This document shows positions 1-45,537 of a stretch of DNA of 45,537 bases, piece after piece. The notes under the pieces are model-generated. The model ran no database searches and had not been told where the DNA came from. It saw only the letters and a list, made by a program, of their open reading frames with translations. The stretch is from an uncultured cyanobacterium. GTDB lineage: Bacteria > Cyanobacteriota > Cyanobacteriia > PCC-6307 > Cyanobiaceae. Where the stretch lies: the NCBI GenBank assembly GCA_903935205.1, contig CAIZQU010000055.1:1-45537 (forward strand), given 5' to 3'. Each line of letters opens with the position of its first letter. Positions within the stretch are counted from its first letter, which is position 1. Both the position numbers and the translations under genes were made by a program.

Positions 1-475
1 CCTCTCTCTCGATCCGGTGGCCGCTCGGTTTCCCAAGCAGTCCACCAACGTAGCACACCTCTCCCCGCTCCTGCCAACCCACCGCTCCCTTCCTTCCCCT
101 CACCTCCGCTTCAAGCTCCGCACCGCAACGGTTCTGCTGAAGCGCTCCACAGCTCAGCGGCATGCCCGAAGCGAACCAGGCAGAAGAAAACTGACTGCCA
201 GGCCGGGATCCATGGTCCGCAGATCGCGATCGCCAACCGCTTCAGGTCCCTTGGCGACCCGGCGCCCCAGGCCCCTATCGCCAGCAAGGTCCTGGCCATG
301 GGGCGCCGGAAAATCCCCGCCAGCAGCCAATTCCGATCCAGGGCTGGGGTGCGCCGATCGCGAAGCAGCGGAACCGGTCGCGCCCATCAAGACCGCCCCA
401 CCAGCTCGGATTCATGCCTTGACCCAAGCACCCGGCCCAGCTCGACCCAGGCGGAAGCGGCCCTGGTGAAGGACC
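1..475. other. non-coding stretch at window start
   Basis: No reading frame here looks like a protein: the open frames on both strands are rich in Arg, Pro and Ser, as expected from random high-GC DNA, and none has a ribosome-binding site or a recognisable motif. A HIP1 octamer (GCGATCGC) lies at 226-233. The stretch is downstream of the minus-strand inositol-monophosphatase gene, so its terminator should be here, but I see no clear hairpin with a T-run. A gene entering from the left edge cannot be excluded. Confidence 0.5.
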
Positions 476-1306
476 TCAGGCTGGATCGCTCTCGATCAGG
501 GCATCGGCCCAGGGCATGAAGCGGGCCAGGGTCTCAGGACGATCGGCAACAAGCACCGGGAAATCGACCGATCCCAGATCGGTGCCTGCGGGGATAGCGG
601 CGGGGTTGTGCTGCAACCAGTGAATCGAGCAGGAGAGTTCCGTGAGCACCAGCCAAGAGGCGGCAAGGTCCCAGATCTTTGGGGTGGCTTCCAGGGCAGC
701 CACGGTCTGACCCATGGCCACGCTGACCAGATTGAGACTGGCAACGCCGAGCAACCGGATCTTGCCCGGAAACCGGCGGTCCGGCAGGTGCTGCAGCACC
801 CGGATCGAACGGCTGCAGAGCGATGCGCACCCCACCGGATGGGCATGGCGGGATGGAGGCTGGAGCGGTTTGCCATTGCGCCAGGCACCACGACCCTTCA
901 CCGCCACGATCCGTTGACGAAGGGGGGGCACATCGAGCACTGCCAGGACCGGCACCCCACCCTCGAAGCGAGCCATGGAAATCGCCCAGTAAGGGATGCC
1001 CGCGGCAAAGTTCGTGGTGCCATCCAAGGGATCGACGACCCAATAGGCCTCCGTCTCTGGCACGGCCTGACTGCCCTCCTCGCTGAGCACCCCCTCGTTC
1101 GGGAACATTTCGGCCAGGCCGCTCACCAGGGTGGCATCGCTCCAGCGATCACAGGCGGTGATCAGTGAGCCGTCGGGCTTGAGGCTCGACGCCATCTGGC
1201 CGAAATCAGAACGCTGGCGCTCGCCAACCCGATCGATCAGGGCGATCAGGGCTGGGTTGAGCTCGGCGCTGGCGGCGCTGGCGGGATGGGCAGAGGATTC
1301 GGCCAT
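476..1306 (-). CDS. inositol monophosphatase family protein
   Basis: A 276-residue Mg-dependent phosphatase of the inositol monophosphatase / CysQ / FBPase superfamily. The metal-binding signature is visible: Glu-Glu at about residues 76-77 (SEEGS) and DPLDGTT at 92-98, followed near the C-terminus by the second family signature (WDLAASWLVL), in which the Asp binds the third metal. The length is normal for the family. Substrate cannot be told from sequence; myo-inositol-1-phosphate, histidinol phosphate or PAP are all possible in this superfamily. The ATG at 1306 is only 3 nt downstream of the stop of the PucC-like transporter gene, so it is probably the last gene of the minus-strand uppP-to-IMPase run and is co-transcribed with it. 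Confidence 0.88.
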   Translation of the reverse strand: MAESSAHPASAASAELNPALIALIDRVGERQRSDFGQMASSLKPDGSLITACDRWSDATLVSGLAEMFPNEGVLSEEGSQAVPETEAYWVVDPLDGTTNFAAGIPYWAISMARFEGGVPVLAVLDVPPLRQRIVAVKGRGAWRNGKPLQPPSRHAHPVGCASLCSRSIRVLQHLPDRRFPGKIRLLGVASLNLVSVAMGQTVAALEATPKIWDLAASWLVLTELSCSIHWLQHNPAAIPAGTDLGSVDFPVLVADRPETLARFMPWADALIESDPA

Positions 1307-1309
1307 GCG

Positions 1310-2746
1310 TCAGAGGGACTCCGCCAACAGAACCTGCTGGAGCCGGGCTCCAGCATCCTCGCGGAACTGGCGCACATTGACCCGGTCCAGGACCCACAGG
1401 GCCGACGCTGCAATCAGGCACTCGACGGCCAGCACCAGCGCAAAGGAGGGATAGGACTCGGGGATGGCTCCGCCTCCCAACGGGGGAAGCAGGCGACCCA
1501 GATCGAGGAGTCCGCCACCTATCACCTTGCCGAGGGCCCGGGACAGGGCCTGAGCCAGACCCCAGACCCCAACAAAAGTGCCGGCCACCTCAGGCAGGGT
1601 GAGATCGAGCATCAGGCAAAGGGCGCTGTTGGTGGCCAGGCCTGCAGCCAGGCCAAACAGCAGCAGCACAACCTTCAGCAGCGGCACATTGGCGGTGAGG
1701 CCACAGAGCAACAGCAACAACAGCGACGCGGTGATCAGGCGACAGCCCAGCCGGGCGGTCTGAAGCTTGCCCAGCCGGGGAATGACCACGCCGGCAGCCA
1801 GCAACAGCCCAAGCAGGGTGCCCACCCCCCAGAAGGCATTGAGCTGGGCCGTGGCGGCGATCGGCATGGCAAAGACCTGGGCGCCATAGCTCTCGAGCAC
1901 CGGATCCTGCAAAAACAGCCCGAGCGTGAAGAGGATCAGGAAGGCAAAGAAAATCAACACCTGCCGGCTCGAGCGGATCAGGCTCCAGGCGTCGGCGAGG
2001 CTGACGCCATCCTCACGCGCACCGGTGGAGGTGGCACGGCGACCAGACCCCGCTGGTTCCATCCCCCAGGTGGCCACCAGCGTCAGCAGAAGAACGGCGA
2101 CGGCCACCCGAATCATGAAGGCGGTCAGGCCTTGCTGCAACACGGCGGGATCGGTCACGCCATCCAGCGAACGCAGACTGGTGCCGATCATCACGGCACC
2201 GATGACGATGCCGACGGTGAGCATGCACCAGATGATCCCGACCGCTCGGGGTCGCTGCTGTTCATCGGTTCGGTCGATCACCAGGGCGAGGTAGGGGGTC
2301 GTCGCCAGGGAGATGGCCAGTCCATAGAGAGCGAACAGGCCGCAAAGGGCCGCAATACCCAGGGCCAGGCCCGGCTGCACGCCGGATCGCAACAGTTCGC
2401 CGACACGGAAGATCAGGGGTACCGAGAGAACGGCCAGTGCACAGAACAGGGCCGTGCCCAGCAGCACATAGGGAACCCTGTGGCGACTGGCGATCGGATG
2501 GGCATCGGAGATCTGGCCGAACAACACCCGCGAAGGGGCCACAAACTGTTCACAGGCCAGGGCCACACCGACGAGCAACCCCGGGAAGGCCAGCTCGCTG
2601 AGCATCACCCTGTTGAGCAGCCCCGAGAAGATCACCGCCAGGCAGCCCAGACACCCCTGGAAAAGACCCAGCCGCAGGGTGGCAGGCAGCGTGAGGGTGC
2701 CGCCGGTACGGCCTGGCAGAGGGGACGGAGGGGCAACCGGTGACAT
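1310..2746 (-). CDS. BCD/PucC-family MFS transporter
   Basis: A 478-residue integral membrane protein of the PucC / bacteriochlorophyll-delivery branch of the major facilitator superfamily. It starts with a short Pro-rich cytoplasmic segment, then LRLGLFQGCLGCLAVIFSG and the family-typical segment with SRVLFGQISDAHP, a loop motif shared by PucC-like proteins, followed by about twelve hydrophobic segments. In purple bacteria relatives assist assembly of light-harvesting complexes; cyanobacterial members are thought to act in chlorophyll handling, but their substrate is not established, so that role is inference. Its ATG at 2744-2746 shares one base with the TGA of the TolC-like gene (TGATG), which implies translational coupling. 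Confidence 0.85.
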   Translation of the reverse strand: MSPVAPPSPLPGRTGGTLTLPATLRLGLFQGCLGCLAVIFSGLLNRVMLSELAFPGLLVGVALACEQFVAPSRVLFGQISDAHPIASRHRVPYVLLGTALFCALAVLSVPLIFRVGELLRSGVQPGLALGIAALCGLFALYGLAISLATTPYLALVIDRTDEQQRPRAVGIIWCMLTVGIVIGAVMIGTSLRSLDGVTDPAVLQQGLTAFMIRVAVAVLLLTLVATWGMEPAGSGRRATSTGAREDGVSLADAWSLIRSSRQVLIFFAFLILFTLGLFLQDPVLESYGAQVFAMPIAATAQLNAFWGVGTLLGLLLAAGVVIPRLGKLQTARLGCRLITASLLLLLLCGLTANVPLLKVVLLLFGLAAGLATNSALCLMLDLTLPEVAGTFVGVWGLAQALSRALGKVIGGGLLDLGRLLPPLGGGAIPESYPSFALVLAVECLIAASALWVLDRVNVRQFREDAGARLQQVLLAESL

Positions 2747-4524
2747 CAGGAGCTGGGGGGGGCCGTGGTGGAGCGAACGCTCCTGGTCGGGCAGGCGGGC
2801 AATAGGGGCAGGGGCTCCACCGGCACATCGGTGGCACCGGACACCTGCGGTTTGGTGGGGGACAGGGGTGAGGGCGGGCAGCTGGCGATCTTGTCGAGGC
2901 CGGTGCGACGGCTGAGCTCGATCAGACGCTTGTTGTACTCGGAGATGGCATTGGAATAGCGGACCTCCGCCTGGGTGAGATCGCGCTGGTTGTCGACCAC
3001 TTCCCGCTGGGTGGTGACGCCGGCCTGGAAGCGGAGCCGTGCCAGTCGCAGGGCCTCACGGGCTGAAATGACCTCGCGGGAGGTGGTGAGGATGTTGCGG
3101 TTGTTCTTCTCAAGCTCGTAGAAGCTGGCTTCGACCTCCTGGCGGATGAGATCGCGCTTATCGGCAAAGCGGTAGCGATTTTCGTCAGCCAGTTGCTTGT
3201 TGCGGCGGTAGTTGGCCCGCGCTTCGCCACCGTCATAAAGCCTCCAGCGCAGGTTCAGACCGAAGGCGTTGTCAGCACTCCAGGCCGTGTTCGATGGTCT
3301 GTCGAACTGAGTTGAAGCCTGGGTGTATCCATAGCTGCGGCCCACACCAAAGCTGTTGAAGATCCTCACCAACGGTTGCACGCTGGCCAGGGATGCATTG
3401 GCGGTGCTGTTGGCGATCGAGATGTCGAGCAGGGCCTGGTCGAGCTCCTCCCGAAAGGCAAAGGCCGCCACGATGCTCTCCTGCAGGGAGGGCATCCAGG
3501 TGCCGACCACCCGCGCCGGGTCTGCGGCGGTTGGGGTGACCTCCTGGGGAAGATCCAGCAGGGAGGCCAGGGCACGCCTGGCAATCGCCTGCAGGGCCAG
3601 GGCATTGGTGAGCAGCTGCTCATCGCGGGCCAGCTGGGTTTCGGCCTCCAGGACCTCCAGCTTCGTGGCCACACCCGCCTGGAAGCGGGCGCGGGCATCA
3701 CGCAGGCTCACCAGAGAGGAACGCACGCCCTCCTGACCGATCTGGACCTGGTCGTCGGCGGTCTGGAGATCAAAGTAGGCCTGGGCGGCCTGCAGCCTCA
3801 GATCGCGGAGGCCAATCAGGTATTGATTCCTGGCCCGCTCAAACTGATCGCGGGCAGCGGCGATCTTCGGAGTCCGTGACGGATCGATCAGGGCCCAGCT
3901 GGCCTCGAGAGAGGCGTCCATCGCCCAGATGCTGGTGAGCGTGCCACTGCTGCCGGTGGCGCGGATGATGGACTGCTCAGCACGGGTGTAGCCAGGAAAC
4001 TGGCTGATGTTGAGATCGATCTGGGGATACCAGAGGGCGATCTGGGCCCGCAGGGCCGACTGGGCCTGGTCGACCTCACTGGCGATCGCCTTGAGCTCGG
4101 GATTGTTGACCTCGGCCAGAATCTGGGCCTGGTCATAGGTGAGCGGACGCAGCTGGCGGATCCGCACCTGCCTGGGTTGGTCCGGCAGGGCCAGGGAGGA
4201 CGGGGCGATCAGGTCCTTCAAGCCCTCGGGCAACCGGGTGGCCGCCGGGGCCAGCACCTCGGGCCGCGCCTTCGGACGGTTGCCCCGCAGGACGGGCGCC
4301 AGGGGCAGGGGCCGGTTGATCTGAAGCTCCGGCGACGACTGGGCGGAGGTGGTGGTGGGGGCAGCGACCGGAGCCGAGGCCGCGCCGGCGCTGGGCTTGA
4401 TGGCCGGCGCAGCCAAACCGCCAGCCATGGGTGAAACGAGGGCTGAGACCACCGTGAGCGGGGCGATCAGGGGGTGGAAACGCCGCAAGATCAGTGCAGG
4501 AAACACATGACGGAGCTTAGGCAT
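2746..4524 (-). CDS. TolC-family outer membrane efflux protein
   Basis: A protein of about 592 residues with two outer-membrane-efflux-protein repeats, predicted to form the outer-membrane channel of type I secretion or RND-type efflux. I start it at the ATG at 4522-4524 (MPKLRHVF), which gives a basic N-terminus and a hydrophobic signal segment; an ATG at 4531-4533 is also possible. A Pro/Ala-rich linker (residues about 40-100) follows, then long heptad-rich helices with Gln/Arg/Ala (for example LTYDQAQILAEVNNPEL) typical of the TolC alpha-barrel, and the repeated 'RARFQAGV' / 'RLRFQAGVTTQREVVDNQRDL' elements, one per half. It overlaps the end of the upstream radical SAM gene by 8 nt and the start of the PucC-like gene by 1 nt. 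No inner-membrane or periplasmic partner lies in the window. Confidence 0.88.
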   Translation of the reverse strand: MPKLRHVFPALILRRFHPLIAPLTVVSALVSPMAGGLAAPAIKPSAGAASAPVAAPTTTSAQSSPELQINRPLPLAPVLRGNRPKARPEVLAPAATRLPEGLKDLIAPSSLALPDQPRQVRIRQLRPLTYDQAQILAEVNNPELKAIASEVDQAQSALRAQIALWYPQIDLNISQFPGYTRAEQSIIRATGSSGTLTSIWAMDASLEASWALIDPSRTPKIAAARDQFERARNQYLIGLRDLRLQAAQAYFDLQTADDQVQIGQEGVRSSLVSLRDARARFQAGVATKLEVLEAETQLARDEQLLTNALALQAIARRALASLLDLPQEVTPTAADPARVVGTWMPSLQESIVAAFAFREELDQALLDISIANSTANASLASVQPLVRIFNSFGVGRSYGYTQASTQFDRPSNTAWSADNAFGLNLRWRLYDGGEARANYRRNKQLADENRYRFADKRDLIRQEVEASFYELEKNNRNILTTSREVISAREALRLARLRFQAGVTTQREVVDNQRDLTQAEVRYSNAISEYNKRLIELSRRTGLDKIASCPPSPLSPTKPQVSGATDVPVEPLPLLPACPTRSVRSTTAPPSS

Positions 4525-5923
4525 CCCCGCCATCAACCCCGAGACAGGCGGCCACCAGATCGGCCGCCCCACCGATCAGCCGCACGGGCACCGGCAGGGC
4601 GGCACGGATGGTTTCCAGGGGCGTGTCATCCAGGAACACATCAGCCCCCTCCCGCAGCATCACCCGCGGCAGCAGCAGGGCCTCGCCAAGGTCGCGACCG
4701 GCCAGGCCCTGCTCCAGATCAGAACCGGTCAACAGCCCGGTGACCACCTGATCCTGCCCCCAGTAGGGACTGGGCAATCCATGTAGCAGCAGGGTGAGGC
4801 CCTCCACCCGGTTGAACCGCTCAATCACAGGTTCCAGGGCAGCGGCAACCAGCTGGCCCACCACCCAGCTCAGCCGGCGGGGGCGGTCGATCCGCGGGGG
4901 CAGCTGCTCCGTGACCCGATCCAGCTCCTCAAGGAAACCGCGAATGCTGCCGACCCCATTCTCCCGCTGGGGCAGGTCCTCGTAGGCCGCCCGGGGCGGC
5001 AGGGGGCGGCCGGCAATCAGATACCACTCATCGGACAGCCAGGCGAAGCGGCTGCCCAGATCGCCCCTGAACCGCTCCTGAAGGGCCTCAACACGATCGA
5101 TCACCGCCGCGGCCGCCGCCCCATCCACCGGGCGCAGGGCATCGTCGGGCGGGCGGAAGCGGGTCAGGCCAACCGGCACCACGGCGGCGGAGAGCAGGGC
5201 CGGCCAGTCGCCCCTGCCGAAACCGGCCAGATCACAGAGAGTGCGCTCCAGGGCATCGCCATCGTTGAGCCCGGGACAGACAACCACCTGGGCATGGATC
5301 TGCAGCCTGCGCTCGGCGAACCAGCCCAGCTGCTCGATCAACAGGCCGGCCCGCGGATTGAGCAACAGGCGACTGCGCAGCCCAGGCTCGGTGGCGTGGA
5401 CTGAGACATAGAGGGGAGAGAGACGCTGATCCTCGATCCGCTGCCAGTCGGCGGCGGTGAGATTGGTGAGGGTGATGTAGGAGCCGTAGAGAAAGCTCAG
5501 CCGATAGTCGTCGTCCTTGAGGTAAAGGCTGGCCCGGTGGCCCGGGGGCTGCTGATCGATGAAACAGAAGGGGCAATGGTTGTTGCACTGGCGCAGCCCG
5601 TCGAAAAGTGCTTCGCTGAACGCCAGCCCAAGGCCGTCGTCAGCATCCTTTTCGATCTCCAGCACATGCAGCTCACCGGAGGGATCCTCGACCTCCAGCA
5701 CCAGCTCCTCCTCTCCCTGAAGGATCTGGAGGTCGATCAGATCGCGCGGGGCAACGCCATTGATCCGCAGCAACCGATCCCCCGGTTGGAAGCCAAGCTC
5801 CTCACCGATCGATCCGGGCTCCACCGCCGCAACCACGGCGGGATCGGGCCGGCGGCCGGCGGTCGCAGGATCAGCCGATGGGGAATCGGCGGCAACGAGG
5901 CCTGCTGAAGGCTCCTTCCACAC
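4517..5923 (-). CDS. TIGR03279-type radical SAM protein with PDZ domain (DUF512)
   Basis: A 468-residue protein of the cyanobacterial TIGR03279 / DUF512 family, predicted cytosolic Fe-S oxidoreductase of unknown reaction. Residues about 30-90 form a PDZ-like domain (PGSIGEELGFQPGDRLLRING). The radical SAM cluster cysteines are C113, C117 and C120 (QCNNHCPFCFIDQ), followed by the family hallmark region with LKDDDYRLSFLYGSYITLTN. The C-terminal DUF512 part ends near FLDDTPLE. The start is GTG (5921-5923). It lies 59 nt downstream of uppP and overlaps the TolC-like gene, so it is inside the minus-strand run. Family membership is clear; the biochemical role is unknown, and its linkage to envelope genes is the only functional hint here. 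Confidence 0.9.
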   Translation of the reverse strand: MWKEPSAGLVAADSPSADPATAGRRPDPAVVAAVEPGSIGEELGFQPGDRLLRINGVAPRDLIDLQILQGEEELVLEVEDPSGELHVLEIEKDADDGLGLAFSEALFDGLRQCNNHCPFCFIDQQPPGHRASLYLKDDDYRLSFLYGSYITLTNLTAADWQRIEDQRLSPLYVSVHATEPGLRSRLLLNPRAGLLIEQLGWFAERRLQIHAQVVVCPGLNDGDALERTLCDLAGFGRGDWPALLSAAVVPVGLTRFRPPDDALRPVDGAAAAAVIDRVEALQERFRGDLGSRFAWLSDEWYLIAGRPLPPRAAYEDLPQRENGVGSIRGFLEELDRVTEQLPPRIDRPRRLSWVVGQLVAAALEPVIERFNRVEGLTLLLHGLPSPYWGQDQVVTGLLTGSDLEQGLAGRDLGEALLLPRVMLREGADVFLDDTPLETIRAALPVPVRLIGGAADLVAACLGVDGGDA

Positions 5924-5982
5924 AAATCGGGATGGCGACGTCCAGGTTCAGTCTGGAGCCGCAGGCCCCGCGCCGCCGCCGC

Positions 5983-6882
5983 TCAGGGGGAAGCAGCGCC
6001 CAGATCGCGGAACCAGATCAGCAGCACCACCCCGAAGATCAGCCGGTAAGCGACGAACATCCAGGTGGTGTTGTTCTGCAGGAAGCGCAACAACCAGGCA
6101 ATCGCCATCCACGAGACCACCGCCGCAGACAGAACCCCCACCAGCGTCGGCAGCAGGCCACCGTTGTCGCTTTGGTGCAGAGCATCCTTCACCTCCACCA
6201 GCCCCGCCAGGGTGATGGCCGGAATGCCCAGCAGGAAGGAGAGTCGGGCCGCAGCCGCACGCTCCCAGCCGTCGAACAGCGAGGCGGTGAGGGTGCTGCC
6301 GGAGCGGGAAACCCCCGGCACCAGGGCCAGGGCCTGGGCCAGCCCCACCAGCAAGCCATCGCGGGGCAGCACGCTGTTGAGCTGGCGGCGGCGACTCCCA
6401 CACAGTTCCGCCAGGGCCAGCAGGCTGGCCATCACGATCGAGACGATCGCGATCGAGGGAATGCCCCGAATCGCCGAACCCTCATAGCCCGGGAACCAGA
6501 GCTTGAGGGCCATGCCGGCCAGCACGATCGGCAAGGTGCCCAGGGCGATCGCAACACCGAGCCGGGCTGAGGGGTCGGTCCAGCGTCCCTCCCGCATCGC
6601 CGTGGCCGTGGCGCGGATCACCGCCTGCAGGTCGCGGCGGAAGTAGGCGAGCACGGCCACGATGCTGCCCAGCTGGATCACAGCGGTGAAGGCCACCCCC
6701 GGATCCCCCCAACCCAGAAGCAGCGGAACCACCTTCAGATGGGCGGTGCTGCTGATCGGCAGAAACTCGGTGAGCCCCTGCACCACCCCCAGCACAAAGG
6801 CATGCCAGAGGGAGGTGCCCAAGGATGAGGCGGCAGCTGTCGCCAGCAGCGGCGGGGCCAGCACCGGGCTGAGGGGGAGCAT
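5983..6882 (-). CDS. uppP: undecaprenyl-diphosphate phosphatase (UppP/BacA)
   Basis: A 299-residue membrane enzyme that dephosphorylates undecaprenyl pyrophosphate to recycle the lipid carrier for peptidoglycan and polysaccharide synthesis. The two active-site motifs are present: the Glu-rich motif VQGLTEFLPISSTAHL at residues about 34-49 and the PGVSRSGST P-loop-like motif at about 189-197. Multiple hydrophobic segments match the family's topology. The ATG at 6880-6882 is divergent from the DUF3120 gene, only about 27-90 bp away depending on the start of that gene, so both promoters must be in this short space. uppP is the first gene of the minus-strand run down to the IMPase-like gene. Confidence 0.95.
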   Translation of the reverse strand: MLPLSPVLAPPLLATAAASSLGTSLWHAFVLGVVQGLTEFLPISSTAHLKVVPLLLGWGDPGVAFTAVIQLGSIVAVLAYFRRDLQAVIRATATAMREGRWTDPSARLGVAIALGTLPIVLAGMALKLWFPGYEGSAIRGIPSIAIVSIVMASLLALAELCGSRRRQLNSVLPRDGLLVGLAQALALVPGVSRSGSTLTASLFDGWERAAAARLSFLLGIPAITLAGLVEVKDALHQSDNGGLLPTLVGVLSAAVVSWMAIAWLLRFLQNNTTWMFVAYRLIFGVVLLIWFRDLGAASP

Positions 6883-6975
6883 CGAGGCGGTTCACCTGCG
6901 GCAAACCCTATGCCGCCGAAGATCGCGGGCCAAGGGTGCCACCCCTTAAGGTTGGCCAACTTTCTTCACAGTGAC

Positions 6976-7692
6976 GTGATCGGGACCTCCGCTCCAGCGC
7001 CCTCCCGATCCCGGTCCGGACTCGCCCCAGCCCTCGATGACCAGGCCAGGCTCACCCTGCTGGCCGTGGCGTTGGTGGCCCTGCCGGTGTTCGTCCAGGC
7101 CCCTTTGGTGCGTCTCAACCCGTGGCTGGCGGCCCTGTTGACCGCGCCACTCCTGGGCGCAGCCCTTCTGCTCGAGCGGTTCGGCGGCGAGCGCTGGCGC
7201 GATGCTGGCGCCGTGCTGGTGGGATTCAGCGGCAGTTGGCTGGCCGGAAGCCTGTTCTGGGGTTGGTTCCGCCTTCACCCGATCTGCCACTTGCCTCTGG
7301 AGGCCTGTCTCCTGCCCCTGGCCCTGACCGGTCTGGGTGGCCGCTGGCGGCTTGCGGGAGCGTTTTATCTGGCCTCCCTCGCCGGCACCGCCGCCACCGA
7401 TGCCGGCATTGCCGCCACCGGATTGATGCCCCTGTGGCCCCAGGTGATCAGCGCCCCTCTGGCCGAGGCGCCCTGGTTGCTGCAGGAAGCTGCCAGCAGG
7501 GTGTTTGATCCCCTCAACCTGGTTCTGCTGAGCCTGCTGGCCGGCCTGCTGCTTTCGATCTGCCGCCGGCTCTGGCTCCAGGGTGGCGCCTGCGCCAAGG
7601 TCGCGGCCGCCACCCTGGCGGCCACCTTGGCCGTCGATGCCCTGTTCCTCGGATCAGCCCTGTTGGCACCCCGATTCACCGGCCTGATCTGA
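6976..7692 (+). CDS. DUF3120 cyanobacterial membrane protein
   Basis: A very hydrophobic protein that I recognise as DUF3120, a family confined to cyanobacteria, with six or so membrane segments and a conserved central part (FSGSWLAGSLFWGWFR, then HPICHLPLEA). Function is unknown. The start is uncertain: GTG at 6976 gives 238 residues and removes a weakly coding-like leader; an ATG at 6910 would give 260 residues and leave just 27 bp to uppP; TTG at 6952 is a third choice. The C-terminal half shows a second hydrophobic block ending FLGSALLAPRFTG. It stands alone between the divergent uppP gene and psbU, 173 bp ahead of the latter. Confidence 0.78.
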   Translation: MIGTSAPAPSRSRSGLAPALDDQARLTLLAVALVALPVFVQAPLVRLNPWLAALLTAPLLGAALLLERFGGERWRDAGAVLVGFSGSWLAGSLFWGWFRLHPICHLPLEACLLPLALTGLGGRWRLAGAFYLASLAGTAATDAGIAATGLMPLWPQVISAPLAEAPWLLQEAASRVFDPLNLVLLSLLAGLLLSICRRLWLQGGACAKVAAATLAATLAVDALFLGSALLAPRFTGLI

Positions 7693-7779
7693 GCTCTGAT
7701 CCCAGCTCTCACAGCCGAGCCGGGGCCGCTGATCTGAAGAACTGCGAAAGGCGGTAAACCGGCCGGGGACCGGGTGACG

Positions 7780-7795
7780 AACGTTCTGTAACGTT
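7780..7795 (+). promoter_or_regulatory. paired AACGTT sites upstream of psbU
   Basis: Two copies of the self-complementary hexamer AACGTT lie at 7780-7785 and 7790-7795, spaced exactly 10 bp apart, so on the same face of the helix. They are 71-86 bp ahead of the psbU start codon, in the region where the promoter should be. This is compatible with a regulator binding site or with the promoter itself; no assignment to a known regulator is possible from the sequence. Confidence 0.3.
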
Positions 7796-7865
7796 GATCC
7801 AGACTTCGGTCGACCCTCTGGCCCTGGTCCGGTTCCCCCTTTCCCTTTCGCAACGGAGTGATGTG

Positions 7866-8240
7866 ATGAAGCGGTTGCTTGCCTGGCTCATGAGTGGCGT
7901 CGTGCTCGCCGGCCTGCTGGCGACCCTCCTCCTGCCCTCCCCGGCCATGGCCGATCTGCGCAACGAGGCCGACGACAAGATCGCCGAGACCGCCGGCAAG
8001 GTTGATCTCAACAATTCTTCCGTGCGCCGCTTCCAGCAGTACCCCGGCATGTACCCCACCTTGGCCGGCAAGATCGTTCTCGGTGGCCCATACCAGAGCG
8101 TCGATGACGTGCTGAAGCTCGATCTCACCCCCCGTCAGAAGGAGCTGTTCGAGAAGTACAAGGACAACTTCACCGTCACCCCCCCCGCCATGGCACTCAA
8201 CGAAGGCTTTGATCGGATCAACGACGGCGTCTACCGCTGA
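7866..8240 (+). CDS. psbU: photosystem II 12 kDa extrinsic protein PsbU
   Basis: A 124-residue lumenal protein that stabilises the oxygen-evolving complex of photosystem II. The start at ATG 7866 is supported by GGAG at 7855-7858 and yields a clean signal peptide: MKRLLAWLMSGVVLAG, then a hydrophobic stretch and the AMA cleavage site just before DLRNEADDK. The mature part has the helix-hairpin-helix-like PsbU fold with KVDLNNSSVRRFQQYPGMYP and the C-terminal NDGVYR. A longer in-frame reading from 7794 lacks a leader and should be ignored. The gene is monocistronic: it is followed within 30 nt by a strong rho-independent terminator. The neighbour nadB downstream is a common arrangement in Synechococcus-type genomes. 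Confidence 0.96.
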   Translation: MKRLLAWLMSGVVLAGLLATLLLPSPAMADLRNEADDKIAETAGKVDLNNSSVRRFQQYPGMYPTLAGKIVLGGPYQSVDDVLKLDLTPRQKELFEKYKDNFTVTPPAMALNEGFDRINDGVYR

Positions 8241-8268
8241 AGCCAGCCATCGTCCCGAACCCCTGATC

Positions 8269-8297
8269 AACCGCCGCTCCGCGGCGGTTTTTTTTTT
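8269..8297 (+). terminator. rho-independent terminator of psbU
   Basis: A perfect 9-bp stem (AACCGCCGC / GCGGCGGTT) with a TCC loop occupies 8269-8289 and runs directly into a T-run of ten bases from 8288 to 8297. It is placed 28 nt after the psbU stop, so it ends the psbU transcript and isolates it from nadB. Confidence 0.93.
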
Positions 8298-8411
8298 GTG
8301 TCTCCGCAACGACCCGCCCCCAGCGGTGGTGGTCTCATGGCCGGCCGGCCAGGGCGGAATGAGCGTTCGGTATCGGGCGTCCCATAGGCTCGCCTGCAGC
8401 AGACCTCACCC

Positions 8412-10073
8412 ATGGTTCAGGAACTCGCTGCCGAGTGGGATGTGGTGGTGGTAGGCAGCGGTGCCGCCGGCCTGATGACCTGCCTCGAGCTGCCTGCCGG
8501 GGTCAGGGTTCTGCTGCTCAGCAAGCAGGACGGCCCGCCCTCGGCCAGCCGCTGGGCCCAGGGCGGCATCGCTGCGGTGACGCGCCAGGAGGACAGCCAT
8601 GCCAGCCATATCGCCGATACCCTGCGCGCCGGTGCCGGGCTCTGCGATCGCGACGCCGTGGAACGCCTGGTCAGGGAAGCCCCCGCCTGCGTGGAGCGAC
8701 TCGTCGATCTCGGCATGGCCTTCGACCGCGAAGCCGGCGAGCTGAGCACCACCCTGGAAGCCGCCCACAGCCACCGCCGGGTGCTCCATGCCCAGGACCG
8801 CACCGGCGGAGCCCTGGTGGATGCGCTGGAACGGGAGGTGCTGCGACGGCCAGCCCTGCTGCAGCGCAAGGGGGTTCCGGCCCTGCAGCTCTGGGTGGAA
8901 GGGGGCCGTTGCCTGGGCCTGCAGGTGCTCGATGGCCCGGTGCTGCGCTGGCTGCGCGCCCGGGCGGTGGTGCTCGCCTGCGGTGGCGGCGGCCATCTTT
9001 TCGCCCACACCACCAATCCCGCCCAAGCGAGCGGCGACGGCGTGGCCATGGCCTGGTGCGCCGGCGCAGCGGTGCGGGATCTGGAGTTCGTGCAGTTCCA
9101 TCCCACCGCCCTGATGCTTCCCGGGGCCCCCCATTTCCTGATCAGCGAGGCGGTGCGAGGGGAGGGGGCACGGCTGCGGGATCGCCAGGGCAGGTCACCG
9201 GTGGCCCAGCTGGCGGGCGGCGACCTGGCCCCCCGCGACCAGGTGAGCCGGGCCCTGGCCCGCCGCATGCAGGAGCTGGGGGAGGATCATCTCTGGCTGG
9301 ATCTGCGGCCGGTGGGTGAACCGCGGCTGGAGAAGCAGTTCCCCACGATCCTGGCCCGTTGCCGCAGCTTTGGTCTGGAACCCACCAGGGAACAGATTCC
9401 AGTGGCACCGGCCGCCCACTACTGGATGGGTGGCGTCAGCACCGACCTGGAGGGCGCCACCGGACTGGAGGGCCTTTACGCCGTGGGCGAGGTGGCCTGC
9501 ACCGGGGTGCATGGGGCCAACCGCCTGGCCAGCAATTCGCTGATGGAGTGTCTGGTGTTTGCCCGCCGGCTGCGGAACATCCGCCTCGGGGACATCCCCG
9601 AACCCGGCCCGGCCCAGGAACCGACCACAACCCTGGAGGTGCCCTCACGGGATCCAGCCCTGCTCGAGCGGCAGATCGCCGATCTGCGGCAGCTGTGCTG
9701 GCAGTCGGCGGGGGTGGAGCGGCAGGGGGGCCTGCTCAACGATGCCCTCAGCGAGGTGCGGCGGCGGCGCAGCCTGGTGGAGCGCGATCCCCTGCTGGGC
9801 AGCGCCATGGGACTGGCCCCCGGCGAACGGCTGGCCCTGCCGGGGCAGGGACGACAGATGCTGTTAGGTCTGCAGAACCTGCGCCAACGCCTGGTGCTGG
9901 CCGGACTGCTGATCGAGGCCGCCGGGTTCCGCAGCGAAAGCCGGGGCGGTCACTTCCGCACCGATGCTCCCGCTGCCCAGCCCTTCTGGCGCTGCCACAG
10001 CCTGCAGCGCCGCGGCAGGCCGATCAGCACCCAGCCCGTGGTCGATCAGGGGGAGGGAAGGGCCCCCTTGTAG
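8412..10073 (+). CDS. nadB: L-aspartate oxidase
   Basis: A 553-residue FAD-dependent enzyme that oxidises L-aspartate to iminoaspartate, the first step of de novo NAD synthesis (with NadA). The N-terminal dinucleotide-binding motif [15 protein letters not shown] is at about residues 12-26, the flavin-binding [11 protein letters not shown] follows, then the substrate-region [17 protein letters not shown] and the late FAD motif around [22 protein letters not shown]-terminal helical domain ends the protein. The length is usual. The last 28 bases overlap the 3' end of the convergent VKOR gene. No nadA is in the window. Confidence 0.96.
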
Positions 10074-10975
10074 CCACTGCGCTCGGCCAGCACCGACAAC
10101 GGCTTGACGCCGGACTCGATGGACCCGTTGATCTCCCAGGAGGGGAAGCCCTGGAGCTTCTTGGCGCGGCAGAGCTCCGCCTGATTGTTGCGGCCATCCG
10201 GGGCGCACTCGACCACCTTCAGCCGGGAGGCGGCCTCCTTGCCGAACAGCTGCTTCTGCTCAGAGCAGTGGGGGCACCAGTAGGCCGTGTAGAGGACGGC
10301 ACCGGCGGCGCTGAGATGGTCGGCCAGGGCGATGCTGGCAGGGCTGCTGACCGTGGTCACCGGTGGCGGCAGGCCAGGACCGGTCTCCGCCACGGGCCGA
10401 TCCATGGCGGTGGCCCAGCCGATGCCAGTGATTGCCACCAGCAACGCGGTCAACACCCCGCGAAACAGCAGCTGCCCCCTGTCCTCCCAGTCGCCGTTGA
10501 ACAGCGAGAGCACAAACAGACCCAGGCTGAGCAGGGCCGAAAGGATACAAAAAGCGCAGACCGCCTTGATCTTGACCACCATCACCACCATCAGCACCAG
10601 GCTGAAGACCGCCATCGCCGCGGTGAGCAGGAACAACAGCCAGCGGCTGCGGGCCAGCAGATCGCGGCGGGCCTCCCCCCGCAACAGCAGCGGCAGCAGG
10701 GCCAGCACCAGCGCGCTGAAGTAGCAGAGGAAGCCGAACAGGGAGAGGGGCTGACCGAACAGGGAGCCCCAGGGGCTGTTGAGCACCTTGTCGCAGTCGC
10801 CGCCGCCGCCGGGGCAGAGCAATGGGCCAACCAGGCCCCAGCGCTTGAGCGTGATCGCGCCGGTGTCGATCGCCCCGATCGTGGCCAGCACGGCCATCGC
10901 CACGGAAACCCAGCGGCGTCCAGGATCGCTGCGGCGGCGCTGGTTGAGGCGTTGGGCCAGATCGGTGGAGGTCAC
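10046..10975 (-). CDS. vitamin K epoxide reductase-thioredoxin fusion protein
   Basis: A 309-residue membrane oxidoreductase of the bacterial VKOR type, which uses quinone to drive disulfide formation in exported proteins. The VKOR domain has four to five membrane helices and four redox cysteines: C54 and C61 in the loop, and the CxxC pair C140/C143 (CAFC). A thioredoxin-like domain at the C-terminus carries CPHC at C234/C237 and two more cysteines, C257 and C269, as in the crystallised Synechococcus homologue. The loop cysteines are separated by six residues. The start is GTG at 10973-10975. The gene is convergent with nadB (28-bp overlap) and divergent from rimO. In cyanobacteria such proteins serve lumenal and periplasmic folding, including photosystem components. 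Confidence 0.93.
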
Positions 10976-11137
10976 GGCAGGGCAAGCACTGGGCCGATTC
11001 TCGCAGCCCCGTTCACGGCTTGCAGCCAGGCGGCCAGGGATCGGCGCAGGGTTCGACGGCCCATGGAATCACCGGGCGGGCGGCGAAGCGGAGGGCGTTT
11101 CCATAGGGTGGGGTGGGGCCCAGCCGGAATCGGGAGC

Positions 11138-12568
11138 ATGACCTCAGCCACCAGCCAGTTCAGCGACCACCCCGAGGCCAGCGCCGGCGCGGCAGCGCGC
11201 CCCACCGTGGCCTTCGCCCACCTGGGCTGCGAGAAGAACCGGGTCGACACCGAGCACATGCTCGGGCTGCTGGCCCAGGCCGGCTACGGCGTCAGTGCCG
11301 ATGAGGCCGATGCCCGGGTCGTGGTGGTGAACACCTGCAGCTTCATTCAGGACGCCCGCGAGGAATCGGTCCGCACCCTGGTGCAGCTGGCCGAACAGGG
11401 CAAGGAACTGATCATCGCCGGCTGCCTCGCCCAGCACTTCCAGGAGGAGCTGCTCGAAAGCCTGCCGGAGGCCAGGGCGATCGTGGGGACCGGCGATTAC
11501 CAGCACATCGTCAGCGTGCTGCAGCGGGTGGAGGCCGGCGAGCGGGTCCGCCAGGTGAGCGCCACCCCCACCTTCGTGGCCGATGAACACCTGCCCCGCT
11601 ATCGCACCACCGGCGAGGCCGTCGCTTACCTCAAGGTGGCCGAAGGCTGCGACTACCGCTGCGCCTTCTGCATCATTCCGCGGCTGCGCGGCGACCAGCG
11701 CTCCCGCCCGATCGAATCGATCGTGGCCGAGGCGCGGCAACTGGCGACGCAGGGGGTGCAGGAACTGGTGCTGATCAGTCAGATCACCACCAACTACGGC
11801 CTGGATCTCTATGGCGAACCGCGCCTGGCCGAGCTGCTGCGGGCCCTGGGGGAGGTGGACATCCCCTGGATCCGGGTGCATTACGCCTACCCCACCGGCC
11901 TAACACCGGAGCTGCTGTGCGCCTTTCGGGAGGTGTCCAATGTGCTGCCCTATCTCGATCTGCCCTTGCAGCACAGCCATCCCGAGGTGCTGCGGGCGAT
12001 GAACCGGCCCTGGCAGACGGGGGTGACCGCCGGTCTGCTCGAACGGATCCGGGAGCAGCTGCCGGAGGCGGTGCTGCGCACCACCTTCATCGTGGGCTAT
12101 CCGGGTGAGACCGAAGAGCACTTCCAGCACCTGCTCGATTTCGTGGCGGAGCAGCGCTTCGATCACGTGGGCGTGTTCACCTTCTCGCCGGAAGAAGGCA
12201 CCGCGGCCGCCGGCCTGGACAACCCGGTGCCGCCCGAGCTGGCCCAGCAGCGCCGCGATCGGCTGATGGCGTTGCAGCAACCGATCGCTGCCGCCCGCAA
12301 CGCCGCCTGGGTGGGTCGGATCGTGGATGTGCTGATCGAACAGGAAAATCCAAGCACCGGCGCCATGCTCGGGCGTTGCGCCCGCTTCGCGCCGGAGGTG
12401 GATGGGGAGGTGCGGGTCAGCCCGGGAGAAGGGGGGTTGTGCGCTGCACCGGGCACGATGGTGCCGGTGCGGATCACCGCGGCCGACACCTATGACCTGA
12501 TCGGTGAGGTGGTGGGTGCCCGGGCGATGGTCGAAGAAGCTGTGGCAGCACGCAGGGCGGCCCTTTGA
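11138..12568 (+). CDS. rimO: ribosomal protein S12 methylthiotransferase RimO
   Basis: A 476-residue radical SAM enzyme that adds a methylthio group to the conserved aspartate of ribosomal protein S12. The UPF0004 domain is N-terminal, with cysteines in LGCEKN (C31), NTCSF (about C67) and AGCLAQ; the radical SAM cluster is [10 protein letters not shown] (C171, C175, C178); a TRAM domain occupies the C-terminus. I start it at ATG 11138, after the GGGAG at 11132-11136; open frame continues far upstream through nadB and VKOR antisense but is not coding there. Its TGA (12566-12568) shares one base with the ATG of the following MFS transporter gene. Confidence 0.95.
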
Positions 12569-13896
12569 TGCCAGCCTCACCGCGGCCGGGCGACGGTCGG
12601 CCCCTGGGCGATGGGAGTGGAAGTGGGAGTGGCAGCCAGGGTGGTGCGAGGCGCCGAAGCCGCCCGCTGGCCGGAGGCTGGTCTCCGGGGCGACCGACCC
12701 AGCGGCGACTGTTTCTGCTCGCCTCCGGCCTGAGCACCTCCGGATCCTTCGCCGGCCTCACCGCCAAAGGCTGGATCCTGCTGCAAGGCAGTGACACACC
12801 CCTGGTGCTGGCCTTGCACTTCGCCACCCTCTCCCTGCCCAGCCTGCTGTTGAGCGGTCCGGCCGGGGTAGCCACCGACCGGCTTGGCAGCGCGTTCGTG
12901 CTGGTCCGGGCCCAGTGGGGGCTGTTTGCCGCCGCTGTGATGGGCGCCCTGGCGATTCCCCTGCTGCAGGGCCAGGCCCAGACGCTGATGCTGCTGCTCA
13001 GCACCCTGATGGTCGGGGTGGCGAGCACCTACGAGCAGACGGCCCGCAACAAGTACACCGCCCTGCTGGTGGAGGAGCCCCAGCAGCTGGGGCCCTACAT
13101 CGCCAGTTTCTCGGTGGTGTTCAACGTGGGCAAGCTGGTCGGTCCACCTTTGGGTGGCTGGCTGGTGGCCCTGACGGGGCCGACCACCGCCCTGACCCTG
13201 GATGCCCTCAGTTACCTCCTCCCCATCGCCACCGTGCGCTGGCTGCTGCGGCCGGACCACAGCCGCGAGCAGCGCAGCGGCAGCGGGCACGGGGCCAGCC
13301 TGGCGGTCGCCTGGCGGGATTGCGGGCCGGTGCTGCGGCATGTGCTGCGGTTCACAGCCCTGGCCACCCTGGCCGGTTTCTTCCACCCGGGGCTCGCGCC
13401 CCTGATCGCCAGGGAGGTTCTGGGACCTTCCCCCCAGGCTCTGGGCATCTTCACCAGCGTGCTGGCCGCCGGAAGCATCAGCGGCGGCCTGGTGCTGCAG
13501 CGCCGCAGCGGTTGGCTTTCCCAGCGCCCTGGCTGGCTGCTGGGCAGCTGTGCGCTGCTCACGGCCCTGGCCCAGCTGGGCATGGCCGCCAGCAGCGGCG
13601 AGAGGTCCGTTCAGCTGCTGATGACCTTTCTGATCGGAGCAGGCACGGCCTGCCTGCTGGCGGGCACCAACCTGATCGCCCAGGTGGGGGCACCCATGGC
13701 TCTGCGAGGACGGATGGCGGGTCTGGGTCAGATCGCCTTCCTCGGGGGAGGCGGACTGAGCGGCCTGATGGCGGCGCTGCTGAGCGGGGCGATCGGCCTG
13801 GGCAGCACCTTTGCCCTGATGGGCAGCGCCGGTCTGCTGATCGGTGCCAGGGAGCTGGTCCGCCGACGGGGCCTGCGGCTGGAGGCGATCAGATGA
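12568..13896 (+). CDS. MFS transporter (EntS-like)
   Basis: A 442-residue major facilitator superfamily protein with about twelve membrane helices. A long Gly/Ser/Arg-rich N-terminal extension (about 50 residues) precedes the first helix. The loop between helices 2 and 3 carries GPAGVATDRLGS, a form of the MFS signature, and NKYTALLVEEPQQLGPYIASF resembles the EntS / MFS_3 exporter group. Substrate is unknown. The ATG at 12568 overlaps the rimO stop (TGATG), implying coupling, although the pairing with rimO has no obvious functional meaning. The 3' end overlaps by 8 bp a convergent 30-codon PetL-like gene. Confidence 0.85.
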   Translation: MPASPRPGDGRPLGDGSGSGSGSQGGARRRSRPLAGGWSPGRPTQRRLFLLASGLSTSGSFAGLTAKGWILLQGSDTPLVLALHFATLSLPSLLLSGPAGVATDRLGSAFVLVRAQWGLFAAAVMGALAIPLLQGQAQTLMLLLSTLMVGVASTYEQTARNKYTALLVEEPQQLGPYIASFSVVFNVGKLVGPPLGGWLVALTGPTTALTLDALSYLLPIATVRWLLRPDHSREQRSGSGHGASLAVAWRDCGPVLRHVLRFTALATLAGFFHPGLAPLIAREVLGPSPQALGIFTSVLAAGSISGGLVLQRRSGWLSQRPGWLLGSCALLTALAQLGMAASSGERSVQLLMTFLIGAGTACLLAGTNLIAQVGAPMALRGRMAGLGQIAFLGGGGLSGLMAALLSGAIGLGSTFALMGSAGLLIGARELVRRRGLRLEAIR

Positions 13897-13981
13897 GGCG
13901 GATGCCCCGCAGGATCACGTTGAGCAGAAACGCCACGGTGAGACCACCGCCCACCAGACCGAGGTAGATCGCTGCGCCCAT
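13889..13981 (-). CDS. petL: PetL-like cytochrome b6f subunit VI (30 residues)
   Basis: A 30-codon frame from ATG 13979-13981 to TGA 13889-13891 encodes a single hydrophobic helix: an N-terminal MGAAIYLGLVGGGLTVAFLL and a basic C-terminal tail of the form N-V-I-L-R-G-I-R-L-I. The pattern, with an early aliphatic-Tyr pair, one membrane span of about 20 residues and a terminal Arg/Lys-x-Ile-Arg/Lys-Leu-Ile, is that of PetL, the small subunit that stabilises the dimeric cytochrome b6f complex. The size matches the 29-33 residues of cyanobacterial PetL. It overlaps the 3' end of the MFS gene by 8 bp. No strong Shine-Dalgarno is visible, and other single-helix subunits cannot be fully excluded. 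Confidence 0.65.
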   Translation of the reverse strand: MGAAIYLGLVGGGLTVAFLLNVILRGIRLI

Positions 13982-14202
13982 GGGATTGCCGGTTGACTGG
14001 GGCCATTACAGCAGAACAGGGTCGCCCCCGGCGGCAGCGGACGACCCGACAGCCCCGGACAGGCCCCAGAGGCCAGCAGCAGCACCCCATTCGGCCGGTC
14101 ATATCCGCACGCTGTGGCACAGCCATCACGGCTGCACCCCTGCAGCAGCATGGGCCCTGGAAGTCACCTAGGGTTGCAGCCACTTCGGGGCAGGCGCACC
14201 CC

Positions 14203-15813
14203 ATGCGTACCCTCTTCATCTACCCGCGGTTTCCGAAGACCTTCTGGAGCTACGAGAAAATCCTCGAGCTGGTCAACCGCAAGGTGCTGCTGCCCCCCCT
14301 GGGGCTGGTGACGGTGGCAGCGTTGCTACCTCAGCGTTGGGAGATGAAGCTGGTCGACCGCAATGTGCGCGAGGTGAGCAGGGAGGAATGGGAGTGGGCC
14401 GAGCTGGTGGTCATCTCCGGGATGATCGTGCAGAAAGCGGACATGGCCGAACAGATCGCCCAGGCCAAACAACGGGGCCTACCGGTGGCGGTGGGGGGGC
14501 CCTTCGCCAGCTCGACGCCGGATGCTCCCGAGATAGCCCTGGCGGATTTCAAGGTGCTGGACGAGGGGGAGATCACCCTGCCCATGTTCATTGAGGCGAT
14601 CGAACGGGGCGAGCGTTCGGGTCGGTTCAGTGCCAATGGCGAGAAACCTGATGTCACGGCCACGCCGGTGCCCCGCTTCGATCTGCTGGAACTGGATGCC
14701 TACGACTCGATGAGCGTACAGTTCTCGCGGGGCTGTCCGTTTCAGTGTGAATTCTGCGACATCATTGTGTTGTATGGGCGTAAACCTCGCACCAAGACCC
14801 CCGAGCAACTGATCGCCGAACTCCAGCGCCTCTACGACCTCGGTTGGCGCCGTGCCATCTTCCTGGTTGATGACAACTTCATCGGCAACAAGCGCAATGC
14901 CAAGTTGCTGCTGCCTGCCATCAAGCAATGGCAGATCGAACACGGTTATCCGTTCACCTTCACCACCGAAGCTTCCGTTGATCTGGCCGCCGACGAGGAG
15001 TTGATGCGGATGATGGGTGAGGCCCGTTTCGAAGCCGTGTTTCTTGGCATCGAGACCCCCGATGAGGCGAGCCTTTCGGTGGCCGGCAAACACCAGAACA
15101 CCCGCAGCTCCCTGGAGGAGTCTGTCGATCGCATCACCTCCTACGGCATGCGGGTGATGGCAGGTTTCATCATCGGTTTCGATGGCGAAGCCAATGGTGC
15201 CGGCGATCGGATCGTGCGTTTCGTCAGCCGCACCGGGATCCCCGCCGCGATGATGGGCATGTTGCAGGCCTTGCCGAACACCGGTCTCTGGCACCGCCTG
15301 GAGAAGGAGGGTCGTCTGATTCAGGAGAAGACCGACGCCAAAGGGGTGAACCAGACCAACCTGCTCAACTTCGTACCGACCCGGCCGATCCGCGACATCG
15401 CCAACGAATACGTGGATGCCTTCTGCCGTCTCTATGAGCCGAACGCCTACATCGACCGCGTGCGCCACTACTACCTCAAGATGGGCACCCCCCGCTGGAA
15501 GGCCTTCTACCGGCCCGAGAACTCCGACAAGGCCCTCCTGCCGCCGCTCAGCGACATCAGAGCCCTGGCGATCGTGATCTGGCGTCAGGGGCTGCAGCGT
15601 GACACCCGCTGGCGGTTCTGGCGCTCGCTGCTCACCATCGCCCGGCGCAATCCCGCCAACCTGGAGCAATTCCTGGTGACCCTGGCGCACAACGAACATT
15701 TTCTCGAGTATCGCGGCATCGTCACCCGCGAAATTCAGGAGCAACTCGACGCCCTCCCCCCCGATCCTCCGACCGCCTCCCGCCAGAGCAACCGCGAGCT
15801 GCAGCCGGTCTGA
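14203..15813 (+). CDS. B12-binding radical SAM protein (DUF4070 C-terminus)
   Basis: A 536-residue protein with an N-terminal cobalamin-binding domain (residues about 1-140, including LLPPLGLVTVAALLP and the GGPFASSTP loop) and a radical SAM domain whose cluster cysteines are C178, C182 and C185 (SRGCPFQCEFCDI). The stretch right after the cluster, IIVLYGRKPRTKTPEQL, and the C-terminal DUF4070-like region place it in the same family as the hopanoid C2-methylase HpnP, but many cyanobacteria without hopanoids carry such a protein, so I do not call it HpnP. It is expected to be a methyltransferase or a related B12-dependent radical enzyme. ATG 14203 begins the conserved part; the open frame upstream to 13993 is not conserved-looking. 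Confidence 0.85.
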   Translation: MRTLFIYPRFPKTFWSYEKILELVNRKVLLPPLGLVTVAALLPQRWEMKLVDRNVREVSREEWEWAELVVISGMIVQKADMAEQIAQAKQRGLPVAVGGPFASSTPDAPEIALADFKVLDEGEITLPMFIEAIERGERSGRFSANGEKPDVTATPVPRFDLLELDAYDSMSVQFSRGCPFQCEFCDIIVLYGRKPRTKTPEQLIAELQRLYDLGWRRAIFLVDDNFIGNKRNAKLLLPAIKQWQIEHGYPFTFTTEASVDLAADEELMRMMGEARFEAVFLGIETPDEASLSVAGKHQNTRSSLEESVDRITSYGMRVMAGFIIGFDGEANGAGDRIVRFVSRTGIPAAMMGMLQALPNTGLWHRLEKEGRLIQEKTDAKGVNQTNLLNFVPTRPIRDIANEYVDAFCRLYEPNAYIDRVRHYYLKMGTPRWKAFYRPENSDKALLPPLSDIRALAIVIWRQGLQRDTRWRFWRSLLTIARRNPANLEQFLVTLAHNEHFLEYRGIVTREIQEQLDALPPDPPTASRQSNRELQPV

Positions 15814-15843
15814 GCGATCGGCATCTTTGCCGTTGGGTTGCGA

Positions 15844-16236
15844 TCAGTCCTGGCAATAGGGAAGGCCTTCGATCAGGCAGCGCTCCGCCTTCTGGAGCTC
15901 GCGGCCCAGGTAGAGCGCATGGTCAAGACGACTGATCGGATGGGGGCCCTCCCCTTCGGTGAGCTGAATCCCCAGCTCCTTGGCGGTCCGCCCTCGGAAC
16001 ACCAGCACCGGAGAGCGAGGGCCAGCGTTGCGGCAGGCCAGAACCTCACCGGACTCGGGGTCGGTGGCCAGGCCGCGCTCATCGATGGTGTTGCTGTAGA
16101 GCTCAGCGACCAGCAGCTGGGCCTCGGCATCCACCTTGATCAGCACATAGCCGGAGGGATCAAGGGCGATGAAGCGCCGCGAGAGTTCATCGTCAAGGCG
16201 GCTGGTGATGGCGTTCAGGGGTGCATCCATGGCCAC
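15844..16236 (-). CDS. DUF4346 protein
   Basis: A 130-residue soluble protein that I recognise as DUF4346, a small cyanobacterial and archaeal family of unknown function. Family features include FIALDPSGYVLIKVDAEAQL near residue 25, a central GPRSPVLVFRGRTAKEL segment, and the C-terminal helix DHALYLGRELQKAE with a final Y-C-Q-D. A M-A-M-D start gives two candidate ATGs at 16236 and 16230. It is convergent with the B12 radical SAM gene (30 bp apart) and sits 30 bp downstream of the FemAB-like gene on the same strand, so those two may share a transcript. Confidence 0.75.
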   Translation of the reverse strand: MAMDAPLNAITSRLDDELSRRFIALDPSGYVLIKVDAEAQLLVAELYSNTIDERGLATDPESGEVLACRNAGPRSPVLVFRGRTAKELGIQLTEGEGPHPISRLDHALYLGRELQKAERCLIEGLPYCQD

Positions 16237-16266
16237 GATGCTACCGATCCAGTCCCAGCGGACAGT

Positions 16267-17463
16267 TCAAGGCAGCGTCTCCTGCGAGGGGGGCATCAGG
16301 GGAGGCACGCCGCCACGGAAGGGAAGCTCGGCGTTGACCGCCGCGATCTCCTCAAGGGCGGCCCGGTTGGCATCCGGCAACCAGCGGCGAAGAATCTGGG
16401 CGAAACGGCGATCGCTCCACAGGTGAAGACTGACGCGGGGTTCGGCAAGAAAACCACGCCGCCGCTTGTGGCTGCCGCCTGCCCCGGGATCGAAGCGGCG
16501 CAGCCCGCGCTCGATCGCCCAGGCGATCGGCGCGTAGTAACAGACCTCGAAATGCAGGTTGTCCACCTCCAGATCACTGCCCCAGTAGCGGCCCCATAGA
16601 TGGTGTCCGTCCTGGACGCACATCGCCATCGCCACCGGGTCATCGGGATCGCCCCGATGGGCACTGAACAGCACGAGATCGGGCGTCAAACCCTGCCCGT
16701 CGCGGAAGAAGGCCTCGCTGAGATATTTGCTGCCCCACGGGCCCCAGCGGGCGCAGTGCTGGGCATAGAAGTGGTGCATACGCGCCAGCAGTTCCGGGGA
16801 GATCGCCTCAGCGACCACAGCAGTGACGCTGAGACCGGCGGCGGCAACAGCGGCGCGCTCACGGCGGATATTGCGGCGCTGATTTGCATTGAAACTGGCG
16901 AGATAGGCCTCAAAATCAGCAAAGCCCGCATTGCTCCAGCAGGTCTGCTGGTTGATCCAGGCCGCGCACCCCGCCGCTTCGGCCAAGGGGCGCCAGGCGG
17001 GATCCACGTAGAGAAAATTACAGCTGAGCACACCGCTGCGTTGGCAGAACTCCCTGATCTGATCTAGCATCAGCGCTGTCAGCAGCGTCCCGTCTTCGCC
17101 GGGGGCGATCAGGAAGCGGTAGCCCTCCACGGGGCTGAGCGGGCTCATCCCCACCAGTTTGGGGTAATAGCGCAACCCGAGCTGGCCGGCGAGCTGGGCA
17201 AAGGACTGGTCAAAGACGAATTCGCCATAGCTGTGGCCCTTCAGATACAGGGGGGCCGCAGCGACCAGATCCCGGCCGCGCCAGAGGGTGAGATGGCAGG
17301 CCTGCCAGCCCTGGCTCGGAACGATGCTGCCACTGGCTTCCAGGCGATGCAGCCAGGACCAGCGGAAGAAGGGGGCGGCCCCGCAGCCGGCCAGCAGACC
17401 ATCCCACTGGGCCTCGGGCAACTCGGCCATCGCACGCAGCCAGCGAGCCTCCAGCTCCGCCAT
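16267..17463 (-). CDS. FemAB-like GNAT acyltransferase (DUF482/COG3146)
   Basis: A 398-residue cytosolic protein of the COG3146 / DUF482 group, which has the double-GNAT fold of FemAB peptidyltransferases and is often called 'peptidogalycan biosynthesis protein'. Recognisable segments are FFRWSWLHRLEASGS near residue 35, GHSYGEFVFDQSFAQ, KLVGMSPLSPVEGYRFL, FNANQRRNIRRER and GRYWGSDLEVDNLHFE with GAGGSHKRRRGF near the C-terminus. The reaction is not established in this family. I start at ATG 17461-17463; the same frame stays open to 17712 but that part is low-complexity His/Arg/Pro and not conserved-looking. It may be co-transcribed with the DUF4346 gene. Confidence 0.85.
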   Translation of the reverse strand: MAELEARWLRAMAELPEAQWDGLLAGCGAAPFFRWSWLHRLEASGSIVPSQGWQACHLTLWRGRDLVAAAPLYLKGHSYGEFVFDQSFAQLAGQLGLRYYPKLVGMSPLSPVEGYRFLIAPGEDGTLLTALMLDQIREFCQRSGVLSCNFLYVDPAWRPLAEAAGCAAWINQQTCWSNAGFADFEAYLASFNANQRRNIRRERAAVAAAGLSVTAVVAEAISPELLARMHHFYAQHCARWGPWGSKYLSEAFFRDGQGLTPDLVLFSAHRGDPDDPVAMAMCVQDGHHLWGRYWGSDLEVDNLHFEVCYYAPIAWAIERGLRRFDPGAGGSHKRRRGFLAEPRVSLHLWSDRRFAQILRRWLPDANRAALEEIAAVNAELPFRGGVPPLMPPSQETLP

Positions 17464-17645
17464 CGCCTCAACCTCGGGGCACAGGGGCCAAGCTATCGGC
17501 AATTCAGGGGCGACCCGTGATCGTGCCGGCGCTGCTTGAGGGCCTGACCGTCCTCGGCGGGCGAACGCTGACGGGGGCCGGCCCTCTGGCCTGTGGAGAT
17601 GGCCAAGGCCTTGTGGGTGGCGCAGCGCGGGGCGTGTTCGGCTGC

Positions 17646-17672
17646 GGTGCCGTGGGTGCCTTGGGTGCCGTG
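17646..17672 (+). repeat. three 9-bp direct repeats (GGTGCCGTG/GGTGCCTTG)
   Basis: Three consecutive 9-bp units read GGTGCCGTG, GGTGCCTTG, GGTGCCGTG. They lie in non-coding DNA upstream of the FemAB-like gene and have no evident function. Confidence 0.7.
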
Positions 17673-17890
17673 GTGTGGCAGGAGGGCGACAGCGGGGCCT
17701 TGATGAGGACAACGAACCGGTCTGTGGCCTCCGGCCGACCGCGTCGACATGAACCGGCGGCTGGAGGCCTGATGCGACACCGCGGGGCAGCCGATCGTGC
17801 TGAGCCGATCGATCGTGGGCCTACAGGTCCAACGATGAGACCTGGCTGGAGCAGCATAGAAAATGCCGGGGCCGATGTTCCCTGGTTTCT

Positions 17891-18011
17891 CGATGGGGCA
17901 CCTCGAAAAAATAAGATTCCAGGGTCACCCAACAATGGAGACTCATGACCTCGACAGGGCCGACTTGATCCCGAATCCACGGAAAAGGCAATTTTCCGAG
18001 GTGCCCTATGG
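17891..18011. repeat. inverted-repeat-bounded element, MITE-like or IS remnant
   Basis: The left arm contains GGGCACCTCG at 17896-17905 followed by an A-run; the right arm contains CGAGGTGCCC at 17997-18006 preceded by TTTTC. The 10-bp cores are perfect inverted copies, and with mismatches the pairing extends to about 22 bp on each side (17891-17912 with 17990-18011, roughly 17-18 matches). The enclosed 91 bp is relatively A/T-rich and codes for nothing. This is the architecture of a small non-autonomous transposable element or of the fused ends of a deleted insertion sequence. I see no convincing target-site duplication, and a large intercistronic hairpin is an alternative. Confidence 0.5.
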
Positions 18012-18160
18012 TGCCGATCGAGCACAAGAACGGGATGTGGCTGCGGCGGGTTGGTGGGCCATCGGCGCCTGGTTTCAGGCGGCAGGGTGCCCGTCAACGG
18101 CGGCTGAATTCCGCGATGCCCCAGGGGCGAGACAACCTTGAGATGCCGGCCATTTCCCTC

Positions 18161-18265
18161 GCCTTGCCACAACCAAGCTTGTGACAATCGAGCTTGTGAC
18201 AGCCAAACTTGTGACAGCCAAGCCTGCCACCACTGAGCTCGTTACCACTGAGCTCGTTACTCCTG
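18161..18265. repeat. seven-unit 15-bp tandem repeat
   Basis: Seven consecutive 15-bp units span 18161-18265; clear examples are AGCTTGTGACAGCCA at 18191-18205, AACTTGTGACAGCCA at 18206-18220 and AGCTCGTTACCACTG at 18236-18250. An eighth, decayed unit may follow to 18280. Adjacent units resemble each other more than distant ones, as in a minisatellite that grew by slippage. A period of 15 keeps frame, so each strand reads as a five-residue repeat (for example ELVTA/KLVTA), but no start, ribosome-binding site or conserved domain supports translation. Confidence 0.85.
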
Positions 18266-18670
18266 AGCCGGTACGGGCTGGCATCTCCTGGCAAGTTTCG
18301 AACACATCAGCTCTGACAGCAAGGCTTCCATCCTTTCCCTTTCTCGCGCTCTCGCTTGCTCAGGCACCACGCCATCGCCATCCGCAGCACTGTGCCGAAG
18401 TCTTGGCTGTTGGCACGTTGGCGCAGTGGCGCGTTGGCGGGTCTGTCGCCCATGGCCGTCAGCCCGCTGCGCGCCATCACCACACCGAGCCAGCGCCACG
18501 GCGCCACTCCCTAGGCTCGCTGCCGTTACACCTCGGTCCGTCGATCCCGTCGATGGCGGTCCAACGCCCCTCCGCCCAACCCATCCTCGGCCCATGACGT
18601 GGCGTCTCACTCCCCCCTGGCCCCTGGCCATCGGCGGCCCGGCCCCTGCGGCACACCGGTCGCTGGGCCG

Positions 18671-19141
18671 TTGAAGCGGAAAAGCCGATGCGCCGGCCGC
18701 CGGCCCCATCTCTCCTGGCAGACGGCGGCCGCCCTCACGGTGGCGCTGATGGCTGAGACCAGCCCAGCCCGGGCAGGCCTGCTGGCCCCGGTGCTGCACT
18801 GGATGCGCCCGCAACTGGAATCGCGGCTGGTGACCCTCTGTCTGGAGAACACCGCCGGCTCCGATACCAACCTGCGCCGCCAACTCCAGGATCCCTGCCA
18901 GAAACTGGCCGGCCCCACCAGCCGCTGCCTGATCGAGGAAACCGAGCGCGGCGGCCTCACCTTTGACGTGATGCGGGAGATGGTCGGCGGCCGCTTCGGT
19001 GATGCCAGCGAAGTGGTGGTCAAGCGCTGCCTGGCGCGAATGTTCGGCCTGCCCCCCGACACCCTGCAACACGTTCCCCTGCGGGAACTCGGCCGCCGCC
19101 TCGGCCCCCGTCAGATGGGGGGCCGGCCCCCAGCCCCCTGA
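18671..19141 (+). CDS. small secreted protein, hypothetical
   Basis: A protein of about 156 residues that I cannot assign to a named family, although its body looks like a real conserved cyanobacterial protein. From a TTG at 18671 it reads as a typical signal peptide: a basic head (MKRKSRCAGRR), a hydrophobic stretch with TAAALTVALMA and an A-x-A site (SPARAG). The mature part has four spaced cysteines (in VTLCLEN, DPCQKL, SRCLIEE and VKRCLARMF), which suggests two disulfides, consistent with export. A GTG at 18599 would lengthen the head. No good Shine-Dalgarno supports either. The 3' end overlaps by 31 bp the convergent RibD-like gene. Confidence 0.6.
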   Translation: MKRKSRCAGRRPHLSWQTAAALTVALMAETSPARAGLLAPVLHWMRPQLESRLVTLCLENTAGSDTNLRRQLQDPCQKLAGPTSRCLIEETERGGLTFDVMREMVGGRFGDASEVVVKRCLARMFGLPPDTLQHVPLRELGRRLGPRQMGGRPPAP

Positions 19142-19779
19142 GGGCCACGGCGGTAGCGCAGCAGCAGTTCGCCATCGCCCAGGCCACGGCTCTCGATCAG
19201 GTGCCAAGGGCCGCCGGGCGGCACCGTGCAACCGCTGGGCAGCCAAGTGTGGTTGCCGCCGAGCACCATCGGGCAGACGGTGAGCTGAAGTTCCTCGACC
19301 AGATCCTCGGCCAGCAGTGAAGCGGCCAATTGCGCCCCGCCGAGCAGCAGCAAGCGTCCCAACCCCAGGCGGGCCAACTCGCTCAGCAGGGCCCTCCAGT
19401 CGTCGAAGGCCAGCTGACGGGCAAACCCGGGGGGAGTGGCCGGTGCGTCCCGATCGCCGCCGCCCTCACCGCCGGGGCCCAGCAGCCAGCGCTGCAGGGG
19501 CTGGCGGAAGAAAGGAAGCTCCGCCGGCAGCTGGCCTGAACGGCTGACGGCCAGGGCCAGGGGTTGGGGGTCCAGGCCGCGCAGCCGCCGGCTCTCGAGC
19601 AGATCCGGAGCATGGATCAGGCAGGTGCTGCCGTGCAGCCGCAGGGTCTGCGCACCGACCAGGGCACCATCGGCCCAGGCCAGAGCCTCCTCCAGGGCGC
19701 GGCGGTCGCCAGGGCCTCCCAGCTGGGCGGCGCCACCGGCGGGAGGGGCAAGGCGGCCATCGAGGCTGACCGCCAACAC
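19111..19779 (-). CDS. RibD C-terminal (dihydrofolate reductase-like) domain protein
   Basis: A 222-residue stand-alone reductase domain of the RibD_C / DHFR superfamily; in full RibD this domain reduces the ribosyl side chain of the riboflavin precursor with NADPH. Visible family features are the N-terminal LAVSLDGRLAPP, a GALVGAQTLRLHG strand-helix, LGLGRLLLLGGAQLAASLLAEDLVEELQLTVCPMVLGG near residues 140-180. No deaminase domain is attached. The GTG at 19777-19779 is the first usable start, though the frame and the similarity-like sequence (PWLRL ahead of VLAVSLDG) extend a little further upstream without a normal start codon. It lies about 98 nt downstream of the two-domain pterin synthase on the same strand, suggesting a pterin/flavin-type partnership. 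Confidence 0.82.
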   Translation of the reverse strand: MLAVSLDGRLAPPAGGAAQLGGPGDRRALEEALAWADGALVGAQTLRLHGSTCLIHAPDLLESRRLRGLDPQPLALAVSRSGQLPAELPFFRQPLQRWLLGPGGEGGGDRDAPATPPGFARQLAFDDWRALLSELARLGLGRLLLLGGAQLAASLLAEDLVEELQLTVCPMVLGGNHTWLPSGCTVPPGGPWHLIESRGLGDGELLLRYRRGPQGAGGRPPI

Positions 19780-19877
19780 CAGCCGGAGCCAGGGCAGGCT
19801 CCCTGCCTGGACGGGCGAATGGCCGGGGCCGCGAGCGGCCTCGGCGCGGATCCGGGGGTCAGGAATCGCCAGGGGCC

Positions 19878-20915
19878 TCAGCCCACCGCTGCCAGGGCCT
19901 CCAAGGCCGCCGGTGCCATCTCCAGCTGGGGAGCTTCGGCGAAGACCTCGGCGGCATTGTTGGGGCTCTCCTGCAGGCGCACCTTGTGGAGGCGGGCGCC
20001 GCTGGCGGCGATCGGTGCGCTGAGCAGGTCAGCGATGTGGAGGGCGATGTTTTCTGCCGTCGGCACGCAGGTGGCGAAATGGGGCACGTCCTTATTGAGG
20101 AAGGTGTGATCGAAACGCTCCACCACCAGCTCATCCACCAGCCGCTGCAATGCCGCCAGATCGCAGACCATGCCGGTGCGGCCATCGATCGTGCCCCGCA
20201 CCGTCACATCGAGCAGGTAGTTGTGGCCATGGCCGTGGGGGCGGGCGCACTTGCCATAAATGGCCTCGTTTTCCGTCTGGCTCAGCTCCTCACGGGCGAG
20301 GCGATGGGCAGCGGCGAAATGGGTGCGGATCGAGAGAAAAGCTTCCATGGGATCGATGGTGGGACCGGCGAGCACATCGGCCCAGAGGTCGGGATGTTCG
20401 TAGAGGCGCAGACCCACCACCGGCAGATGGGGGGCTAGGCGGCGGCGGATGGCCAGGGCCAGGGCTTCGGTGGTGGGCAGACAGCCCTCGGGCCTGGAGA
20501 GATCGAATTCCGGCCAGACCTGATTGAGGAAGCGGAAATCGAGCGGTTCGGTGACCTCGCGGCGGATGGCGTGCTTCACCTCCGAGAGGTTGAGCACCAT
20601 GCCGTCCGCATCGAGGGGGCCGGCCATCGCCACGATCAACTCGTAGTTATGGCCGTGGCCGGGTTCGAGGCTGCAGGGACCGAAGCGCTCCTGGTTGGCG
20701 GCGGCATCCAGCTCCGGCAGGCGGTAAAGATGGCTGGCGCTGAACCGAGCCCGGCGGGTGATCACGCAGCCCCGGCCGCGGCCGTGGGCAGCCCTGGCCG
20801 GAGCCGGTGGGGCCGGGTGGCCGGCAGCGGGAACCGTCAGCGGCGCAGGGGGCATGAGGGTTGCCGGCAGAGCGGGCCCTGAGACTGGCATCGCGGTGGA
20901 CCCGAGGGATTGCAT
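19878..20915 (-). CDS. two-domain 6-pyruvoyl/6-carboxy-tetrahydropterin synthase
   Basis: A 345-residue protein with two tandem PTPS/QueD domains after a Pro/Ala-rich leader. Domain 2 (about 195-325) has the complete set: zinc-binding H204, H229 and H231 (AAAHRL, HGHGHNY), catalytic C223 (YGKC), the Asp-His pair D269-H270 (FDHTFLN) and E316 (LQESPNN). Domain 1 (about 55-183) keeps the zinc ligands H62, H87 and H89, C81 and E173, but has Phe127 in place of the catalytic His (LDFRFLN). Single-domain relatives make 6-pyruvoyl-tetrahydropterin for biopterin-type pteridines or the queuosine precursor; which applies here cannot be told. Start options are ATG 20915, 20891 and 20855. The RibD_C-domain gene follows on the same strand. 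Confidence 0.9.
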   Translation of the reverse strand: MQSLGSTAMPVSGPALPATLMPPAPLTVPAAGHPAPPAPARAAHGRGRGCVITRRARFSASHLYRLPELDAAANQERFGPCSLEPGHGHNYELIVAMAGPLDADGMVLNLSEVKHAIRREVTEPLDFRFLNQVWPEFDLSRPEGCLPTTEALALAIRRRLAPHLPVVGLRLYEHPDLWADVLAGPTIDPMEAFLSIRTHFAAAHRLAREELSQTENEAIYGKCARPHGHGHNYLLDVTVRGTIDGRTGMVCDLAALQRLVDELVVERFDHTFLNKDVPHFATCVPTAENIALHIADLLSAPIAASGARLHKVRLQESPNNAAEVFAEAPQLEMAPAALEALAAVG

Positions 20916-21164
20916 CCTAGAAACGGGCCACGGCCCCCGGGACGCGATTCAGCCTGGGGATTCCGCCACCCTTCAGGCGCATCCCAGCCGCCCCACCAGC
21001 CCGACCCAGCGCTCCTGGGTTCCCCTCCCCAGCCGCGACCACCGCTGCCGGCCGATCCCCGGCCGCCCCCGACAGCTCCCCCGGCCGCGGCCGCCCGAGC
21101 GCTCCCTGGCCCTACCCCTGGCCGGAGCCCATCCCCCACCCGATCCCCTTGAGGTTCACACCGA

Positions 21165-21902
21165 ATGGATCCGCAGCAGCCGCCAATCGCCAGCAGCACC
21201 GATGTCCAGGAGCGGAAGCGGGGCGATCAGGGGGACGAAACGCGCCAGCTGGCCCGGCGGCTGCGGGGGCTGAACATCTATCTGGTGGGGATGATGGGGG
21301 CCGGGAAAAGCGCCGTCGGCAGGCCCCTGGCCGCCGCCCTGGGCTACGGCTTTCTCGATGCCGACACGGCCCTGGAGCAGGTGGCCGGACAGAGCATTCC
21401 CAGCCTGTTCGCCGAGGCGGGGGAAGAGGGTTTCCGCGAGCTGGAAACGGCTGTGCTCGAGCAGATCGCCGGCTTCCATTCCCAGGTGGTGGCCACCGGC
21501 GGCGGCGTGGTGGGCCGGCCGGTCAACTGGGGCCATCTGCAGCAGGGGGTGGTGGTCTGGCTGGATGCGCCGGCCGAACGGCTGCTCGAACGCCTGCGTC
21601 AGGATCCAACGCCCCGGCCCCTGCTCCAGACGCCCGACCCCGCCGCCCGCCTGGCCGAGCTGCTGGCGCATCGCCAACCCCTTTACGCCCAGGCCGACCT
21701 GCGGATCCACCAGGAGGGCGATTCCCCGGAGCAGGTGGCCCGGCAGGTGCTGGCCGCCCTGCCCTCGATCCTGCGCGATCCACAGGCCGCCGTAACGCCG
21801 CCGGCGGTCCAGCTGGTGGATGGCGAGGGTCAGCCGGTCGACTCGCTCAACCGCGGCGGCCGGCCTGGCCCTGCATCAGACCAGGAATCAGACCAGCCCT
21901 GA
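21165..21902 (+). CDS. aroK: shikimate kinase
   Basis: A 245-residue kinase that phosphorylates shikimate at the 3-hydroxyl in aromatic amino acid synthesis. The P-loop is GMMGAGKS at about residues 42-49, the shikimate-binding FLDADTALEQ and the GEEGFRELE segment follow, then ATGGGVV, which also contacts shikimate, and the adenine-side motif with R-P-L-L. An N-terminal polar extension of about 35 residues and a C-terminal tail of about 50 residues lie outside the family domain (normally about 175 residues). ATG 21165 is preceded by TTGAGG at 21149-21154. The gene is convergent with the CRR7-like gene, with a 9-bp-stem hairpin between them. Confidence 0.95.
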   Translation: MDPQQPPIASSTDVQERKRGDQGDETRQLARRLRGLNIYLVGMMGAGKSAVGRPLAAALGYGFLDADTALEQVAGQSIPSLFAEAGEEGFRELETAVLEQIAGFHSQVVATGGGVVGRPVNWGHLQQGVVVWLDAPAERLLERLRQDPTPRPLLQTPDPAARLAELLAHRQPLYAQADLRIHQEGDSPEQVARQVLAALPSILRDPQAAVTPPAVQLVDGEGQPVDSLNRGGRPGPASDQESDQP

Positions 21903-21938
21903 GGCCGCTAACGCTCCCCTCTCCCCTTGTCCCCTCCC

Positions 21939-21963
21939 TCCCCCTGGGTCAGAGCCAGGGGGA
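21939..21963. terminator. hairpin between convergent aroK and crr7
   Basis: A perfect 9-bp stem, TCCCCCTGG (21939-21947) and CCAGGGGGA (21955-21963), with a 7-nt loop sits between the two convergent genes, 37 bp after the aroK stop. It has no T-run on either side, so intrinsic termination would be weak; it may still serve both transcripts or protect 3' ends. Confidence 0.35.
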
Positions 21964-21981
21964 CTGCGCCGGGGCTCATCC

Positions 21982-22251
21982 TCAGCCCGCCGCCCCGGGC
22001 GGTTCGAGGCGCACGGCGAACCAGCTGATCCGGCAACCGGGCTCCAGCTCCAGTTCACAGGCGGTTTCCAGCAGCCGCAACGCCCACTCCCCCGGTGCCC
22101 CCAGACCCCGCAGATCCGCCGGTGGCTCCGCCAGCCCAGCCAGCTGGCGCTCCAGCCAGGCCAGCGTTTCCTCGCGGCTGAGGATCCGCTCAGCGGCCCC
22201 AGGTTCAAGCACCACGTAGTGGTCGAGCTCGCGCAGCAGCGGATCGGACAT
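21982..22251 (-). CDS. CRR7-family protein
   Basis: An 89-residue soluble protein that matches the CHLORORESPIRATORY REDUCTION 7 family: the start M-S-D-P, DHYVVLEPG at residues 10-18, the REETLAWLERQLAGL helix and the C-terminal hallmark LLETACELELEPGC followed by W-F-A-V-R-L-E. In plants CRR7 is needed for accumulation of the chloroplast NDH complex; in cyanobacteria its job is not settled, so an NDH-1 link is inference. It is supported only loosely by ndhO, which is 12 kb away in this window. ATG 22249-22251 starts it, 51 nt after the stop of the GST gene, on the same strand. Confidence 0.75.
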   Translation of the reverse strand: MSDPLLRELDHYVVLEPGAAERILSREETLAWLERQLAGLAEPPADLRGLGAPGEWALRLLETACELELEPGCRISWFAVRLEPPGAAG

Positions 22252-22302
22252 GGCGCTCTCCAGCGGCCTCCATCCTGGCCGCGCTGGAGCTGTCGCCGGG
22301 GG

Positions 22303-23022
22303 TCAGGGGCGATGAACCTCGGCCAGGATGCGGTCCCGCCAGCGGAACAGGGGGTCGAACAGGGGGTTGTCCGCCACGCCCTCCACCCCGCAACCGGCCA
22401 GGGGCGCACCGGCAGAGGCCGGGAAGAGCAGCAGGGAAAGCTGGGCCACCACCGCCAGATCGGCCAGGGAGAGGTGATCGCCGACCAGATAGGGATGCTC
22501 TGCCACCAGCCGGGTCAGCTGGTCCAGGTTGCGGCGCAGCTGGCGGGCTTCGCTGGGGGAGATCAGATCGCCCACGGCCTCGCTCAGCGGCGCCATCCAG
22601 CCGCCGGGCACGGCGCTGACCAGGCGGCGGAGGGGATCGGGTGTGGCCTCCGGCAACAGGGCCGTGCGCAGCACCGGATCGGCGGCGGCAGCCTGGAGCA
22701 GGGCCTGGCGGGCCCCCGCGGCCAGGGCGGTGTCGGCCCAGTCCTCCAGCAGCAGCACCCGGGCCCGAGTCTGGGGGTCTGAGAGCAGCAGGGGCGGGGT
22801 GGGATGGCGCTCTTCCAGGTGGAGGGCGATGGCGGTGGAATCGCTGATCACCTCGCCGCCATCCACCAGCACCGGCACCTGGCGCTGACCGGAGAGTCGG
22901 AACAGGGCCACCTGGCCCACCCCGGGGGTGACCTCCACAAATGTGGCCTGGAGCCCCTTGATCGCCAGCACAAGGCGGACCTTCTCACAGAAGGCTGAGT
23001 GGCGGAACTGGTACAGATCCAT
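22303..23022 (-). CDS. glutathione S-transferase family protein
   Basis: A 239-residue cytosolic GST-fold protein. The thioredoxin-like N-terminal domain reads MDLYQFRHSAFCEKVRLVLA, then RQVPVLVDGGEVISDSTAIALHLEE, which has the cis-Pro and the Glu/Asp-Ser pair that binds the gamma-glutamyl group. The all-helical C-terminal domain has HPYLVGDHLSLADLAVVAQL, the N-capping box motif of GSTs. The residue that would activate the thiol is in FRHSAFC. The start ATG 23022 is chosen because conserved sequence begins there; an upstream ATG at 23097 would add an unrelated Arg-rich leader and overlap the divergent ycf33 region. Substrate is unknown. Confidence 0.88.
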   Translation of the reverse strand: MDLYQFRHSAFCEKVRLVLAIKGLQATFVEVTPGVGQVALFRLSGQRQVPVLVDGGEVISDSTAIALHLEERHPTPPLLLSDPQTRARVLLLEDWADTALAAGARQALLQAAAADPVLRTALLPEATPDPLRRLVSAVPGGWMAPLSEAVGDLISPSEARQLRRNLDQLTRLVAEHPYLVGDHLSLADLAVVAQLSLLLFPASAGAPLAGCGVEGVADNPLFDPLFRWRDRILAEVHRP

Positions 23023-23116
23023 CGGGTCCGGCGTGGGGAAGGGCTGGCGGGCGACGGCAAAGCGCCTCCCCGGGCGGCAGAGTAGCCAGCGCTCCATGGA
23101 TCGGGTCGCTGGGCTG

Positions 23117-23323
23117 ATGAGGGACTTCCTGGTGAACGTGACGCGCTATCCGCGCTATCTGGTGGCCTTCAGCCTCGGGGTGCTGAACTCGGTGTTCGAG
23201 CCCCTCGCCCGGCGCCGCAGCAATCCCGTCACCGCCGTGGCCCTGGTGGGCGCCCTGGTCAGCGGCCTGCTCACCATCGCCCTGGTGCTGCGTGCCATGG
23301 TGAGTGGGACGGCAATGGCCTAG
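23117..23323 (+). CDS. ycf33: Ycf33 / DUF751 membrane protein
   Basis: A 68-residue protein of the DUF751 (Ycf33) family, found in cyanobacteria and some plastids, function unknown. The family start, [15 protein letters not shown], is visible at residues 1-15, followed by a hydrophobic segment ([13 protein letters not shown]), a basic loop with ARRRSNP, and a second membrane helix ([19 protein letters not shown]). ATG 23117 is used because it begins the family domain, although the frame is open upstream. Its TAG is 2 nt ahead of the rbfA start, so it leads the plus-strand run to hemD. Confidence 0.85.
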
Positions 23324-23325
23324 GC

Positions 23326-23760
23326 ATGGCGCAGGGACGGCGGGTGGAGCGGCTGGCGGCCCTGATCCGACGAGAGATCAGCGAACTGCTGCGCCATGGC
23401 ATCAAGGATCAGCGGGTCCAGCAGGGCCTGCTGAGCATCACCGAGGTGGAGGTGGCCGGCGATCTGCAGCACTGCCGCATCTACGTCAGCGTGCTTGGCA
23501 GTGACGAGGAACGCCGTGAGGCCATGGCCGGGCTGCGTTCCGCTGCGCCGTTCGTCAAGGGTGAGCTGGCCCGCCGTCTGCAGTTGCGTCGCACCCCGGA
23601 GGTGGTCTTCCAGTTCGATCGGGCCCTGGAGCGGGGCACGTCGGTGCTGGGACTGCTGCAACGCCTCGAGCAGGAACGCAGCAACAGCAGCGCTGACGCC
23701 GACGCCGACGCCGACGCGAACGTGGCCGCGGACGACGGGGCGGACAAGGAGGCGGGCTGA
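23326..23760 (+). CDS. rbfA: ribosome-binding factor A
   Basis: A 144-residue factor that binds the immature 30S subunit and helps 16S rRNA 5' end maturation, notably in the cold. The KH-type core reads [19 protein letters not shown], then [21 protein letters not shown] and [19 protein letters not shown], near-consensus for RbfA. The C-terminal tail (from about residue 122) is an acidic Asp-Ala low-complexity tract encoded by four GACGCC units. The ATG follows the ycf33 stop by 2 nt. The next gene, a GH3 glycosidase, starts 20 nt after the stop. Confidence 0.95.
23695..23718 (+). repeat. hexanucleotide repeat (GACGCC)4 in the rbfA tail
   Basis: Four tandem GACGCC units (the last reads GACGCG) encode the Asp-Ala repeats in the acidic C-terminal tail of RbfA. 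Being a multiple of three, gain or loss of a unit alters length but not frame. Confidence 0.85.
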
Positions 23761-23780
23761 ACTCCAGTCCCTGCGCTTCG

Positions 23781-25547
23781 ATGGAAGCCGACGCCACCGG
23801 CAGCCCCATGCCCGCCGCCGATCCCAACGCCAGCACCGCCGGCACAGAAACGCTGCGGCGCCTGGTGGCCAGCCTGCTCGTGGTGCGCTGCAGCGGCCAT
23901 CTCAGCGATGGCCAGCGCCGCTACCCCCGCTGGGAGCTCGTCAACGCCGACCTGCAGCGGCTGCTGGCGGCGGGGGTGGGCGGTGTGATCCTGCTGGGGG
24001 GCAGCGCCGCCGAGCTGCGGCTGCGGACCCGACAGCTGCGGGCCTGGGCCGGCTCCGACCTGCTCCTCTGCGCCGACGTGGAGGAGGGGGTGGGCCAGCG
24101 CTTTGAGGGTGCCAGCTGGCTGGTGCCGCCCCTGGCCCTGGGCCGCCTCCATGGCGAAGATCGCGCCGCCGCCCTGACCCTGGCGGAGCGCTACGGCCGC
24201 TGCACGGGCCGGGAAGCGGCCGCCCTGGGCCTCAACTGGGTGCTGGGTCCGGTCTGCGATGTCAACAACAATCCGGCCAACCCGGTGATCAACGTGCGGG
24301 CCTGGGGGGAGGATCCCGCCAGCGCCGGTGCCCTGGCCGCCGCCTTTGTGCGGGGGGCCCAGGCGGAGGGGGTGCTGTGCTGCGCCAAGCACTTTCCTGG
24401 CCATGGCGATACCAGCACCGATTCCCACCTCGATCTGCCGGTCCTGCCCCACAGCCGCGAACGGCTTGAGGCGATCGAGCTGCCGCCCTTCCGCCAGGCC
24501 ATCGCCGCCGATGTGGCCGCCGTGATGACGGCCCATCTGCAACTTCCCGCCCTCGATCCCCACCTGCCCGCCACCCTCTCGGCACCGGTGCTCACCGACC
24601 TGCTGCGGCGGGATCTTGGTTTCGGCGGCCTGGTGGTCACCGATGCCCTGGTGATGGAGGCGATCGCCGGCCGCCATGGCGCCGGCGAAGCGGCCGTGCT
24701 CGCCCTGGCGGCGGGTGCCGATCTGGTGCTGATGCCCGAAGACGCCGACACCGCCATCGACGCCATCCTGGCGGCCCTGGCCGACGGGCGGTTGGCGCTC
24801 AATCAGCTGCAGGCCAGCGCCGAGCGGCGCCGGGCCGCCCTGGCCCGGCGCCGCTGCGGGAACGGGAGCGGGAACGACGGCGGCGACGACGGCGGGGAGA
24901 GGCGCCCCCTGGGGATCCTCAGCAACGGACCGCTCCCCGAGGACCGGGCCCTGGCCCTGGAGCTGGTGCAACGCAGCCTGCGGCGCCGCGGCGGCGCCAC
25001 GGTGACGACGGCCGGTGGCGGCCTCAACCTGATCCGGATCGATGGGGCCCTGGGCTGCCCCTTCCTGGCGGCAACCGCCCCGGCCCTGGCCTGGCCGGCG
25101 CAGGCGGGCCTGCACACCGTGCTGCTCGACGGTGCCGGCCCCTCCCCCTGGCGGGACGGGAACGGGGGTCCCCTCGACCTGGAGCGCCTCGGCGACGGGC
25201 CGGTGCTGCTGCAGCTGTTCGTGCGGGGCAATCCCTTCCGGGGCAGCGCCTCCGGGCAGGAGCCCTGGCCGGCCGTGATCCAGCAGCTCCAGGAAGCCAA
25301 CCGGCTGGCCGGGCTTGCGGTCTACGGCAGCCCCTATCTCTGGGAGAGCCTGACAACGCTGTTGGACGAGGACATCCCGGCGGCCTGGAGCCCTGGCCAG
25401 ATGCCCCTGGCCCAGGCCCAACTGCTGGCCAGCCTCGGCCTTGAACCCGCCGCCGCGGCAGCCGCCGGCCAGGGCGCCCCGGCTGCGGCGACGGACTCCC
25501 GGACCGCCGCCGTCCCCCCCCAGGGCCCCACGGGCTTCACCGACTGA
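23781..25547 (+). CDS. glycoside hydrolase family 3 protein (NagZ-like)
   Basis: A 588-residue GH3 enzyme, most like beta-N-acetylhexosaminidases (NagZ) that remove N-acetylglucosamine in cell-wall recycling. The TIM-barrel domain contains CADVEEGVGQRF, GLNWVLGPVCDVNNNPANPVI and the NagZ-type loop KHFPGHGDTSTDSH at about residues 203-216, which supplies the general acid-base His/Asp dyad; the nucleophile is D288 in VVTDALVMEA. The product is longer than single-domain NagZ (about 340 residues): a C-terminal domain of about 200 residues follows a Gly/Asn/Asp-rich linker. There is no signal peptide, which suits a cytosolic recycling role. Its TGA overlaps the ATG of the GT2 gene. Confidence 0.88.
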   Translation: MEADATGSPMPAADPNASTAGTETLRRLVASLLVVRCSGHLSDGQRRYPRWELVNADLQRLLAAGVGGVILLGGSAAELRLRTRQLRAWAGSDLLLCADVEEGVGQRFEGASWLVPPLALGRLHGEDRAAALTLAERYGRCTGREAAALGLNWVLGPVCDVNNNPANPVINVRAWGEDPASAGALAAAFVRGAQAEGVLCCAKHFPGHGDTSTDSHLDLPVLPHSRERLEAIELPPFRQAIAADVAAVMTAHLQLPALDPHLPATLSAPVLTDLLRRDLGFGGLVVTDALVMEAIAGRHGAGEAAVLALAAGADLVLMPEDADTAIDAILAALADGRLALNQLQASAERRRAALARRRCGNGSGNDGGDDGGERRPLGILSNGPLPEDRALALELVQRSLRRRGGATVTTAGGGLNLIRIDGALGCPFLAATAPALAWPAQAGLHTVLLDGAGPSPWRDGNGGPLDLERLGDGPVLLQLFVRGNPFRGSASGQEPWPAVIQQLQEANRLAGLAVYGSPYLWESLTTLLDEDIPAAWSPGQMPLAQAQLLASLGLEPAAAAAAGQGAPAAATDSRTAAVPPQGPTGFTD

Positions 25548-26761
25548 TGTTGAGCCTGGCGATGCTGGCCCGTGACGAGGCTCCCCGGATCGAGGCAGCC
25601 CTGGCCTCGGTGGCGGACTTCGTCGATGAGATGGTGGTGCTCGACACCGGATCCCAGGACGACACGGTGGCGATCGCCCGGCGCTGTGGCGCCGTGGTGC
25701 ACCAGATGGCCTGGCCCGGGGATTTCGCACCGGCCCGCAACCGCAGCCTGGAGCTGGTGCATGGCGACTGGGTGCTGGTGCTCGATGCCGATGAGCAGCT
25801 GCGACCCGAGGCCCGTCAGCCCCTGCGGGAGCTGATGGCCCAGCCGGATCTGCTGGTGATCACCCTGCTGCGCCGCGAGATCGGGGCGGTGCAATCGCCG
25901 TATTCCAGCGTCAGCCGGCTGTTTCGCCGCCATCCGGCGATCCGCTGGAGCCGGTCTTACCACGCCATGATCGACGACAGCGTCACGGCCCTGCTGGCGG
26001 CGGAGCCGGGCTGGCGGATCGCCCAGTGCGACGAGCCGGCGCTGCTGCACAGCGGCTACCAGCCCGACCGGCTGGCCGACGGCCGCAAGGCACGGCAGCT
26101 GCGCCGGGCGATGGAGGCCGATCTGCGCGAACGGCCGGCCGACCCCTACAGCTGCGCCAAGCTCGGTGCCCTGCTGGTGGGGGAGGGCCAGCGGGCCCGG
26201 GGGATTGCCCTGCTGAAGCAGGGCCTGGCCGCCTGCCCCGAGGGGGCCGAGCCGGAACGGTTCGAACTGCTGCTGCACCTGGCCATCGCCCTGGCACCGC
26301 GCCATCCGGAGCGAGCCGTGGCCCTCTACCGCCAGGCCCTGGCGCTGCCCCTCGACCCCCGCCTGACCCTGGCGGCCCGCCTGAATCTGGCCTCCCTGCT
26401 GCTGGAGGCCGGCGACCTCGATGGCGCCACCGGCCTCTGCCGCGAGGCCACCCGACTGGCCCCTGGCCTGGCCCAAGCCTGGAGCCAGCTGGGTTTGGTC
26501 GAGCGGCGACGCGGGGCTGTCGCCGCAGCGATCAGCGCCTACCGCGAAGCGTTGCGGCTCGATCCGCTCCATACCCCAAGCCACCAGAACCTGGCGGTGG
26601 CCCTGTTGCTGGCAGGGGATATCCCAGGCTGCAGGGCCGCCTTCCGCGAAGCGATTCGGGTGCTGCGGGAGCGGGGCCACAGCGACGCAGCCCTGGCGCT
26701 GGAACGCCAGGCGGCCACGATGGTGCGGCTGGATGATGGCGGTTCTGAAGCGACGCCATGA
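25547..26761 (+). CDS. family 2 glycosyltransferase with TPR region
   Basis: A 404-residue protein joining a GT2 (GT-A fold) domain to tetratricopeptide-like repeats. The GT2 part (about 1-230) starts directly at MLSLAMLARDEAPRIEAAL and has DTGSQDDTV and the metal/nucleotide site VLDADEQL. The rest (about 200-400) has several helix pairs with TPR spacing, for example LNLASLLLEAGDLDGATGLC and AWSQLGLVERRRGAVAAAI. It lacks membrane helices, so it is likely a cytosolic transferase of the 'SunS/TPR-GT2' type with unknown acceptor. ATG 25547 overlaps the preceding TGA, and its own TGA overlaps the hemD ATG (ATGA), so it is translationally coupled at both ends. Confidence 0.87.
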   Translation: MLSLAMLARDEAPRIEAALASVADFVDEMVVLDTGSQDDTVAIARRCGAVVHQMAWPGDFAPARNRSLELVHGDWVLVLDADEQLRPEARQPLRELMAQPDLLVITLLRREIGAVQSPYSSVSRLFRRHPAIRWSRSYHAMIDDSVTALLAAEPGWRIAQCDEPALLHSGYQPDRLADGRKARQLRRAMEADLRERPADPYSCAKLGALLVGEGQRARGIALLKQGLAACPEGAEPERFELLLHLAIALAPRHPERAVALYRQALALPLDPRLTLAARLNLASLLLEAGDLDGATGLCREATRLAPGLAQAWSQLGLVERRRGAVAAAISAYREALRLDPLHTPSHQNLAVALLLAGDIPGCRAAFREAIRVLRERGHSDAALALERQAATMVRLDDGGSEATP

Positions 26762-27573
26762 ACGACCCCGGAGCGCTGACGGGCCGGACGATCGGAATCA
26801 CCCGTGCCGAGGGGCAGCTCGGGGAGGCCCGGCGACTGTTCGAGGCGGCCGGCGCCCGGGTCGTGGATCTGCCGGCCCTGGCCGTGACCCCTCCGGACAG
26901 CTGGGGGCCCCTGGATGACGCGCTGGAGGAGTGGGGCGAGTTCCACTGGATCGTGTTCTCGAGCGCCAATGGTGTGGAGGCGGTGCAGCAGCGGCTCGGC
27001 CGCCGCGGCGCCAGCCTGGCCCACCGGCCCCCGGGCCTGAAGCTGGCGGCGGTGGGACGCAAGACCGCCGGGGTGCTGGAATCGGTCGGTGCACCAGCCG
27101 ATTTCGTGCCGCCCGCCTTTGTGGCCGACAGCCTGATCGAGCATTTCCCGGTTTCAGCCTGGGGACTGCGGCTGCTGCTGCCCCGGGTGCAGAGCGGCGG
27201 CCGGACGGTGCTGGCGGAGGCCTTCGGCGCCGCCGGGGGCCGGGTGGTGGAGGTGCCGGCCTACGAGACCCGCTGCCCGGAGAGCTGGCCCAGTGGCGCC
27301 CTGCTCGCCCTGGAGCGTCGGGAGCTGGCGGCGATCACCTTCAGCAGCGCCAAGACCGTGGAGCACACGGCGCTGCTGCTGCAGCGCAACCTGGGCGCCG
27401 ACTGGCGGCAGCGGCTGGCGGAAACGCGGCTGATCTCGATCGGTCCCCAGACCAGCCGACGCTGCCGCGACCTGCTGGGGCGGGTGGATGCTGAAGCCGA
27501 TCCCCACGATCTCGACGGGATGCTGCAGGCCTGCATCCGCTGCCTGGGGGATGGACCGCTCAGGGGAGGGTGA
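26758..27573 (+). CDS. hemD: uroporphyrinogen-III synthase
   Basis: A 271-residue enzyme that cyclises hydroxymethylbilane to uroporphyrinogen III, the branch-point tetrapyrrole for heme, chlorophyll, phycobilins and cobalamin. The family is poorly conserved but its pattern is present: GRTIGITRAEGQLGE at the start, HWIVFSSANGVEAV near residue 62, KLAAVGRKTAGVLE, LLLPRVQSGGRTVLAEAF, VVEVPAYETR, ITFSSAKTVEHT and LISIGPQTSRRCRDL near the end. The ATG overlaps the GT2 stop (ATGA). The 3' end overlaps by 14 bp the convergent lipoprotein gene. Confidence 0.92.
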   Translation: MNDPGALTGRTIGITRAEGQLGEARRLFEAAGARVVDLPALAVTPPDSWGPLDDALEEWGEFHWIVFSSANGVEAVQQRLGRRGASLAHRPPGLKLAAVGRKTAGVLESVGAPADFVPPAFVADSLIEHFPVSAWGLRLLLPRVQSGGRTVLAEAFGAAGGRVVEVPAYETRCPESWPSGALLALERRELAAITFSSAKTVEHTALLLQRNLGADWRQRLAETRLISIGPQTSRRCRDLLGRVDAEADPHDLDGMLQACIRCLGDGPLRGG

Positions 27574-28249
27574 GACGGCGAACCGTCGCCCCCCGGCGCA
27601 GGGTGAGCCGGCCCTGGACGCCATCGATGCCGACCACCCGCCAGCCCTGGGGCAACCAGGGGGTGCCGGGGTTGCCCGTCTCTCCCAGATGGACCGTTCC
27701 ACTGTCCGAGCCGGTCTGAACCAGCGCCCCAACCCTGCCGCCGCTGCTGATCACACCGGTGAAGGCGAAATCGGTGGGCAGGGAGAACACGGACGGCGTC
27801 GCAGGCCGGGCGGGGCCCGCCGGCGATGGGGCCTGGGCGGCCGGTGCCCCTGGGCGGGGTGCTGGGGATGGGGATGGGGACTCAGGGGCAGGGGCGGATG
27901 TCCTGGGGGCCCCGGCGGGGCTGGAGCCGGGGGGTGGCACGGTCTGGTTCCCGGAGCCAGCGGCGGCCGGCCGGCCAGCGGCTGTGGCCCCACGGGCCGC
28001 CGCTGGCTGCGGGGGATCGACGGGGCTGAAGGGATCGAGGCGACCCTGGGGAACGGCGTTGGTGACCTGTCTGGGCAGGGGCAGGGAGACCAGGCCGAGC
28101 CTGGGGTCGTCCCGCCGCAGGCCAGCGTTGGGATCCGGCAGCGGTCGACGGGCACCGACACCAGGCCCATCGCCCTGTTTGGCGCCGCAGCCACCAACGA
28201 GCAGCGTGAGGCCGAGCAACAGCGTCGCCTTAGCCCTGCTCGACCACAT
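27560..28249 (-). CDS. proline-rich lipoprotein, possibly PilP-like
   Basis: A 229-residue predicted lipoprotein of unknown function. The signal peptide ends in a lipobox (LLVGGC), with the Cys near residue 19, so it should be anchored to a membrane. A segment Q-G-R-L-D-P-F-S-P follows at about residue 70, then a Pro/Ala/Ser linker of about 65 residues, and a C-terminal globular part (FAFTGVISSGGRVGALVQ ... LPQGWRVVGID ... LTLRRGATVRRLTL). The R-L-D-P-F motif plus a small beta-rich C-terminal domain recalls the pilotin/PilP group of type IV pili, but that is a weak inference. ATG 28249 is used; an ATG at 28264 is possible. It overlaps the upstream SRPBCC gene by 20 nt. Confidence 0.75.
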   Translation of the reverse strand: MWSSRAKATLLLGLTLLVGGCGAKQGDGPGVGARRPLPDPNAGLRRDDPRLGLVSLPLPRQVTNAVPQGRLDPFSPVDPPQPAAARGATAAGRPAAAGSGNQTVPPPGSSPAGAPRTSAPAPESPSPSPAPRPGAPAAQAPSPAGPARPATPSVFSLPTDFAFTGVISSGGRVGALVQTGSDSGTVHLGETGNPGTPWLPQGWRVVGIDGVQGRLTLRRGATVRRLTLP

Positions 28250-28664
28250 CGCGGAATCGGTCAAGGTTGGCCTGCAGCTCCTTCACCACGATGCCCCCCA
28301 TGATGCTGGCATCCATCAGGGGCGCAAGCACCCCCGGCAGCTCGTAGCTGACGCTGAGCCTGACGATCGTGCAGTCGGGCCCCTGGGGGTAGAAGCGCAC
28401 CGCACCTCGGGTGGGCAGACCTCCCACAGACTCCCAATGGAGCTGCTGAGCCTCGACACGACGGGTGATGCGCGCTTTCCAATGGAAGCGGAAACCCTGG
28501 GCGACCAGGGTCCAGTCGGTGAGATCGGGATCGTCAAGGGTGACCACCGATTCGATCCAGCGCATCCAGCGGGGCATCGCCTCCAGGTCGCTCCACACCT
28601 CCCAGACCCGCTCGACCGGTGCCTGGATCTCGGTGGTGACGCTGTGCTCCAGCCAACGGCCCAT
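28230..28664 (-). CDS. SRPBCC (START-like) family protein
   Basis: A 144-residue soluble protein with a ligand-binding SRPBCC / polyketide-cyclase fold: VTTEIQAPVERVWEVWSDLEAMPRWM at residues 9-34, a beta-rich middle part and a long C-terminal helix (VVKELQANLDRFRDVVEQ). Proteins of this sort, next to zds in many cyanobacteria, are proposed to bind hydrophobic ligands; a carotenoid-related role here is inference from position alone. It starts 9 nt after the zds stop, and overlaps the downstream lipoprotein gene, so the three form one minus-strand unit. Confidence 0.87.
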   Translation of the reverse strand: MGRWLEHSVTTEIQAPVERVWEVWSDLEAMPRWMRWIESVVTLDDPDLTDWTLVAQGFRFHWKARITRRVEAQQLHWESVGGLPTRGAVRFYPQGPDCTIVRLSVSYELPGVLAPLMDASIMGGIVVKELQANLDRFRDVVEQG

Positions 28665-28673
28665 GGTTCGTCC

Positions 28674-30176
28674 TCAGGCTCCGTGGGCCAGGGCGGCCAC
28701 AGCGCTGGCGGGATTGGTGGCGAGCTCGGCGGGTCGATCGAGGATCGCCGCGGCCGCCAGTCGACCACTCATCGTGGCCCCTTCCATCGAATCGATGTAG
28801 TCCTGACGGGTGTAACTACCGGCCAGGAAGAAATTGGCCACCGGCGTGCGCTGCTCAGGCCGGAACGGCTCCATGCCGGGAGCTTCCCGGTAGAGGGACT
28901 GGGCCAGCTTGACGACATGGCTCCAGACCAGGGTCAGGTTTCGGGCGGAGGGGAACAGCTCCCGCACCTGGCGATCGGTGTGGGCCACGATCTCCTCCGT
29001 GCGGCGGGGAATCCAGGGATCGCCCGGGGTCAGCACGCACTGCAGCAGTGAACCGAGGCCCTCGCGGCGGTAGTCGACGGGGCTGGCGAGGGCGAGATCG
29101 GCGAAACAGCTGAAATCGGCATCGGCCGTGTAGAGCAGGTTGTCCAGGCCGGTCGGTTGGCCGATGTCGGCGCGGCGGGCGGCGGCCTCGGGGTTGTCGC
29201 CGAGCTCGGTGACCCAGCCGTCGTAGCGGAGCTGCACCGTGGCCACCGGCACGGCCTCAAGCCGGTAAAGGTTGTCGAACTGGGGCCAGCGGCGCCAGGC
29301 CTCGGGGATCAGGCGCTGGATGCCGGGCACATCGCAGGCGGCCAGATAGGCGTCGGCCTCGACACGGATGTCGCCATCGGGGGTGCCGAGGGTCAGGCCG
29401 GAGATGCGCGTTGCGGCATCGGGCCCCTCCTCATAGTGAACCGCGCTGACGCGGTGGCGCAGGTGCAGGCGGGCTCCGCGCTGCTCGATGTAGGCGAGGA
29501 TCGGGCCGGTGAGCCAACGGTGGGGCGAGCCCTTGAGCAGATTCAGCTTGGAGGCCTCGGTCTTGGCCGCAAACATCATGAAGATGGTCAGCATGCAGCG
29601 GGCCGAGATCGCCTGGCAATCGATGAAACCAAGCGCATAGGCGATCGGGTTCCACATGCGGCGGATGCTCTGCTCACTGCCGCCATGGCTGAGGAACCAC
29701 TGCTCGAAGCTGATGCGATCGAGGTCGCGGATCACCCGCATCGCCCCTTCGTAATCCACCAATCCGCGAACGATCGGGCTGGTCCCCAGGGCCAGAGCGT
29801 TGCGGAGTTTGTCGATCCAATCGAGCTGGGGCGTGGTGAAAAAGGCCTTGAGGCCATTGAAGGGAGCCCCGATCGGGAAGCGGAAATCGAGGGCCCGCAG
29901 ATCGCCGCCGCGGTTGACGAAGAGATGGGTGTGCTGTTTCGGCAACAGGTTGTCGAGGGCGCCGACCTTACGCAGCAGGGCAAAAAGGTTGGCGTAGTTG
30001 AAGAAAAAGACATGCAACCCCATTTCGATGTGGTTGCCGTCCGGGTCTTCCCAGCTGCCGACCTTGCCGCCCATGAACGGCCGCGCCTCATACAGATCGA
30101 CCCTGTGGCCGGCATCGACCAGATCCACAGCCGCCGCCAGACCCGCCAGACCGGCTCCCACGATGGCGACGTGCAC
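28674..30176 (-). CDS. zds: 9,9'-di-cis-zeta-carotene desaturase (CrtQ/Zds)
   Basis: A 500-residue FAD enzyme that converts 9,9'-di-cis-zeta-carotene to 7,9,7',9'-tetra-cis-lycopene, a step of the plant-type carotenoid pathway. The dinucleotide-binding motif is [19 protein letters not shown] from residue 4, followed by the plant-type desaturase signature [42 protein letters not shown] and, near the C-terminus, [20 protein letters not shown]. The start is GTG at 30174-30176. It is the first gene of a unit with the SRPBCC protein and the lipoprotein; a 0.58-kb gap with its promoter separates it from the divergent Fe-S carrier gene. Confidence 0.96.
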
Positions 30177-30758
30177 CAGACCCTCCCAAGATGGCTTCGA
30201 CTCTATGAAGTGACCGGCCTGGCGGGGTCGGCCGGGGGAAGGGGGGAAACCGGCCGCCGCCGCCCGCAGGGCGGCGGCAGGTCAACGCGGAGCTCCATAG
30301 AGTGGTCGCATCCGCTGGACAGTTCCCTGGCCAGTTCCCCTGGTTGGATCCCCGCTGAGGTGGTTCGACGGGCACCCGATACCCCGGATGCTCCAAGCAG
30401 ACCGCCCCCAGCCGGGGCCGAAGCCGCCCTGCCGGCAGCGATCCCCGGCTTCCTCTGGCCTCAGAGCCTCAACCGCTCCGGTCGGGTCTGAAAAGGCCAA
30501 CCCAGCTCAACCCGCTCAATTCAACCCAGCCCAGCCCACCCAGCCCAGCCCGCATCCGTTCGGGGGAAGCGTCGCAAGCGATCTCTCGCAGGCCGCCTGA
30601 ACCGCCCCCCGGCCACACCGGCATCCACTCCAGCCCCCATCGCTCTGCTGCTCGCCCGTCATGGCGGCGGCCCTCACCACCGGGTTCCCGGATGGTCCAG
30701 ATCCAGCCCTGGGCCCCGTTCCAGTTCCCCCCACCGGTCCCAGTCCCCCCCAGAACCG
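30177..30758. other. divergent intergenic region between zds and the Fe-S carrier gene
   Basis: About 580 bp without a convincing gene. It should hold the zds promoter (minus) and the promoter of the A-type Fe-S carrier (plus). A low-complexity stretch of CCCAGC/CAACCC units at about 30497-30553 is the only structure I see; nothing marks a riboswitch or small RNA. Confidence 0.5.
30497..30553 (+). repeat. degenerate CCCAGC/CAACCC low-complexity repeat
   Basis: The stretch alternates CAACCC, CCCAGC and CAGCCC units with a roughly 5-6 bp period over about 57 bp, and has almost no G outside the AGC units. It lies in the zds / Fe-S carrier intergenic region. It looks like slippage-derived simple sequence. 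Confidence 0.6.
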
Positions 30759-31163
30759 ATGAGCAGCGACACCGCCCCAGCAGCCGCCCCCCCGCTGACC
30801 TTCACGGGCCGCGATGGCAAGGGGATCCTGATCACCGAGCCCGCCATGCGCCAGCTCGCCTCCCTGATGGCCCAGCAGGGCGGCGACACGGTGCTGCGGG
30901 TGGGGGTGCGCTCCGGTGGTTGCAGCGGCATGAGCTACACAATGGATTTCATCGCCGCCTCCGAGATCCGCAGCGACGATGAGCAGTACGTCTATGAACC
31001 GGCCGGGGCTCCGGCCTTTCGCGTCGTCAGCGACCCGAAGAGCCTGCTTTACATCTATGGTATGCAGCTCGATTTTTCCTCCGCCCTGATTGGCGGAGGC
31101 TTCAATTTCACCAACCCCAACGCCAGCCAGACCTGCGGCTGCGGCAGCTCCTTCGCTGTCTGA
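30759..31163 (+). CDS. A-type iron-sulfur carrier (IscA/SufA family)
   Basis: A 134-residue Fe-S cluster carrier of the HesB/IscA/SufA family. The three ligand cysteines are C55 in GGCSGMSY and C126/C128 in the C-terminal CGCGSSF, spaced as in all members. The N-terminal 15 residues are a polar Ala/Pro-rich extension. The hallmark helix LITEPAMRQLASLMAQQG and the strand VLRVGVRSGGC precede the first ligand. It is the first of three plus-strand genes (carrier, TPR protein, LpxB-related protein). Assignment between SufA- and IscA-type cannot be made from sequence alone. Confidence 0.93.
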   Translation: MSSDTAPAAAPPLTFTGRDGKGILITEPAMRQLASLMAQQGGDTVLRVGVRSGGCSGMSYTMDFIAASEIRSDDEQYVYEPAGAPAFRVVSDPKSLLYIYGMQLDFSSALIGGGFNFTNPNASQTCGCGSSFAV

Positions 31164-31232
31164 ACCCCATCGGCTACCGGCCCCGGCGGGCCGGCGGCGT
31201 GGGAATCTGAAGCGACCCGATTCGGCTGTGCC

Positions 31233-31700
31233 ATGGCGGCCACGACCCCATCCCCCAGCAACTCCGACCTCCAGGAAGGGTCCGGCGGGGGGGCGGCCTC
31301 CCTCTTCGACGAAGCCCTGGCCCGTTACCAGTCCGGCGCGGCCCCCGAGGAGCTGATCGACGACTTCCTGGCGATCACCGCCCAGTCGCCCCGGCAGGCC
31401 GCGGGCTGGACCTGCCTGGCCTGGTTGCAGCTGCTGCTCGACCAACCCCGGGCTGCCCTGCGCTCCGCCCGCACCGCCGTGCGCCTCAACCCCCAGGATC
31501 CCCAGGCACGGATCAACCTCAGCCTGGCCCTGCTCGAGACCGGCGGATCCGGCGTGCGTGAACACATCGAGCTGGTGCAGCGGGTGATGCTGATGGCCCC
31601 GGAGCTGGCCGATGAACTGCGGGCCTCGATGGCCGACGGGCTGGAGCGCCGTCCCGGCTGGGGCGCCATGGCCAAGGTCCGGGGCTGGCTGGAGGGTTGA
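31233..31700 (+). CDS. small tetratricopeptide-repeat protein
   Basis: A 155-residue soluble protein with about two TPR units: FDEALARYQSGAAPEELIDDF (degenerate), then GWTCLAWLQLLLDQPRAALR and AVRLNPQDPQARINLSLALLE, which match TPR consensus spacing and the NP.. turn. The tail has VQRVMLMAPELADELRASMADG. Its function is unknown; it is a scaffold-type protein. The ATG lies in TGCCATGG with no strong Shine-Dalgarno, and its TGA overlaps the TTG start of the next gene (TTGA), which indicates coupling. Confidence 0.85.
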   Translation: MAATTPSPSNSDLQEGSGGGAASLFDEALARYQSGAAPEELIDDFLAITAQSPRQAAGWTCLAWLQLLLDQPRAALRSARTAVRLNPQDPQARINLSLALLETGGSGVREHIELVQRVMLMAPELADELRASMADGLERRPGWGAMAKVRGWLEG

Positions 31701-32962
31701 ACGCGGTCCTGCTGCTGAGCAACGGCCACGGCGAGGATCTCAGCGCCGCCAGCCTGGGATGTGCCCTGCGCGATCTCGGCCTGGCGGTAGAGGCCCTGCC
31801 CCTGGTGGGTCAGGGCCAGGCCTTCCGCCAGGTCGGCATTCCCGTGATCGGCTCCACCCGCGACTTCAGCACCGGCGGCCTGGGCTACACCAGCCTGAAG
31901 GCGCGCCTCACCGACCTGCGGGAGGGTCAGTTCACCTACGTGCTCCAGCTGCTCATCCGGCTCTGGAGACAGCGGCGGCGCATCCGCCTGGTGATCGCCG
32001 TGGGCGATCTGGTCCCCCTGCTGGGGGCCTGGCTGAGCGGCCGTGAGCATGTGATCTACCTGGTGGCCTACTCCAGCCACTACGAAGGCCGCCTCCGCCT
32101 GCCCTGGCCCTGCGGCTGGCTGCTGCGCAGGCCACGGCTGAAGGCGATCTGGAGCCGGGACCAGCTGACCGCCGCCGACCTCACCTCCCAGCTGGGTCGA
32201 CCGGTGCGTTTCCTTGGCAACCCCTTCCTCGATCCGCTGCTGCAGGCCATGGCCCCCAGGCCAGACGCCAGCGCGTTGGCCGCGGGGCGGCCGCTGGCGG
32301 TGGCGGTGCTGCCGGGCAGCCGGGTGCCGGAAGCCCTCGGCAATCTCGGCCTGCTGCTGCAGGTGCTGGCGCGGCTGCCCCAGGGGGCGGATCGACCGGA
32401 ACCAAGGCTGCGGGCGGCCCTGGTGGGAGCATTGCGGCCAGAGGCGATCGCCGCGATGGCCGGGCCCCTGGGCTGGCGGCTGGAGCAACCAGATCCCGAG
32501 ACACCAGGCGCTGAGGGGGGCACCACCCTGGTGCGCGAGGGCCGGCGGCTCGAACTCCATTGGGGCGCCTTCCCGGCGGTGCTGGCCGGCAGCGACCTGG
32601 TGCTGGCGATGAGCGGCACCGCCTCCGAGCAGGCGGTGGCGTTGGCCCGGCCAGTGCTGCAGCTGGCCGGCCCCGGCCCCCAGTTCACGGCGGGCTTCGC
32701 CGAAGCCCAGCGGCGCCTGCTCGGGCCGGGTGTGATCTGCGCTGCAGGACCCGTGGGTGATCCGGCGACCCTTTCCGCCACGGCGGAACGGCTGGCGCTG
32801 ATGCTCGATCGCCTGGCCGATCCGCAGGCCGGTCCCCTGTGGCGGCGGGAACTGGAGGCGATCGCCGCCGAACGGCTGGGCGAAGCCGGCGGCAGCCAGC
32901 GCATGGCGGCGGCGATCATGGACTTGCTCGCCGCCGCCCCCACCCCTTCTCCCCAGCGATGA
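31697..32962 (+). CDS. lipid-A-disaccharide synthase-related protein (TIGR03492)
   Basis: A 421-residue GT-B-fold protein related to LpxB, of the cyanobacterial TIGR03492 type. Recognisable pieces are VLLLSNGHGEDLSAASLG at the start, VIAVGDLVPLLGAWLSG, FLGNPFLDPLL near residue 180, the LPGSRVPEALGNL nucleotide-sugar loop, and near the C-terminus MSGTASEQAVALARPVLQL, which corresponds to the UDP-sugar site of LpxB/MurG-type enzymes. The true substrate is unknown. It starts with TTG at 31697-31699 overlapping the TPR stop, and its TGA overlaps the ATG of the next gene (ATGA). Confidence 0.88.
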   Translation: MNAVLLLSNGHGEDLSAASLGCALRDLGLAVEALPLVGQGQAFRQVGIPVIGSTRDFSTGGLGYTSLKARLTDLREGQFTYVLQLLIRLWRQRRRIRLVIAVGDLVPLLGAWLSGREHVIYLVAYSSHYEGRLRLPWPCGWLLRRPRLKAIWSRDQLTAADLTSQLGRPVRFLGNPFLDPLLQAMAPRPDASALAAGRPLAVAVLPGSRVPEALGNLGLLLQVLARLPQGADRPEPRLRAALVGALRPEAIAAMAGPLGWRLEQPDPETPGAEGGTTLVREGRRLELHWGAFPAVLAGSDLVLAMSGTASEQAVALARPVLQLAGPGPQFTAGFAEAQRRLLGPGVICAAGPVGDPATLSATAERLALMLDRLADPQAGPLWRRELEAIAAERLGEAGGSQRMAAAIMDLLAAAPTPSPQR

Positions 32963-33315
32963 CGGCCCCAGTCCCCGATCCGAGCCCTGCGCCAGGCGAA
33001 GCCCCGACGGGCCCCGACAGCCCCCCAACCGCCCAGCCCCCTGCCAGGGATGGTGCCTCCTCCGCCGGAAACGGTCCGCTGCAGGGCGTGCGCCAGCTGA
33101 TCGATCGCCTGCTGGTCGCCAATGTCTTCGTGGTGCTGGCCGGCGCCCTCTGGTTTGCGCTGGCGGTGCTGTTACACAGCCAGGGGTTGGAGGGCCCCCT
33201 GAGGAGCTTCCAGGCGCTGTGGCAGCCGTTGTTCACGCCGGCGATCGGCCTGCTGATGGCCGGGGCCCTGATCAGCGGCGCCCTGGGTTGGTGGCAGCGG
33301 CGAGGGCAGCGCTGA
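32959..33315 (+). CDS. small membrane protein, hypothetical
   Basis: A 118-residue protein I do not recognise. The first 45 residues are Pro/Ala/Gly-rich and disordered-looking; residues about 50-118 contain an amphipathic segment (GVRQLIDRLLVANVFVVLAGALWFALAVLL) with the first membrane helix, a loop with P-L-R-S-F-Q, and a second helix (LFTPAIGLLMAGALISGALGW) followed by a basic tail. The ATG overlaps the stop of the LpxB-related gene, so the two are coupled. The 3' end overlaps by 44 bp the convergent TIGR01777 gene. Confidence 0.78.
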   Translation: MTAPVPDPSPAPGEAPTGPDSPPTAQPPARDGASSAGNGPLQGVRQLIDRLLVANVFVVLAGALWFALAVLLHSQGLEGPLRSFQALWQPLFTPAIGLLMAGALISGALGWWQRRGQR

Positions 33316-34207
33316 GATCGGGATAGCTGAAGCTGAAGCCCTGCGCACGCAGCCGATCGGGCACCACCCGTTGCCCCTCCAGCACGACCTTGGCGCCATC
33401 GCCGAGGAGCAGCTGCAAAATCGCCCCGGGGACCGGCAGGAGGCTGGGGCGCCCCAGGGTCCTGCCGAGGGCAACGGCGAACTCGCCCATGGTGGTGGCG
33501 TCAGGAGCCACGGCGTTATAGGGGCCGCTGTAGGTGCTGTCCTCGAGGGCGGTGGCGATCAGGCGGCAGAGATCGTGGCGGTCGATCCAGCTCATCCACT
33601 GGCGCCCGGAGCCAACGGGACCGCCGAAGCCGGCCCGGAACACCGGCAGCATCTTGCCGAGGGCGCCGCCATCGGCACCGAGCACGATTCCAAGCCGCAG
33701 GATCACCAGCCGGCAGTCGGGGGGGACCGCCGCCGCGGCCGCCTCCCAGTCACGGCAGAGCTGGCCGAGGAAATCGGCGCCGGCGGGGGAGTCCTCGCTG
33801 AAGCGGGCCTCGCTGCTGCTGCCGTAGTAGCCGACCGCCGATCCGCTGACCAGCACCGAAGGCGGGGAGGACAGCTCGCGGATCGCCGCCACCAGCAGCT
33901 CGGTGCTGCGGACCCGGCTGTCGCGAAGGAGCTGACGGTGCTCGGGCGTCCAGCGCCGTTCGGCGATCGGCTCACCGACGAGGTTGACGACCCCCTCCGC
34001 CGCCGCCAGGGCCTCGCGCAGGGAGTCCTGCTGCCAGGAGGCCGGATCGGCGGGATCGAGGGTCAGGCACTTGATCCGGTCGGCGGCCAGGGGCGGAAAA
34101 GGCTGATGACGGCGGCTCACCACGGTGAGGCCATGGCCGAGTTCGAGCAGGTAGGGCACCAGGGCCCTGCCCACGAAACCGGAACAACCCAGCAGCAGCA
34201 GCCTCAC
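33272..34207 (-). CDS. TIGR01777 family epimerase (DUF1731)
   Basis: A 311-residue short-chain dehydrogenase/epimerase of the TIGR01777 (YfcH/SulA-like) family. The NAD-binding Rossmann motif MRLLLLGCSGFVGRAL is at the N-terminus; VVNLVGEPIAERRW near residue 95, SAVGYYGSSSEARFSEDSPAG with a catalytic-type YYG motif, and the C-terminal DUF1731 domain with EGQRVVPDRLRAQGFSFSYPDL complete the family profile. Substrate is unknown. The start is GTG at 34205-34207; the gene is divergent from ndhO and its 3' end overlaps the convergent small membrane-protein gene by 44 bp. Confidence 0.92.
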   Translation of the reverse strand: MRLLLLGCSGFVGRALVPYLLELGHGLTVVSRRHQPFPPLAADRIKCLTLDPADPASWQQDSLREALAAAEGVVNLVGEPIAERRWTPEHRQLLRDSRVRSTELLVAAIRELSSPPSVLVSGSAVGYYGSSSEARFSEDSPAGADFLGQLCRDWEAAAAAVPPDCRLVILRLGIVLGADGGALGKMLPVFRAGFGGPVGSGRQWMSWIDRHDLCRLIATALEDSTYSGPYNAVAPDATTMGEFAVALGRTLGRPSLLPVPGAILQLLLGDGAKVVLEGQRVVPDRLRAQGFSFSYPDLSAALAAATNPGRR

Positions 34208-34321
34208 CCAGACCCCCTCGAATGCGGCCGAGGCTAGGCCGGAGGCGCGGCACCTGGCGGCTCCGGCTTCGCGGCAGGGGCCTTAGCCTCCCCCACGAGC
34301 CCATTGCGCGCAACGAAGACC

Positions 34322-34597
34322 ATGGCCGCGACGCCCCCCGCCGGCGGCAGCACCCCGGCGCCCCCGAAATCCCAGAGCGATGGCCTGAAGAAGGGAGCGC
34401 TGGTGCGGCTGAACCTGGCCGCCTACCAGGGCAGCCTGGAGGCCTCGGCCAGCGATGCGGTGCCACCCGCCTATGTGCTGGAGGGTCCCGGCGAAATCCT
34501 GGCGGTGAAGAACGGCTACGCCCAACTGCGCTGGCGCCGGCCGGTGCCGGACGTGTGGCTGCGGCTCGACCAGCTGGAGGCTTGGAGCGCCGGCTGA
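34322..34597 (+). CDS. ndhO: NAD(P)H-quinone oxidoreductase subunit O
   Basis: A 91-residue oxygenic-photosynthesis-specific subunit of the NDH-1 complex, located on the cytoplasmic/stromal arm. The NdhO core is KKGALVRLNLAAYQGSLEA at residues 23-41, a disordered-looking 22-residue N-terminus precedes it, and the C-terminal part contains VLEGPGEILAVKNGYAQLRWRRPVPDVWLRLDQLE, with the conserved W-R-R-P-V-P-D-V-W. ATG 34322 is used; an in-frame ATG at 34304 adds six residues. The size is normal (70-90). It stands alone between two minus-strand genes. Confidence 0.93.
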   Translation: MAATPPAGGSTPAPPKSQSDGLKKGALVRLNLAAYQGSLEASASDAVPPAYVLEGPGEILAVKNGYAQLRWRRPVPDVWLRLDQLEAWSAG

Positions 34598-34787
34598 GGC
34601 CAGCCAGCCGCTGGAGAGGCGGCCAGCCAGGGCGCACACCGGGCTGGAGGAGGGTGTCCCTTCGCCGGGAAGGGGTGGGGCCCTCTGGTGATCCGGATCG
34701 CTGCCGGTCCAGGCGGAGCAGACCGGGCCGCTGGGAAGGGCGATCGCCGCCAGGCCCCAAGCCGGGACTGATGGCCGACCTCCGGGA

Positions 34788-35546
34788 TCAAAGCTCCAGC
34801 CGGCGCCGCTCCTCGTGGAGGCGCTGGCGACGCAGGCGGGCCTCGCGCAGCATCTGGCGACCGTCGTGGAGATAGTTGTCCACGTAGCCGAGGGTGTAGC
34901 GCTCCAGTTCGGCGACACCGTCCTGCACCTGGCCCAGGCAGTGGTAAAGGCTGAGCCCGAAACCACGGGCGCAGTGCGGGCAGAGCCTGGAGCGGTAGAG
35001 CGTTTCGGCGCGGACCAGGCGGGCCCGACTCTGTTCCAGGACGCTGCAGAAGTCGGCCATCAGCGCGTCGTCGTAGGGATCGGCAGCCAGGGCCTTGAGA
35101 GCCGCGGGGAAGGCATTGATCACCTGGCCCAGCAAGCGATCCAGCGGCGCATAGACCGTCTGCAGCCAGCTGCGCAGATCCTGCTCGGCGGCGGCGGCCG
35201 CACCGCTGGCACGGCGAACGTCAACGCTGGCAGCCGCGGCGGCATGGTCTTGGTCATCGGCCGTCGCCACGGCCGCGCCAGGGGCGCGGATCACACCGGA
35301 CGCCAGGGCCGTGGCGGCGTCATAGCGCCGGCGGCGATCTCGATCCCCCAGCACCTCCCAGGCGGCATTGAGGGCCAGGATCCGCTGGGGATCGCCGCCG
35401 GCATCGGGATGGTGTTGCTTCACCAGGGTGCGATAGGCCGTCTTGATCTCGGCGGCCGTCGCGCTCTGGGCCACGCCCAGGGCGGCGTAGTGATCGGTAG
35501 CCGCCAGGGACGAGCTGGAGGAGGGTTCGCGGCGGGCGGCGGCCAA
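34788..35546 (-). CDS. DnaJ-domain protein
   Basis: A protein of about 252 residues with an N-terminal J domain (ATDHYAALGVAQSATAAEIK..., the essential HPD in KQHHPDAGGDP, then NAAWEVLGDRDRRRRYD) and a C-terminal all-helical region of unknown function with VLEQSRARLVRAETLYRSRLCPHCARGFGLS. No Gly/Phe or zinc-finger region, so it is a class C co-chaperone with an unknown client. The start is unclear: no ATG is in frame close to the J domain; TTG 35546 and TTG 35603 are candidates. The frame is open to 35690, but that part covers the terminator of the upstream porin and is unlikely to be translated. Confidence 0.8.
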   Translation of the reverse strand: MAAARREPSSSSSLAATDHYAALGVAQSATAAEIKTAYRTLVKQHHPDAGGDPQRILALNAAWEVLGDRDRRRRYDAATALASGVIRAPGAAVATADDQDHAAAAASVDVRRASGAAAAAEQDLRSWLQTVYAPLDRLLGQVINAFPAALKALAADPYDDALMADFCSVLEQSRARLVRAETLYRSRLCPHCARGFGLSLYHCLGQVQDGVAELERYTLGYVDNYLHDGRQMLREARLRRQRLHEERRRLEL

Positions 35547-35601
35547 ACGGCTGGAGAGCGGGCAGCACCCATCATCGACCCGGCGGAGCGGCGAACACCA
35601 C

Positions 35602-35626
35602 AAAAAAAGCCCCCCTAGCGGGGGGC
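35602..35626 (-). terminator. rho-independent terminator of porin 1
   Basis: Read on the minus strand, a 7-bp stem of G/C (GCCCCCC / GGGGGGC) with a 4-nt loop spans 35626-35609 and runs into seven T (35608-35602). It is about 70 nt after the stop of the 570-residue porin gene and before the DnaJ-domain gene. Confidence 0.92.
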
Positions 35627-35695
35627 CGTTGTGTGCCTGTGTGTGTGAGGAGGAAGAGGGATGGGGGGTGCCGAAAGCCAGCACCGCCAACCGGA

Positions 35696-37408
35696 TCAGA
35701 AGCGGAAGGTGGTCTGCACCAGGCCGCCGAGGGCGTTGTTGGTCTGGCCGTTGCCGGTGTACTGGCCGTTGGGGCGGCTCAAGTAGAACATGGCCGGCGT
35801 GATGCTGATGTTGTCGCTCACCTTGAAGCGATACCAGAGCTCCATGGCGTAGTTGCCATCGTTGGGGCCGTCAGGTGAATCCTGGCCGGAGATCCTGTCG
35901 TTGGTCAGGCCGGTGGCAAAGCTGGGCTGGCCGAGGGCGAAACCGAGAGCGTTGCCCTTGGCGAAGACATCACCCCACTGCAGGCCCAGTTGCCAGGACT
36001 GGATGTCGGTGATGTTGCGGCTGTTGCCGTAGGCGGGGAAGGTGGTGGAGGCGGCGCCGGAGGCGTTGGTGTTGTTGTAGTCAGCGCGGGAGATGCTGCT
36101 GATGCCCCAGCCGAGGCTGAGCGAAGGCAGCAGACCGGATTGGAGCGGCTGCCAGCCGGCGCCGAGGGCGAAATTGTTGCTGTAGGAGTTGCCGTCCCAG
36201 GCGGAGGGGGTACCGGGCGTGCCGTAGCCATCACAGGCGAGAGATTGGACGGCGAACTGGGTGCCGCGACGCGCCATATTCTGGCCGCACTGGCCATAGC
36301 GCCAGGCCGCGGTAAGGGAGAACTGAGGACCGGCAAAACCGATCTGGGTCAGCAGACTACCGGCGCTATTGCTGTTGAAAAGACCGCCAGAAGTGGTGTC
36401 GCTGGTGTCACCCTTGGGGCTGACATAGTTGGCGGAAGCGGCAAAAAAGGGCTGACCTTTCTTGACGTTTTGCTTCCAGATCAGGCCGGCGGCACTACCT
36501 GTGGCCTTGTTATAGGTAGCGGGCGCACCAGCCAGGGTGAAGACATCGAGCAGATCAGCGCGATAGAAGGAAGGTTGGATCGCCAGCATCTCGGTGTTAC
36601 GGGCGATCGGACCGACCACGGCGGTGAAGGTCTTACCGACGGGGAAGCGATAGTAGAGACGGTCGACGTTGACGACATTCGGACCGCCGGTGGGCGAGAA
36701 TGCCTTGTCGAGGGCGAGGAGATTATAGGGATTACCGCCGAAAGCGTTGTTATTAAAGTTGCCGCTGCGCAGGCGGGTGAAGAGCAGATCCTTGCCGGTG
36801 AAACTGGTGTTCAGCGCCAGACGCAGATCGTAGTTAAAGGTCAGTGCACCCCACTTCTCATTGTTGGTCTCGGCATATTTAGCCGCGTTCGAACCAGCGC
36901 CGTTGGCTGTGCTGGGGCTGTTCTGGCTGCCGCCAAAATCAACCGCGCCGAGCATGAAGGAAGCTTCGCCCTGCAGCTTGGTCGTGGTCGAGAACTGGTT
37001 GGCTTCCAGCTCTCCGACGCGGGCCTCGAGGCCATCGACGCGGCCGCGCAGCACCGCCAGCTCATTCTGAAACTCCTTGAGCAGCCGCTTCAGTTCGTCG
37101 GTGCTTTCGGTGACGCGATCCAGGCAGGCGTTGAGCAGGGCTGCCGCTTCGTAGCGGGTCATCGCCTGGCCACCCTTATAGGTGCCGCTGGGATAACCGG
37201 CCACGCAGCCATAGGTGTCAACCAGGTTGGAGAGGGCCTGATAGGCCCAGTCCGTGGGCTTGACGTCGGAAAGCTGGGAGACGCTGGTGACCTGGTCATC
37301 GCTGACCGGGGCATAGCGGTTGAGATCGGATTGACCGGCGAAAGCGGCCAGGGGAGCGGCCGTTGTGGCGGCCAGTGATGCGATCAGCAGACGCTGGAAG
37401 GGTTGCAT
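35696..37408 (-). CDS. SLH-OprB 'iron uptake porin' (porin 1)
   Basis: A 570-residue outer-membrane porin of the cyanobacterial SomA/OprB type. It has a signal peptide (MQPFQRLLIASLAATTAAPLAAFA), an SLH domain that binds peptidoglycan-linked polysaccharide (VTSVSQLSDVKPTDWAYQAL ... MTRYEAAALLNACLDRV, residues about 38-100), a coiled coil (ELKRLLKEFQNELAVLRGRVDGLEARVGELEAN), and the OprB-like barrel ending with the aromatic T-F-R-F tail required for outer-membrane insertion. ATG 37408 is preceded by GAGGAA at 37414-37419. It is a paralogue of the gene just upstream, with strong identity in the SLH and coiled-coil parts and divergence in the barrel. Relatives conduct inorganic ions, including iron. 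Confidence 0.93.
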   Translation of the reverse strand: MQPFQRLLIASLAATTAAPLAAFAGQSDLNRYAPVSDDQVTSVSQLSDVKPTDWAYQALSNLVDTYGCVAGYPSGTYKGGQAMTRYEAAALLNACLDRVTESTDELKRLLKEFQNELAVLRGRVDGLEARVGELEANQFSTTTKLQGEASFMLGAVDFGGSQNSPSTANGAGSNAAKYAETNNEKWGALTFNYDLRLALNTSFTGKDLLFTRLRSGNFNNNAFGGNPYNLLALDKAFSPTGGPNVVNVDRLYYRFPVGKTFTAVVGPIARNTEMLAIQPSFYRADLLDVFTLAGAPATYNKATGSAAGLIWKQNVKKGQPFFAASANYVSPKGDTSDTTSGGLFNSNSAGSLLTQIGFAGPQFSLTAAWRYGQCGQNMARRGTQFAVQSLACDGYGTPGTPSAWDGNSYSNNFALGAGWQPLQSGLLPSLSLGWGISSISRADYNNTNASGAASTTFPAYGNSRNITDIQSWQLGLQWGDVFAKGNALGFALGQPSFATGLTNDRISGQDSPDGPNDGNYAMELWYRFKVSDNISITPAMFYLSRPNGQYTGNGQTNNALGGLVQTTFRF

Positions 37409-37564
37409 GAATTCCTCACACCAAAAGAGGACTTCCGTACAGGAAGCATTCCAATGATACCGATCGCAATGCCAGCGAGAACAGGGCCAAGGCACAGGTC
37501 CTGGTATCGGCGAGCACAACATCGCTCGGCGAACAGCGCGGCTGTGCCGTGGGAGATTTCCGAT

Positions 37565-37594
37565 AAAAAAAGCCCGACCGCAATGCGGCCGAGC
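37565..37594 (-). terminator. rho-independent terminator of porin 2
   Basis: On the minus strand a 10-bp stem (GCTCGGCCGC / GCGGTCGGGC, with two G-U pairs) and an ATT loop occupies 37594-37572, followed by seven T (37571-37565). It is 43 nt after the porin 2 stop and ends that transcript before the porin 1 gene, so the two porins have separate promoters. Confidence 0.92.
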
Positions 37595-37636
37595 TTTGAT
37601 CAAAGAAGGGAAACGGTCAGACTGGGACTGCCGAAA

Positions 37637-39229
37637 TCAGAAGCGGAAAGTGGTTTTGACGAGGCCGCCGAGGGCATCGAAATCACCATTGCCTTTCTGC
37701 AGCGAGCCAAGGGGGGCGCTGAGATAGTAAATGGCGGGAGTCACACTGATGTTGTCGGTGACTTGCAGCTTGTACCAACCTTCCCAGGCATAGTTGCCAT
37801 CGTTGGAGCCGGAGCTGGTCATGAAGGTGGGCTGACCAACGGCGAAGCCAAGGGTGTTGCCCTTGAACAGGACATCGCCCCACTGCAAGCCAAGGTACCA
37901 GGATTGGCTTTCATCCAGACCGGCGGGAGCACCGACGTAGGTGTTGATGCCCCAGCCTGCGCTGATCGAAGGGAACCAGCTGGAAGCCAGCGGCGAGAAA
38001 TAACCGCTGAGGCCGAAGGAATTGACGTTGTCGGAAAGGCCGAAAGCTTCAACGGCTTCGGGGGTACCGTTACCGCCGTAAAGGCCAGCATAAGGGCCGG
38101 TGAAGCCCCCGTTCGAGGTGTAGGTGTAGGCAGCGGCAATACCATAATTGGCACCACCGTAGGCGAGCTGAACGGTGCCGGTTTCGTTCGAACCACTGGT
38201 GGCAATGCCGCCATTTTCAGGGTTGGAACTATCGCCGTTGGCGCTCACATAGTTGGCGCTCAGGCTGAGGCCACCAGCTTTCCACCACAGACCGCCACCA
38301 GCACCGAGGTTGAGGCTGTAGGTGCCAGGGGCACCGGCGTAGGTGAAGGTGTCGAGGATGGTGTCAGCCGGATAGGCCGAGGGCCACATCGCCAGCATGT
38401 CGTCCTGACGGACGCGGGGACCGAAGGTGGCGGTGAAACCGCTGCCGATCGGGAACTGATAGAAGAGGCGGTTGATCTCGACGACATTGTTGCCAGCGCC
38501 GGATTCAAAGGCGGTCTCCATGCCGAGAAGGCCGACCGGAGGATTGCCGAACCAGGCGCTGCCTTCAAAGTTGCCGGAACGCAGGCGTGTGCGCAGCAGG
38601 TCCTTGCCGGTGAAGCTGGTGTCGAGGTCGAGGCGCAGGTCGTAGTTGAACGACAGGGCACCGATCTGTTGCTTGGCGTAGTCGGCGTACTTGCCACCCA
38701 CGGGCGCGCCGCTGTATGCGTTCAGATCGTCTGTGGTGCGCAGATCACCACCGAAGCTGTTGGCACCGATCACAAAGGCGGCGTAGCCCTTCAGCTTGGT
38801 GGTGGTGGAGAACTGATTCGCCTCCAGTTCGCCCACACGGGCCTCAAGGCCATCGACGCGGCCGCGCAGCACGGCGAGCTCCTTTTGGAACTCCTTCATC
38901 AGCCGCTTCAGCTCGTCGGTGGTCTCGGTGACGCGATCGAGGCAGGCGTTGAGCAGGGCAGCCGCCTCATAGCGGGTCATCGCCTGGCCGCCCTTGAAGG
39001 TGCCACTGGGATAGCCGGCGACGCAGCCATAGCGATCAACCAGGTTGGAGAGGGCCTGATAGGCCCAGTCGGTGGGGCGAACGTCGGAGAACTGGGAGAT
39101 GCTGGTGACCTGGTCCTGGCTGGCGTAAGCATCAACGCCGGAAAGGTTGAGGTCGGAGGCACTGGCCGCCACCGGAGCCAACAGGCCCAGGGCAGCCGGA
39201 GCCAGCAGCAGTTGCTGGAAGAGTTTCAT
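37637..39229 (-). CDS. SLH-OprB 'iron uptake porin' (porin 2)
   Basis: A 530-residue paralogue of porin 1 with the same layout: signal peptide (MKLFQQLLLAPAALGLLAPVAASA), SLH domain (VTSISQFSDVRPTDWAYQAL ... FKGGQAMTRYEAAAL), a coiled coil almost identical to that of porin 1 (VLRGRVDGLEARVGELEANQ), an OprB barrel and a final T-F-R-F. It is 40 residues shorter in the barrel. ATG 39227-39229 is preceded by GAGG (39236-39239). A perfect 7-bp palindrome lies 24-43 bp ahead of the start. Tandem pairs of such porins are common in picocyanobacteria; differing barrels suggest different selectivity or regulation. Confidence 0.93.
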   Translation of the reverse strand: MKLFQQLLLAPAALGLLAPVAASASDLNLSGVDAYASQDQVTSISQFSDVRPTDWAYQALSNLVDRYGCVAGYPSGTFKGGQAMTRYEAAALLNACLDRVTETTDELKRLMKEFQKELAVLRGRVDGLEARVGELEANQFSTTTKLKGYAAFVIGANSFGGDLRTTDDLNAYSGAPVGGKYADYAKQQIGALSFNYDLRLDLDTSFTGKDLLRTRLRSGNFEGSAWFGNPPVGLLGMETAFESGAGNNVVEINRLFYQFPIGSGFTATFGPRVRQDDMLAMWPSAYPADTILDTFTYAGAPGTYSLNLGAGGGLWWKAGGLSLSANYVSANGDSSNPENGGIATSGSNETGTVQLAYGGANYGIAAAYTYTSNGGFTGPYAGLYGGNGTPEAVEAFGLSDNVNSFGLSGYFSPLASSWFPSISAGWGINTYVGAPAGLDESQSWYLGLQWGDVLFKGNTLGFAVGQPTFMTSSGSNDGNYAWEGWYKLQVTDNISVTPAIYYLSAPLGSLQKGNGDFDALGGLVKTTFRF

Positions 39230-39252
39230 GAAGTCCTCACACGGAAAGGGCG

Positions 39253-39272
39253 CAATGCGCCACACCGCATTG
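39253..39272 (-). promoter_or_regulatory. palindrome in the 5' region of porin 2
   Basis: CAATGCG and CGCATTG form a perfect 7-bp inverted repeat with a 6-nt spacer, 24-43 bp ahead of the porin 2 start codon. It could be a regulator site or a 5' untranslated hairpin close to the ribosome-binding site. A single copy of the inner 8-mer GCATTGCG also lies about 57-64 bp ahead of porin 1. Confidence 0.35.
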
Positions 39273-39636
39273 TGTAGCCAGTGATCGCCAGTACATCCGG
39301 GGGTGTGACAGAAGACCCAACGGCCTCCAGCATGGGGAGACCAACGGATTCCGCCCGGCCGCGGCCCCCCATCTGAACTCCCATTCACCCCTGACTCCTG
39401 GCCCAGCCAACGGGGTCACCAGACCGGCTGCCAACGGGCCTGGCAACGCCGCCACTCCCACCACCGCACCCACCGCCGGGCCAGGCACGGGAGCATCCCG
39501 GCCCTGGCCCGGTCCCGACCGCTGGTGGCTGGCCCTCGGGGGTCTCTGGCTTCTGGCCACGGCCGCGGACCGCCTCTGGCTGCGCCTGGATCAGCGGCTG
39601 CCGGCCTGGGATCAGGCCGACTATCTCAACAGCGCC
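39273..39636. other. 5' region of the first GT39 gene; coding continues upstream of the ATG
   Basis: About 360 bp separate the porin 2 upstream region from the first usable ATG of the glycosyltransferase gene. The last 130-150 bp are clearly coding in the frame of that gene: from about 39490 it reads PWPGPDRWWLALGGLWLLA, then D-R-L-W-L-R-L-D, then W-D-Q-A-D-Y-L-N-S-A, which is the first membrane helix and the conserved Asp loop of the family. In this frame there is no ATG, GTG or TTG between the stop at 39229-39231 and 39637. The earlier part is Pro/Asn/Thr-rich. See the finding on the missing start. Confidence 0.6.
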
Positions 39637-41667
39637 ATGGACCACGGCCGGGCCCTGGGCCTGCTCCCCGGGGGTGGCTGGCAGGGGTTCGACCATCTGC
39701 TCGACCTCTCCCCGAAGATCCCGCCCCTGGCCTCGCTCGTCAACGGCACGGTGATGGCCCTGGCCGGTGACAGCCCAGACGAGGCGAGCTGGGCCCTGGC
39801 CCTCTGGCATGGCCTGCTGCTGCTGGTGGTGGCCTGCTGGGGAAGGGATCTACTGGGGCGTCGCTTCGGGCTGCTCGCCGCCGCCCTGCTCACCCTGGTG
39901 CCCGCCCTGGCCGAGCAACGGCTCGACTACACCCTTGACCTGGCCCTCGCCGCCACCACCACCCTGGCCCTCTGGCGGCTCGGCCGCTGGTCGGCCCCCG
40001 CACGCCTGGGCGGGGGGCGCTGGGGCGAAGGCCTGATGGCCGCCGCCGCCATCGGCGCAGCCCTGCTGGTCAAGCAAAGCGCCCTGCTGATGCTGGCGCT
40101 TCCCTGCCTCTGGGCCGTGCTGCGCAGCCTCGGTCGGCCGCGACGGCTGGCCCAGGTGGCCCTCGGCCTGGCCCTGGTGCTGGGGATGCTGTTGCCCTGG
40201 CTCCACCACAACTGGATCACCACCCTGAGCGGCACCAACCGGGCGGTGCTGGTCTCGGCGGCGCGAGAGGGCGATCCGGCGGTGTTCAGCTTCGCCTCCC
40301 TCACCTATTACCTGCGCTTGCTTCCCCAGCAGCTCGGAGCTGTGCTGGTGCTGCCCGCCCTGGCGGCGGGGAGCCTGGCGGCCTGGCACCAGCGCAGCCG
40401 GCTGGCCGAGCTCTGGCGGGACCCCCTGCGCCGCCTGCCCCCCGGCTGGACCTGGCTGATCGGCTGCACCGTGGCGGGCTGGCTCTGCACCACCTTGAGC
40501 CCCAATAAGGACGGTCGTTACATCGCCCCCCTGCTGCCCCTGCTTGCCCTGCTGCTGGCGCGGGGCTGGTGGCAGGCGGGCCTGGAGCTTCGCGCCAGGC
40601 TGGGGTGGGCCTGGCCAACGGGGCTGCTGGCGGCGGGCCTGCTCAGCGCTGCCGCCGCCCTTGCCCAGGCCAGGGATACGGCCCTGCAACGGCAGCCAGG
40701 CTCCCCCGCACCCGCCGCCATGGCTGAACTGCGGCGGCGGGTGGGCAACCAGCCGCTGACCCTGATCAACCTGCCGGATGGGCCTGAGCTCAACGAGCAC
40801 ACCCTGACCACCTATGGCCGCCTCAACGGCGGCCAGATCCTGGCCCGGCGTCTCGGCAAACGGCCCGAAGATCATCCGCTGGTGCTGGAGCGCAGCAGCT
40901 GGGTGCTGTTGGCCAGCGGCGGCGACATGGGCAGCCGCCACCGCAACACGCGGATCCTCAGCGAGCGGCTGCGCGGCGATGGCCGCTTCCAGCGGCTGGC
41001 CCACTGGCCCTGGAGCAAGGGGCGGCAGGTGGAGCTCTGGCAACGGCGGCCCGGAAGCTCAGCCGTTCCGTTCGATGCCGACTTCATCCGCCTGGCGCGG
41101 GGCATGGAACAGGGGCCGGCTGGTCTGAGCCGGTTGTTCGAACGGATCGGCCCCGAACACCAGCTGGATGGGCACTTTCTCTATCAGGGGCGGGTGCAAC
41201 GCTGGGCCCGGGAGCGCCTCAGCCGCAACCCCGCCGATCCCGACGCCCTCTGGAGCCTGGCCCTGATCGACACCCTCCGGAACCGTCCCCAGGGGGCCCA
41301 GGGCTGGTACAAAAAGCTTCAGGCGCTTCAGCCAGGCGCCCCATGGCCGGCCATCTATCGCACGGTGGTGCTGCTGGCCGACTGGCGCCCCGGCTCCGCC
41401 GCCAATGTGAGCTACGAGAGCACCGATGCCGTGGGGCACCACCCCGTGATGCGGGCCCTGCGCAATCTGAGCCGCGGCCTGGTCGGCCATCCCCTCTCCC
41501 TGGAGGCCCTTCGGGTGAGTGTGCCTGCGGCCATCCAATCGGTCCGCTCGGATCTGGAAAGCGTGAAGCCAGAGCCCGCGCCCCAGATCGCGCCCCCAAG
41601 CCCGGCGGCGATGCCTGCGCAGAACCAGGCCCCGAGCCGCCGCCAGGCCGGGAGCGCTCAACCCTGA
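39637..41667 (+). CDS. GT39 (ArnT/PMT-like) glycosyltransferase with TPR-like tail
   Basis: A large membrane glycosyltransferase of the GT39/PMT superfamily, which transfers sugars from a lipid-phosphate donor on the outer face of the inner membrane. From ATG 39637 it has 676 residues with about ten membrane helices (residues 40-370), including EQRLDYTLDLALAATTTLAL (second conserved acidic loop), LLVKQSALLMLALP and SPNKDGRYIAPLLPLLALL. The true N-terminus lies upstream, since the first helix and the conserved WDQADY loop are encoded ahead of this ATG. Residues about 440-676 are soluble and include a TPR-like pair (RNPADPDALWSLALIDTLRNRPQGAQGWYKKLQALQPGAPW). A second GT39 gene follows 0.77 kb downstream. 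Confidence 0.82.
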   Translation: MDHGRALGLLPGGGWQGFDHLLDLSPKIPPLASLVNGTVMALAGDSPDEASWALALWHGLLLLVVACWGRDLLGRRFGLLAAALLTLVPALAEQRLDYTLDLALAATTTLALWRLGRWSAPARLGGGRWGEGLMAAAAIGAALLVKQSALLMLALPCLWAVLRSLGRPRRLAQVALGLALVLGMLLPWLHHNWITTLSGTNRAVLVSAAREGDPAVFSFASLTYYLRLLPQQLGAVLVLPALAAGSLAAWHQRSRLAELWRDPLRRLPPGWTWLIGCTVAGWLCTTLSPNKDGRYIAPLLPLLALLLARGWWQAGLELRARLGWAWPTGLLAAGLLSAAAALAQARDTALQRQPGSPAPAAMAELRRRVGNQPLTLINLPDGPELNEHTLTTYGRLNGGQILARRLGKRPEDHPLVLERSSWVLLASGGDMGSRHRNTRILSERLRGDGRFQRLAHWPWSKGRQVELWQRRPGSSAVPFDADFIRLARGMEQGPAGLSRLFERIGPEHQLDGHFLYQGRVQRWARERLSRNPADPDALWSLALIDTLRNRPQGAQGWYKKLQALQPGAPWPAIYRTVVLLADWRPGSAANVSYESTDAVGHHPVMRALRNLSRGLVGHPLSLEALRVSVPAAIQSVRSDLESVKPEPAPQIAPPSPAAMPAQNQAPSRRQAGSAQP

Positions 41668-41688
41668 AAATCCCCTGAAAATCCCCTC

Positions 41689-41728
41689 AAAAACGATGCC
41701 CCCGGCAAGCACAGGGCTGACCGGGGGC
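41689..41728 (-). terminator. rho-independent terminator downstream of the 17-codon ORF
   Basis: On the minus strand GCCCCCGG (41728-41721) pairs with CCGGGGGC (41705-41698), a perfect 8-bp stem; the 15-nt loop can form an inner AGC/GCT pair. A short ATCG spacer leads to five T (41693-41689). It sits 53 nt after the stop of the 17-codon ORF and faces away from the plus-strand GT39 gene, so it ends a minus-strand transcript. On the plus strand the same stem lacks a T-run. Confidence 0.75.
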
Positions 41729-41780
41729 TCTCGCCGGGTCCACGCTGTCGCGGAACCACATGATCGAAACAGGCGCCGAC

Positions 41781-41834
41781 TCAGGCGGCGTTCTCCGCGA
41801 TCCGCAGACCCTGGATGGATGGACTGGATTGCAT
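41781..41834 (-). CDS. 17-residue peptide ORF with strong ribosome-binding site
   Basis: ATG 41832-41834 to TGA 41781-41783 encodes 17 residues: M-Q-S-S-P-S-I-Q-G-L-R-I-A-E-N-A-A. It is not recognisable as any known peptide. What makes it credible is the context: AAGGAGG at 41843-41849, a full match to the anti-Shine-Dalgarno sequence, lies 8 nt ahead of the ATG, far better than most genes in this window, and a terminator follows 53 nt after the stop. The result is a compact minus-strand unit of roughly 160 nt plus its leader. It may be a real small protein, the peptide of a dual-function small RNA, or a leader peptide; a second short frame of 24 codons (starting near 41762) overlaps the terminator and is less likely. 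Confidence 0.45.
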   Translation of the reverse strand: MQSSPSIQGLRIAENAA

Positions 41835-41842
41835 GGACACCT

Positions 41843-41849
41843 CCTCCTT
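41843..41849 (-). promoter_or_regulatory. consensus ribosome-binding site AAGGAGG
   Basis: AAGGAGG followed by AGGT, 8 nt and 4 nt ahead of the ATG at 41834 respectively. Most genes in this window have weak or no Shine-Dalgarno, so this site stands out and decides the start of the 17-codon ORF. Confidence 0.6.
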
Positions 41850-41959
41850 GTTGGATGATGCCAGCCGGTGTCGCCTTCGAAACCAGCCCCCGGGGGAACT
41901 GCTTTCACGCCACTGCTGACGGAACCGACCCAGCCTAACCAGGTCGACAAGGACGACGG

Positions 41960-41986
41960 GGCGGCGGAGGCGGCGGAGGCGGCGGC
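41960..41986 (+). repeat. three tandem GGCGGCGGA units
   Basis: Three 9-bp units (the last ends GGC) in the GT39-GT39 intergenic region. On the minus strand they would code for a run of nine prolines at the end of an otherwise unconvincing 115-codon frame. Confidence 0.8.
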
Positions 41987-42433
41987 TTGGAGATAACCGT
42001 CAGCTCCCTGCCGATGGAGGCTGGGCGGGACGGGCAGCGTTGAGCCGAGCCGATCCGACAGCGGCACCCCAACGCGATCGCAACGGAGCCTGTTCCATGG
42101 GGAGCCTGCCGCGGGCTGACCATGGTCGCGGCAGCCGGCTTTGGCGAGCAGGCACCGGCCAGCCAAGGCCTGCGGGCGAGATGGGGGGCAATCGGTCTGC
42201 TGGTGAGCCGCTGACCTTGGGTCTGATCAGAGCGATGGCGGCTCACCGGGGCTTGGCGGTGCCGAGACGATCGCGTGACCACCGGCCACGACGCTGCCGG
42301 GCGAGACGGCTCAGGCAGACAGCCCAGCCCCCAAGCGGGGCCGGCCCGACCCGACCCCGCAGGTCGTGGCCGCCACGGGCCTGTGTGGCCGAGCCGACCC
42401 GCCTGGGGTCAGACCGCGGGCTAACTGTGGAGG

Positions 42434-44212
42434 ATGCGATTCACCCAGGCGGATCACCCTGCTCGTCCAGTGCTGAGCGCCCCGCTGAAGCGGCGCCCCT
42501 GGCGTGGCCTGCTGCTGATCTGGCTGGCAGCCCTGCTCCTCGATCTCTGGGGTATCCAGCAGGGACCCCTGCGGGACTGGGACGAATCCCTGGTGGCGCG
42601 CATCGCCCTGGAGCTCAGTGAAAAGTCCTGGCCCGATCTGCTCCTGCCGACGCTCTGGGGGGAGCCGTACGTCAACAAACCCCCTGGCGTTCACTGGCTG
42701 ATCGCCGGGCTGATCCACCTCTGGCGCGCTGGGGCAGAAGCCGATGCCCTGCCGCCGGAATGGCTGCTGCGGCTGGCACCGGCCCTGGGCTCCAGCCTGC
42801 TCAGCCCCCTGTTGGGCCTGGTGCAGTGGCAACTGCGGCCCGGTCGCCGCGCCGATGCCCTCTGGACCGCCGCCATCGCCCTCACCCTGCTTCCCCTGGC
42901 CCGCCATGCCCATCTGGTGATGCTCGATGGCCTGCAGCTCACGGCGATCGCCAGCCTCTGGCTGGGGTTGCTGCTGGCCAGGCCCGGGCGGCGCTGGGCC
43001 CTGGCGGGGGGACTGCTGGCGGGCCTGGCGACCTCGGCCCTGCTGCTTCTGAAAGCACCCGTGGCCCCAGCGGTGCTGCTGGGAAGCCTGGCCCTGCGCT
43101 GCACCGATGGCGATCTGCCACGCCGCGCCTGGCGTTGGCTGCTCTTTGGCCTGGCCCTGGGTCTGCTGCCGGGGCTGGCCTGGCACGGCTGGCATCTGGC
43201 CTGTCGCGGCGAGGACGCCCTGGTGATGTGGGGGAGACAGGGGTTGGCCCGGGTGGTCAGCGGCATCGAAAACCACAACGGCGGCCCGATCCCTCCATTG
43301 ATTCAGGTGTTGAGCGGCGGCTGGCCCTGGCTGCTGCTCTGGCCCGCCGCCATCGGTGCAGCCTGGCGTCAACGACGGGGTCGCTGGGGTCGCTGGGTCC
43401 TTGGGCTGACGACCCTGACGTCCCTGCTGGTGCTGCCCCTGCAGACCCAGCTGCCCTGGTACAGCCTGTTGCTCTGGCCACCCTTCGCCCTCGGCTGCGG
43501 TCCGCCGATGGCGGCGCTGGTCAGCGGAGCAGGGCTCGAACGGCTGCGCTGCGGAATTGGGCGGATCTGGCTGGTGATCGCACTGTTGCTGCTGACGGCC
43601 ATCCTGATCAGCCCCCTCATTCCTGGCCTGGCCCCCGTGGCAGGCATCGCGCTGCCCGGATGCCTGGGACTGCTGGCGGCCGGATTGGTGCTGGGCTTCG
43701 GCAAGCCAGGGCGGCAGCAGCGCCGCAGGGCGGCCTGGGGGCTGGTGATCGGCTGGAGTCTGACCCTGCTGGCACTGTTCAGCACGCCGCTCTGGAACTG
43801 GGAGCTGGGTGAGCAACCCTCGATCAGGCCCCTGCTGACGCTGGTGAGTCGTCCCAGCCGCAACGGTGACCTCGCGGCCGTGCCCCTGCTGGTGGAGGGT
43901 CTACGGGGACGGCCTCCCAGCCTGCAGTGGTATGCCCAGGATCCGCTCAAACCCAGGATTCAGGCCCTCAGCAAGGCCGAGAAGCTGCTGCTGGTCAGCC
44001 AAGCCACCAGCCCCGAGCAGACGAGACTGGCGCAGAAGCTTGGCCCTGATTGGATCAATCGCCATCGCTGCGCTCTGGAACGCACTGGGGAAGCGGGATG
44101 GCATCGCTGGCTCTGCCACCTCGGCCCGTCACTGACCGACGCCCGCTCCCCACTCGATCGGGAGGGAAGCACCAGAGCCAGTCACGCAGCTGGGGATTCC
44201 GATCCAGGCTGA
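42434..44212 (+). CDS. GT39 (ArnT/PMT-like) glycosyltransferase
   Basis: A 592-residue membrane glycosyltransferase of the ArnT/PMT type. The first periplasmic loop after helix 1 has the catalytic-type DWDES (GIQQGPLRDWDESLVARIA, residues about 40-60) and, further on, the ArnT hallmark P-Y-V-N-K-P-P-G with W-L-I at about residues 75-90; the second acidic loop is ARHAHLVMLDGLQL. About eleven membrane helices follow up to residue 440, then a soluble domain of about 130 residues. Predicted activity is transfer of a sugar from a polyprenyl-phosphate donor to a lipid or protein in the periplasm. The ATG is directly preceded by GGAGG with almost no spacing, so GTG 42470 is an alternative start. Confidence 0.9.
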   Translation: MRFTQADHPARPVLSAPLKRRPWRGLLLIWLAALLLDLWGIQQGPLRDWDESLVARIALELSEKSWPDLLLPTLWGEPYVNKPPGVHWLIAGLIHLWRAGAEADALPPEWLLRLAPALGSSLLSPLLGLVQWQLRPGRRADALWTAAIALTLLPLARHAHLVMLDGLQLTAIASLWLGLLLARPGRRWALAGGLLAGLATSALLLLKAPVAPAVLLGSLALRCTDGDLPRRAWRWLLFGLALGLLPGLAWHGWHLACRGEDALVMWGRQGLARVVSGIENHNGGPIPPLIQVLSGGWPWLLLWPAAIGAAWRQRRGRWGRWVLGLTTLTSLLVLPLQTQLPWYSLLLWPPFALGCGPPMAALVSGAGLERLRCGIGRIWLVIALLLLTAILISPLIPGLAPVAGIALPGCLGLLAAGLVLGFGKPGRQQRRRAAWGLVIGWSLTLLALFSTPLWNWELGEQPSIRPLLTLVSRPSRNGDLAAVPLLVEGLRGRPPSLQWYAQDPLKPRIQALSKAEKLLLVSQATSPEQTRLAQKLGPDWINRHRCALERTGEAGWHRWLCHLGPSLTDARSPLDREGSTRASHAAGDSDPG

Positions 44213-44249
44213 TGGTCTTGGCAACGATGCTGGTTGTATCAATGGAGCA

Positions 44250-44999
44250 TCAACCTGTGGGCAGAGCACGGTCGCCGCGGCGGTCCATCCAGCGGGCATG
44301 GGCGAAAAGCCCGAAGGCCAACAACAGCTCAATTGCCTCCTGATCGTTGCGGATGCGATCGCCATGACTGATCCAGGAGAGATCCCAGTAGGCGTAGAAG
44401 AGAGCAACCGGCAGGAAATAGAGACTGAAACGGCGCGCGGGCAAGGCGTCGATAGCGGGCAACCAGCGCCAACCGGCGTAGCCGAAGAGCAGACCGGTGA
44501 AAATGAAGGCAAAGTGGATCAGGCTTTGCACAGCCGGAATATTGTGAACTGTGGTTTCTTCCTGGGCATTGATGCTGCGCACGGCCTCCAGACCGATGCC
44601 GGTGATCCGCTCACCCCAGCTGATTTCTTCAGCCGCTAACAGGAAACAGAAGAGGGCAAGAACAACCCAACCCCACAACGCGATACCACCAAGTGAACGG
44701 CGACGCCAGGCTACTCGCGTGGCGTGATAGCAAGCGGCGGCGATGGCAAGAAACTGCAACCACTCAGCAGGACCATCCTCACCTTTGCGCCAGAACTCAA
44801 AGAGGCCAAAGGGCAAAAAATAAACGACTCCGTAGAGCAAAAACAGATAGAGCAGTGGCGCCAGTTCGACCGCGGGACGCAGCTCGCCCCAGGGCGTGCT
44901 GATCAGGCGTCCAGGCAGGTCGTCCCGGCCGGCAGGCATCCGAACGGTCGCCTCGGGGCTGGGTGGGGAAGACGGTTTGAGGCTGTTGTCAAAAGGCAT
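44250..44999 (-). CDS. six-helix membrane protein with AEEISWGER motif
   Basis: A 249-residue membrane protein whose family I cannot name. It has a polar N-terminus (about 60 residues), then six hydrophobic segments: LLYLFLLYGVVYFLPFG, WLQFLAIAAACYHATRVAW, GWVVLALFCFLLA, IHFAFIFTGLLFGYAGW, YFLPVALFYAYW and ELLLAFGLFAHARWM. The loop after helix 3 holds A-A-E-E-I-S-W-G-E-R-I-T-G and, 15 residues on, NAQEETTVHNI; paired Glu, Trp, His and Asn residues at a membrane face suggest an active or metal site. ATG 44999 is chosen because further upstream the frame runs into the psbD terminator region; ATG 45038 is possible. It is convergent with the GT39 gene (37 bp). Confidence 0.75.
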   Translation of the reverse strand: MPFDNSLKPSSPPSPEATVRMPAGRDDLPGRLISTPWGELRPAVELAPLLYLFLLYGVVYFLPFGLFEFWRKGEDGPAEWLQFLAIAAACYHATRVAWRRRSLGGIALWGWVVLALFCFLLAAEEISWGERITGIGLEAVRSINAQEETTVHNIPAVQSLIHFAFIFTGLLFGYAGWRWLPAIDALPARRFSLYFLPVALFYAYWDLSWISHGDRIRNDQEAIELLLAFGLFAHARWMDRRGDRALPTG

Positions 45000-45132
45000 C
45001 GGCAGTCGGGCTTTGGCCCTGGGCCGGAGGTGGCCCATCACCCTACCGCGAGCGGTGAAGGGGTCCGATCTGAGCGTGGCGAGGGACGGGCCTGTGTGGC
45101 TGCTGTGGCCTGCTGTGTGCTGTGGCTGCGCC

Positions 45133-45156
45133 AAAAAAAGCGCCCCGAAGGGCGCT
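45133..45156 (-). terminator. rho-independent terminator of psbD
   Basis: On the minus strand GCGCCC and GGGCGC form a 6-bp stem (plus an A-T pair) with a TTCG tetraloop (45155-45140), an especially stable loop, followed by seven T (45139-45133). It is about 30 nt after the psbD stop and ends that transcript. Confidence 0.93.
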
Positions 45157-45185
45157 TTGAGCAGACTATTGATCTTGGTTGTCGA

Positions 45186-45537
45186 TCAGAGAGCGTTGCC
45201 GCGGGGCAGAACTTCTTCAGGGAAGACGAAGTTTTCGTGAGGCTGGTCCGCCGGTGCCATCCAGGCGCGCAGACCTTCGTTGAGCAGGATGTTCTTGGTG
45301 TAGAAGGTTTCGAACTCAGGATCCTCAGCGGCGCGGATCTCCTGCGACACGAAGTCGTAGGCGCGCAGGTTGAGGGCCAGGCCGATGATGCCGATGCTGC
45401 TGGTCCACAGACCCATCACCGGCACAAACAGCATGAAGAAGTGCAGCCAGCGCTTGTTGGAGAAGGCGATCCCGAAGATCTGGCTCCAGAAGCGGTTGGC
45501 GGTGACCATCGAGTAGGTCTCCTCTTCCTGGGTGGGC
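45186..45537 (-). CDS. psbD: photosystem II D2 protein, C-terminal part (5' end outside window)
   Basis: The last 116-117 residues of the photosystem II reaction-centre protein D2. It enters at the right edge with P-T-Q-E-E-E-T-Y-S, then [19 protein letters not shown], the last membrane helix ([22 protein letters not shown]), and ends with the D2 C-terminus [18 protein letters not shown]. Residues of the non-heme iron site would be in this helix region. The ATG-like codon at 45509 is internal Met, not a start. Only the first part of the gene, off the edge, is missing. The TTCG-loop terminator follows at 45133-45156. Confidence 0.97.

Follow-up and report, generated by a model that had tools for sequence, protein, structure and literature searches.

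The window is the whole 45,537-nt stretch of DNA that was analysed, contig CAIZQU010000055.1 of an uncultured member of the Cyanobiaceae. On its minus strand the sequence AAGGAGG (41849-41843) lies 8 nt ahead of an ATG start codon (41834-41832), which opens a reading frame (ORF) of 17 codons, MQSSPSIQGLRIAENAA, closed by a TGA stop codon (41783-41781; 41781..41834 for the ORF with its stop). A first-pass annotation made from the sequence of the window had reported this arrangement, and its coordinates are exact. It had also reported a terminator. Both an 8-bp stem in a GC-rich hairpin, GCCCCCGG/CCGGGGGC (41728-41721 with 41705-41698, minus strand), and a run of five T residues (41693-41689, minus strand) exist, but the run is not contiguous with the stem because AUCG intervenes. 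The unit was further said to lie in a gap between two GT39 genes. The gene at 39637-41667 fits a PMT/GT39-type Pfam model (PF13231), but that at 42434-44212 has no Pfam match at 1e-3. Two other genes of the locus are on the same strand as the ORF: the 3' end of psbD, encoding D2 (45186..45537, minus strand; Pfam Photo_RC, 4.6e-10), which is truncated by the end of the contig and lies upstream, about 3.3 kb from the element, and, downstream, an OprB/SLH porin gene (37637..39388, minus strand; Pfam OprB 2.8e-15 and SLH 1.1e-8). The latter is one of two tandem same-strand porin-like genes (35696-37603 and 37637-39388). Opposite-strand genes are among those that separate the element from psbD and from the porin gene.

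A -10-like box, TAGGCT (41932..41937, minus strand), lies 11 nt 5' of a block, GTCAGCAGTG, that is conserved in relatives, and suggests that the unit has its own promoter. With its 5' end placed by this box, the predicted RNA is about 238 nt long (41689..41926, minus strand). A TANNNT box was found 3-26 nt 5' of the conserved block in 60 of the 64 representative relatives in which the block was located (74 representatives in all) versus 19% of shuffled stretches. Judged from the window alone, the features of the tiny unit occur at chance frequency. AAGGAGG is found five times (6.1 expected) and AGGAGGTGNNNATG, with at most one mismatch, twice (0.98 expected). Between 38000 and 45537 there is one terminator-like site (3.1 expected from shuffles) and no sigma-70-consensus promoter-like site (0.3 expected). 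Folding of 41687-41935 gave a z score of -2.5. Conservation settles the reality of the unit, and the conservation in relatives described below removes the doubt raised by these chance-level frequencies. No Rfam family matched at the gathering threshold in the window or in eight distant loci, and a search of four loci at a relaxed threshold returned one tRNA elsewhere plus low scorers far below their gathering scores. We also rejected tmRNA as a candidate, as ARAGORN yields only a tRNA-Ser in the window and Rfam gave no tmRNA match above threshold.

Distribution and gene neighbourhood of the element

Strong DNA matches to the 241-nt stretch carrying the unit were found in 37 of the 42 genomes of the genus, the genome of the window included. 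The five remaining congeners (G005, G007, G024, G039 and G041) gave chance-level matches only. Secondary 33-bp matches in congeners were set aside; they are short and, at the five loci inspected, fall inside a coding region taken by eye for rsmH/mraW. When the element of a relative was used as query, 202 of 400 genomes of the family were matched. Small family genomes of 1.6-1.9 Mb, for example those of genus g17, had no detectable element and are possibly high-light Prochlorococcus. A pattern scan of named genomes gave 110 stretches. The 80 that were listed carry the labels Synechococcus, Cyanobium, Prochlorococcus, Vulcanococcus, Aphanothece, Aphanocapsa feldmannii, Microcystis elabens and unnamed cyanobacteria, plus one Bifidobacterium bin, and the remaining 30 include one bin labelled Gammaproteobacteria. 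The two odd labels belong to metagenome-assembled genomes (L147, labelled Bifidobacterium breve, and L210, labelled Gammaproteobacteria), in which the contigs that carry the element are probably misassigned cyanobacterial contigs. An exact-pattern search of viral contigs found no match.

We collected 229 picocyanobacterial loci, of which 224 have the element, the other five serving as controls. At each of the 224 a 17-codon frame stands behind GGAGG. Among their 144 distinct sequences the Shine-Dalgarno sequence, AAGGAGGAGGTG in the window (41838..41849, minus strand), has the form GGAGGAGGTG in 138. The start codon is ATG in 82 and GTG in 62, and the stop codon is TGA in 139, TAG in four and TAA in one. 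The base at -3 and the first base of the start codon (window 41837 and 41834) co-vary in the 144 distinct elements (T-A 71, C-G 53, C-A 10, T-G 9 and G-A 1); the two are too close together for a hairpin, and shared descent may account for the pattern. Nearly all of the listed genomes have one match. Two matches each were found in G179 and G327, and the covariance model matched G074:C1 twice, at 2018486 and 2023820; the second match is far weaker (2.4e-23) and is a possible diverged duplicate.

The element extends well beyond the family. In a phylum sample of 386 genomes, which may include non-photosynthetic lineages, the covariance model matched 72 genomes, of which 38 are outside the family (one of these a partial match). 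A sequence-only profile of the part from the Shine-Dalgarno sequence through the ORF, built from picocyanobacterial and extra-family elements, matched 152 genomes in 28 families with E values down to 5e-27; 118 of the 152 belong to 27 families other than that of the window. Those listed among the 234 genomes that lacked a match come mostly from members of the family itself with small genomes. At 69 extra-family loci (59 distinct ORFs) all had an ORF under a pattern that demanded an ATG and a Shine-Dalgarno sequence, and the motif [ACT]AGGAGGTGAT is present in 51 of the 59. These ORFs have 23 codons in 52 cases, 24 in four and 17 in three, and end in TAA (39), TAG (19) or TGA (1). Within the phylum sample the element spans 28 families or more, and its carriers include Synechococcus of marine and fresh waters, Cyanobium and some lineages of Prochlorococcus.

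The genes upstream of the element recur, with psbD on the same strand in many relatives. In 24 of the 30 top-scoring loci (L267-L296) the end of psbD is 169-545 nt upstream, and in L250 Pfam places CobB directly upstream. In 19 more divergent loci the psbD end was found in five and a CobB motif in two within 1.7 kb upstream. Some Prochlorococcus loci keep the element although the upstream sequence examined there contains no psbD end. Among the 104 distinct picocyanobacterial elements with at least 600 nt of upstream sequence, psbD is no more than 400 nt away in 20 and no more than 2 kb away in 41. Contig ends lie 300-600 nt from the element in many relatives, perhaps because duplication of psbD breaks assemblies nearby. 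Downstream, many loci outside the family have a pterin dehydratase gene and an OprB/SLH porin gene, and some other loci have genes that by eye are cysK-like or photolyase-like. Many picocyanobacterial elements are flanked by long convergent genes, some of which look glycosyltransferase-like by eye (the Pfam scan covered the genes of the window). The possible tie to envelope glycosylation suggested in the first-pass annotation finds no support here, as the recurring neighbours outside the picocyanobacteria are psbD or cobB upstream and the pterin dehydratase and OprB porin genes downstream.

Conserved fold and reading frame

For structural analysis 74 representatives were drawn from the 144 distinct elements after dropping nine that were cut short or contained N, and 62 of the 74 were aligned; the omitted elements (L031, L045, L048, L049, L122, L138, L140, L164, L185, L197, L198 and L214) are longer or more divergent. 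RNAalifold predicted one long hairpin composed of helices P1, P2 and P3, followed by a 3' hairpin, P4. The consensus partners are GGGUCUGC/GCGGACCC for P1, GCGGA/UCCGC for P2 and GCCG/CGGU for P3. In the window (all minus strand) P1 pairs GGGUCUGC (41804..41811), which runs from the last base of codon 8 to the first base of codon 11, with GUGGACCC (41736..41743); P2 pairs GCGGA of codons 13-14 (41794..41798) with UCCGC (41750..41754); and P3 pairs GCCG of codons 16-17 (41786..41789) with UGGU (41755..41758), which leaves the stop codon within the P3 loop. Thus, the long helix is formed by the second half of the ORF paired with sequence past the stop codon. P4 (41692..41735) is terminator-like and has the form GGCGA[GA]GCCCCCGG...CCGGGGGC[A]UCGUU, the lower part being GRCGA/UCGUU. 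The UCGUU that follows the GC-rich stem is in relatives the lower part of the P4 hairpin. In the 137 picocyanobacterial elements in which it was located (of 144 distinct), the run of U residues that begins with the UU of UCGUU is 2-3 long in 54 and at least 4 long in 83. In one Cyanobium group (L014, L026 and similar elements) the P4 loop has a long GC-rich extension, CCCAGG...CCTGG.

Across the 62 sequences 98.9% of 2046 cells were paired, compared with 38-51% in slid controls. Pair changes on both sides numbered 10 versus 5.4 in shuffles. P4 carries most of the covariation, with eight pairs changed on both sides. P1 and P2 vary little, and nearly all of their changes preserve pairing. The cells of P1, P2 and P3 were paired in 100%, 99.7% and 99.2% of cases, respectively. 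Pairs were broken in only three of the 62 elements (one P2 cell in L095 and two P3 cells, in L099 and L100). In L005 two bases of P1 are changed and all eight pairs are retained, and P2 has two pairs with two-sided change, in L102 and L199, which alter the peptide. In four elements (L122, L138, L152 and L182) the loop is mostly lost, TAG serves as the stop at the same codon position, and other bases rebuild P1-P3. A further helix, P0, is predicted in the 5'-UTR, where GGCGT (41907..41911) faces GCGAC (41860..41864) with four of five pairs in the window (both minus strand). All five P0 pairs are present in 48 of the 73 elements scored (of 74 representatives), and all four types of middle pair occur; the P0 strands were picked by pattern, some picks being wrong and one element giving none.

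Several other pairings were considered. Hairpin B, in which GGUUCCGC pairs with GUGGACC (window 41757-41750 with 41743-41737), was 99.5% paired in the 62 sequences and is incompatible with P1 and P2. The two-state switch that it suggested is possible but forms no part of the favoured mechanism, as folding of the four loop-contracted elements, which rebuild P1-P3, does not predict hairpin B locally (by hand, a weakened form is possible in L152). Hairpin B may be a by-product of the repeated arm sequence. Two further pairings, one between the two GCCGGC blocks and one between the two GAUC blocks, were also rejected, as by eye their one-sided changes are uncompensated.

Outside the family the P2 arms differ widely, the differences are compensated and covariation is strong (this comparison placed the 3' arm of L253 wrongly). 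Native P1-P3 duplexes had a mean energy of -23.2 kcal/mol versus -15.9 kcal/mol when arms were exchanged among genomes, the exchanged duplex being as stable as the native one in 83 of 848 swaps. Both arms were located in 51 of the 59 distinct elements, giving 30 distinct pairs, and the genomes are related, such that the swaps are not independent. The homologous P4 was also located in 51 of the 59, and its U-run is at least 4 long in 45 of these.

In the picocyanobacterial elements most third positions of codons 9-17 are nearly frozen (GGT in 144 of 144, GCG in 135 of the 135 alanine codons at position 13, and GCC in 142 of 142 at position 16). Codons 9-17 show 20 silent and 60 non-silent differences from the consensus, compared with 24 silent among 81 for random single changes, and codons 2-8 show 34 silent and 293 non-silent differences, all counted per ORF rather than per event. 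Expressed per site per 100 ORFs, variation is about 6 at unpaired sites, 1.6 at paired sites where change alters the amino acid and 0.33 at paired sites where change can be silent. By these counts, changes in the picocyanobacterial ORF track base pairing rather than the genetic code. The excess of silent over non-silent change that marks a small protein is absent in the picocyanobacteria. Conservation in relatives had been put forward as the check on the unit; the ribosome-binding site and the whole unit are indeed strongly kept, but the peptide, which lacks an excess of silent changes, fails this check in the picocyanobacteria. As the paired silent sites are frozen and there is no silent excess, selection looks to maintain the RNA fold and the presence of a frame with its translation signals, and to act hardly, if visibly at all, on the peptide sequence.

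Translation, rival explanations and known RNAs

We favour a reading of the element as a free-standing structured RNA gene of about 240 nt belonging to the Sye_sRNA1 family, with a promoter and a 3' hairpin of its own, a genuinely translated short ORF, a fold that is gated by ribosomes and a peptide that is mainly a by-product, and give this combined reading a probability of about 0.5. Its parts differ in strength. The ORF is probably translated in cells. TGA, TAG and TAA interchange at a single codon, ATG and GTG interchange at the start, and the Shine-Dalgarno sequence, start, frame and stop are all kept, such that the translation signals are under selection as in a dual-function sRNA. Ribosomes would load at the very strong Shine-Dalgarno sequence and read codons 1-8, which are not part of the long helix. 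They would then melt P1-P3, and termination would allow the helix to re-close. The RNA would in this way alternate between closed and open forms according to its translation, the open form exposing the 3' arm and the ORF arm to pairing with target mRNAs or to attack by RNases. In picocyanobacteria at least, the peptide would be chiefly a by-product. If the ORF is translated, that passage of ribosomes gates the fold is possible, at somewhat less than even odds. A broader proposal, that an RNA reported as the most abundant "non-coding" sRNA of model cyanobacteria is a translated sensor of the translational state of the cell, in which opening of the helix sets activity or stability and the peptide is free to drift or change frame, is tentative and on balance doubtful.

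The strongest rival is that the peptide of 17-23 residues is the functional product and that the RNA fold regulates its synthesis. The very strong ribosome-binding site and the retention of start, frame and stop agree with this, as does the uniformity of the ORF outside the family, where 23 codons are the rule (52 of 59 distinct) and 43 distinct 23-codon ORFs share the consensus MIESSKSMGHQVAVSRLCAGAVL. At the end of these ORFs, RLCAGAVL (codons 16-23), there are 27 silent and 35 non-silent differences, a single codon accounting for 17 of the silent changes. This slight silent excess suggests some conservation at the amino acid level and a possible role for the peptide there. In picocyanobacteria, however, silent changes are not in excess (20 of 80 versus 24 of 81 in codons 9-17, and few against many in codons 2-8). 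Moreover, the picocyanobacterial frame is, on a comparison made by hand between L247 and the picocyanobacterial consensus, shifted relative to the conserved RNA, and so the ends of the peptides are unrelated to those of other cyanobacteria. We therefore consider a functional peptide unlikely. Of the two products that the first-pass annotation had offered, a dual-function RNA is plausible, but the view that the unit chiefly makes a conserved small protein is unsupported in picocyanobacteria.

Less likely again is that the RNA acts in trans as a conventional non-coding sRNA and that its ORF is an incidental or vestigial feature. Sye_sRNA1 and its homologues were reported to be highly abundant and regulated in an account whose passages on them are silent on an ORF (PMC6091082), and frozen silent positions are what such an RNA would show. 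However, codon 18 is always a stop codon, of three kinds, the frame survives local deletion, and a near-perfect complement of the anti-Shine-Dalgarno sequence is kept. A leader or attenuator, in which the terminator controls read-through into the pterin dehydratase and porin genes, is improbable. The L248 terminator is followed after about 20 nt by the start of the pterin dehydratase gene, and a porin gene is downstream at many extra-family loci, but the downstream gene is not constant. Of 30 picocyanobacterial loci, 22 have a convergent long ORF next and five have a same-strand one, the orientation in the other three being undetermined, and an unsystematic look revealed no structure that competes with P4. 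The first-pass annotation had judged a simple leader or attenuator unlikely, and with no fixed gene 3' of this free-standing unit we agree. Finally, a chance combination of Shine-Dalgarno sequence, ATG and hairpin, which the window-alone frequencies would allow, is refuted by conservation with covariation in hundreds of genomes. The rivals thus rank with the functional peptide first, the purely non-coding RNA second and the attenuator third.

The identity of the element under the favoured reading rests on a comparison with Sye_sRNA1, reported in 2018 as an RNA of about 200 nt that exceeded every other sRNA of Synechococcus elongatus UTEX 2973 in abundance, both in control cultures and at high temperature (PMC6091082). 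In that report 53 homologues were described, mostly downstream of psbD or cobB; TU475 of Synechocystis 6803 and TU2045 of strain 6714 are homologues, and the RNA was confirmed by experiment in Anabaena 7120 and strains PCC 7942, 6714 and 6803 (PMC6091082). The present element shares the psbD/cobB position, a length of about 200 nt, its status as a free-standing gene, a conserved fold and a broad cyanobacterial range. It is downstream of psbD or cobB in many relatives and loosely so in the window, and secondary structure is conserved across cyanobacteria, judged on the present alignments rather than on the published structure. In genome G523 some 2,800 nt separate the predicted start of the element from the start codon of the second porin gene downstream, a spacing that fits the published start sites of 1,559,116 and 1,561,830, 2,714 nt apart (PMC6091082), if the porin 5'UTR is about 100 nt. 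From synteny (which is loose), size and breadth, the element is very probably the picocyanobacterial member of the Sye_sRNA1 family. Two differences stand out. Sye_sRNA1 is described as mostly downstream of psbD or cobB, whereas the element of the window is about 3.3 kb from psbD; and Sye_sRNA1 is described as an sRNA, whereas the window element keeps a 17-codon ORF in a frame unlike that of the 23-codon ORF of other cyanobacteria. In the open-licence literature, supplement aside, the passages of PMC6091082 on Sye_sRNA1 do not mention an ORF, and we found no function for this RNA in that literature.

Two other picocyanobacterial RNAs are set apart from the element by their descriptions. Yfr103, a very abundant RNA of unknown function, is 290-328 nt long with seven paralogues in CC9605 (PMC5069720), whereas the element gives one match per genome nearly everywhere. 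Yfr6 of Prochlorococcus MED4 and SS120 is an RNA of about 244 nt with a possible ORF of 33 aa, which gave a Northern signal in those two strains but not in WH 8102 or MIT 9313 (PMC1242208); it is at another locus and its ORF has another length. Its authors likened Yfr6 to RNAIII (PMC1242208).

An RNA reported to be among the most abundant of model cyanobacteria, and so far treated as an sRNA, would, by our alignments, have a reading frame under selection and a fold built on that frame. Precedents exist for such a combination. SgrS, which encodes SgrT, is a dual-function sRNA, a structured regulatory RNA with a short translated ORF. RNAIII, which encodes delta-hemolysin (PMC1242208), is likewise a structured regulatory RNA with a short translated ORF, and we claim no sequence relation to either RNA. 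The element differs from both RNAIII and SgrS in that a covarying helix takes one of its arms from the ORF codons themselves and the other from sequence past the stop codon.
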